Positions 1 to 35,450 of a DNA stretch of 35,450 nucleotides are shown piece after piece. The notes beneath the pieces were generated by a model. That model did not search any database, had not been told where the DNA came from, and saw only the letters and a program-made list of their open reading frames with translations. How positions within the stretch are numbered: position 1 is the stretch's first letter; every line of letters begins with the position of its first letter. This stretch comes from a virus. Where the stretch lies: positions 1 through 35,450 of IMG/VR virus record IMGVR_UViG_3300048550_000720, one strand, 5' to 3'. A program made the position numbers and the translations under genes.

Positions 1-527
1 GTCGCTTGAGCGACCTGGCTCGTAGCAGCGGTATCCGTGTAGTTCTTGGTCGCAGCATCCTGCGCCGAAACCGGATCACCAAGTCCGGTGATCTTGTTCG
101 CACCAGCAGCAAGGTCGCCACCCAGCGTGGCAGACGTTAACGTCTTATTCGTCAACGTTTGAGTCTCAGTCTCACCGACAACATTCGATGTAAGAGCAAG
201 GCCGTGAACATTATTGGTTGAGTCCTCGTGTTGACGGGACTCGCGGAAATCACGCCCACTAAAGGCGTGCTCGACCTGACAGCCGACAGAGTGAGCGACC
301 GCGGTAGTCGAGTCCACTCCACGAGTGATTGTGAGGATCGTTCCCGAGACATTCGTACACTCGACCAGCTCTTCATCAATCGTGTCCTTATCCAGAACGA
401 TTGTGAACGGGTAGCTCGTTGGGTATCCGGAGGCGAGCGCAACAGTTATCGACGTATCGGTCGAGTTAATGCCATTGACCAGAGTGGTCTTTTTGGCCGT
501 GGATGAGTAATAACGTGCTTGCGCCAT
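1..527 (-). CDS. Tail fibre / minor tail protein, N-terminal part (cut by window edge)
   Basis: Reads leftwards from an ATG at 527-525 preceded by GAGAGGTAGACA and is open to the edge, so the C-terminal part is missing. The visible 175 residues follow a pattern often seen at the N-terminus of actinophage tail fibres. A beta-rich opening contains KKTTLVNGINSTDTSI. It is followed by EELVECTNVSG, TRGVDSTTAVAHS, the FRESRQHED segment, then NVHGL and TQTLTNKTLTSATLG, and finally the DAATKNYTDTAA stretch that usually leads into the fibre shaft. The role is inferred: attachment of the fibre to the tail and host recognition at the tip. It directly follows the adaptor gene (4 bases between its start and the adaptor stop), as the last visible gene of the late operon. 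Receptor specificity cannot be judged because the tip is not in the window. Confidence 0.8.
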   Translation of the reverse strand, partial: MAQARYYSSTAKKTTLVNGINSTDTSITVALASGYPTSYPFTIVLDKDTIDEELVECTNVSGTILTITRGVDSTTAVAHSVGCQVEHAFSGRDFRESRQHEDSTNNVHGLALTSNVVGETETQTLTNKTLTSATLGGDLAAGANKITGLGDPVSAQDAATKNYTDTAATSQVAQA

Positions 528-530
528 TGT

Positions 531-1412
531 CTACCTCTCGTAGTGGACGCGAATCGGGTTTTCTGCTTGCTGCTGACGACGAACTTCCTCGAGCCGCGTC
601 CGGTAAAGACCCAGGAGGTACTTACCTAGACGCTCACCAGCACCGATAGGACGCATGTTCGCCGCAAGATCAGCGGTTGCACTCAAGCCCGAAACCAGCG
701 GTGTCTCGAGGTAAGGAACCATCCGGTATGCAGCTCCGAGTCGCACCACATCAACAGCACTGTCAGGAAGTCCGGATGCACTAAACAAGTCCGTGTCGTT
801 CGCCAAAGTCTGCGGAGGGCCGCCCGTGCGAACGTGAATACGCTGCCCTGGAACCGGCTGCTGGTACAAGCTCAGTTGAGCTCCACCGCTGCCGTAAGGA
901 CGCAGCTCGTAGTGCCGGATCGGAACGAACTCACCCGACGGGCCAATCCGTTCCCCAGCTACGCGCAGTACGTGGCGAGCGTTCGTGTTCGACAGTACGA
1001 AGTTAGTTTTGGTCGGATCTGACGTTAGGTACTCGTCCTGAATCGCATACAAGTCAGGGTAGACAGCTCCGATGCTGTCATTTACCGCTTGCTTAACAGA
1101 GAATCGTGGGAACTGAGGCGAGGAAACGACTCGAGTACCCGCCGAGTGGGTCGCAGCAGTGGTTCCACGGAACCCTCTCCCGTACGGCGGCATGGTGATT
1201 GTTTGAGAAGCCCTATCGACGTTATCAACCTGCAACAGCTCATAGCCGATTTCGCACACGCCACGAGAAATAGCGGAAGCGTCACTGACGCTCGCCGTCA
1301 AGTCCGTCGTTGCCAAGCTCCCCAGCAGGTACGTTGATTGGTCCTGCTGAGAAGTAAAACCCGACAAGTACAGAAGCGTCGAGTCAACAACATCACCCAA
1401 AGTAGTGCTCAT
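531..1412 (-). CDS. Probable head-tail adaptor / tail-tube (gp11-like) protein
   Basis: 293 residues. The start ATG at 1412 overlaps the stop of the upstream gene (ATGA), which implies coupled translation. The protein begins with a helix (TTLGDVVDSTLLYLSG). It then has a beta-rich stretch ending in PPYGRGFRGTTAATHSAG and a helical core around FSVKQAVNDSIGAVYPDLYA. A second beta part contains YELRPYGSGG, and the C-terminus is a charged helix rich in Arg, Glu and Gln. This composition and the place between capsid and tail fibre fit the adaptor that joins portal to tail in short-tailed phages. The function is assigned from position and overall character, not from a catalytic motif. A minor head or connector protein is the alternative. 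Confidence 0.55.
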   Translation of the reverse strand: MSTTLGDVVDSTLLYLSGFTSQQDQSTYLLGSLATTDLTASVSDASAISRGVCEIGYELLQVDNVDRASQTITMPPYGRGFRGTTAATHSAGTRVVSSPQFPRFSVKQAVNDSIGAVYPDLYAIQDEYLTSDPTKTNFVLSNTNARHVLRVAGERIGPSGEFVPIRHYELRPYGSGGAQLSLYQQPVPGQRIHVRTGGPPQTLANDTDLFSASGLPDSAVDVVRLGAAYRMVPYLETPLVSGLSATADLAANMRPIGAGERLGKYLLGLYRTRLEEVRRQQQAENPIRVHYER

Positions 1413-1612
1413 GCGCCTACCGCCTGGATCGCAGCTTGCGCAGCCTTATGAGTGCTTTTCTCTGGCTGTAAGCCAATAGATTTCGCGTAAGCGTAAGTGT
1501 TCAAGTCTTTATTAACTTTCGCGGCAGTCTGACCTTGGATACGCATGTTCGCGTCCCGAGCACAGTCACCCCAAGATTCGTGATCCTGGGTAGGGCATCC
1601 GGTTCGACACAT
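1409..1612 (-). CDS. Small Cys-containing virion-operon protein
   Basis: 67 residues from ATG at 1612, with GAGGAC about ten bases upstream. The first 20 residues hold three cysteines and histidine (CRTGCPTQDHESWGDC), which could bind a metal ion. The rest is a helix rich in Lys, Ala and Gln (AKSIGLQPEKSTHKAAQAA). Small proteins opening with a CPTQDH-type motif sit next to adaptor genes in other actinophage late operons; this is recalled from general knowledge and was not checked. Its stop overlaps the start of the adaptor gene, so the two are probably made together. A role in head completion or tail joining is possible but not shown. Confidence 0.6.
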   Translation of the reverse strand: MCRTGCPTQDHESWGDCARDANMRIQGQTAAKVNKDLNTYAYAKSIGLQPEKSTHKAAQAAIQAVGA

Positions 1613-1614
1613 TT

Positions 1615-1869
1615 CTAAACGTCCTCGATGTATGCGGAGAAGCCAGCAGCGGTGATTGCCGTGACTTGTGCGTCAGTTAGTTCGTGGCGGTGGCCGCCCA
1701 GGAAGTAGCTGTCGGCCAGCCTCAGTCGCTCCGCGGAAGGAAACGACACGAGCGACCCGACGCCACTCTCGATCAGTAAAGTCTGTGGAGTTTTCGTGGT
1801 CACGAAGTCGCCGAACAAACGATCCGTCGCGTACTTCTCACTTATCTGCGGTGTAGTCAGAATCTTCAC
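1615..1869 (-). CDS. Small late-operon protein, function unknown
   Basis: 84 residues. A GTG start at 1869 is chosen because AAGGAG lies five bases upstream. No recognised domain. The sequence has a mixed alpha/beta look (KILTTPQISEKYATDRLFGD, then LLIESGVGSLVSFP) and a C-terminal helix-turn-helix-like stretch (LTDAQVTAITAAGFSAYIED). It lies between the capsid gene and the small Cys protein, where head-completion or decoration proteins are often found; that is inference from position only. Confidence 0.6.
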   Translation of the reverse strand: MKILTTPQISEKYATDRLFGDFVTTKTPQTLLIESGVGSLVSFPSAERLRLADSYFLGGHRHELTDAQVTAITAAGFSAYIEDV

Positions 1870-1887
1870 AAAATCTCCTTAACGCGA

Positions 1888-1915
1888 GGAGGGGCCGACC
1901 GAAGCCGACCCCTCC
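1888..1915 (-). terminator. Strong hairpin with TTCG tetraloop after the capsid gene
   Basis: On the minus strand GGAGGGGTCGGC pairs with GTCGGCCCCTCC across a TTCG loop, giving a 12-bp stem including two G-T pairs. No T tract follows, only TCGCGTTAAGGAG and the next start codon. It is therefore more likely an mRNA-stabilising or partial attenuating structure than a full terminator. It sits 18 bases after the capsid stop. Confidence 0.6.
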
Positions 1916-1933
1916 CACATTCACTCAGAGTGA

Positions 1934-2926
1934 TTAGGTTGCGTTAGTCGCAATCGTTGAACCCGAAGTGATTTTGCGGAGTGCCTCTGTGCGATAAAGT
2001 GACCACCCGCACAGGCTGTACCACCCGTATGGGCGGAACCTCGAAAGGCGATCCACAACCGGACCGAGGCGCACGGAGGGCTCAACGGCGCACGCTTCTG
2101 CGAGTGCCTGCTGCCCAACAACGAACGTGCTGTACTCGTCCTCACCGCTAGGACCCGTGGCCGAAGCCATGGGTGCGCGAGAGGTTTCGATGACATAAGT
2201 GCCACCAAAAACGCCCGTGGTCTGCTCAAGGAGAGCCCCCACGTTTGGCTCCGTGTGCTTCCGAATATCCTCAAACGAAAGCGCACCTGTCTCGTTGCGC
2301 AGATCGAAAGCAACATCTGGGTGCATGTACGCCGCGTAGAGCGAACCCTGACGCGGAACCACGTTATCGCCGCGGAGCTTGGCAACGGCCTTACGGATAG
2401 AAGTACCCGTAATCACGCCCGCGTTCAAGTCCTCGGTCTGACCAGCGGCAGCACCGTCCAGCACGGTAGAAACAACCTTGTCCAGGCTGTCCACCATGTT
2501 GAATCCGATGAGGTTAGCGATCGCTGGATCAATGTCAGCGAACGCAGTCTCCTGCACATAACGAGTGTTGACAACAACGTTGCCGTACTCTTTGAGAACG
2601 ACGCTAACTTGGTCAACGTCGTCAAGCGCAGCCGCATCGAGGTCAGTTACCTCTGCCAACGGTGTCGTGGCCTGAGCCAGATCGTTGTACAGAGAGAACG
2701 TGACCGCGTACCCAGGCATAGCCTGTTGCACCGGACGCTTATCGGCAAGGTCGCGGTAGACGACCTGTGACCGGAGTTGGAAATCAATCATCCGGTCGTA
2801 TGCGCGCGCAACTAGATCATCAAAGCCAGTGCCAGTGCCACCAGCTGCGAGCGTCGAACTAACCGTCGGCGGCGTCTTAATAGACGCACCGGAGTTAGAT
2901 GCTGAGTCAATAAAATTGTCAGCCAT
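1934..2926 (-). CDS. Major capsid protein, N4-gp56-like fold
   Basis: 330 residues, forming the icosahedral shell. The features fit the N4-gp56 capsid family. After a disordered N-terminus comes a helix with AYDRMIDFQLRSQ, a beta segment ending in TPLAEVTDLD, and the signature VVLKEYGNVVVNTRYVQ. A helix follows (NMVDSLDKVVSTVLDG), then YAAYMHPDVAFDLRNETG, the loop GTYVIETSRAPMA, and a C-terminal strand near PYGWYSLCGWSLYRTEALRKI. The family assignment rests on these motifs seen by eye. The start ATG at 2926 has AAGGGGGG upstream. Its place directly after the probable scaffold gene is the usual one. Confidence 0.85.
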   Translation of the reverse strand: MADNFIDSASNSGASIKTPPTVSSTLAAGGTGTGFDDLVARAYDRMIDFQLRSQVVYRDLADKRPVQQAMPGYAVTFSLYNDLAQATTPLAEVTDLDAAALDDVDQVSVVLKEYGNVVVNTRYVQETAFADIDPAIANLIGFNMVDSLDKVVSTVLDGAAAGQTEDLNAGVITGTSIRKAVAKLRGDNVVPRQGSLYAAYMHPDVAFDLRNETGALSFEDIRKHTEPNVGALLEQTTGVFGGTYVIETSRAPMASATGPSGEDEYSTFVVGQQALAEACAVEPSVRLGPVVDRLSRFRPYGWYSLCGWSLYRTEALRKITSGSTIATNAT

Positions 2927-2968
2927 ACTTGCGATTCACCCCCCTTAAGGGTGTAGTAGTGATGTGGA

Positions 2969-3427
2969 TTACTTGACCGGCCCGTACTTGTTGCCAAACA
3001 GAAGTTCGTTTAACTCCTCTTGACTCTGCGCATTAGCGATGCGGGTTTGCAAATCACCCGCGTCCACCGCTGTCGCGGCAGACCCAACGGAAGCGATACG
3101 AGCTGCGGCCTGGACTTCCTCAGAATCTCCCTGAGGTTGCGTCTCGAGCCCAAACAAGTCAGCGTTCTCACCTATCCAGGCTTCAACTTCATCAACGGTC
3201 GTAACCGATTCGGGGATGAACTTGCTGATACGCGCATCCACGCCTTTTTCGGTCAGTACGCCCTCTACGACACTCTTCCGGCTGGCAGAAGAAAACTCGT
3301 CCACTTGCTTGCGGAGTTGATCTACTTCCTTTTGCTTAGCCTTGTATGCCTTGCGGAGCTGTCGAACAACGTCAGTACCCGAATCGTCATCCAGGTTGTC
3401 GATGTCGAACTCGTCGTTTTCGGACAT
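2969..3427 (-). CDS. Probable capsid scaffolding protein
   Basis: 152 residues from an ATG at 3427 with GGGAGAACACCA upstream; longer readings run into the tRNA-like element and are not credible. The N-terminus is highly acidic (SENDEFDIDNLDDDSG). It is followed by a charged coiled coil (LRKAYKAKQKEVDQLRKQVD), a middle segment with ISKFIPESVTTVDEVEAW, and an Ala/Gln-rich C-terminus ending in LNELLFGNKYGPVK. Acidic start, coiled coil and location just before the capsid gene are typical of scaffolds, which guide shell assembly and then leave. No protease is fused or adjacent, so the scaffold would leave intact or be cut by an unseen enzyme. Confidence 0.75.
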   Translation of the reverse strand: MSENDEFDIDNLDDDSGTDVVRQLRKAYKAKQKEVDQLRKQVDEFSSASRKSVVEGVLTEKGVDARISKFIPESVTTVDEVEAWIGENADLFGLETQPQGDSEEVQAAARIASVGSAATAVDAGDLQTRIANAQSQEELNELLFGNKYGPVK

Positions 3428-3546
3428 TGGTGTTCTCCCTATCTCTTCTATGTGAATCGCCAGCCGCAGAAAACACTTGGGGGAGTGCCTAATGGCTCTG
3501 ACTACCGGACTGTTTCTCGCCAGGGGCCGGTCGGTCCTGGTCGGCG

Positions 3547-3625
3547 TGGAGGCGGTGGGATTCGAACCCACGTTCCTCACGTTGCCCTCTTGGGGATTTT
3601 CGTGAGGTCTTACCTATTCGCCCCC
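3547..3625 (-). tRNA. tRNA-like element with good acceptor and T arms but abnormal middle
   Basis: On the minus strand GGGGGCG (3625-3619) pairs with CGCCTCC (554-548 of the 3.5-kb line, i.e. 3554-3548) in a 7-bp acceptor stem with one G-T pair, followed by an A discriminator. A perfect T arm lies next to it: GTGGG, loop TTCGAAT, CCCAC. The middle does not fold as a normal tRNA. Instead of D and anticodon arms there is one 7-bp hairpin (CCTCACG with CGTGAGG, 19-nt loop that itself can pair CCC with GGG), preceded by AGGTAAGACCT. CCA is not encoded. It lies between two late genes on their own strand. It may be a degenerate tRNA, a tRNA mimic or a processing signal. A functional tRNA is doubtful, because no anticodon can be assigned. 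Confidence 0.5.
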
Positions 3626-3631
3626 GCGGTC

Positions 3632-4735
3632 TTACCCGCGATTAGTGTCAAGCGAGGAGCTAGTGATCCCAGATCGACCACTAAAGCGCGCTCGCTCCCG
3701 AGACTGCAAGCCTCGAATCTTCTTTGTTGCGTCAGGATCGTTAACAAACTGCGCGCTCACGACTTCATCGTCCGTTAGTTCGCTACCCTCGATGTTCGAC
3801 AGACGGGAAGTAGCGTCACGAATCACAGCTGCCTTACCGAACTCTGACGTAAACGCTCCCACGTTCACATCTTCATCACCAGAAAGGGAAGCGACGCTCT
3901 CAGCAGTGGCCTTGTCAATATCAAGTGTTGCTCGAGCTGCCGTTGCGCCCAGCAAGGTCGCGTTACTGATCTGGTTGATCTTGTTTTGCGTGCGCACAGG
4001 GTCAAGGACGTACTCAGTGAGAGTGGCTGCGTCGAGGCCGTAATACTCCTCGAGAGCAGAAGCGACCTCAGGGCTCGTATCTTGGACCACTCGAGCAGCG
4101 TCGGTGACTCGAGCGCGAACCTCATTCACGCTGACGGAGTAGTCGGTCACGAGCTCCGCGATAGCGTCGAATTGGGTTTGCGTACCGTCTGGCCCAAGGA
4201 AGTCCCGCATACCAGCTTCACGGAACACTCCGCGGTAGTCCCGCTCCAAGCCCAGATACTCAGCCTCGTCGCGAATGTCCGTGATTCCTTGCGCCCGCAA
4301 ATCCACTAAGCCCTTAAATCGAGTCTTGTACTGTTCCGTTTCCGTGACCTTGCTAAGAATGACCTCAGTGTTGTTTCCGTACTTCACGATTAATTGGTCG
4401 ATCTGGTCAATCAGACCTTCCATGCCGCCCCAGCCACCAAACGTGGTGCGCAGGATCGCTCGAGCCTCCTCGTCCAGCTTCTTCTTCTCATTAGCGGCAC
4501 GGATATTTTCTTGCGCTTGAGCTATCTCCGCAGCTGTTGGCTGCCGAGGCGCAGGCGTCCTGTCTTGTGGAGTCTGTGGGGGGGTGTAGTTGTTTATTTG
4601 AGATTGAATCCCGCTAACAACATTCTGAATATGCTGAACGGAACCGACAGACGCTAAACCTCGAGAAGCAAGATACTGCTGGTATTGCAGCATGTTCTGG
4701 TGATTGCGTAGGTTCTCATCATAAGGAGTAGCCAC
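3632..4735 (-). CDS. Probable internal virion / minor structural protein A
   Basis: 367 residues from GTG at 4735, six bases after the stop of the upstream gene, with GGGTGATCTGA in front. No known motif. The N-terminus is Gln/Asn-rich (HQNMLQYQQYLASRG) with a Pro-rich linker (TPPQTPQD region). A long helical part with alternating charge follows (AQAQENIRAANEKKKLDEEA), then many Ala/Glu helices and a basic, Ser-rich tail (RERARFSGRSGITSSS). It is one of three helical genes between the giant protein and the scaffold. By position and composition I infer an internal core or DNA-ejection protein of a short-tailed phage. Confidence 0.6.
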   Translation of the reverse strand: MATPYDENLRNHQNMLQYQQYLASRGLASVGSVQHIQNVVSGIQSQINNYTPPQTPQDRTPAPRQPTAAEIAQAQENIRAANEKKKLDEEARAILRTTFGGWGGMEGLIDQIDQLIVKYGNNTEVILSKVTETEQYKTRFKGLVDLRAQGITDIRDEAEYLGLERDYRGVFREAGMRDFLGPDGTQTQFDAIAELVTDYSVSVNEVRARVTDAARVVQDTSPEVASALEEYYGLDAATLTEYVLDPVRTQNKINQISNATLLGATAARATLDIDKATAESVASLSGDEDVNVGAFTSEFGKAAVIRDATSRLSNIEGSELTDDEVVSAQFVNDPDATKKIRGLQSRERARFSGRSGITSSSLDTNRG

Positions 4736-4740
4736 TCAGA

Positions 4741-5697
4741 TCACCCAAATCCAAACATTTTGCCGACACTGCTCACTGTCCGTGCGTACGTTTGTTGCGC
4801 GTCAAGGCTCCCTTGCCACTCGTCAAGGCCACGTATGTACTCCTCTGCCTCATACAAAGGTCGAATACGCATCTGACCGTTCGCGTCCTGGTACTGCATC
4901 ATCTGTTTCAAGATCGGATCACTCATGCCGAGCGAGCCATTGGTGCGCCCGAGCATCCGTTCCGCGACGCCGCGGTAAGGAGCCGACAAGTCGTAAATGT
5001 CGTACCCGTTCTGGATTTGCTCAGCCCACGACGGGTACGCACCCACCATGTATTGCGAGCGCAGTTGAGTCTTGACTTCATCGAGTGTCATGTTTTGGAA
5101 AGAGACGTTACTCAGCAGACTGTCAGCGTCAGCCTGCGAAATCTCTAAACCGTTCCTACGGCTCCACGCGGAAAGCTCCGACGCGGCTGCACCCAAGCTG
5201 CCAGTAAAACCAAGGTTGTCCTCGCTGGCCGAGAGCTGCTCATTAACCTGAGCTTGCAGAGCAGTCTCGATATCGAGGCTGCCCCAATTCTCACGGTAAG
5301 CCTGATCCGATAACGCAACAAGCGTTTCCTCTGCCAGATCAACTCCGACTTGAGCAGCCCGAGACTCAATGGCAAGACGCTTATCACCAATCTGTGCCTC
5401 GACCTCACCCGCCATAGTCGGGTCAGCAAGGTTAGTTGCTGCGGCCTGTTCTGAAAGTTGCAAGCTTGACCAGAACTCGTTTTCCCGCAAGGCGCGGTTC
5501 CAGAAGTCCTGTGCGTCAGCAGCAGACTCGAAAGCGTTGGGGTTGTTCTTGTTCAGCCGCTTCTTGTATTGCTTGGCTTTCTCGAGAAGAAAACCCGACG
5601 GGTCGTTCTGAGCCAGCTGAAAAATAGCAACATACTCGCTCTTAAGTCGCTGACGATCAGATGACTCCATACTTGCATCGCTTGGATCTGCGCTCAC
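4741..5697 (-). CDS. Probable internal virion / minor structural protein B
   Basis: 318 residues. Its GTG start at 5697 overlaps the stop of the upstream gene (GTGA), so translation is coupled. Helical throughout, with QRLKSEYVAIFQLAQNDPSG at the N-terminus, Ala/Gln/Glu-rich helices in the middle, and an aromatic segment (PSWAEQIQNGYDIYDLSAPY) near residue 220. The C-terminus ends in SSVGKMFGFG. The pattern of a membrane- or DNA-associated aromatic patch inside an otherwise soluble helical protein fits an ejected core protein, but no domain is recognised. It is unlikely to be a tape measure, because the length is modest and no hydrophobic stretches are seen. Confidence 0.6.
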   Translation of the reverse strand: MSADPSDASMESSDRQRLKSEYVAIFQLAQNDPSGFLLEKAKQYKKRLNKNNPNAFESAADAQDFWNRALRENEFWSSLQLSEQAAATNLADPTMAGEVEAQIGDKRLAIESRAAQVGVDLAEETLVALSDQAYRENWGSLDIETALQAQVNEQLSASEDNLGFTGSLGAAASELSAWSRRNGLEISQADADSLLSNVSFQNMTLDEVKTQLRSQYMVGAYPSWAEQIQNGYDIYDLSAPYRGVAERMLGRTNGSLGMSDPILKQMMQYQDANGQMRIRPLYEAEEYIRGLDEWQGSLDAQQTYARTVSSVGKMFGFG

Positions 5698-6704
5698 AGG
5701 TTCGCCTTCGTCCTCTGTTCACGAATGAAATCGCGCGTGTAGTCGAGGGAAGCCGTATCCATCTGGTACTTCTTCCACTCTGGGTTCTCGCGCAGCACCT
5801 CCGCTAGTACCTCTTCACGCTCAGAGTTAGTGATGCCAGTCTCAGTGCGCGTCGTACTGCCACTCGAGCGTGAAATAGTTGGGGACTCGCCCTCCTCTTC
5901 ACGCACCCGCTTAAGCAGCTTGTCAAACTCTTTCTCTGTAATCCGGCGACCAATCATTTCCTCCGCAAGACCGTTAGCGAGAAGCCGCACATCAGCCTCG
6001 TTCGCTTCCGTGTACGAGTACCGAGTGCCACCGCCACCAGAGCCGCCGCCACCGAAACCTGGCATCATCCGGAACTTCCGGCCTTGGTCAAGTGCGCCCA
6101 TGATGGAGCCGCCGTCTTCGGCAACGTCATCGACCATGCGATTAAACGCGGCATCTATGGATGTGTAGCTCTCGATCTTGACGCCGAAATAGCCCTCGAT
6201 ACCCGCGACAAGGTTGGCGTACTCCGGATTGTTCTCCACCCCGCCGCCCTTAGCGCGAACCTCGTTAATGTAGTTCTTGGCCTCATCAATGGATTTTGTT
6301 TCGCGGTTAGTCATCAAGCCACCGCCGCCCAAGCGGTCAAGGCGGTCGTAAAACTGCTCGCTCTGGTCAAAGATGACACGCTGCGGGCCAGGTTTCCGTT
6401 CCGTTCGCGTGAACTCCTCACCCTCGTCGTCCACCATCGTCACTTCACGAACTTCGGTGCTCGAGAGGCCGTCCTTGCTTAACTCCGTTTTGTAAGGGCC
6501 GTAAGTGCGGTCAACAACCCTGCTACCACCCTCATCGCCTGTAACTTCGTCGTCATCCATGAGCTCCAAGGAGGCCCCGTTGACGCAAACAACCCCACCG
6601 CTGCTGTCCATCTTGAGCAAGTTGCTTTCACCTTTTGCGGCTAGCCGTTCCTCCATATCAAGTGCTGCAATTTTGTTTTCCCCGCAATACCAAGACTTAG
6701 CCAT
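5694..6704 (-). CDS. Probable internal virion / minor structural protein C
   Basis: 336 residues from ATG at 6704, overlapping the stop of the giant gene (TAATG). The N-terminus (KSWYCGENKIAALDMEERLA) is followed by an acidic patch (ELMDDDEVTGDEGG). A helical domain comes next, then a flexible Gly linker (GFGGGGSGGGG, near residue 220), and a helical C-terminal domain with ANEADVRLLANGLAEEMIG and EKEFDKLLKRVREEEGE. The layout of two folded halves joined by a Gly/Ser linker is clear from the sequence. Function is unknown and inferred only from membership of the portal-to-scaffold block. Confidence 0.6.
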   Translation of the reverse strand: MAKSWYCGENKIAALDMEERLAAKGESNLLKMDSSGGVVCVNGASLELMDDDEVTGDEGGSRVVDRTYGPYKTELSKDGLSSTEVREVTMVDDEGEEFTRTERKPGPQRVIFDQSEQFYDRLDRLGGGGLMTNRETKSIDEAKNYINEVRAKGGGVENNPEYANLVAGIEGYFGVKIESYTSIDAAFNRMVDDVAEDGGSIMGALDQGRKFRMMPGFGGGGSGGGGTRYSYTEANEADVRLLANGLAEEMIGRRITEKEFDKLLKRVREEEGESPTISRSSGSTTRTETGITNSEREEVLAEVLRENPEWKKYQMDTASLDYTRDFIREQRTKANL

Positions 6705-9700
6705 TAAGCAGCCCCTTCCACGCTATCGAGCTTCGTCATCTTGAGCCTCGCTATGACTGCACCGATGTAATGCCTAACTTCCGGATTTTGAGGATTGTTG
6801 TACGCCTTCACGTTCGCCCAAAAATCCCGTTCAGCCTTAGCCCGCTCACGCTCGTCCTTGTTAGTTGTTCCAGGGTTAGCGAGACGCCTCGCGTCCCACA
6901 GCTCCCACTGCTGGTTCACGAAAGCAATACGTTGAGCAACAGGGCGGTCGCCATAAGTGCCGTCGTTAGATTCCTTATCCAGCTCAACGAGCAGCCTGTT
7001 CATCGCCTCGTACGACTCCTGGGCCGACCCCTGCCGCATCGTCATATTTTTCGTTGCCATAGACCCGTACTCACGTTCCAGGTTGTCCTTCTCGAGTTCG
7101 GTTCGTTTGTCAGCGAACTTGAGCTGATCGAAATAGCCTGGATCGAGCTCGTTTAAGTTTTGCCGGTATTCAGTGTCTCGCTGAATCTCACGACCGATCA
7201 GGTAGTCGTACTCAGACCTAGCCAGCTGGTCGATGTACAGCTCCTCTTCCTTCTTCACCTTGATTCGGTCAATAAAGCGCATCTGCTTCCACATGGCTGA
7301 GGAGAACTCAATGCGGTCTGATCGAGGTGTAAAGAACGAGTACGCACCCCTGTAAGCGTCGTTGTCGAGCCACTTCTTATTCTCTGGCTCCCGCGACCAC
7401 TCCATAGCCGCCACGGACGGTTGCACCATCGCCGCCTCCGAGGTCGGCCCACCCACCGTAGAGAACGTCGATACGCGGTACGGGGACAGGTTGTAGCTCC
7501 CCGTCACGTAAGGGCTGTCCTTCAAGTCGTCCAGCAGGAAACCCATCCAGTTATCCATCGCGTAATCCTGCGGAGACAGGTACGTGTCACCACGCGACTC
7601 AGCGACAGTTTTCAAAAACTCATCAGACAAGCCCATGACGGCTTCCCTGTGGATGTTCTCGTACGCGGCAAGATTCTCGATACCCAGCTGCTTACCGAAC
7701 TGGCTCGTGTCATCAACGCGCAGTTGCGGGGGAGGAGCAGAGAAAACCCGCATAACGTCTTTGGCTCTGAGCCCAGCTATCGTTAACGCATTTGCGTACT
7801 GCTCCTGCTCAGTCCCCTTCAAGTCCTCGTAGCTCGTGAACTCACGTTCAGTAACGGAACCGTCAGGGTTCCTCACTGTCAAGGTGTCCAGCTCGCCTCG
7901 AGAGTGCATCCAAGCTAGTGTTTGCAGATACATCGTAACTTGCGCGCTTTCGCGCTCCTCTTGATTAAGAAGGTTCGATAATGTCTTTGCGTGAGCAGGT
8001 AACCCTGCGTTCACTGCATCAATGAACCACTGACCCGTAGGCTCGTAGTACGGGCCAAGAGCGAGCTGACGTATGCCAGGGAACTTGTCACCAAGATCCC
8101 CCAACTCGAACACGATAGATGTGAACCCAGCAGAAATCCCTGTAAGTCCAGGGACAAGGTTGTTCTCGAAATCCAGGGACGGGCTCGATGCGAGTGCCTT
8201 GCCGGTGATCGAGTAAGGCATATCCTCGTTCCACATGCCTAGGTCTTGGCTCATTAAGACACTTAGGGTGCGCAGTAAAACCTGATTGCCAGGTAGCGCG
8301 AAATAGTCGGCCCCGAACTGATCCTTGAAAACAAAACCGTTGTCCTGCGCGATCCCGTAAATCAATGCTCCCTTAGCGATAGCTTCGGGGTTCTGCACCG
8401 CGAGCCGCCGAATACGCCGCCAAAAATCCTCAGTAGCGCGGTAGTAGCGGGAAACGTTACGGGACTTCCATGCGACGTTTGTGCGAACAGCCGGATTGTC
8501 CAAGTACGCGAAAGAAGCCTCGTAAGCCTGCTCCGTGATCGTTTGGGTACTGAGTACCTCGACGGCTTCGTCAATGGCTTCCCGATTGACTCCTGGGCTT
8601 CTACTTTCGATTTCGTCTGCGAGAGTGGCTCGCTGCTTCGCGGTGTTGCGATGGATGCGCAGGACGTTCGCCCAAAAAATCGGCCCTTTAGACAAGCGTG
8701 CGTTTTGCCGGTTCATCCAACGCCACGAGTGGTTAATCAAGCCTCCCGTGTCCGTGGCGACAGGAATAAGCGGATCTACCTGTTCAGGAACAAGCAGAGC
8801 TGGCGGTAAATCGTCATTCGGGATGCGAGCGAGGTCGCTGGCCGTTACGCGATCCTTTAATATGATTCCTTCGCCGTCGAGTTGCTTCTGAGCTGGCCTG
8901 TACCAACCCAAGTATTTCCCTTCGGGGCTAAAAAACTTCTGCAACAGCTCCGCGTTAATGCTCCCGTCTTTCCGCTGGAACAGTGAGAGCACTGACTCGA
9001 AATAGTCGGAAGAAAAACGGTCTACATCTTCGGGACGCTGCAAGTTAGAGAACCGCTGTGACCAAGCATCATTTTCGTCCATCGACGCGATCAGGGTGCG
9101 AATCTGTTGCTTCGCCTCAACGACAGTCATCTCGCCGCGGTAGACTAAGTGAAGAAGCTGCACTGACAGCTCACCGACCGGCCCATCGCCATTCATCACC
9201 CAATTCAGCTGGTGATGCCAATGCTCGTTCAGTCGCGCCGTTACCTCAGTCGCCGTGGTGTATCCACGATCAACTCCGATAGCCGAGCCACGGACGGGGG
9301 GAGGCTTACTGCCTGCGTAACCAACACCAGGGGGAAGTTCCTCCGCGACACCGATCATCTCATCCATGTACCCAGGGAGGTCACTGCTGTTCATGAACCG
9401 TCCCGCGCCAGTGACGCCCTCGAGTAGTGCCCGCTCCGCATCTCCGGTAGCTACCCGAGCGATCAGCTTCTTCTCTTGGATCGTCAATGGGACGGGGCCG
9501 ATCTTCTGCGCAACAAGAGCCCTCAGGAACAACTCGTAGAACGGCTCAGAGTCGCCGTCAACAAGAAAGTTTATGGCGGTGCGCCATTCCTCATTACTTA
9601 TGAAATCTTCCTGACGAACCTTGCCCTTAGCTGGCCCTCTACCTCTAATGCCGACGCGAGGAACCATCGCAGGCGCGATCACATGCCTGAGTATTTGACC

Positions 9701-12700
9701 CCCGAGGCCGTTCAGGTCGGCCCAATCGTCAATTACGTCCGGAAGGTTACGCCCGTCACCCTTCACTACCTGCCAGCCAAACGTGCGGCTCGATTCGAGC
9801 CAACGGTTAATGAAACCCACGTTCTGCTTGTAAATAAACTGTGTTTCACCTTTTTTGCTTCCGCGACCCTTAGTGACGTAAACGTCAGGCTTTAACCTGC
9901 CCAGAGTGGTGGTTACCTGGCGGCCACTAACCCAATCGAATGGTCGTCCTCCCGTCAGGAAGAAGAACAGGTTTTCCTCAATCGCGTTGCGTTGACCGAA
10001 ACGGTAACCAGCGAGCGTCCCCCACGACCAACCATCAGTCGCTCGTTGCAAGCCATAGCCGCCCCGATGCAGCAGGCCGATGTACCCACCTATGTCGTTT
10101 CTGTACGTCTCAAAATCAGAAATCGTCGGCACAACAATTTGGTCTGCGGTCTGATCAAAATGCAACGCGCTAGGTACTCGAGCACCCGTTTCTGGGTTAA
10201 CGGAGTCACCCAGGTTGCGTGCTACGTCATCGGACGGCTTCGGCGGGTCTGTCGGTTTAAGTGCTGGTGTCTTAGGAACAAGCTCCTGCCTCGACCCGAG
10301 AACAACGGTTGACAAGTAATCGTCAATAGCGTCATCGAGCTCGCCGTCCTTAAGCTGCTGCCGCGCTATTTTACGTTGTTCATAAATCCATTCGTCGCGG
10401 TCATCGACGGCCTGCTCTTTCCGGCCCTTTCGACCACCTTTAGCCCAAGGAACCTGGATGCGCAAGTACTGGCTCTTGCGTGAGGGCTTCTTCCTGTGCT
10501 GCTTCCACGCCGCCTCGATTTCTTCCGGCGTCATATCGTCAATGTTGATCTGCTCTTTATCGACAGTCTTGACCCTGCGACCGCCTCGAGAAGCGGTAAG
10601 TACGCCGAGCCCCTCAATGTATTCCGTAGGTATTGCCGCGTTCCCAGGTAGTAAGTCGCCCGCCATATTTACCCGCGGGGCGGGTGACACCCCCCACAAG
10701 CCCATCGCGTTTTCGACCAAGTAATTGTCGCCAAGACCCGTGTAAAGCCATGCGTGTACGTACTCCACGCCCCAATAATCAATCATGCGACGCAGATCAG
10801 CCTGTGAAATAGTCCCGTCAGCAATAAACTTCTGGTCAGCAGTCCTGCTAAGTCCGGCAGTCATCTCCGAAGGCAGGCTGGGTTCGATGGTGTAAACGTC
10901 ACCAACGAGCGTCGGTTGGTCGTACCACGTTAGGTACGAGTCATCAACGGAATCGTCCAGCACTCCAAAGTAGTGGTCAAGGATCTTCTCAACTTGATCG
11001 TCGTCCATCAGCATTACGGCCCGCCACGCCTCGACAGCTCGAGTCATTTCCTCCCACGCGGCCTCATGCTGCGGGTGACTCGCATCCATGAGGACTTCCT
11101 CGCCACCAACGTCGCGGATAGCGTCATCCTCCGCGTCGGATCTTGTAGGTGGCTTGACGGTGACGGTTACCGTGTCAAATGCCTCATCAATTTGAGCCTG
11201 TTCGTCCTTTGAGCGAGAAAGCGGCTGCCCAACGGGAAGCGTGTCATCCTCAGGGGTTGGCTGTCGAGTAGCAGCAGCTCGCGCAGCGGCTTCTCGAGCT
11301 GCACGCTCCTGGTCGGCAACAAACAGCTTCGCGGAGGGCAGCCCCTCGCCACCCGAAATCTCAATACCGTAAGCGTCCTTACCTGCCCGCCCCTTTCCGG
11401 CAGCACCAGCAAGACCGTCCACGATGTTGGTTGATTCAAGACGAGTTATGGGGAGTCCACGGGAGCGACCAGCCGCCTGAACAAGACCGATCATTAGCAA
11501 GCGTCGAGAACCGACGTTGCCTTGCGCCCAGGCGTTACGGATTTGTGCGGCCATGTGGCGCGGAAGAAACTGCCGCGCGTAGTTGTACATCGCGCCAGCA
11601 TCATTAACGTTGTTCAGGTTGAACTTGCGGTTCGTGTCGATGCGGCTCGCAGCCCGCCCCAGGTTGTCCCACACCGCGGAAGGTCGGCCAACGTTAGTGC
11701 CTGAAAATGGAATCAAGTTTCGGGTTAGTTCATCAGCCTGCGCAGCTACCGACGAGTCGGTAACTGCCGCGGCGTCACCACCGAGTCCTTCTGACTTGTA
11801 CACCCGAACGTCATCACCGAGAGCGATACCGTTCTCTGCCAGGTCTTTAGAAAACTGTATGGGGTCAGATGTGTCGGCGTACTTGGCAAGTATCTGCGCC
11901 TGCTTCGATACTGGAAGAAACCGCACGCCAACAGCGTTAGCGACTTTCGCTCGCAGATCCGCGAGAAGAGTCCTCTTCGGTGCTTGCGGCCTGCGAGAAG
12001 CTCGAAAACTAGCCTTGTTCGTGCGGGCAATCGCCTGATCGAACGACTCCACGCCAAGATCATCCAAAACAAGTTCGAGTATTTGAGGTATCTCAGCAGC
12101 AGTAACGCCAGCAGCATCAGCTTCATTAAGGTAGTGCTGAACCGTGTCTAGGTAGTCGTCGTTCATGTTGTCAGCGAACTCGACAAGACCCTCGACCGTG
12201 AGCCGACCATCCGTGCGCGGAGCCTCCCGAGCTACCGCCTCGATAATCTCGTCGCTCCAATAAACGCCGTGCTGTCGAGCCAGTCGCCTGCGAGCTTCCG
12301 CTACACCGGCAGTGTCACCGCTCGCACGCAAGTCACCGACACGATTCAAGTCATCAACAAGTGCCTGAAAAGCGCGTTGCGTCTTATTCGTCGGATGCCA
12401 AGCGCGGCTCTTCAACGCCAGCGAGCCGACACCGCCTTTCGCGCCAGGAGCTAGTTTCGCAAGCGCGTAGCGCGTAGCAGTGATAGCCCGCAGTGGGGGA
12501 GTCCCAAGGATCAGCGGGTCAATAATGATTTCACTAAGGAAGCCAAGAACGGCAGACGATTGAGCTAGAAGTTTCGAGTCGTTTATTTCCGCATATTCGC
12601 TAGTAGCGGGGGAGGGGCCGAACGGGTTAAGGAACCGTCCCGTGTTACCCATCCATGCACTAACCACTTGAGCCATGAGCTGCGAGTAGCGAGGATCACC

Positions 12701-13819
12701 CGACGCACTCTCGACAATGTTCGAGAGAATGATGCGCGACTCAACATCATCGCCGTACTTCTCGTACAAGTCGCGGATAACTTCTTCACCCGATCCGTCC
12801 CTGCGCACGTAGGATTGGTGCAGGGTTCGTGCGATATCAACCTCGTAAGCCGTAAAGTCAGTTTTCGCTACAAGATCCTCGAGGTACGTTTCGTTGTATT
12901 TTGTTTCAGTAACCAGCGGCCTGTTTCCGACGATGCTTCCATCCCCGACAGCCAAATCATCAGTCCCAAAAACCTCGCGGCCCGTTAACGCGACAGCGCG
13001 AACCGTTTGCTGGATGGGGTTAGTGACGTTATCGAGGTACTTCTGCAATATTGGAACTAGACGAGCACCGACGCTCTCAGCGAAAGTGTTAATGATGGTC
13101 GGGTCAACCGCCGCATCCATCAACTGCTTTGCAATACCGTCGTCCTCAACCTTTATCTGGACAGCGGCCTGGAATAGCGCGGCGAGCTCAACGTCAACCT
13201 CAGGGTCGCCCGTAAAGAAGTCTGCCGCGAACGTCCTGGCTACGTTGTCAGCTGCAATCGGCTTGTCAGCCAGGTTCAGCTTGACGATCCGGTCAGCCGC
13301 AAGGTTGACGCGCTCCCAATTAATCAGATTCTCAACGTCTTTTGCCGCGATTGGGGCTCCGTGCTTTCGGGCCAACGCAGCAGCCAACATCACCTGATTG
13401 GAGTGGTCAGTGTCGCCAAGGCTCAATCTGCTACGCCCGTACACCGGCTTACCGAGACTGTTTTGCTCCCGCTCGAGCAGCTCTAGCTTCGCCTCATACA
13501 AGCTCGACTGGCTCGTTGGCACGAACGTCGAGACAGGAACGTTAGTCGTAGCGAAAGCGTTAGATGCGGCTATGCCCTCATATTCGCCCGTAGCCATGCG
13601 CCGCTGCGCACCCTTAATCTCGCGGCGAGTGTCAGTAATGTCTTGCTCACGAAACTCGACCGGATCATCGGTGCGGAAATCCTGATTAGGCACGAGGTTC
13701 GTCGTGCCCGTGGCTTTCAGGTACTCGTCAATATCAGGCCAAGGGTTACGCGAGTTAGGTTCATTCCGCTGTTCCCGTTGACGCTGAATATCGCGCTCCA
13801 TGCGATCAGCAGTCGCCAT
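6704..13819 (-). CDS. Giant 2371-residue probable internal virion (ejection) protein
   Basis: One uninterrupted frame of 7.1 kb, a fifth of the window. The ATG at 13819 overlaps the upstream stop (TAATG) and has GAGG six bases upstream. It is helical and charged at both ends. Semi-hydrophobic stretches occur near residues 430-460 (GFLSEIIIDPLILGTPPL) and again around residue 1860 (GLTGISAGFTSIVFELG), which could touch membrane. The C-terminal 300 residues are strongly charged helices (KVKKEEELYIDQLARSEYDY). I searched by eye for RNA-polymerase, lytic transglycosylase and protease motifs and saw none that is convincing. Placement after the portal and two small genes fits an ejection protein that lines a channel for DNA entry. 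A multi-domain large polyvalent protein is an alternative. Confidence 0.7.
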   Translation of the reverse strand: MATADRMERDIQRQREQRNEPNSRNPWPDIDEYLKATGTTNLVPNQDFRTDDPVEFREQDITDTRREIKGAQRRMATGEYEGIAASNAFATTNVPVSTFVPTSQSSLYEAKLELLEREQNSLGKPVYGRSRLSLGDTDHSNQVMLAAALARKHGAPIAAKDVENLINWERVNLAADRIVKLNLADKPIAADNVARTFAADFFTGDPEVDVELAALFQAAVQIKVEDDGIAKQLMDAAVDPTIINTFAESVGARLVPILQKYLDNVTNPIQQTVRAVALTGREVFGTDDLAVGDGSIVGNRPLVTETKYNETYLEDLVAKTDFTAYEVDIARTLHQSYVRRDGSGEEVIRDLYEKYGDDVESRIILSNIVESASGDPRYSQLMAQVVSAWMGNTGRFLNPFGPSPATSEYAEINDSKLLAQSSAVLGFLSEIIIDPLILGTPPLRAITATRYALAKLAPGAKGGVGSLALKSRAWHPTNKTQRAFQALVDDLNRVGDLRASGDTAGVAEARRRLARQHGVYWSDEIIEAVAREAPRTDGRLTVEGLVEFADNMNDDYLDTVQHYLNEADAAGVTAAEIPQILELVLDDLGVESFDQAIARTNKASFRASRRPQAPKRTLLADLRAKVANAVGVRFLPVSKQAQILAKYADTSDPIQFSKDLAENGIALGDDVRVYKSEGLGGDAAAVTDSSVAAQADELTRNLIPFSGTNVGRPSAVWDNLGRAASRIDTNRKFNLNNVNDAGAMYNYARQFLPRHMAAQIRNAWAQGNVGSRRLLMIGLVQAAGRSRGLPITRLESTNIVDGLAGAAGKGRAGKDAYGIEISGGEGLPSAKLFVADQERAAREAAARAAATRQPTPEDDTLPVGQPLSRSKDEQAQIDEAFDTVTVTVKPPTRSDAEDDAIRDVGGEEVLMDASHPQHEAAWEEMTRAVEAWRAVMLMDDDQVEKILDHYFGVLDDSVDDSYLTWYDQPTLVGDVYTIEPSLPSEMTAGLSRTADQKFIADGTISQADLRRMIDYWGVEYVHAWLYTGLGDNYLVENAMGLWGVSPAPRVNMAGDLLPGNAAIPTEYIEGLGVLTASRGGRRVKTVDKEQINIDDMTPEEIEAAWKQHRKKPSRKSQYLRIQVPWAKGGRKGRKEQAVDDRDEWIYEQRKIARQQLKDGELDDAIDDYLSTVVLGSRQELVPKTPALKPTDPPKPSDDVARNLGDSVNPETGARVPSALHFDQTADQIVVPTISDFETYRNDIGGYIGLLHRGGYGLQRATDGWSWGTLAGYRFGQRNAIEENLFFFLTGGRPFDWVSGRQVTTTLGRLKPDVYVTKGRGSKKGETQFIYKQNVGFINRWLESSRTFGWQVVKGDGRNLPDVIDDWADLNGLGGQILRHVIAPAMVPRVGIRGRGPAKGKVRQEDFISNEEWRTAINFLVDGDSEPFYELFLRALVAQKIGPVPLTIQEKKLIARVATGDAERALLEGVTGAGRFMNSSDLPGYMDEMIGVAEELPPGVGYAGSKPPPVRGSAIGVDRGYTTATEVTARLNEHWHHQLNWVMNGDGPVGELSVQLLHLVYRGEMTVVEAKQQIRTLIASMDENDAWSQRFSNLQRPEDVDRFSSDYFESVLSLFQRKDGSINAELLQKFFSPEGKYLGWYRPAQKQLDGEGIILKDRVTASDLARIPNDDLPPALLVPEQVDPLIPVATDTGGLINHSWRWMNRQNARLSKGPIFWANVLRIHRNTAKQRATLADEIESRSPGVNREAIDEAVEVLSTQTITEQAYEASFAYLDNPAVRTNVAWKSRNVSRYYRATEDFWRRIRRLAVQNPEAIAKGALIYGIAQDNGFVFKDQFGADYFALPGNQVLLRTLSVLMSQDLGMWNEDMPYSITGKALASSPSLDFENNLVPGLTGISAGFTSIVFELGDLGDKFPGIRQLALGPYYEPTGQWFIDAVNAGLPAHAKTLSNLLNQEERESAQVTMYLQTLAWMHSRGELDTLTVRNPDGSVTEREFTSYEDLKGTEQEQYANALTIAGLRAKDVMRVFSAPPPQLRVDDTSQFGKQLGIENLAAYENIHREAVMGLSDEFLKTVAESRGDTYLSPQDYAMDNWMGFLLDDLKDSPYVTGSYNLSPYRVSTFSTVGGPTSEAAMVQPSVAAMEWSREPENKKWLDNDAYRGAYSFFTPRSDRIEFSSAMWKQMRFIDRIKVKKEEELYIDQLARSEYDYLIGREIQRDTEYRQNLNELDPGYFDQLKFADKRTELEKDNLEREYGSMATKNMTMRQGSAQESYEAMNRLLVELDKESNDGTYGDRPVAQRIAFVNQQWELWDARRLANPGTTNKDERERAKAERDFWANVKAYNNPQNPEVRHYIGAVIARLKMTKLDSVEGAA

Positions 13820-14250
13820 TACATCCCTCTGATTTGCAACATCTGTGCGAGCTTGTACATGCGCTCATCACCAAGAGAATCCGCAAGCATCATGAAAGAA
13901 TCAGATTGCTTAAAACCCCTGGTCGAGCGAGTCGGGCCGTCACCTGGGCCAAACGGCAAACCAGCAGTGACCGGCTCGTTAGGGCGTTCCGTTTGAGAAA
14001 ACAGGGGAGTGGGTGGCTTCCGAGCGGCCCCAGAGGAACCGCGATTCGCTTGTGGCATATCGCTCGCCCCTGGGGTCGCTCGTAGTGGCGCGCTTGACTG
14101 GATCTCGTTGTAGTCGGCGTTTTCCCCGTAGGGCAGTCCCGTCATCTCCTGCGTCATCTGCGCCGGTCCACCGTCAGTCCTGCGTGATAAGCGGCCTGGG
14201 GCTGACACGGGTGCGGGTTTGGCTGGCTTTTGATAACCACCTCTAGGCAT
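13819..14250 (-). CDS. Pro/Gly-rich disordered late protein
   Basis: 143 residues. The ATG at 14250 is chosen because the protein then begins MPRGGYQKPAKPAPVSAPG, an opening I associate with a small protein downstream of the portal in other actinophages; GGGAGGGGAATCCGG lies upstream. Nearly all of it is predicted disordered (Pro, Gly, Ser, Arg). A helical tail contains DSFMMLADSLGDERMYKLAQ, which may bind a partner. It overlaps the stop of the upstream gene by eight bases. Its role may be as a flexible linker or chaperone for the head vertex, which is an inference. Confidence 0.65.
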   Translation of the reverse strand: MPRGGYQKPAKPAPVSAPGRLSRRTDGGPAQMTQEMTGLPYGENADYNEIQSSAPLRATPGASDMPQANRGSSGAARKPPTPLFSQTERPNEPVTAGLPFGPGDGPTRSTRGFKQSDSFMMLADSLGDERMYKLAQMLQIRGM

Positions 14251-14512
14251 CCGGATTCCCCTCCCACCCATCTTGAATAAATCGGACTATGCGGGGGTCT
14301 AGTTCCTTGACCTCTTCACCCTCTTCATCTTCCAAAGGTGAATGGTCAATCAGGTCAAACTCATCCATCGTGTTCAACGCTTCGGTAAACATGAAAGTTG
14401 TGCGCCGAGCTAAGTCGTCGGCAATATCAGGGTTGTAGCTGGCGTTCGAGGCGACCATCGAAACGGCAATCCAGTCGCCCATACGGATGCCAGCGATGAT
14501 TTCTCTAGCCAT
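14243..14512 (-). CDS. Small acidic late protein after the portal
   Basis: 89 residues from ATG at 14512 with a strong TTAGGAGGGCGC site in front. The N-terminal half is alternately hydrophobic (IAGIRMGDWIAVSMVASNAS). The C-terminal half is acidic (DHSPLEDEEGEEVKELDP). No family recognised. The TTAGGAG part of its ribosome site is like the one in the small-gene leaders, though without CCCC. It lies eight bases after the portal stop, so it is clearly in the same operon. Confidence 0.6.
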   Translation of the reverse strand: MAREIIAGIRMGDWIAVSMVASNASYNPDIADDLARRTTFMFTEALNTMDEFDLIDHSPLEDEEGEEVKELDPRIVRFIQDGWEGNPDA

Positions 14513-14520
14513 GCGCCCTC

Positions 14521-16341
14521 CTAAGCCGGAATCCGACGGGAAACACCCGCCGTCAAGTTGGGTTCACCCCTGCTACCAAGCGAGGCGAGTAGGACGTTCA
14601 AGTCTGGGCGGCCCCCTGGCCCCATACCTTGCTGACCAGGCGCGACACCGCGCATCGTCCCGTCAGGGTTCAGCCCGTCACCACCAAGAGGACCGGCAGC
14701 ACCGCCAGCAGCCTGCGCCTCCATCATCGCTTGCTCTTCCGGTGATGGTTCCTCAGGCTCGAAAGCTTCCCTCACGACTTCCTCGATGGGTTTGCCGCGC
14801 TCCCTACCTTCAATAATCTCCGCGACAACGCTCAATACGGTTCCTGGGTCTTGACCTTGCTGCGCAAGCGCGGGAATGGATTGCGCGTACCCAGCGACAG
14901 CGTTCTTGAGGGCGTCCCGCATCTCCTCGATATCAACGATCTGCTCCTCCTCAGTCGCGTCCAGGGAGAACGGCATCTGCCGACGCAGGAAGTCACGAGA
15001 AATCAGCTTGTCGCCGCGTGCTTGCAGGCCGAATACGAGAGCACGATTCGGGTCAAGCCCCGCGAGCAGCCCGTACTCAACATCAACCGTGTAATCGCCT
15101 TTAATATCTTTCGCGGGCTTGTACTTAATCTCGTACGGGGTTCCATCATTATTTCCGCGCATGGTGCGTTCGATGTTGGGCCACAGATTCTCGTCCAGGC
15201 GCAACGACTTAGCGATCAAGTTCTCAAACGTGCGAGAAAACATCGCTTGACCCGTGCGGATCTGCGAGTCAAAGCCACCCATCAGGGCTTGCACACCACG
15301 GCCCGTGACGATAGATCCGTCAACGTTGCCCGTTCGGGCCTCCGGATAACGGGAGCCAGCGCGCAGCTCACCATCGAGCATCCCTTGTTCCGCGAAAGCA
15401 CTCGACGGAACCTCAAGAGGAATCCTGCGTACAGCTGCCGCGTTAGAGGTACGCAGCACAGCATCCGGCCCCAACGCGAGCTCCTGAGCGTCAGGCGGCA
15501 ACACGAGTGGGGCTTGCACAGACTTCTGTGCCGCCTCGAGAGCGAGCATCGCCATGCGGGACTTAGCAACCTGCACGCCGATCACATCATCAAACTGGCC
15601 GCGAGGCTCCCCATCAAGGCTAGGCCGCATCGTCCACTCAACGAGACACTCACCCGTAGGGTTCGCTCCCATTTCGAGAACGAAACCCTCATAGTCCGGA
15701 AGGAACAGCACGTTCCTACTCGCGCTGTGATAACGAACCACCGTGCATGGGAGGTTCATCTCGTCACGCTGGTACGAGCTGTAACCAGGCTTCCGGAAAA
15801 CCTGCGCGGTTTCCGGATACTGCGCCATGAGGTCAGCCTTCGTCATCTGCAAAGTGAAGTACGCCTCGATGCAGTGACCCCAACGATCAAACACGGGGTA
15901 GGCCCCCAGCGGTTCCATGAACGTGATCCGCGGTAACTGCGATTCCGCGTCAATCTCCACAATGCTAGGGACGCTGCCGTAACTGAAATACGCCTGCGCA
16001 GCCTGATACATCTGACGCGACAAGTCCGAGTGCTCAACGTACCCGCGCACAATCAGTGACCGCTTCTCAGCGAACTTCCGAGCCGTGTCCGACACCGACT
16101 TGCTCGACGCGCAGTTAAACGTCGGCATGGGAGCGAGCACCTCAGACAAGTCATGCGCCGCAACGTCAATCATGTTTGCCACGATCCCCGTAGACAACGG
16201 GCCGGTCGGGAACATATCGGGGTAGACCTCGTTCATGCGCCCCTGACGAACCATCCGGATCATGCTCATGCGGGCGTCACGATTCGCAAAACGAGTCTTA
16301 GCCGCCTCGTATCGCTTCCGCAGATCCTTCTCGTAATCCAT
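14521..16341 (-). CDS. Portal protein
   Basis: 606 residues, in the position directly after the large terminase. It would form the dodecameric ring at one vertex through which DNA is packed and ejected. Sequence support includes a long N-terminal helical/clip part (YEKDLRKRYEAAKTRFANRD), aromatic and beta segments around ITFMEPLGAYPVFDRWGHC, and a helix with VQVAKSRMAMLALEAAQKS. A crown-like Glu-rich C-terminal segment follows (EEQIVDIEEMRDALKN), then a Gly/Pro-rich disordered tail with MMEAQAAGGAAGPLGGDG. Length and gene order fit portals of short-tailed phages. ATG at 16341 has AGGAG five bases upstream. Confidence 0.85.
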   Translation of the reverse strand: MDYEKDLRKRYEAAKTRFANRDARMSMIRMVRQGRMNEVYPDMFPTGPLSTGIVANMIDVAAHDLSEVLAPMPTFNCASSKSVSDTARKFAEKRSLIVRGYVEHSDLSRQMYQAAQAYFSYGSVPSIVEIDAESQLPRITFMEPLGAYPVFDRWGHCIEAYFTLQMTKADLMAQYPETAQVFRKPGYSSYQRDEMNLPCTVVRYHSASRNVLFLPDYEGFVLEMGANPTGECLVEWTMRPSLDGEPRGQFDDVIGVQVAKSRMAMLALEAAQKSVQAPLVLPPDAQELALGPDAVLRTSNAAAVRRIPLEVPSSAFAEQGMLDGELRAGSRYPEARTGNVDGSIVTGRGVQALMGGFDSQIRTGQAMFSRTFENLIAKSLRLDENLWPNIERTMRGNNDGTPYEIKYKPAKDIKGDYTVDVEYGLLAGLDPNRALVFGLQARGDKLISRDFLRRQMPFSLDATEEEQIVDIEEMRDALKNAVAGYAQSIPALAQQGQDPGTVLSVVAEIIEGRERGKPIEEVVREAFEPEEPSPEEQAMMEAQAAGGAAGPLGGDGLNPDGTMRGVAPGQQGMGPGGRPDLNVLLASLGSRGEPNLTAGVSRRIPA

Positions 16342-18237
16342 TTACGCTCCTACCGGCTTCCATAGATGATGCGCTTGAGCGTCAAGCAAAGAAACAGTGC
16401 GCTGCTGGCGCAAATCCCACGGCGTAGAAAAAACGTTATTCATGTGCGACCGACCAATCGTGTGAACCACGCGGTCACGGCACGCCAGCTCCGCGAACCA
16501 CAACGCCATAACAGTGTCCGTTTTTTGACTCTTCGGAGCGTCAGGAGCCCACACCGCCAACTGCTCCATTAACGCCTTCACCGCCTCGCTCCCCACACTC
16601 GAGGGGAACTCCAATAGGCAGTTACCGTCCTCCCAGCCCGAAAACAAGCTCGTCATCGACGCCACACCGAAATCCGCGTCATGCTTATTCGATCCAGTGA
16701 AATGCGGCTGGATAACGCAACCCCTCGAGGCCGCGTAACGGTTCAACTCCGTATCGTGAACGAGGAAACCCTGGAAGCCGTTACGCTCAATACGAGCTTC
16801 CGCGAGATTGTACTGATCTATGAAGCCAGTAATCATCTCCCGCATCTGATCCGGAGTGATCCCAGCCTTATTGAAAACATCAACGACATACCGCTTCTGC
16901 GTCTGCACATCCATGCCAATAACGACACCAGCGGTGTAACCAGAAGTCGCAGGGTCCACGCCCAGAACGTGAATCAGCCCGTCACTACCGCGACCCTCAC
17001 GGACAGCGTTCACCCGCTTCGGAAGCAAACCCGTAAACCTCGACCCGTTCACCGCCGCAGCGAGCATCTCCGGAGAGAAAACAGCCGCCGAGTTCACTTG
17101 CTCCTGCTGATACACCATCGCCCACGTGCGCGGCTGAATACGGGAACGCTTCTTCCTCAACCGCGGCCCATCCCACTTCGGGAACAAACCATCATCACGA
17201 GGAACAGCCATATCGCCACGCGCGCCAGGTTCAGGCTCATGCGTCGCAGGCCACAACGTCACCCAATCCACAGGCTCATCGGCGTACTCCAACACCGCAG
17301 GCATCGCCAAGTACGACCACGGGGATGTTTCCTCCGGATACCTCGACGGTTCACGCAACGCCGCATACAAGTCCTGCCCAGCCAGCCGAGTACCCACCAC
17401 CAAGAGACAACCACTCGACGTAATACGAGACGAAACCTCAGACTGAATCCAGTCAATCTGCTTCTCATACTCGTGCGCGTTCGTACCATCCACGCAGTCA
17501 TCAAGGATCACCAGATCAGCGCGCGAACCGTACACGTGCCCTCGAACTCCCAGAGAAGCGACAGTGGGGTCTTTGCCCTCCATATCGCGCGCGTCACTCG
17601 AAACGTAAATCATGTTCTGAGTCCACGACGCCGAGTTATTAGCGAAACCCCCCGTAGGGGCGAAACGCATTTGCAGCTTCGAGTACGACTGATGCGTCAA
17701 ACGCGACTTCACAGCCAGCAAAAACTTGCTCGCCATAGCCTGCGTCTTACTGATAATCAAGATGCGCACGTTCGGGTCTTTACAAATCCGGTAAACCACA
17801 AAGTTCACGGTCAACGTCGTAGACTTGCCATGCTCAGGGGGCATGTTGCAGATCACCAGATCCGGCTCATTCCGCTCCCACACCATCGACGGGTGAACCC
17901 ACGACGGGTCATTCCCGTCAATCAAGTCCACCACGTTCTGCATATGGGGGAACACCGGAGCATCCAGGTACTCCCTACTGAAATCAGCGAACGACGGGAA
18001 ATCCTCACCAGAGCCACTCGCTCGAGCACCACGCACACGCTCCACCGACGCCCGAAACTCAGGATCGTTCCGCTTCCACGCCTCCCACGTTTTCAAGCTA
18101 CGGTCAACGCTCAACATCGCGTTCGCCACAGTCTCGCCCTGACCAATCAACGTCAAAACGCGAGCCTTCAACGGAACCAAGTCAGCGTGCGTGCCCCGAG
18201 GCTTAACTTTCACCTTGCGTTGCGTAGCCAAAAACAC
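16342..18237 (-). CDS. terL: Terminase large subunit with N-terminal small-terminase-like HTH
   Basis: About 631 residues. It is the motor that pumps DNA into the procapsid and cuts it. The ATPase Walker A is PPEHGKST near residue 136 and Walker B is ADLVILDD near residue 243. The RNase-H-like nuclease begins at LGVDPATSGYTAGV (Asp near 428), with further acidic residues in the C-terminal third. The first 70 residues (LTLIGQGETVANAMLSVDRS, KTWEAWKRNDPEFRASVE) look like the DNA-binding HTH of a small terminase. No separate small-subunit gene is visible. The start is uncertain: GTG at 18237 is listed. TTG at 18231 has GGGAG five bases upstream and TTG at 18243 is also in frame. Confidence 0.9.
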   Translation of the reverse strand: MFLATQRKVKVKPRGTHADLVPLKARVLTLIGQGETVANAMLSVDRSLKTWEAWKRNDPEFRASVERVRGARASGSGEDFPSFADFSREYLDAPVFPHMQNVVDLIDGNDPSWVHPSMVWERNEPDLVICNMPPEHGKSTTLTVNFVVYRICKDPNVRILIISKTQAMASKFLLAVKSRLTHQSYSKLQMRFAPTGGFANNSASWTQNMIYVSSDARDMEGKDPTVASLGVRGHVYGSRADLVILDDCVDGTNAHEYEKQIDWIQSEVSSRITSSGCLLVVGTRLAGQDLYAALREPSRYPEETSPWSYLAMPAVLEYADEPVDWVTLWPATHEPEPGARGDMAVPRDDGLFPKWDGPRLRKKRSRIQPRTWAMVYQQEQVNSAAVFSPEMLAAAVNGSRFTGLLPKRVNAVREGRGSDGLIHVLGVDPATSGYTAGVVIGMDVQTQKRYVVDVFNKAGITPDQMREMITGFIDQYNLAEARIERNGFQGFLVHDTELNRYAASRGCVIQPHFTGSNKHDADFGVASMTSLFSGWEDGNCLLEFPSSVGSEAVKALMEQLAVWAPDAPKSQKTDTVMALWFAELACRDRVVHTIGRSHMNNVFSTPWDLRQQRTVSLLDAQAHHLWKPVGA

Positions 18238-18332
18238 TCCCAAACCCGTAGGGCACAGCTATCCCATCCAAAAAAGAACCAGTAGGGACGATGAAGGGAA
18301 CTCTTATGAGGGAGTCAGAGAAGCTGACGACC

Positions 18333-18362
18333 GAAAACAAAAGGCGGCCCGATAGGGCCGCC
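18333..18362 (-). terminator. Rho-independent terminator in front of the terminase operon
   Basis: GGCGGCCC and GGGCCGCC form a perfect 8-bp stem with a four-base loop. On the minus strand it is followed by TTTTGTTTTC. It therefore stops leftward transcription about 100 bases before the terminase start, although nothing coding lies upstream on that strand for several kilobases. This suggests an attenuator or antitermination point in the late leader. Confidence 0.75.
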
Positions 18363-18982
18363 ACCAATAGGGCAACGGAGGCCGCTACGAGCCGACGTTG
18401 ACCCCCCAACCTTCGCTCGCAAGGGCTCGCTCAGGTTTAAAGCCCCCCATACTTAGTACCTTGCCAAAACACCCAATCCGGCAACATCAAAGTCATATCG
18501 TTACCAAAAAGAGACAAACACTCCTACAAAACCGAAGTTGACCAACCCTAACTAACCTAGAAATAAAACAACATCACGTGACATAGGTGGGCGCGGGCGC
18601 AAAAAGGGGTCGGGTCGAGCGCACGCACGCGATCGCGCGCCCGCTGGGAGCTCGCCGCCCGCCGTGGACTTCCTCCGCTATCCCCCGCACCCCTACGCGA
18701 CCCCCGCACCCCTGCAAGCCTGCCCGCCTACCAGCTGCAAAACGGGCTCGAGTCGCGGCCCTCGACCGATTGAGTGCAGGAACGGGGACAGACAACCGCG
18801 CCGAGCTAGTGGACGCCGCGGAGCTCGAGGAAGCACCGACGTCGGACGGGGTACAGCTCCGGAGCTCGACAGCTCCGAGCCTCGAAGACGTCAAGCCGCC
18901 GAGCTCGAGGAAACGGCCCAGGAGCTCGAGCAGCTGCCGCGACCTATCGCCGGCCCTAGTGCCGAGCTCGAGCCGTGCAAGA

Positions 18983-19000
18983 TAGTTGAGCGATCAACTA
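18983..19000. promoter_or_regulatory. Perfect inverted repeat, candidate operator
   Basis: TAGTTGA and TCAACTA are separated by GCGA, a perfect 7-bp dyad about 105 bases before the first small gene and just inside the boundary between the CTCGAG-rich block and the array. It could be a repressor-binding site or a hairpin. No second copy was found in the window. Confidence 0.4.
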
Positions 19001-19086
19001 CCCACAATGTAGGGGTGTCGCTTGCGCCCTCGAGGTCGAGGCCTTTACTATTCGCAGCAGTAACCCCGCAACCGCGCGAGGGTTCA

Positions 19087-19097
19087 CCCCTTAGGAG
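19087..19097 (+). promoter_or_regulatory. CCCCTTAGGAG start-associated box, first copy
   Basis: Eight bases before the ATG of the 26-residue peptide. The GGAG part is a normal ribosome-binding core. The CCCCTTA extension is conserved at five further starts, well beyond what ribosome pairing needs. Only a fragmentary CCTCGAGG lies upstream here; the second hairpin is absent. Confidence 0.7.
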
Positions 19098-19105
19098 ATG
19101 GAAGC

Positions 19106-19186
19106 ATGACCGAAACTATCGCCGCCGCCGTGACTGTGGCCCTACTGCTAGGCCCGCCGATCCTTGCCCTAGTTGGTGCACTGTGA
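19106..19186 (+). CDS. 26-residue hydrophobic peptide
   Basis: ATG follows the first CCCCTTAGGAG box by eight bases. The translation starts MTETIAAAVTVALLL, runs through GPPILALVGAL and stops, so almost the whole peptide is one membrane-spanning helix. Its stop overlaps the GTG of the next gene (GTGA). The strong start signal and the coupling argue that it is really translated. The role may be a small membrane effector or just a leader that couples ribosomes to the next gene. Confidence 0.6.
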   Translation: MTETIAAAVTVALLLGPPILALVGAL

Positions 19187-19386
19187 CCGCGCGCGAACTG
19201 TCGCCCCTCGACCTCGAGCCGTACGAAGTGTTCCGCACGAGCTTAGGCGGCTACACCGTGCGACACATCGAGACGGCCCGCGTCTATGCCCGCACACGTT
19301 CAGCCCGCTACGCGATGAGACGCGCCGCGGAGCTAAACGCCGCGCACCAATGGAAGCTTGAGGGCGTGCGAGTCCTCGAGGACTAG
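19183..19386 (+). CDS. Small basic protein of the accessory array
   Basis: 67 residues from a GTG that overlaps the stop of the hydrophobic peptide. An N-terminal part (ELSPLDLEPYEVFRTSLGGY) is followed by an Arg/Ala-rich helix (ARTRSARYAMRRAAELNAAH). No family recognised. The same frame is open far upstream through the CTCGAG-dense block, but that stretch lacks a plausible start and looks like chance, so the short form is chosen. Confidence 0.6.
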   Translation: MTARELSPLDLEPYEVFRTSLGGYTVRHIETARVYARTRSARYAMRRAAELNAAHQWKLEGVRVLED

Positions 19387-19395
19387 CCGCCCCTG

Positions 19396-19475
19396 GACCG
19401 TGGCCCTCGAGCTGCCCGTAACCGGCTCGAGGTCCGCGGCCTAGCGGTAGCTAGGAAACCCTCACCCCTTAGGAG
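19396..19475 (+). repeat. Two-hairpin leader repeat, copy 1
   Basis: GACCGTG at 19396. Hairpin 1 is CCTCGAGC (19405-19412) with GCTCGAGG (19425-19432). Hairpin 2 is CCTAGC-GGTA-GCTAGG (19440-19455). The box CCCCTTAGGAG at 19465-19475 comes eight bases before the next ATG. Both stems are perfect. Confidence 0.8.
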
Positions 19476-19483
19476 ATAGGCCC

Positions 19484-19834
19484 ATGAGCAGCGAAAGCGC
19501 ACGCGAGTACGCCGCGGGTATCGCGGAAGGCTTGCCAACGTGGAAAGACCACCCCGAGCTCGCAGACGTCGAGGACTCAGAAAAGCCCTGGCAGTGGCTC
19601 GAGGGCACGCTCGACGTAGAGCGCACGTACAACAGCGAGAACGAGCTTATTTCCGTGCGAGTCCTAATCGCGTATGGCGGCCCTACATGTTGGGTTGTGT
19701 TCGACGGGGGCCCTATCGCCGACGTACAAGCCGCGTGGTGGTCACCTATCGAGACCGTGCGCACTCGAGGGAGTGAGCAAATTCAGGAGCTCGCAGAGCT
19801 GGTGTTTGAGCTATCCCCGCAAGCCCCCGCGTAG
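19484..19834 (+). CDS. Acidic small protein, function unknown
   Basis: 116 residues directly behind leader copy 1. It opens with a helix (SSESAREYAAGIAEGLPTWK), continues with an acidic Trp-containing segment (EDSEKPWQWLEGTLDVER), and has a beta-rich core with ISVRVLIAYGGPTCWVVFDG. An amphipathic helix (IQELAELVFELSP) closes the protein. The fold looks compact and real, but I recognise no family. It stands alone between two leader repeats, so it forms its own translational unit. Confidence 0.75.
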   Translation: MSSESAREYAAGIAEGLPTWKDHPELADVEDSEKPWQWLEGTLDVERTYNSENELISVRVLIAYGGPTCWVVFDGGPIADVQAAWWSPIETVRTRGSEQIQELAELVFELSPQAPA

Positions 19835-19840
19835 CCCCTT

Positions 19841-19923
19841 GACCGTGCGCCTCGAGCCCGTACCCCCCTCGAGCTCGAGCCGCGCGGCCTAGCGGCCCCG
19901 CTAGGACTGACACCCCTTAGGAG
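19841..19923 (+). repeat. Two-hairpin leader repeat, copy 2
   Basis: GACCGTG at 19841, then CCTCGAGC with a partner GCTCGAG. Hairpin 2 at 19888-19905 is extended by two base pairs compared with copy 1 (CCTAGCGG with CCGCTAGG). The box CCCCTTAGGAG at 19913-19923 ends five bases before the ATG. Confidence 0.8.
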
Positions 19924-19928
19924 AAACG

Positions 19929-20183
19929 ATGGACATTTACTGCCGCAAGTGTGGCGAGCCCTGGGACAACGACGAGCTGCACGAGCAAGCCGCCGAGAAT
20001 GGAAGCACCTACGCCGAAACCGCGCGCCGCTTTCGCGTGGAGGGTTGCGCAGTGTTCGAGTGGGCGACGCCGTGCACGCCCTCAAGCTCGAGTGCCGCGC
20101 CGCTTATCGCCGCCGCCTATGACCTACTCGGGGACGACATGGACGGAGTGACCGCGATCCTCGAGGACGCCGGAGCCGTCTAG
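19929..20183 (+). CDS. Small protein with N-terminal zinc-ribbon half
   Basis: 84 residues. The first 12 residues hold a CxxC pair (YCRKCGEPWD), with His nearby (DELHEQAAENG) and further Cys at positions 40 and 49, so one metal site is likely. The C-terminal half is a helix (LIAAAYDLLGDDMDGVTAIL). The opening YCRKCGEPWDNDEL is a type I know from small actinophage proteins of unknown role. It is flanked by leader repeats on both sides, hence a single-gene unit. Confidence 0.75.
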   Translation: MDIYCRKCGEPWDNDELHEQAAENGSTYAETARRFRVEGCAVFEWATPCTPSSSSAAPLIAAAYDLLGDDMDGVTAILEDAGAV

Positions 20184-20192
20184 TTATCCCGT

Positions 20193-20270
20193 GACCGTGC
20201 CCCTCGAGCCCGTACACGCTCGAGGAGCGCGGCCTAGGGATCAACCTAGGAAACCGCTACCCCTTAGGAG
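20193..20270 (+). repeat. Two-hairpin leader repeat, copy 3
   Basis: GACCGTG at 20193. Hairpin 1 is CCTCGAGC (20202-20209) with GCTCGAGG (20218-20225). Hairpin 2 is CCTAGG-GATCAA-CCTAGG (20233-20250): both sides have changed relative to copy 1, yet pairing is kept. The box CCCCTTAGGAG is at 20260-20270. Confidence 0.8.
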
Positions 20271-20278
20271 ATGAACGC

Positions 20279-20560
20279 ATGACCGTCGAATATGACCGCG
20301 CCGACATATGCGCAGACTGCCTTTACACCGACGCGAACGGATGGGACGAACGCGAAACCGGACGCCCCCTACCCGACCCCGTGCCACTAAACCGCCTCGA
20401 GGGTTACTTGATAGGCACGGACGTGGACAGCCTCGAGGACGTGGACGCCGTGCAAGCCGCGAACGAGCCTAGTTTTAGCTGGAGCCCGTGCCACGGTTGC
20501 GGCTCGACTCTAGGCGGTAACCGTTACACCGTGCGAATAGTCGAGAGCTCGAGCCGATGA
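20279..20560 (+). CDS. Cys-rich small protein, paralogue of the 21466 gene
   Basis: 93 residues behind leader copy 3. It has Cys pairs ADICADCLYTD near the start and SPCHGCGSTLGG near the end, four ligands suitable for one zinc ion. Between them lies PVPLNRLEGYLIGTDVDSLED. The same plan (Cys pair, PLxxLEGxxIG, then CHGC followed by a Tyr-rich strand) recurs in the gene at 21466-21735, so the two probably arose by duplication. Its stop overlaps the next start (ATGA). Confidence 0.75.
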   Translation: MTVEYDRADICADCLYTDANGWDERETGRPLPDPVPLNRLEGYLIGTDVDSLEDVDAVQAANEPSFSWSPCHGCGSTLGGNRYTVRIVESSSR

Positions 20561-20847
20561 CGGCCCCGCAGCTGCCAGGACTCGAGAGCTCCCCCGAGCT
20601 CGACGCCGTGCGCGAATGGCTCCGGAGGCTTCACGGCCCGCGGTGGCGAAATGACCCCCGCGCGCGCTACGTCGAAGCCTACGCCGTGCACCGGATCGAA
20701 GGCACGCCGAAACCGGAGCCCGTGAGCTCGAGAAGCTGGCGCGCAGCTCGAGAAAAAACCGCGCGCCGCCTAGTCCTGCGCGCAAGCATTGACCGCCGCA
20801 TGATCGAGCGCGCCGCAGCTCGAGCCGTCGAGGACTCGAGCGAATGA
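20557..20847 (+). CDS. Basic Arg-rich small protein
   Basis: 96 residues, ATG overlapping the previous stop. Two Arg-rich amphipathic helices are visible: AVREWLRRLHGPRWRNDPRA and the later AREKTARRLVLRASIDRR with MIERAAARAVED. High positive charge suggests nucleic-acid or membrane contact, but no family is recognised. It is the second gene of a five-gene unit that runs to 21277. Confidence 0.65.
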   Translation: MTAPQLPGLESSPELDAVREWLRRLHGPRWRNDPRARYVEAYAVHRIEGTPKPEPVSSRSWRAAREKTARRLVLRASIDRRMIERAAARAVEDSSE

Positions 20848-20942
20848 CCGCGGCCTATCTCGCGTTCATGGCGGCCCTGTACGCCCTGGGGTTCCTCGAG
20901 CAAGCCCTATGGGTGCGCGACGAAATGAGGACGAGCGCGTGA
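20844..20942 (+). CDS. 32-residue single-span membrane peptide
   Basis: ATG at 20844 overlaps the preceding stop (ATGA). The peptide MTAAYLAFMAALYALGFLEQ is one hydrophobic helix, followed by a short charged tail (WVRDEMRTSA). Too short for domain recognition. The tight overlaps on both sides argue that it is expressed. It may be a small inhibitor or membrane anchor. Confidence 0.6.
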   Translation: MTAAYLAFMAALYALGFLEQALWVRDEMRTSA

Positions 20943-20992
20943 TCGGTGCGCGACACGAAAAATCAGCGAAAAATCGAGGGAAGGAAAATCTA

Positions 20993-21277
20993 GTGACATA
21001 CCAGGCAACCATTCGGCTATCGGCCCCAAGTAATACCTCGACTACCCGTAACGGGTGGCTCGAGCTGCGCACTGACGGGCACATTTACCATGTTGATTTC
21101 GGCTCAGGAATAGACGGGCTACCAACGCGCATGAAAGATGACGCGGCAAAAAAAGACTGCCCGCATATCGAGATACGCGCGTACCAATGGAATCAGATCG
21201 TGCTCCAGTACCCGAATCGCGTACTTGCCTCAGATCAGCCTGTCGGTGAAGTGCTGTTGTTCCACGTTACGGGCTAG
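20993..21277 (+). CDS. Small beta-rich protein starting MTYQATI
   Basis: 94 residues. GTG at 20993 is preferred over the GTG at 20939 because GGGAAGGAAAATCTA gives a ribosome site at good distance. The first codons coincide with the DNA repeat GACATACCAGGCAACCAT. The body is beta-rich (RNGWLELRTDGHIYHVDFGS, then IEIRAYQWNQIVLQYP and GEVLLFHVTG). No family recognised. It ends the unit before leader copy 4. Confidence 0.65.
   Translation: MTYQATIRLSAPSNTSTTRNGWLELRTDGHIYHVDFGSGIDGLPTRMKDDAAKKDCPHIEIRAYQWNQIVLQYPNRVLASDQPVGEVLLFHVTG
20995..21012 (+). repeat. GACATACCAGGCAACCAT repeat, copy 1
   Basis: Overlaps the start codon of the 20993 gene; identical over 18 bases to copy 3. Confidence 0.7.
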
Positions 21278-21282
21278 GGCTG

Positions 21283-21353
21283 GACCGTGATCCTCGAGCT
21301 CAAGTCTGTTCGAGGGTCGCGGCCTAGCAAACAGCTAGGTAACCCCTTAGGAG
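21283..21353 (+). repeat. Two-hairpin leader repeat, copy 4
   Basis: GACCGTG at 21283. Hairpin 1 is CCTCGA (21292-21297) with TCGAGG (21310-21315). Hairpin 2 is CCTAGC-AAACA-GCTAGG (21323-21339). CCCCTTAGGAG at 21343-21353 starts only three bases after the stem, so folding and ribosome access may compete. Confidence 0.8.
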
Positions 21354-21358
21354 GAAAA

Positions 21359-21469
21359 ATGAGGATTACCCCCCTTATTCCATGCGTCGAGTGCGGTCGA
21401 GTGTTCGACCTACGCGACGAACAACAAGCCGCTGATTACTACTACGGTCACGATTGCGAGGCGTCATGA
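21359..21469 (+). CDS. 36-residue peptide with CxxC
   Basis: ATG five bases after the box of leader copy 4. The peptide contains IPCVECGRVFDLRDEQQAAD and a second His-Asp-Cys near the end (GHDCEAS), so Cys2-His-Cys metal binding is possible. First gene of a long overlapping unit. Confidence 0.65.
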   Translation: MRITPLIPCVECGRVFDLRDEQQAADYYYGHDCEAS

Positions 21470-21735
21470 GTAACCATGAAAAAACAGTAACGTTGTGTGA
21501 GGCGTGCGTAATAACAGCCACGGGTTCACTTACTTACAACTATCTACTAGACGCGCTGCTAGACGCCGTTCCGTTATCGAAGCTCGAGGGCTGGAATATC
21601 GGCTTGCTGCCAGGAGAGTACGAGGATGGTGACGACGCGAGCCCAAGCCACTTACCGTTTTTCGGGTGCGATTGCCACGGGTGCGACACGGCATATTACG
21701 GCGAGCGTTACTACTACGCGGCGGTGTCGGCATGA
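21466..21735 (+). CDS. Cys-rich small protein, paralogue of the 20279 gene
   Basis: 89 residues. The ATG at 21466 overlaps the previous stop; an upstream ATG at 21454 in frame lacks this coupling. The protein has LCEACVITATG near the start, VPLSKLEGWNIGLLPGEYED in the middle and FFGCDCHGCDTAYYGERYYY at the end. The order Cys pair, PLxxLEG, CHGC, aromatic strand matches the 20279 protein, while the first 30 residues differ. Likely a zinc-binding module of unknown target. Confidence 0.7.
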   Translation: MSNHEKTVTLCEACVITATGSLTYNYLLDALLDAVPLSKLEGWNIGLLPGEYEDGDDASPSHLPFFGCDCHGCDTAYYGERYYYAAVSA

Positions 21736-21866
21736 TCCGCGTCGAGCTGCCACGCGCCGATTGGGAGCAGCTCGAGGACTGCCTCGAAATACTGCGCGAC
21801 CAGGGATGGATCGTGGACGCGCTACTCAAAAATGTTCAGAAGCAAACGCACGCACAGGAGGCGTAG
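21732..21866 (+). CDS. 44-residue acidic helical protein
   Basis: ATG overlapping the preceding stop. It is one long amphipathic helix (RADWEQLEDCLEILRDQGWI, then VDALLKNVQKQ). No family recognised. Its C-terminus contains the AGGAG used for the next gene. Confidence 0.65.
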   Translation: MIRVELPRADWEQLEDCLEILRDQGWIVDALLKNVQKQTHAQEA

Positions 21867-21868
21867 TA

Positions 21869-22048
21869 ATGAAAAAAATAACCGTAACGCTTGCTCTCGA
21901 AGTAAGCGATGAACAGTCAATAGACCTATCGAGCATTAGCTGGATCAAGCTTGACGAAATTGTGGCTTGGAAGGTCGAGGAAGGGCACGCTCACCCGCCC
22001 GAGTTCGAGTTCAGTGTGCTAAATCTCCAAAGCACCATTGAGGGTTAG
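21869..22048 (+). CDS. 59-residue beta-rich small protein
   Basis: ATG two bases after the upstream stop, with CAGGAGGCGTAGTA in front. It opens with a beta strand (KKITVTLALEVSDEQSIDLS) and continues with Trp/Lys-rich segments (ISWIKLDEIVAWKVEEG). No family recognised. Confidence 0.65.
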   Translation: MKKITVTLALEVSDEQSIDLSSISWIKLDEIVAWKVEEGHAHPPEFEFSVLNLQSTIEG

Positions 22049-22056
22049 GTGACGGC

Positions 22057-22185
22057 ATGAGTGGATACAACGGTTACCGAAGGCATAACTGCCTCGAGGC
22101 AGAGTGGCGGTGGCTCGAGTGCGACAAGTGCGACGTATGCGATATCCGCGTATGCGTCGAGTGTGGCGCGGAGGTCGGCGCATGA
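22057..22185 (+). CDS. 42-residue zinc-ribbon peptide
   Basis: ATG at 22057. A dense Cys pattern LECDKCDVCDIRVCVECG gives three CxxC-like pairs in 20 residues, preceded by RRHNC. It is likely a structural zinc ribbon used for protein or nucleic-acid contact. Its stop overlaps the next start (ATGA). Confidence 0.65.
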   Translation: MSGYNGYRRHNCLEAEWRWLECDKCDVCDIRVCVECGAEVGA

Positions 22186-22394
22186 GCTACCAGATAAGCG
22201 ATATCACTCACCCGAACGGCTTGTGGTGGATTGTCGAGTCGAAGGAAACCCTCGACGGCCCGAGCGAGTTCGAGCTTATTCACTTGCCGACCCGTAACGA
22301 AGGCGGTTGCGGGTCGCAGGGCGTGTTCTCGAGCATGTTCGACGCGCAGATGGAAAGTGCCCTAATCGAGTTAGGAAGGAAGGAGCTGGCATGA
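22182..22394 (+). CDS. 70-residue small protein
   Basis: ATG overlapping the previous stop. Beta-rich N-terminus (SYQISDITHPNGLWWIVESK), then EFELIHLPTRN, and a helical C-terminus (MFDAQMESALIELGRKELA). No family recognised. Confidence 0.65.
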   Translation: MSYQISDITHPNGLWWIVESKETLDGPSEFELIHLPTRNEGGCGSQGVFSSMFDAQMESALIELGRKELA

Positions 22395-22621
22395 ACGGTG
22401 ACGTTACGTGCCTCGAGGATTGGCGGGAAGATTGCGAGGGCGAGGTCGGTTACTACGTGAACCCGCACAATGAGTGGAAGGCTTTTCCACGGTGCGAGAA
22501 GCACCATGAGGCCGCGGTCAAGGCCGCAGCAGCTATCGCGGAGCGATACCCCGACACACCGAACCCACCCGAATGGTTCGACCCGTCATACGCGGGCGAG
22601 CATTGGGACAGCGACTACTAG
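22391..22621 (+). CDS. 76-residue acidic small protein with Cys/His
   Basis: ATG overlapping the previous stop (ATGA), with GGAAGGAAGGAG upstream. It contains TCLEDWREDCEGEVGYYVN, PRCEKHHEAAVKAAAAIAER and an aromatic acidic tail (WFDPSYAGEHWDSDY). Cys6, Cys14 and the CEKHH group could bind metal. No family recognised. Confidence 0.65.
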   Translation: MNGDVTCLEDWREDCEGEVGYYVNPHNEWKAFPRCEKHHEAAVKAAAAIAERYPDTPNPPEWFDPSYAGEHWDSDY

Positions 22622-22630
22622 GAGGAAACA

Positions 22631-22765
22631 GTGACATACCAGGCGATAACGGTACATATCGAGCTCGAGCTCGACGGGAGCTACCCGCACCCGAGGAAAT
22701 GGGATTGGGGCGAGCTACTCGACCTACCCCCTGACACGTACCACGTTCACATCACAACCGAATAA
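22631..22765 (+). CDS. 44-residue small protein starting MTYQAIT
   Basis: GTG at 22631 with TAGGAGGAAACA in front, ten bases after the previous stop. It begins MTYQAITVHIELELDG and continues SYPHPRKWDWGELLDL. The first codons again coincide with the GACATACCAGGC repeat, so its start resembles that of the 20993 gene although the rest differs. Last gene of the unit. Confidence 0.65.
   Translation: MTYQAITVHIELELDGSYPHPRKWDWGELLDLPPDTYHVHITTE
22633..22644 (+). repeat. GACATACCAGGC repeat, copy 2 (partial)
   Basis: Twelve bases conserved at the start of the 22631 gene; the 3' half (GATAACG) has diverged. Confidence 0.55.
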
Positions 22766-22799
22766 GTATTTTCTGCTATTTTTGTAACCGTAACCCATA

Positions 22800-22810
22800 C
22801 CCCTTAGGAG
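22800..22810 (+). promoter_or_regulatory. CCCCTTAGGAG start-associated box without hairpins
   Basis: Five bases before the ATG at 22816. The 50-base gap upstream is AT-rich (TATTTTCTGCTATTTTTG) and has no CTCGAG hairpins, so the box can occur alone. Confidence 0.7.
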
Positions 22811-22815
22811 GAAGC

Positions 22816-23040
22816 ATGGCCGAAGTAACGTCCCAAACGGACGCAACCGTAATCATTCTCAACTCGAGCGAAGCTGAACAGCTCGAGCGCGTATTCCACG
22901 ATTGGATTGACGACTCGTACAGCCGCGCCGTGGAGTGCGGCGATCCGGAAGTTCTCGAGACATACCAGGCAACCATCGGCACGCTTAGAGAGCTATTCGA
23001 CGCTATCTCGCCGAGCATTTTGGCGGGGGTAGACGCATGA
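22816..23040 (+). CDS. 74-residue acidic helical protein
   Basis: ATG behind the lone CCCCTTAGGAG box. A beta-strand start (SQTDATVIILNSSEAEQLER) is followed by an amphipathic helix (VFHDWIDDSYSRAVECG) and a second one (TLRELFDAISPSILAG). Between them the third GACATACCAGGC repeat encodes LETYQATIG. No family recognised. Confidence 0.7.
   Translation: MAEVTSQTDATVIILNSSEAEQLERVFHDWIDDSYSRAVECGDPEVLETYQATIGTLRELFDAISPSILAGVDA
22959..22976 (+). repeat. GACATACCAGGCAACCAT repeat, copy 3
   Basis: Identical to copy 1 over 18 bases but lies inside the 22816 gene, not at a start. Confidence 0.7.
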
Positions 23041-23387
23041 GTCAGGCAACCTACGCGGAATGTAATCACGCGAGCGACTACGCGGAGGCGGTGTGCCTCA
23101 CGTGTTGCGCGCATTGGTGCAACGAGTGTGACCCTGCGCCTAGCGCGCTATGTCATTACTGCCACGGGCGCGGATACTCGACCGCACTGATCGAGCCACC
23201 CGCACCCACCGTGCATTACAACGTTTTCTTCACCTCTGCCTGGGGCACGATCACCGTCACGGTCGAGGCGCACGACGAAACCGAAGCCGAGCTGCAAGCT
23301 CGAGCACGCGCACACCTCGAGGGCGGCATACCTATCAAAGTGCTCGACAGCGTGAACGAAATCGAGCTAAAGGTTCTTGGCTGGTGA
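23037..23387 (+). CDS. 116-residue protein with N-terminal zinc-binding half
   Basis: ATG overlaps the previous stop. Residues 8-45 are dense in Cys and His (ECNH, VCLTCCAHWCNECD, LCHYCHGRG), enough for two zinc ions in a cross-brace or tandem-ribbon arrangement. The C-terminal half is beta-rich (VHYNVFFTSAWGTITVTVEA), ends in VNEIELKVLGW, and may be a small barrel. CHYCHGRG resembles the CxxCxGxG of DnaJ-type zinc domains, but only one unit is present, so homology is doubtful. Confidence 0.7.
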   Translation: MSQATYAECNHASDYAEAVCLTCCAHWCNECDPAPSALCHYCHGRGYSTALIEPPAPTVHYNVFFTSAWGTITVTVEAHDETEAELQARARAHLEGGIPIKVLDSVNEIELKVLGW

Positions 23388-23518
23388 CTGTCTCGAGCTA
23401 CTGCAAGGCCCATCGGGGTCAGGAACGCGAGTGTGATCGTTGCCCTGGCCCCGATTGGGTCGTCCTCAATATCGAGATGACTTGCAACTGCAAGTGCCAC
23501 GGGAAGGAAAAAAGTTGA
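23384..23518 (+). CDS. 44-residue Cys-rich peptide
   Basis: GTG at 23384 overlaps the previous stop (GTGA). The Cys pattern includes YCKAHRGQERECDRCPGPDW and then MTCNCKCHGKEK; seven Cys and two His in 44 residues imply two metal sites. Function unknown. Confidence 0.6.
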   Translation: MTVSSYCKAHRGQERECDRCPGPDWVVLNIEMTCNCKCHGKEKS

Positions 23519-23598
23519 TCCGATTGACAACAGAAACAGATCAAGAAACAAACCAGATATGGGACGTATGGACAGTCATTGACAGGAAGGAGCAGTAA
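23515..23598 (+). CDS. 27-residue peptide, tentative
   Basis: TTG start overlapping the previous stop (TTGA) with GGGAAGGAAAAAAG upstream. Begins MIRLTTETDQETNQIWDVW and stops at TAATG, where the next gene starts. Supported only by perfect overlap on both sides. Confidence 0.45.
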   Translation: MIRLTTETDQETNQIWDVWTVIDRKEQ

Positions 23599-23783
23599 TG
23601 GCGACGTACATCATTCTGACGGTGGCCCTAGCGGTCGCACTAGCCGTATTCATATGGCGCGACGGTCGAGAAGTAGGACGCGAGGAACAATGGGTGCAGC
23701 TCGAGAAGCACCTACACGAGTTCCGATCCAACGTTCGAGTGCAAGAGCGTAGACGCCTCGAGCGCGAGACGTTCAGTGATTAG
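23598..23783 (+). CDS. One-span membrane protein, holin or spanin candidate
   Basis: 61 residues, ATG overlapping the previous stop (TAATG) and with GGAAGGAGCAGTA in front. A clear N-terminal membrane helix (TYIILTVALAVALAVFIW) is followed by a charged coiled-coil tail (REEQWVQLEKHLHEFRSN, then RVQERRRLERE). One membrane span with a basic cytoplasmic or periplasmic tail, two genes before a secreted cell-wall hydrolase, is compatible with a lysis accessory protein. It could equally be an unrelated membrane anchor. Confidence 0.6.
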   Translation: MATYIILTVALAVALAVFIWRDGREVGREEQWVQLEKHLHEFRSNVRVQERRRLERETFSD

Positions 23784-24102
23784 GTTCACCCTGCGCAAGA
23801 CCGAGAAAGAACGGCTGATCGAAACCCTCGAGCAGCCGCATAACACTGTCGGGGACGCAGCTCGAGCAGCCTGGAACGCGAGCCTCGAGGAGTTCCTCAA
23901 GCGTGAAATGTGGGTTGTGCTTGTGCGCGACCCTGGTGTCGGATTATTCCCCCACGGGCCGTACCCGACCGCGAACGCGGCGCACACGGCGATCAAATCC
24001 GGTGACATAACAGGCGCGAGTCGCGGTGCTACTGCCGCAGTCGTGCGCCTTCTTTCCCACGAGCTCGACGCCTACTACACAAGCGAAGGTGAACTATTTT
24101 GA
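23776..24102 (+). CDS. 108-residue helical protein, unknown
   Basis: GTG at 23776 lies inside the end of the previous gene (8-base overlap). The N-terminus is basic (RFTLRKTEKERLIETLEQ). Alanine-rich helices (AARAAWNASLEEFLKREM) come next, followed by WVVLVRDPGVGLFPHGPYPT and a helical tail ending YYTSEGELF. The middle looks like a small alpha/beta domain. No family recognised. Its stop overlaps the start of the hydrolase gene. Confidence 0.65.
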   Translation: MIRFTLRKTEKERLIETLEQPHNTVGDAARAAWNASLEEFLKREMWVVLVRDPGVGLFPHGPYPTANAAHTAIKSGDITGASRGATAAVVRLLSHELDAYYTSEGELF

Positions 24103-24566
24103 TTGCCCTTTTTGCAACCGTAACCCTCACAGCGTCACTGTTGAGTGGTGGGGGAGAGCCGCAGCTTCCAGCCGTAAAGCAAATCGGTGAGAAGTATCAC
24201 CCGTCGAGCGTAAGCCTGTACCAAGGCGAGGAGTACGTAGAAGGCGACAATCGGACGCGCCTGTGTATCAGGGATCGAGAGTCCAACGACATTTACTCCG
24301 CGGTGTCGAAGCCACCGAACACGTATCGAGGCGCGTACCAGATGAACGACGCCTTGATTGACGGTGCGGCGTGGATGATCCAAAAAAGTTTAAGAAAGCA
24401 GGGACATACCAGGCAACAATCGCAAAAAATCCGCAAAGAGTTGCAGGCCACCAAAGGCAACCAGATCGCCCCGTATTGGCAAGACCGCATGTTCTGGACG
24501 ATATGGAGGCAAGGCAAAGGCCGTGCGCATTGGTATCACACCGTCCCAGGGACAGCGTGTTTCTAA
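24099..24566 (+). CDS. Rpf-like secreted cell-wall hydrolase (lysozyme-like fold)
   Basis: 155 residues from TTG at 24099 (overlap TTGA). The N-terminal 17 residues are hydrophobic (IALFATVTLTASLLSG) and look like a signal peptide, although a positive charge is missing before them. The domain after residue 50 fits resuscitation-promoting-factor or transglycosylase-like proteins: LCIRDRESNDIYSAV with Glu61 as likely catalytic acid, then YRGAYQMNDALIDGAAW, and WQDRMFWTIWRQGKGRAHW near the end. Cys56 and Cys154 may form a disulphide. These enzymes cleave the glycan strand of actinobacterial peptidoglycan. The role may be lysis, or modification of the wall during entry or lysogeny. The fourth GACATACCAGGC repeat lies inside, in another frame. 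Confidence 0.7.
   Translation: MIALFATVTLTASLLSGGGEPQLPAVKQIGEKYHPSSVSLYQGEEYVEGDNRTRLCIRDRESNDIYSAVSKPPNTYRGAYQMNDALIDGAAWMIQKSLRKQGHTRQQSQKIRKELQATKGNQIAPYWQDRMFWTIWRQGKGRAHWYHTVPGTACF
24403..24420 (+). repeat. GACATACCAGGCAACAAT repeat, copy 4
   Basis: 17 of 18 bases match copies 1 and 3. Here it is read in a different frame (GHTRQQS instead of TYQATI), so conservation is of DNA or RNA, not protein. Confidence 0.65.
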
Positions 24567-24751
24567 TGTCCTGCACACACACCCTCGAGTCAGCGAAAGC
24601 GTGCGTCCTCTGCCTTGGGCGAGTTGATGACTTCACGTGCCCCGAGTGCAACAGCGACGACAACACTGTTCTGCAAGACGACTACGGGCCTAACAGAGTG
24701 ATCCTGTGCGAGTCGTGTCGCTACTTGTATGGGAGGCCGAAAGCCTCCTAG
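24566..24751 (+). CDS. 61-residue zinc-ribbon protein ending the array
   Basis: ATG overlaps the stop of the hydrolase (TAATG). The Cys pattern MSCTHTLESAKACVLCLG, then FTCPECNSDDN and LCESCRYLYGR gives three CxxC pairs and an extra Cys-His, a tandem ribbon. A small hairpin (GGAGGC with GCCTCC) lies in the last codons, just before the terminator. Probably nucleic-acid or RNA-polymerase contact, but the partner is unknown. Confidence 0.7.
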   Translation: MSCTHTLESAKACVLCLGRVDDFTCPECNSDDNTVLQDDYGPNRVILCESCRYLYGRPKAS

Positions 24752-24768
24752 CGTGCTACCATATGACT

Positions 24769-24814
24769 GGAACCTCCCGTGACTTCTCCTAAGGGGCGCG
24801 GGAGGTTCCTTTTT
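24769..24814 (+). terminator. Strong terminator of the small-gene array with box in its loop
   Basis: GGAACCTCCCG pairs with CGGGAGGTTCC (11 bp), followed by TTTTT. The 19-base loop contains CTCCTAAGGGG, the exact inverted copy of the CCCCTTAGGAG box (24786-24796). The right part overlaps the last codons of the opposite sigma-like gene. Confidence 0.8.
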
Positions 24815-25502
24815 CTTGCTCCTGAGTTTGAGCCACAGCCGCAGCGTTCGACTTCACCTCACGCATCCGTCGAGGTTGCTCCCCACCCAAAGCTCGAATG
24901 ATCCGATTGACAGCTCGAGATAGTTGATACCGCACAGTGCGCTCTGGCTTATCCATCGAGGCTGCCATGATCCCGACCTCGAGGCCACCATGCGCGAAAC
25001 GGTCATACAACAATGTCTTGTCTGCCGCTGGGAGTGACTGAAACCCTCGACGCACATCGGTAAGCATGGCCTGGTACTCGAAACCCTCAGATGGTTGCTT
25101 GCTCGAGGTTACGTAGGTTCCTCGAGGAGCAGCTGCCGTCATCGTTGTACCAGCGTCAGGCTCAAACACATCAGGCAAGAGTGTCTCGACCACGGCCTTA
25201 GTGTAAAAGTAGTAATCACCAGGCAGTGTTCCGTCACGCTCGATACGGTGCTTCTGGCAGATACCGTGCAAGTGGACACGCAGGCTAGAGCTCAACATGC
25301 CTCGAGCGTGCTTGCCGCTGGGGGAGTCGTCATCCTCGAGCCAGCCAGATACTTTTCGGGAGTTCTGAAACACCCACAGCCAAGCGTCCTGCTGTAGATC
25401 CTCGACGGGAATGATGTATCGCTGCTGCTTGCCAACCCCGTTCGAGACGCTACGAACCACTCGAGCCACCAGATTGTTTGTGAATAGTTCGTCGTTTACC
25501 AC
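24789..25502 (-). CDS. ECF-like RNA polymerase sigma factor
   Basis: 237 residues. GTG at 25502 overlaps the stop of the metallophosphoesterase gene. Residues 33-48 (VEDLQQDAWLWVFQNS) match the core-binding helix of sigma region 2. Residues about 155-207 contain SLPAADKTLLYDRFAHGG and DKPERTVRYQLSRAVNRIIR, the region 4 helix-turn-helix that reads -35 DNA. The linker between them is long (about 100 residues), and the Ala/Gln-rich tail is disordered. Sigma-like genes occur in several actinophages. I infer that it redirects host polymerase to phage promoters, perhaps the late operon. It is the last gene of the minus-strand replication block. Confidence 0.65.
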   Translation of the reverse strand: MVNDELFTNNLVARVVRSVSNGVGKQQRYIIPVEDLQQDAWLWVFQNSRKVSGWLEDDDSPSGKHARGMLSSSLRVHLHGICQKHRIERDGTLPGDYYFYTKAVVETLLPDVFEPDAGTTMTAAAPRGTYVTSSKQPSEGFEYQAMLTDVRRGFQSLPAADKTLLYDRFAHGGLEVGIMAASMDKPERTVRYQLSRAVNRIIRALGGEQPRRMREVKSNAAAVAQTQEQEKGTSRAP

Positions 25503-26242
25503 TTGTATTCTTTCCCCTCAAAGATGAACCGGCGGCCACCAATGACGGGGATAAGAGAGGGAGAGAAGGTATTTCCTGTCGAATACAAGACGCCAAAAGC
25601 TTGCTGCCATTGGTGGACTCGAGTGTAGGAAGCCTTGCGAATATCCATCGCGTGACCGACTTCCATGCCCCACAAGGTTCGAGTAATGCTGCCCTGGAAG
25701 CTTTGCGTCCAAGGAACTAGACCGGCCCTATGAACGTGCCCTTGGCACACGTTCAAGCCGATTGCTTTGCTGTTGTTCAGTGCGGAAGTACCACTTATCT
25801 GGCTCGTACGGTGCTCGTCACCGTGAATAAACATCCAATCTTTGACCCGTAAACCCTTGGGGTGAAACCGGATGCCGAGCTGGTCGAGGCGCATAAAGCT
25901 CTCGAGCTCGAGCTCCGGTACGCCGAGAAGCCCTGGGGCTTTACGCATAATGGTTGAGTAGAGCCGATCAGTGTGGTTGCTGCGGATCGTGTCAGTGACG
26001 CGCAAGGCTCGAGCTACCTCGACCCACTCGTCGCGTTCCGCACCGAGAGCCCTTGTGAAAGCATCAGGCGTTCCCTCTGACCAGCGACCTATGCTGGTGA
26101 AGTCGAGCTCGTCCCCAATGGTGATTATGCGACTTATGCGCTTGCGGTTGTCATCTATGACTCGCGCCAGTCCCTCGAATACGAAACGTTTATCGTGCAG
26201 GGGACATTGAAGATCTGGAACTACCAGGATCATCTCGCTCAT
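25496..26242 (-). CDS. Calcineurin-like metallophosphoesterase
   Basis: 248 residues. ATG at 26242 is chosen over an upstream in-frame start because AAGGAGAGTA precedes it. The metal-binding motifs appear in order: VPDLQCP (Asp10 and Gln12, where most family members have DxH), TIGDELDF (Asp44), RSNHTD (Asn89-His90), IHGDEH (His140) and CQGHVHRAG (His169, His171). The set fits the two-metal phosphoesterase fold. Substrates may be nucleotides, DNA ends or protein phosphate. The Gln in place of the first His is seen in some phage members. It overlaps the MazG-like gene by 53 bases and the sigma gene by a few. Confidence 0.8.
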   Translation of the reverse strand: MSEMILVVPDLQCPLHDKRFVFEGLARVIDDNRKRISRIITIGDELDFTSIGRWSEGTPDAFTRALGAERDEWVEVARALRVTDTIRSNHTDRLYSTIMRKAPGLLGVPELELESFMRLDQLGIRFHPKGLRVKDWMFIHGDEHRTSQISGTSALNNSKAIGLNVCQGHVHRAGLVPWTQSFQGSITRTLWGMEVGHAMDIRKASYTRVHQWQQAFGVLYSTGNTFSPSLIPVIGGRRFIFEGKEYKW

Positions 26243-26642
26243 TACTCTCCTTGGGGAGGTGTTGGGCGACACGGCCTAGCTTTAGGGAAAGCATTACTAA
26301 ATAGTTGGCGAGGTCGCACAGCTCCTCCTGCGCGCCCAACACCAGCTCGCTGCTGGTCATAGTCTCGAACGCTTGGTGACTGCCACGGTCATACTCGATT
26401 AGCCCTGGCCCCGTCACGCGCTCCACTTGCCACTCCGCAAAGTCTCGAATGTAGAAGGCCAGATCGTGGCTCGTTATCCCGAACGGGAGACTTTCGGGAG
26501 GCCCACCAACACTTGCTCGAGAGCTCGATTGTGTTTCAAGATCACTAAACCCATTCCCTCGAGTGTCGTCAATAGGATTTTCCAATCGCGCTCGCTTATC
26601 GCGTGCGGGCCAGTCATAGTTTGGTACTCCTCCGTACGTCAT
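26190..26642 (-). CDS. MazG-like NTP pyrophosphohydrolase (start uncertain)
   Basis: Up to 150 residues. The C-terminal half looks like a small all-alpha NTP pyrophosphohydrolase: FYIRDFAEWQVERVTGPG, then SSELVLGAQEELCDLANYLV with the EELxD pair expected to bind magnesium, then MLSLKLGRVAQHL. The first 55 residues are Ser/Arg/Gly-rich and resemble non-coding frame, and a better-looking small gene overlaps them in another frame. ATG at 26642 overlaps the stop of the TOPRIM gene (ATGA). GTG at 26426 with GCGGAGTGGCAA in front is an alternative that would give 78 residues but cut part of the helix. Such enzymes clean the nucleotide pool. Confidence 0.55.
   Translation of the reverse strand: MTYGGVPNYDWPARDKRARLENPIDDTRGNGFSDLETQSSSRASVGGPPESLPFGITSHDLAFYIRDFAEWQVERVTGPGLIEYDRGSHQAFETMTSSELVLGAQEELCDLANYLVMLSLKLGRVAQHLPKESNERDDPGSSRSSMSPAR
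26474..26617 (-). CDS. 47-residue small protein overlapping the MazG-like frame
   Basis: ATG at 26617 with ACGGAGGAGTACCAAACT in front, the best ribosome site in this stretch. The product begins MTGPHAISERDWKILLTTLE and continues GMGLVILKHNRALEQVLVGL, an orderly amphipathic helix pair, then stops at 26474. Reading quality is better than that of the long frame here, so I think this small gene is real and the MazG-like gene starts later or is reached by coupling. Confidence 0.5.
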   Translation of the reverse strand: MTGPHAISERDWKILLTTLEGMGLVILKHNRALEQVLVGLPKVSRSG

Positions 26643-27274
26643 AACGCCCTCAGTATTTCTTTCAGTTGGTCTGCGCCGTGGTTCACGTAAATGCTGTTCG
26701 TGTCCTCGCCAGCTGGAAGCTCGACCATGACAGCTCCGAGCTCGTTCACCATTGAGCGAGCAAAGTCCCTACCAGGCTCGTCCCCGTCAGCCAAGACGAT
26801 GATCCGATCAAAGTCCGTGAACAAGTGCCGCCAAGATTTCTTGTAAGCCTTGACACCTGGGATACCGACGCTCGTGACACCCATCTGCGTCAAAGTCATC
26901 TGGTCTATCTCGCCCTCAACGACGACAGCATCCGTGCTGTCACCCAGCAGGCAGCTGACACCAAACAGGTGCGTCGTGGTTCCGGTGCGCGACAGGTACT
27001 TCGGTGACTCATCGGTGATGCTGCGGAACCGCAGGGCAACAACGTCCCTGTTCGCCGTGATGTACGGGATAGCTAACCGACCCTCGTATCGTTCATCTCC
27101 CATAGTGGCTCCTCCCACGGGGACCACTCCAAGTCGGTACGTATTTGCGGTCTGCTCGCTTATCCCTCTGCGCGCTAGGTAAGGAAGAGCCGCTTCGAGG
27201 TTCTCGTGATACCGAGCTGTGGCTTGTTCCAGTGATTGTTTCTGCGATTCGCTTAGCCTCTCCAAAGCCGACAC
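26639..27274 (-). CDS. Primase, TOPRIM part
   Basis: 211 residues. GTG at 27274 is chosen because GGAGAAGGAAG lies upstream; it begins inside the frame of the zinc-finger piece. An N-terminal helical segment (SALERLSESQKQSLEQATAR) leads to a DnaG-like RNA-polymerase N-domain (RRGISEQTANTYRLGVVPVG and YEGRLAIPYI). The TOPRIM site follows: VVVEGEIDQMTL (Glu120) and VLADGDEPGRD (Asp163, Asp165). It would make RNA primers for the phage fork together with the adjacent CHC2 piece and the helicase. C-terminal helicase-binding domain is absent. Confidence 0.8.
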   Translation of the reverse strand: MSALERLSESQKQSLEQATARYHENLEAALPYLARRGISEQTANTYRLGVVPVGGATMGDERYEGRLAIPYITANRDVVALRFRSITDESPKYLSRTGTTTHLFGVSCLLGDSTDAVVVEGEIDQMTLTQMGVTSVGIPGVKAYKKSWRHLFTDFDRIIVLADGDEPGRDFARSMVNELGAVMVELPAGEDTNSIYVNHGADQLKEILRAL

Positions 27275-27476
27275 CTTCCTTCTCCATGATGATCTTGATT
27301 GCATCCCCACCAAAACCGCACGCATGGCAGTAGACGACGCCGAGGTCGTAGTTCAGTGACGCACTAGCTCGCTTATCTCCGTGCTCGTGGCACTTCACGT
27401 TCAGTTGCCCTGGTCGTTCGGGTGGCAGCTCCCACTCGTAGTGCTCGAGCACGGGGCCGATAGGAATGTCGCTCAC
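27093..27476 (-). CDS. Primase, CHC2 zinc-finger part
   Basis: 127 residues, ATG overlapping the previous stop. The N-terminal half is a CHC2 zinc finger: NVKCHEHGDKRASASLNYD and VVYCHACGFGGDAIKII, ligands Cys29, His32, Cys50 and Cys53, followed by the usual helix ending GFGEAKRIAETI. The last 45 residues are Ser/Arg-rich and overlap the TOPRIM gene by about 180 bases, so they may be non-essential. It recognises the priming site. Together the two genes cover the first two modules of a normal DnaG, split into overlapping frames, as in some mycobacteriophages. Confidence 0.75.
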   Translation of the reverse strand: MSDIPIGPVLEHYEWELPPERPGQLNVKCHEHGDKRASASLNYDLGVVYCHACGFGGDAIKIIMEKEGVGFGEAKRIAETITGTSHSSVSREPRSGSSLPSAQRDKRADRKYVPTWSGPRGRSHYGR

Positions 27477-27847
27477 AGCAAACCCTTCAACCGTAAAAAC
27501 TCAAGCAGATCGACAAGACGGAAAATTGCGTACGCCTGATCCGCACCCTTGCCCCTGCACTTACTCACGACCACGCCGTAGGACTCAGCCCCGTACTTTT
27601 CCTCATGATTTTCAGCCTCAACCGCAGCTTCTTTGAGCCACTCTGGAAGCTTCATCGACTTAGCGGCCTTCGCCTCGATGACCAAGAAAGTTCCATCAGT
27701 CAGGCGAATATGAAGATCGCCAACATCTTTCTTCCCCGCGCGTGCAAGTCGTTGGGCGATGTATCCAGCAGCAATCAACCAAACCTCGAGCAGATTCTCA
27801 AATCGACTTCCCTTAGCCTTGTTCCGACTGCTCATGGAGCTATTCAT
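27473..27847 (-). CDS. Holliday-junction-resolvase-like nuclease
   Basis: 124 residues from ATG at 27847 with GGGAGGAAATAG upstream. The order of motifs fits the archaeal-Hjc type PD-(D/E)XK fold: SRNKAKGSRFENLLEVWL (Glu17), ARAGKKDVGDLHIRL (Asp44), and FLVIEAKAAKSM (Glu58, Lys60). A basic amphipathic helix (PEWLKEAAVEAENHEEKYG) follows. It would cut four-way junctions arising in replication or recombination before packaging. A sequence-nonspecific nuclease of the same fold is the alternative. Confidence 0.75.
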   Translation of the reverse strand: MNSSMSSRNKAKGSRFENLLEVWLIAAGYIAQRLARAGKKDVGDLHIRLTDGTFLVIEAKAAKSMKLPEWLKEAAVEAENHEEKYGAESYGVVVSKCRGKGADQAYAIFRLVDLLEFLRLKGLL

Positions 27848-27947
27848 CTATTTCCTCCCACGGCAAGCCACAAAAGTTGCACGGCTCATACGCACCGTCA
27901 GTGCGGCACTCGTGCTCGTCCAAAGGGAAAAGGTTTGGTTGGCTCAT
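27840..27947 (-). CDS. 35-residue Cys-containing peptide
   Basis: ATG at 27947 overlaps the helicase stop (ATGA) and the stop overlaps the resolvase start region by eight bases. Contains DEHECRTDGAYEPCNFCGLP, a His and three Cys, with PWEEIDE at the end; a minimal zinc knuckle is plausible. The gene carries the ribosome site for the resolvase in its last codons, so part of its purpose could be coupling. Confidence 0.6.
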   Translation of the reverse strand: MSQPNLFPLDEHECRTDGAYEPCNFCGLPWEEIDE

Positions 27948-28732
27948 GGCCCACCAGCTCGCTCCGACTCACCGATCCAGGCTCGAGCCGGTTCGTACGA
28001 GAACCAATCGACCGTTTGCCCGTGGGAATCCATCAAGCCGTAACGGTTCTTCACCGCACCGACACCAAGCCACCCGTCCTGCGTCGTGACCGACAGGACA
28101 AGAGCTGGTGTTTCGGCGGTTTTGCCCTGGATCGCTTCAAGCGGTGGCACGGTTCCAGGCTGGTGTGGTCGAGACAAGCTCATGTGGTGCAAGATCACCG
28201 CGGCGAGCTCCCACTTGCGGGCCAGGAACTTCATATCCAGTAGGAACTGCTTGCCCCACTCGTCCCCAGGGTCACGCATAACGTCCGTCAGGTTGTCCAC
28301 GATCAGCATGGTTGGCCCGTTACTAAACATCTCAGCGTGCGCCTCAACGAGCTCCTCGATCAGCTCAGCTCGAGGGTTGCTACTCCAATCCCAACGCAAG
28401 TGCGGCTCGCTCCTCAACAAGTCCGACGCGCGCTTCCGATCCGTCGTCAGGAGCTCCTCCATTTCTTTCTGGTCTTTGCCGGTGATAATCGACATAAGCC
28501 GGATGCTTTGCGTCGCCATGTGTGAGTCGGCACTGACGTACAAGGTCGGCACTTTCGCGCGGTACGCGAGGTTCAGTGCGACCATCGACTTTCCCGTGCT
28601 GGGACGCCCCGCGATCATTGACACTTCACCGACGCGGAAGCTGATGCCTCGAGCTGCAAGTGCGGGCCAGATGTTCGGTACGGACGGTGCTTGCGCAGTG
28701 GGTGAAAGCACAGCCTTGTGGAGCTGCCTCAT
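27944..28732 (-). CDS. DnaB-like replicative helicase (RecA-fold core only)
   Basis: 262 residues. Walker A is IAGRPSTGKSM (42-50), Walker B TMLIVDNLTDVM (141-152). An arginine/glutamine sensor segment lies around LILHH-like VILHHMSLSRPHQPG. The beta-strands and spacing fit the C-terminal ATPase of DnaB/Gp4 helicases. The N-terminal primase-interaction domain is missing, so the protein is shorter than bacterial DnaB (around 450). It would unwind DNA at the fork. ATG at 28732 overlaps the upstream stop (ATGA). Confidence 0.8.
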   Translation of the reverse strand: MRQLHKAVLSPTAQAPSVPNIWPALAARGISFRVGEVSMIAGRPSTGKSMVALNLAYRAKVPTLYVSADSHMATQSIRLMSIITGKDQKEMEELLTTDRKRASDLLRSEPHLRWDWSSNPRAELIEELVEAHAEMFSNGPTMLIVDNLTDVMRDPGDEWGKQFLLDMKFLARKWELAAVILHHMSLSRPHQPGTVPPLEAIQGKTAETPALVLSVTTQDGWLGVGAVKNRYGLMDSHGQTVDWFSYEPARAWIGESERAGGP

Positions 28733-28863
28733 CGGATCATGTACCTACCGCAGTCTGCGTAGTTTGTGCAGCGGAGCAGGTATTCGCCGCACTCAAACCA
28801 GGCTTCTGCTCCACAATGGATGCACTGCCTTGCCTCCCACACAGCGTCGTCTTTCTTCGCCAC
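28729..28863 (-). CDS. 44-residue zinc-ribbon protein before the helicase
   Basis: GTG at 28863 chosen for the AAGGACAAGTT site; a longer reading is not supported. Pattern EARQCIHCGAEAWFECGEYL followed by LRCTNYADCGRYMIR gives five Cys, a typical small ribbon. The overlap with the helicase suggests a helper or loader of the fork, which is inference. Confidence 0.65.
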   Translation of the reverse strand: MAKKDDAVWEARQCIHCGAEAWFECGEYLLRCTNYADCGRYMIR

Positions 28864-28932
28864 AACTTGTCCTTTCCTGGCGGGAGGTGGGAGCTCCAAT
28901 CCCCTTAGAGCCCCCACCCCTTCTTCCCCAAG

Positions 28933-28987
28933 CCCTGAGAAGCCGCCCACGAAATCTCAGGGCCGATCCCGCGCTATCGGAGCGCGG
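28933..28987. other. Two tandem hairpins in the replication operon
   Basis: First CCCTGAGA with TCTCAGGG (28933-28962, 14-base loop), then CCGCGCT with AGCGCGG (28969-28987, 5-base loop). Neither is followed by a T tract on the minus strand. They lie in the 128-base gap between the 28992 gene and the zinc-ribbon gene. They may stabilise or cleave the transcript, or serve as an origin element. Confidence 0.5.
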
Positions 28988-28991
28988 AACT

Positions 28992-29549
28992 CTAAATGTC
29001 TTTAATGCCCTCGAGCATGGACTTATCAACGTCGTCCTTGACCCATTCGCCGTCCCACGGCCCCTTTTGCTTGCCGTCGCTGGCAGCTTCGGACGGGTCT
29101 GCCCACCGATGATGAAGCGTTAGCTTGGGTGGCTTGCTGCGGTAATAGACCATCACAGATTTCTGACCCGTTGGGGTTAATGGAGCCTGTGGGTGGTTGT
29201 AAACCCAATACTTGTACTTACCCCTAACCACCTGGACTTCCTGCTGTGGCTGCGCCTGCGGTGATGGGGGAGCAGGTCGAGTATCGACCGCCTTCGTGAC
29301 CTCATCAATCTGCTCAACAATGCTCGTGCCTGGGATGGACGCGGTGACGGCTGCGGCTGCTGCCTGGTGCGAGCTACCCTCACCACGCATGGACGCATAA
29401 AACTTCTCGCCGTACGTTGCTGTAGCAAGAGTTTCTTGCACCTCTTCGTTAGTGAAATCGCGGCCCTCGTTGTTGCGCCTGGTGTAGCTGCCAATCGACC
29501 TGGCCCCGTGAAACATAAAAACGTTCATGCTGGCTGTGGCTTCTTGCAT
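28992..29549 (-). CDS. Unknown protein of the replication block
   Basis: 185 residues, ATG overlapping the nuclease stop (TAATG). The N-terminal part has NEGRDFTNEEVQETLATATY. A Pro/Gln-rich linker (RPAPPSPQAQPQQEVQVV) follows. A beta-rich C-terminal part with GKYKYWVYNHPQAPLTPTGQ, VMVYYRSKPPKLTLHHRW closes it. A beta domain followed by an acidic end (DDVDKSMLEGIKDI) between a nuclease and a helicase might suggest single-strand binding or recombination mediation, but no OB-fold motif is certain. I do not assign a function. Confidence 0.6.
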   Translation of the reverse strand: MQEATASMNVFMFHGARSIGSYTRRNNEGRDFTNEEVQETLATATYGEKFYASMRGEGSSHQAAAAAVTASIPGTSIVEQIDEVTKAVDTRPAPPSPQAQPQQEVQVVRGKYKYWVYNHPQAPLTPTGQKSVMVYYRSKPPKLTLHHRWADPSEAASDGKQKGPWDGEWVKDDVDKSMLEGIKDI

Positions 29550-30382
29550 TACTCACTCTCTTTCTTCTGTCGTTTCTTAGTGTCAAAACTTGCGATTGCC
29601 GACGGGTCGCCCTTAAGTCGGCAGTACGGCTTCACTTGGCAGATCCCGCAGAAAGGGCTGCTGGGGTTAGGCAGGAAAACTTCGGCCTCGATACCTCGCG
29701 CGCTCTCCTGCCACCATGCGTCAAGCTGCGGGTTTTCAGTCGAGAGCAGGAACATCTCGTCGGTGTTGCCCTTGCGGGCCATGTAGTAGGAGCCGTGACT
29801 AGCGGTTATGCCATACGCCTGCCGCAGCAGCGATCCGTAAACGTCGAGCTGCTCCCTCGAGTTGCTCCGCGCACCCGTCTTAAGGTCGTAGATATGGACT
29901 TCCCCGTCAGGGCTGACCATCGCCCTATCGACGTATCCCAAGACGGGGACGCCACCAAGGGTTCCTCGTACCTCGAACTCAATCGCTGGTCGCCCGTCCC
30001 CGAGGTCAAGCCACATCCAGCCGTTCTCGAACCGCGCGTCCCTCCATTGGAGGTACTGTTGCAAAAAGACTAAAAGTTTTTCAGTCCACCACTCGCCGTT
30101 TTCGACCTTGTTTCGACCGCCTGGGCGCAGCTTGTCCGTATCGACGGACTGCTCCTCGTACTTCCATGCGTCCTCGACAGCCAGCTCAGGGCTCAAGAAC
30201 TTCATAAGATCCAGGTACTCAGTCGCGGTGTGAAAAACCTTCCCGCCGAACAACGCCCAGCTTGAGTCGGTTTCTACCCCCACGATTCGCTCAAGTCGAT
30301 ACTGCTCGCCGCACGTGCTGTACGACTTGAGTGCGCTCAGACTTAAATGCGCCTTGCCAGTAACTTCAGCGAGGACGCTCAC
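29549..30382 (-). CDS. Cas4/RecB-family Fe-S exonuclease
   Basis: 277 residues from GTG at 30382 with GGGAGGAAGA upstream; the in-frame start further up lacks this. PD-(D/E)XK nuclease residues: SLSALKSYSTCGEQYRLE (Cys24), His51 in GGKVFHTATEY, Asp152 in LGYVDRAM, EVHIYDLKTG (Asp166, Lys168), and REQLDVYG (Gln178, Tyr182). Cys24 with Cys244, Cys247 and Cys253 (PFCGICQVKPYC) makes the four ligands of a 4Fe-4S cluster, as in Cas4 and AddB. It would process DNA ends during recombination or replication. No CRISPR array or cas1/cas2 is near, so a CRISPR role is unlikely. Confidence 0.85.
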   Translation of the reverse strand: MSVLAEVTGKAHLSLSALKSYSTCGEQYRLERIVGVETDSSWALFGGKVFHTATEYLDLMKFLSPELAVEDAWKYEEQSVDTDKLRPGGRNKVENGEWWTEKLLVFLQQYLQWRDARFENGWMWLDLGDGRPAIEFEVRGTLGGVPVLGYVDRAMVSPDGEVHIYDLKTGARSNSREQLDVYGSLLRQAYGITASHGSYYMARKGNTDEMFLLSTENPQLDAWWQESARGIEAEVFLPNPSSPFCGICQVKPYCRLKGDPSAIASFDTKKRQKKESE

Positions 30383-30588
30383 TCTTCCTCCCGCGGGCCG
30401 AGGGCGACCCAATGCAACCCAGGCTCAACTTTTTCCTCCGCGAGCACGCACAAATCGGTGCGTTCAGCGATGCCATGACGTTCGACGGCGAGCTGCCAGC
30501 CGTCGTCAGAGCCGTCCCAAAAGACGACGCACCTTCCCTTATCAAGTGTGATAACCAATGTAGACCTCAAAAGCCAAATGCGGAACAT
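30379..30588 (-). CDS. Small protein at the head of the replication operon
   Basis: Up to 69 residues. The ATG at 30588 lacks a clear ribosome site. TTG at 30558, six bases after GAGG, would give 59 residues starting at VITLDKGRCVVFWDGSDDGW. The rest reads QLAVERHGIAERTDLCVLAE and ends in EPGLHWVALGPREEE. Beta-rich, compact, no family recognised. Stop overlaps the GTG of the nuclease. Confidence 0.55.
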   Translation of the reverse strand: MFRIWLLRSTLVITLDKGRCVVFWDGSDDGWQLAVERHGIAERTDLCVLAEEKVEPGLHWVALGPREEE

Positions 30589-30988
30589 GAAACACGTAGG
30601 TAACGGTAACCCATCAAGGGCTTCGGTTCAGGCGACACGCCGCAGCCTGCATAATAATGCGTGTGCTCATCTGCAACCCCAAAAAGGGGCTTACCCAGTA
30701 AATCCGCTGCGGGGGGAGTGAGCGAAATAGTCCGGAAACTGTGCCGTGTTCGCCTGATTGCAAGGGCAGCGCGACAGGAGGGCAGTCCAAGTACCGCAGG
30801 AGTACCTCTCGCTGTTCGCCATAGCGGGACTGTAATTAGGTCAGCCTTACTTCGCAACCATTTTGTCGGCGCGCCGCGGGTGTACTTTAAGAATCAATGT
30901 TTTTGTGAAACCTTGGGCGAGTCGCTTGTATTACTGTGCCAAAAAAACTACAATCCAATAGTTCGAGTGAAGGCACACCCATCAGTCT
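30589..30988. other. 400-base non-coding region upstream of the replication operon
   Basis: No convincing gene on either strand. It holds GTAACGGTAACCC next to the operon start, a small CCCC-AAAAA-GGGG hairpin near 30690, and an AT-rich part from 30880 to 30960. It must contain the leftward promoter of the replication operon; TTGCAG, 17 bases, TATGCA (near 30680-30650) is a weak candidate. An origin may also lie here. Confidence 0.4.
30926..30954 (+). promoter_or_regulatory. Candidate rightward sigma-70-type promoter
   Basis: TTGTAT (30926-30931), a 17-base spacer and TACAAT (30949-30954) on the plus strand. It points into the 3' end of the HTH gene, so it would make an antisense RNA or a long leader towards the integrase. 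Confidence 0.4.
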
Positions 30989-31423
30989 TTAACTAAGTTC
31001 TACATCAATCGGATGTATCGGAAGATCCTTCGGATCAGAAGCCACTCGCTCTGCGTAACCAAACCCGCGGTTCGGGTCATACACGACAACGGCGTTCTCA
31101 CCGTCAAGCTTCGCAAGCCACTTATCAAGCCGATCATTTTCAACGTCGCTTAGCTCGAGTCCGGCACGACGGCGACCAAGGATGCGCAGCATTTTTGGTT
31201 GGTACTGACGTAAGTATTTCGTTGCGACTGTCCACGGCACTTCTTCCGTGTAGCGGTTTTGGGAAGTTAAACCAGCTCGTCCAATAGCAACACTGATCGT
31301 TGATCGAGAAAGTCGTACGCCAGTGTCCTCGTAAACTTTCTCAACAATATCCTCATGTGTGCACCCCAGACGCAACAGCTCTGCTAACTCTTTGTCCGTT
31401 GGACTAATGCGATTTCGCCCCAC
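30989..31423 (-). CDS. HTH DNA-binding regulator, repressor candidate
   Basis: 144 residues from GTG at 31423 with AAAGAGGACTCA upstream; longer frames look non-coding. The N-terminal part SPTDKELAELLRLGCTHEDI, then VEKVYEDTGVRLSRSTISVAIGR reads as a helix-turn-helix with the recognition helix at RLSRSTISVAIGRAG. The C-terminal part (LRQYQPKMLRILGRRRAGLE, ENDRLDKWLAKLDGE) is helical and may dimerise. A location next to the integrase and opposite it fits an immunity repressor or integration control protein. Resemblance to small-terminase HTHs is also seen, but the position argues against that. Confidence 0.6.
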   Translation of the reverse strand: MGRNRISPTDKELAELLRLGCTHEDIVEKVYEDTGVRLSRSTISVAIGRAGLTSQNRYTEEVPWTVATKYLRQYQPKMLRILGRRRAGLELSDVENDRLDKWLAKLDGENAVVVYDPNRGFGYAERVASDPKDLPIHPIDVELS

Positions 31424-31481
31424 TGAGTCCTCTTTCCGCGTTATTGTCCGCCGTCGCCACCGGCATAGATATTCAGTTAGA

Positions 31482-31510
31482 AATATGATTGCAGCCGAAA
31501 CATATGCCAA
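31482..31510 (-). promoter_or_regulatory. Candidate leftward promoter of the HTH gene
   Basis: On the minus strand TTGGCA (31510-31505), a 17-base spacer and CATATT (31487-31482), about 60 bases before the GTG at 31423. The -35 fits well, the -10 is moderate. Confidence 0.4.
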
Positions 31511-31649
31511 AGACAAGCGATTGCCTACTCAAAACACGGTAACGAGCAAACATAGGGTAATTTGTTTCAGTATTGATCCTGATTGCGGGACAAAACGAAT
31601 AAATATGAGGTAGCACAACCGAGGGGGCCAAGATTACCGTCACCAAACC

Positions 31650-31658
31650 TGTGGATAA
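31650..31658 (-). promoter_or_regulatory. Perfect DnaA box
   Basis: TGTGGATAA on the plus strand is TTATCCACA on the minus strand, the exact bacterial DnaA-binding consensus. A single copy; could be chance, an IHF-like bending site substitute, or control by host DnaA. Confidence 0.35.
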
Positions 31659-31660
31659 GT

Positions 31661-31686
31661 CCCCAAAAAATATGGCGTTTTTGGGG
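31661..31686. other. Hairpin CCCCAAAAA / TTTTTGGGG
   Basis: Nine-base perfect stem with an eight-base loop, directly before the attachment candidate. It could be a bidirectional terminator insulating the integrase from neighbouring transcription, or part of the attachment site. Confidence 0.5.
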
Positions 31687-31693
31687 GGCTGTG

Positions 31694-31752
31694 TCCGGAG
31701 GGGGACTCGAACCCTTAACCGCATTACGGGTAAATCACGGTATCTCCTCCGA
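31694..31752 (-). other. Attachment-site (attP) candidate with tRNA 3'-end likeness
   Basis: On the minus strand the segment reads GGTTAAGGGTTCGAGTCCCC followed by CTCCGGACAC, the pattern of a tRNA T arm and acceptor end. TCGGAGG (31752-31746) can pair with CCTCCGG to close it, but D and anticodon arms are missing, so it is not a tRNA. It lies 48 bases before the integrase. Many tyrosine integrases carry attP next to their gene with identity to the 3' end of a host tRNA that is restored on integration. The exact core cannot be fixed without the host sequence. Confidence 0.6.
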
Positions 31753-31768
31753 GTTAGTGCTACCGTGA
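31735..31768. promoter_or_regulatory. Inverted repeat TCACGGTA / TACCGTGA
   Basis: Perfect 8-base arms separated by 18 bases, just before the integrase. Two more TACCGTG/C words lie at 31535-31541 (inverted) and 31635-31641. Candidate integrase or excisionase binding sites, or operator of the integrase gene. Confidence 0.45.
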
Positions 31769-31799
31769 CAAATACAAAAAGCACGATAGGAGGACAGCT

Positions 31800-32828
31800 A
31801 TGGCGCACGAAACTTTGAGCACAGCAGCTCGTCAATATGACGAGTGGATAGTCGCTCGAAAACTAAAGCCCAACACGCGAAAAAACAAGATCCAGACCCT
31901 CAACCATGCCAAGAAAGTTTGGGGAAATCCGATGGTTCGTCGGATCAACGCCAGCAACGTAGACAAGTATTTTTCCTCTCACGAGTGGGCTCCAAAAACC
32001 CGCAACCTTTACTTAGGAAACCTGCGGGAGTTCTTTCAGTTCTGCCGTGATCGAGGGATCGTGGAGCCTAGCTTCGACCCGACTCGCGGTTGGCGGGCAG
32101 CTCGAGAGGTGGACTCTCGCATGTTCTGGATTCCTGCCACCGAGTTCGATGACTTACTCGAGGCCGCCGACAAGTCCCACCCGCGGGATCGAATGATCGT
32201 AGCTGTCGGACTGTTCTCACTACTTCGAGGAAGCGAGGTACAGCTCCTCACCTTCGGGGACGTAGACCTCAAGGGTAAGTGGATGCGTTACCGAGTTCCC
32301 AAGTCAACCCCAGGCGAGCAGACGGAAATGGTAGAAAAATCAAATCCCATCGTGGACAACCTGGTCGATGAGTTCGAGCGATACTTCGAGTGGGTGCGGC
32401 AAACACAAGGATCAATACGGCCCGAATGGGTCTTGACGCCGCGGCGCAAAAGGCGCGTGTTCAACCACCACCAGACTTCGTTCCTGCCTCCAATCACGAT
32501 GAACATGGACGAGCAGCTCTCCCACATTTACGAGCCGGTCAATAAGGCTTTCGCTGAGCTGGGATATGTCGGCCCCGAATACAAGGGCAAGACCGGAAAC
32601 CACGCGCTGCGGCGTAGCGGAGCTCGAATGTTGCTCGACCATTTTCGCCTCAATCAAGGAGAACAGTCGGCCCTACTGCGCGTCAGCGAAATGCTGGGAC
32701 ACAAATCAATTAAAGACACCATGAAATACATAGGCCGAGATATCGAGAAAAACCAGCTCCACAGCCTCCTAGCGGGGACACGAATCGACCTGACAGGGCA
32801 AGCCCAGAATCAGCTACGGGCCGTCTAG
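31800..32828 (+). CDS. int: Tyrosine integrase
   Basis: 342 residues. ATG has GATAGGAGGACAGCT upstream. The N-terminal SAM-like DNA-binding domain (residues 1-100) contains KPNTRKNKIQTLNHAKK and TRNLYLGNLREFFQFCRDRG. The catalytic domain has the full set: Arg143 in LFSLLRGSEVQLL, Lys168 in RYRVPKST, His268 and Arg271 in NHALRRSG, His301 in EMLGHKSIKD and the nucleophile Tyr310 in TMKYIGRD. A 150-residue-spaced insertion between Lys168 and His268 is within family range. It inserts the phage genome at a host attB, probably a tRNA gene. A typical arm-binding N-terminal domain is short or absent, so it may rely on core sites. Confidence 0.95.
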   Translation: MAHETLSTAARQYDEWIVARKLKPNTRKNKIQTLNHAKKVWGNPMVRRINASNVDKYFSSHEWAPKTRNLYLGNLREFFQFCRDRGIVEPSFDPTRGWRAAREVDSRMFWIPATEFDDLLEAADKSHPRDRMIVAVGLFSLLRGSEVQLLTFGDVDLKGKWMRYRVPKSTPGEQTEMVEKSNPIVDNLVDEFERYFEWVRQTQGSIRPEWVLTPRRKRRVFNHHQTSFLPPITMNMDEQLSHIYEPVNKAFAELGYVGPEYKGKTGNHALRRSGARMLLDHFRLNQGEQSALLRVSEMLGHKSIKDTMKYIGRDIEKNQLHSLLAGTRIDLTGQAQNQLRAV

Positions 32829-32840
32829 TAACATGGAGGC

Positions 32841-33062
32841 ATGGCAGAGGTAACGTCCACAATCTGCGACCTGTGCGAGTCACCCGCGGTTACCAAGGTC
32901 ACCTGGCGACAAGACGCTCGAGCGACATACATCCTCGACCTGTGCGACGGGTGCTTCCAGCCGTTCATCCGATACAAGGAAGTCGGTAGGTCTGAGAAGA
33001 GCAAAAGAAAGTATGCAGGTTTCCGTAAGCAACAGTATGTCGATAGGGCGACAACAGCCTAA
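32841..33062 (+). CDS. Small zinc-ribbon protein next to the integrase
   Basis: 73 residues, ATG with GGAGGC directly upstream, 12 bases after the integrase stop and therefore co-transcribed. Cys pairs ICDLCESPAV and LDLCDGCFQP frame a beta hairpin (KVTWRQDARATYILDLC). The tail is basic (RYKEVGRSEKSKRKYAGFRK), suitable for DNA. Position makes it a candidate recombination directionality factor or a regulator of the integrase; it does not resemble the usual winged-helix excisionases. Plain unknown zinc protein is the alternative. Confidence 0.7.
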   Translation: MAEVTSTICDLCESPAVTKVTWRQDARATYILDLCDGCFQPFIRYKEVGRSEKSKRKYAGFRKQQYVDRATTA

Positions 33063-33090
33063 ATCAGCCCTGAGGGGCACGTAGAGACAC

Positions 33091-33126
33091 AAAAAAAGCC
33101 CCCCTGACCATTCCGGTCAAGGGGGC
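33091..33126 (-). terminator. Rho-independent terminator between convergent genes
   Basis: On the minus strand GCCCCCTTGACC pairs with GGTCAGGGGGGC across a five-base loop, followed by seven T. It ends the leftward tail gene; the plus-strand side (CAATTCT) is a weaker terminator for the integrase unit. Confidence 0.85.
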
Positions 33127-33148
33127 AATTCTCGTGGCTTCTGAGGGC

Positions 33149-35062
33149 TTAAATAACGCGCAGTAGGATCGTCGCTATTCCTCCGTTATTTCCCTCATTT
33201 TGAGCTGGGGGAGTAGTCCTCGAGTACGACACCCGCTCGATGTAAACGTTCACCTTCTCGCCAGTCGTGAAGTCCTCGAAAGGAACCACGGCGAACACTT
33301 GCTCAAGAGCCTCGAGCAGCTCCAAACGGTCAAACGCATAACCGTCATACCCCATGACTGAGCCAGCTCGATCAGTCTCCCGATCAAACAGCATGACAGG
33401 AACGCGGATCAGCCGCGTCCTCGTCGGAGCTGGGATAGCTCGCAGGTTGTAAGACGACACGTGAGAAGTGCCTGACTTGTCGGTAGACGCCTTGAGCTCG
33501 AGCGCAACGAAAATGTCCGTGAAAGGCTCATTGGGGTTCGAGCTGACTTTCCCTGTCCGGTCGTAACGCTCACCATCTGCGAAAACCACTTGCTGCCAGG
33601 TCGATGGGTTGGTCGAGCCCTCATCACGATTCGCGTAACCAATGACAGAGCCCGAAGATCCAGGCAAGTTCAGCACTCGAAGATCGCGCCACGTTTTCGC
33701 CTCTGCCGTACCTAAGCGGATTCGGCCAGTCTCGATGAAACCGCTCGCAACATAGGTAGTGGACTGCTTGTAGACACCAGCAGTTCCCGTCACACCAAGC
33801 ACTAGCTTGTCCGTCGCATACGTGACGCTCTCGCAAGATCCCGTCACATCGACGTAAATGTCGTCGGCGTGAGCGAAGTCAAGCGGGTTGTTATTAAGTG
33901 TCTCGCCCAGATGGATGCGTACAAGGCCAGGAGCAGTCGAACGGTCGCCCTTTTGACATTGAGCTCCGACCGCTGCGTACACGTATGAGCCAACCGCGAC
34001 AAAATCTTTCACGCCGTCGCTGGATTCGTGAATCAAAGGGCCAATGCTCAGGTTGCCGTCATCGTTGATCGAGGCGACGCGGGTGCCGGTCGAGGTTCCG
34101 ATCATTAAGAAGCTGCCGACGTAAGCGTAAATAGTGTTCACGGTTTCGCCTCGAGGCATATCAGCGACTTGCACCAGGGCACTTAGCTGAATCGCGCTCG
34201 AGGTCGCGGTGGCCTCAATCTTGTAAATAGCTGCCTGGTCGCCAGCGTTACCAGCCAAGTAGATAGCCGACGGGCCTTCCGCAATATCAGTCCAAGTCCA
34301 CCCGCTAGGGAAAGTAGTGCCAGGATCTATCTGAGTCCACGTTCCGCCCGCGCCTTCATGCACAGCCCTACCGACGGTTGCGATCAAGCGACCTTTGACC
34401 CAACGCACTAAGACGTTAGCCGTGGTCGAGAAGTTGTTGTAAAGCGTGCCGCCGCCAGCTGCGTTCGTGCCGGAGTAGATTTCACCGCCGGTCGTGCCGA
34501 TGTACCAATTATCACCATCAGTGGTCAGAGAGTGGATGTTTGTGTTCGCGTAGCTCCACGTGACTGCACCATCCAGGTTGCTCATCTCAACGCCCGCGTC
34601 ATTCGCAGTCAAAATCCCCGACGATGTTCCCAAGACCTCGATGTGCGTACTCGAAAGAGAACGAACGCTCTCAGTCTCGTTTAATAGCGTGAGCTGTCCT
34701 GGTGTCCACGGGTCAACGCCGCCACCCCTCGCGTAGCGGAAGCGAGACTCGCTCGTGTCGAGCTCGAGAGGCTCAGCGGAACGTAAGCCAGCTCCTAAAT
34801 GCCACGACTCTTGCGAGCGATACCAGAAGCCCGAGTCGAGGGACTGCTCGCCAGGAGTCCGTTCCGTGTCAATGCGTTCCCTGCGAAAATCAGCTGTCTC
34901 CCTGAGCATAGGGTTCTGGTCTGACATAGCGAACAAGAAAGTGAGAGCCCCGAGGCTGCAATCCCACGCCTGGGAATCCGGAGCAAAAACCTTGCCACCT
35001 GGCATCTCAGTGAGGCCAAGACGCTCCACAATCCGCTCAGTAATCTGGTTCAGGTTAGACAC
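33149..35062 (-). CDS. Beta-propeller tail protein (nozzle / gp12-like candidate)
   Basis: 637 residues from GTG at 35062 with GGTGGAACA in front. The N-terminal 100 residues contain YRSQESWHLGAGLRSAEPL and ARGGGVDPWTPGQLTLL, a tail-protein opening I associate with actinophage tails. Residues 130-480 form short repeated beta units such as SLTTDGDNWYIGTTGG, IYLAGNAGDQAAIYKI, VGSYVYAAVGAQ and ATDKLVLGVTGT, the look of a beta-propeller with about six to seven blades. The C-terminal part is mixed and ends in ATILLRVI. This plan fits the tail nozzle of short-tailed phages (gp12 of T7 type). A minor tail protein is the alternative. It stands alone between two terminators. Confidence 0.65.
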   Translation of the reverse strand: MSNLNQITERIVERLGLTEMPGGKVFAPDSQAWDCSLGALTFLFAMSDQNPMLRETADFRRERIDTERTPGEQSLDSGFWYRSQESWHLGAGLRSAEPLELDTSESRFRYARGGGVDPWTPGQLTLLNETESVRSLSSTHIEVLGTSSGILTANDAGVEMSNLDGAVTWSYANTNIHSLTTDGDNWYIGTTGGEIYSGTNAAGGGTLYNNFSTTANVLVRWVKGRLIATVGRAVHEGAGGTWTQIDPGTTFPSGWTWTDIAEGPSAIYLAGNAGDQAAIYKIEATATSSAIQLSALVQVADMPRGETVNTIYAYVGSFLMIGTSTGTRVASINDDGNLSIGPLIHESSDGVKDFVAVGSYVYAAVGAQCQKGDRSTAPGLVRIHLGETLNNNPLDFAHADDIYVDVTGSCESVTYATDKLVLGVTGTAGVYKQSTTYVASGFIETGRIRLGTAEAKTWRDLRVLNLPGSSGSVIGYANRDEGSTNPSTWQQVVFADGERYDRTGKVSSNPNEPFTDIFVALELKASTDKSGTSHVSSYNLRAIPAPTRTRLIRVPVMLFDRETDRAGSVMGYDGYAFDRLELLEALEQVFAVVPFEDFTTGEKVNVYIERVSYSRTTPPAQNEGNNGGIATILLRVI

Positions 35063-35102
35063 TGTTCCACCAAATCATCTTGTTCTGGAAGTCGATTCCT
35101 AC

Positions 35103-35133
35103 ACAAACAAAAGGCCGGTATTTATCACCGGCC
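35103..35133 (-). terminator. Rho-independent terminator upstream of the tail gene
   Basis: On the minus strand GGCCGGT pairs with ACCGGCC (7-base loop), followed by TTTTGTTTGT. It closes the gene cut by the right edge, so the 637-residue tail gene needs read-through or its own promoter in the 40 bases left. Confidence 0.75.
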
Positions 35134-35158
35134 CTACGCAAACCCCAAAAATTAAACG

Positions 35159-35450
35159 TCACGAAACAACGCCGTACTTGCTAGCCCACTTACGCAAGGT
35201 GGACAACTTGTACTTAGAGTCTATTTTTCTTTTCGGTGCCCAGGTCTTGTGGTTTGGCAAGCGCATCCACATGCCCTTCCAACCAGCGGCTTCCTTCATA
35301 GCGTTAGCCAAGGCACCCAACGACTCCTTCTGAGCCTGCGTGAAATCCTTCTTCAAGCCCTTGCTTACGACCTCGACACCCGCAAGGTAGTCAGCAGCTC
35401 TATCGTCAGGAATGTTTAATCGAGCAAACCGATCAACACCCTTAAACGAT
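35159..35450 (-). CDS. C-terminal part of an unknown protein (cut by window edge)
   Basis: 97 codons without a start are visible, ending at 35159. The frame is coherent: FKGVDRFARLNIPDDRAADY, then a helical stretch KDFTQAQKESLGALANAMKE, an aromatic patch AAGWKGMWMRLPNHKTWAPK and a basic end KLSTLRKWASKYGVVS. The basic, Trp-rich tail may bind nucleic acid or cell wall. No family recognised. It is transcribed in the same direction as the late operon and ends before a terminator. Confidence 0.65.
   Translation of the reverse strand, partial: SFKGVDRFARLNIPDDRAADYLAGVEVVSKGLKKDFTQAQKESLGALANAMKEAAGWKGMWMRLPNHKTWAPKRKIDSKYKLSTLRKWASKYGVVS

Follow-up and report, generated by a model that had tools for sequence, protein, structure and literature searches.

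A terminator loop complementary to a repeated start box in a phage gene array, and the co-variation of box and loop among related loci

Described start-box arrays and antisense loops

The Start Associated Sequences (SAS/ESAS) described in mycobacteriophages of Cluster K and in Microbacterium phages of Cluster EF are short constant boxes that overlap the ribosome site of non-structural genes, with an inverted-repeat element upstream of some of the boxes (PMC3203893; PMC7302621). The Cluster K SAS has been without known role since 2011. In Anaya, Adephagia, Angelica, and CrimD, a single SAS has the opposite orientation and lies away from gene starts (PMC3203893), and neither description, in the available portions, assigns the inverted K1 copy a role (PMC3203893; PMC7302621). 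The locus described here belongs to a 35,450-base virus record (the window, i.e., the whole stretch of DNA analysed). It has boxes and upstream elements of the same kind, of a different box sequence, and, like the K1 phages, a single inverted copy in a hairpin loop. The K1 hairpin differs from that of the window in having no U tail and in sitting in a long non-coding region, not in a terminator.

Antisense loops directed at ribosome sites have been studied elsewhere. The 6C/B11 sRNA of mycobacteria has loops complementary to the ribosome binding sites of several mRNAs, as here, and its repression has been demonstrated by compensatory mutants (PMC10470900). Unlike the element described here, 6C/B11 is a host sRNA with C-rich loops and G-rich targets, without a dedicated repeated box or a link to its own operon. 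In the c4 antisense RNA of phages P1 and P7 (reviewed in PMC12197685), complementary segments, probably in loops, likewise address the region around a ribosome binding site; c4 has one target (ant) instead of an array, and the segments do not lie in a terminator loop. OppZ and CarZ of Vibrio cholerae are RNAs from operon 3′ ends that pair with their own transcript and inhibit its translation (PMC7398697), which is what is proposed here. They are RNase E products established by experiment; here one phage terminator loop would address several repeated boxes, with box and loop co-varying. By its position and complementarity, as read from the DNA, the window hairpin would fit a self-repressing sRNA of the OppZ/CarZ type. 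Each element of the mechanism proposed below has a studied parallel, in the B11 loops, in c4 RNA, or in self-repressing 3′ UTR RNAs.

Start boxes and terminator of the window

In the window, a structural block is read leftward and an array of small genes rightward (about 18.6-24.75 kb). Past the array, the replication block runs leftward and ends in a sigma-factor-like ORF; an integrase is also present. The terminase has many relatives among viral contigs, and the nearest described phages by this protein are Streptomyces phages of the WRightOn type (about 42-43% identity). Scans of genome contigs with the terminase, and of viral contigs with the sigma protein, gave no matches, and the last ORF of the array has no Pfam match. 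The coordinates of the features are collected in Table 1.

Table 1. Features of the rightward array and of its convergent end.
Feature	Position	Strand	Remarks
Start box 1, CCCCTTAGGAG	19087..19097	+	ATG 8 nt on; 26-codon ORF
ESAS-like element upstream of box 2	19436..19455	+	GCGGCCTAG-N6-CTAGG; same module in relative G003
Start box 2, CCCCTTAGGAG	19465..19475	+	precedes ORF 19484-19834
ESAS-like elements upstream of boxes 3-5	19884..19905, 20229..20250, 21319..21339	+	similar to the box-2 element
Start box 3, CCCCTTAGGAG	19913..19923	+	precedes ORF 19929-20183
Start box 4, CCCCTTAGGAG	20260..20270	+	precedes ORF 20279-20560
Start box 5, CCCCTTAGGAG	21343..21353	+	ATG at 21359, 5 nt on
Start box 6, CCCCTTAGGAG	22800..22810	+	precedes ORF 22816-23040
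Last ORF of the array	24371..24751	+	126 aa, cysteine-rich, start uncertain; stops 17 nt before the terminator
Intrinsic terminator ending the array	24769..24814	+	13-bp stem (one G-U), anti-box at apex, TTTTT tail
Anti-box CTCCTAAGGGG	24786..24796	+	exact reverse complement of the start box, at the terminator apex; sole inverted copy in the window
Convergent sigma-factor-like gene	24789..25502	-	PHROG sigma-K family; TAG stop 24789-24791 inside the anti-box

The box CCCCTTAGGAG occurs exactly six times on the plus strand of the whole window and once on the minus strand, and no further copies appear when one mismatch is allowed. The six copies are identical and lie 5-8 nt ahead of starts between 19087 and 22810. 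The array has two features of SAS/ESAS arrays, namely a near-identical box of ~11-13 nt directly before several non-structural-gene starts (six exact copies here; relatives also have such boxes) and an inverted-repeat element upstream of a subset of boxes (boxes 2-5). The Cluster K consensus GGGATAGGAGCCC is not matched by CCCCTTAGGAG, so the window box is SAS-like and not the Cluster K SAS itself. The box was also considered as a plain Shine-Dalgarno (SD) sequence, a reading that leaves its conserved 5′ part and the class-C boxes described below unexplained.

Ahead of boxes 2-5 stands a composite module, GACCGTG..CCTCGAG..GCGGCCTAG-N-CTAGG (19393-19455, 19838-19905, 20190-20250, and 21280-21339), which is common to the window and its relative G003 and is possibly a promoter plus an ESAS-like hairpin. 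The palindrome in excess differs between lineages; in these two it is CTCGAG (105 copies in the window, where 10.6 are expected, and 101 in G003, where 12.1 are).

An earlier note, made from the sequence alone, had placed an exact reverse complement of the start box in the loop of the terminator that closes the array, and this proved correct (Table 1). The hairpin GGAACCTCCCGTG...CGCGGGAGGTTCC fills positions 24769-24809 and is followed by TTTTT at 24810-24814; G+C-rich, with a U run and just past the last ORF, it has the properties of an intrinsic terminator. Its predicted fold is -31.1 kcal/mol on the array strand and -23.0 on the other. As the TAG stop of the sigma-like ORF falls within the anti-box, a coding end and the terminator loop overlap on opposite strands. 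Chance would place the inverted 11-mer on the plus strand of the window 0.003-0.010 times; for a single loop of this type, taken to offer nine offsets, the figure is about 1e-6. The inverted box was also read as a start site on the minus strand; no ORF of useful length follows it. In the window and in L165, L189, L234, and L247, Rfam gave no family match at the curated threshold.

In the minimum-energy fold, a weak inner stem (CUUCU/AGGGG) partly closes the apex, so the box is predicted to be presented at the apex and not to be wholly single-stranded. The same note suggested that the loop could pair in trans with every upstream box. The loop is complementary to all six and, as in RNAs of the 6C/B11 type, to the ribosome sites of several genes, with predicted loop-box duplexes of -23.8 to -25.0 kcal/mol, at a cost of 6.1 kcal/mol to open the apex and of 1.9-4.3 kcal/mol to open a box. 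Duplexes of the loop with random array positions have a mean of -11.0 kcal/mol (sd 3.1), the lowest being -19.9.

Box and loop in related loci and in Cluster K

Box and loop pairs fall into classes. Class A is the window's own pair and is represented by one genome. Class B combines the start box GACAGGAGA with the array-end loop TTCTCTCCTGTC at 11 of 11 loci; at L189, the start box is GACAGGAGAA and the array-end terminator loop TTCTCTCCTGTC. Class C combines the box GACTGGA with the loop GGTTCCAGTCCC or close variants at all 19 loci and at two read elsewhere. A larger class-C set (L160, L163, L165, L171, L173, L178, L180, L182, L187, L192, L194, and L195) has AGACTGGAG or GGACTGGAA at its starts and GGTTCCAGTCCC, GGTACCAGTCCC, or TTCCAGTC in its array-end loops. 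The gene that faces the class-B and class-C terminators is named a dNMP kinase by database matches, and an alignment of this kinase was therefore used to gather more loci. In the kinase-adjacent terminators the known loops recur, together with a new variant, GGAACCAGTCCTCC, and several further loci have the class-B hairpin on different stems.

Box class equals loop class in every locus where both are readable (11 B/B, 19 C/C, and the window A/A), counts that are not independent events because the loci are related and some are near-duplicates. Outside this readable set stand L250 and L262, whose arrays are too short for boxes to be seen, and L171 and L180, whose loop lies outside the slice but had been read separately as class C. 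What carries the co-variation argument is the existence of three or more different box/loop pairs, of which B and C occur at a terminator facing the same gene. The window and class-B loci have their forward cores on the array strand and one inverted core, or little more than one.

The earlier note had proposed joint conservation of box and loop as a check and had named independent drift of the loop as the observation that would speak against its reading. Among relatives having both, box and loop change together, and their classes agree wherever both can be read. The arrangement is not universal. In G003 (L210 and L212) and G004 (L211 and L213), the two nearest relatives with a homologous convergent region, the terminator region has no anti-box; G003 has the window's upstream hairpin module, but looser ribosome sites around ACAGGAGA. 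Nor was an anti-box found in the deeper relatives L129, L137, L140, L142, and L148/L149. The Streptomyces phage WRightOn (L323) has its own start box, of the AACAAGGGAGAGAG type, and no inverted copy in the right part of the genome examined.

A plain terminator whose loop sequence is neutral or arose by coincidence would suit the case of G003, where the terminator ends the array without an anti-box, and terminators at array ends are common. Against this stand the low chance computed for the window loop (about 1e-6) and the recurrence of the same arrangement, with other box sequences, at about 30 related loci, and such a reading, already disfavoured, is scarcely credible.

When loops are exchanged between arrays, each matches mainly the start boxes of its own class. 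At 9 nt, the window loop matches 6 start sites in its own array, where the other loops match 0; the class-B loop matches 5.5 sites per class-B array and 0 in the window, and the window loop 0 in class-B arrays. For the main class-C loop, own matches fall from about 4 start sites at 7 nt to about 1 at 9 nt; the class thus depends on a 7-nt core, and loops of the GGTACCAGTCCC subclass match their own boxes over only about 7 nt. At that length, classes A and B cross-match, which is explained by the generic anti-SD part that every complement of a ribosome site shares.

This cross-match bears on the possibility that the loop is a generic presenter of anti-SD sequence, to which any CUCC-rich loop would look complementary, the boxes being merely strong ribosome sites. 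The window and class-B loops do contain CUCCU and match each other's arrays at 7 nt. At 9 nt, however, the A/B cross-matches are gone while the own matches remain (5.5-6 per array); the window match includes CCCCTT, which is not SD-like; and the class-C boxes (GACTGGA) are poor SD sequences, yet their loop has the complement CCAGTC. A generic anti-SD origin is accordingly quite unlikely, and a loop specific to its own boxes remains the preferred reading.

Two null models were less discriminating. A null of random 13-mers at 8 nt is weak for class C, because the shared core there is 7 nt, and a shuffled-loop null at 7 nt gives only 0.0095 for the window; the latter is blunt, since any CTCCT loop matches ribosome sites, and the 9-nt exchange is the sharper test. 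Among control terminators in the same arrays, almost none complements the start boxes, the exception being the GTTTAAAC loops of L156-L158, in which sense and antisense are indistinguishable because GTTTAAAC is a palindrome.

GTTTAAAC is found in a terminator loop of L156, L157, and L158 and before several of their starts, and in L175 before starts only. It is in excess in G004, L156, L182, L192, and L275 (23-39 copies against 0.2-0.5 expected). In L037 and L099, CCCCTTAGGAG precedes three starts and occurs once more on the opposite strand, next to a repeated GGTATACTACAGG-like element; these contigs were rejected as window-type cases, as the other-strand copy lies outside any terminator and appears to precede a divergent start. 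Contigs from pattern scans with single boxes and no array were likewise rejected as window-type relatives.

In Cluster K, the lone inverted SAS of Anaya and Angelica forms the loop of a strong hairpin. This loop, CCTCCTATCC, is identical in the ten K1-type phages compared, with a near version in Amohnition, and its stem is 98.9% paired, with two pairs changed on both sides. The hairpin sits between genes 92 and 93 (at about 58607-58767 in the Adephagia record), in a conserved region with little annotation to which RNA-seq maps the start of late transcription (PMC11373665). The CCTCCTATCC loop is absent from the K1-homologous region of the K3 phages Pixie and ShedlockHolmes, and in AnnaSerena, a phage with an SAS of its own, the examined part of the genome contains no inverted copy. 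As SAS-like boxes occur in these phages without a detected inverted copy, the anti-box is a frequent companion of start boxes and not a condition for them.

From the last boxed gene to the late genes, Cluster K genomes have a conserved non-coding stretch (L233 37700-38067, L234 36450-36832, and L235-L242). Within it are a terminator, two hairpins, and blocks that do not vary, for example GGCTGGTCACC; the stretch may serve as a late promoter region or encode an RNA.

RNA-level signals and proposed mechanism

In ten distinct class-B hairpins, stem cells are 100% paired and 5 of 12 pairs are changed on both sides, while CTCTCCTGTC is invariant in the loop. Class-C stems are almost wholly different around a constant CCAGTC. 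Of 19 hairpins, 13 have the more stable fold on the array strand (means of -26.8 kcal/mol for this strand and -23.9 for the other, p = 0.024), a modest result in which one of the 19 segments (L260) was centred on the wrong site. On the array strand, stems have 35 G-U against 7 A-C appositions, as counted by a finder that allows G-U; since this biases the stem count, the energy comparison is taken as the less biased strand test. Function at the RNA level is thus supported by the stem covariation and, weakly, by the strand asymmetry.

These signals also bear on whether the element acts as DNA, the box being a protein site (an operator, or a stoperator of the kind known from Cluster A mycobacteriophages) or a boundary for gene exchange, and the inverted copy one more such site. 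Sites of this kind form arrays in one orientation to transcription, for example the L5-type stoperators (PMC3203893; PMC4351075), and the inverted copy has the sense orientation for the leftward operon. However, the boxes lie at ribosome-site distance from starts, the inverted copy occupies a hairpin apex with a covarying stem and a fixed loop, and the fold of the array strand is on average more stable. Features of hairpins and ribosome sites are unexpected of a site in duplex DNA and count against this explanation, which is considered unlikely.

The functional copy could be carried by the leftward transcript, whose loop would show the sense box and serve as a decoy for a factor that binds the start box. 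The 5′ flanks of some hairpins are A-rich, and these hairpins may be bidirectional terminators. In the window, though, the T run is on the array side only, the 13 of 19 more stable folds are those of the array strand, and it is on this strand that stems tolerate G-U (by the count of a finder favouring G-U); a decoy of this type is very improbable.

The reading preferred here, and considered probable, is antisense control by the 3′ hairpin of the array transcript, which would pair with the start boxes and so reduce translation of its own block. The genes of the rightward array would be coordinated in translation, several of them carrying the same start box over the ribosome binding site, and the array transcript would end in the intrinsic terminator with the complementary loop. 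The hairpin RNA, whether processed from the 3′ end or still part of the transcript, would pair with the start boxes via its apex and compete with 30S binding, and in this proposal translation of the whole block would fall as the block transcript accumulates. Complementarity and the co-variation of box and loop are supported by observation, from which we infer pairing in the cell, action in trans, a released RNA, repression, and when in infection it acts. The sequence signature would be identical if the loop paired inside its own transcript or if it affected mRNA stability. The interpretation in the earlier note, of a released 3′ end that might act as an antisense regulator in a self-limiting loop, is partly supported, and the relatives lend it more weight than the window does by itself.

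The proposed system would belong to antisense control at ribosome sites, a known kind, here with a repeated start box and a co-varying terminator loop. More tentatively, and with somewhat less than an even chance, SAS-type arrays in several actinobacterial phage groups could be one half of a two-part RNA system, in which a co-evolving anti-box hairpin sets the translation of the block through a box/loop code of each lineage's own. Such control would be compact, as one RNA loop would set the translation of a whole phage gene block, and the lineage-specific codes may be mutually orthogonal. The co-varying anti-box hairpin can be tested cheaply in culturable phages (K1 mycobacteriophages, with public RNA-seq such as the Adephagia series GSE271014). 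If true, the two-part system would explain how the SAS, role-less since 2011, works, in K1 and the phages described here at the least.
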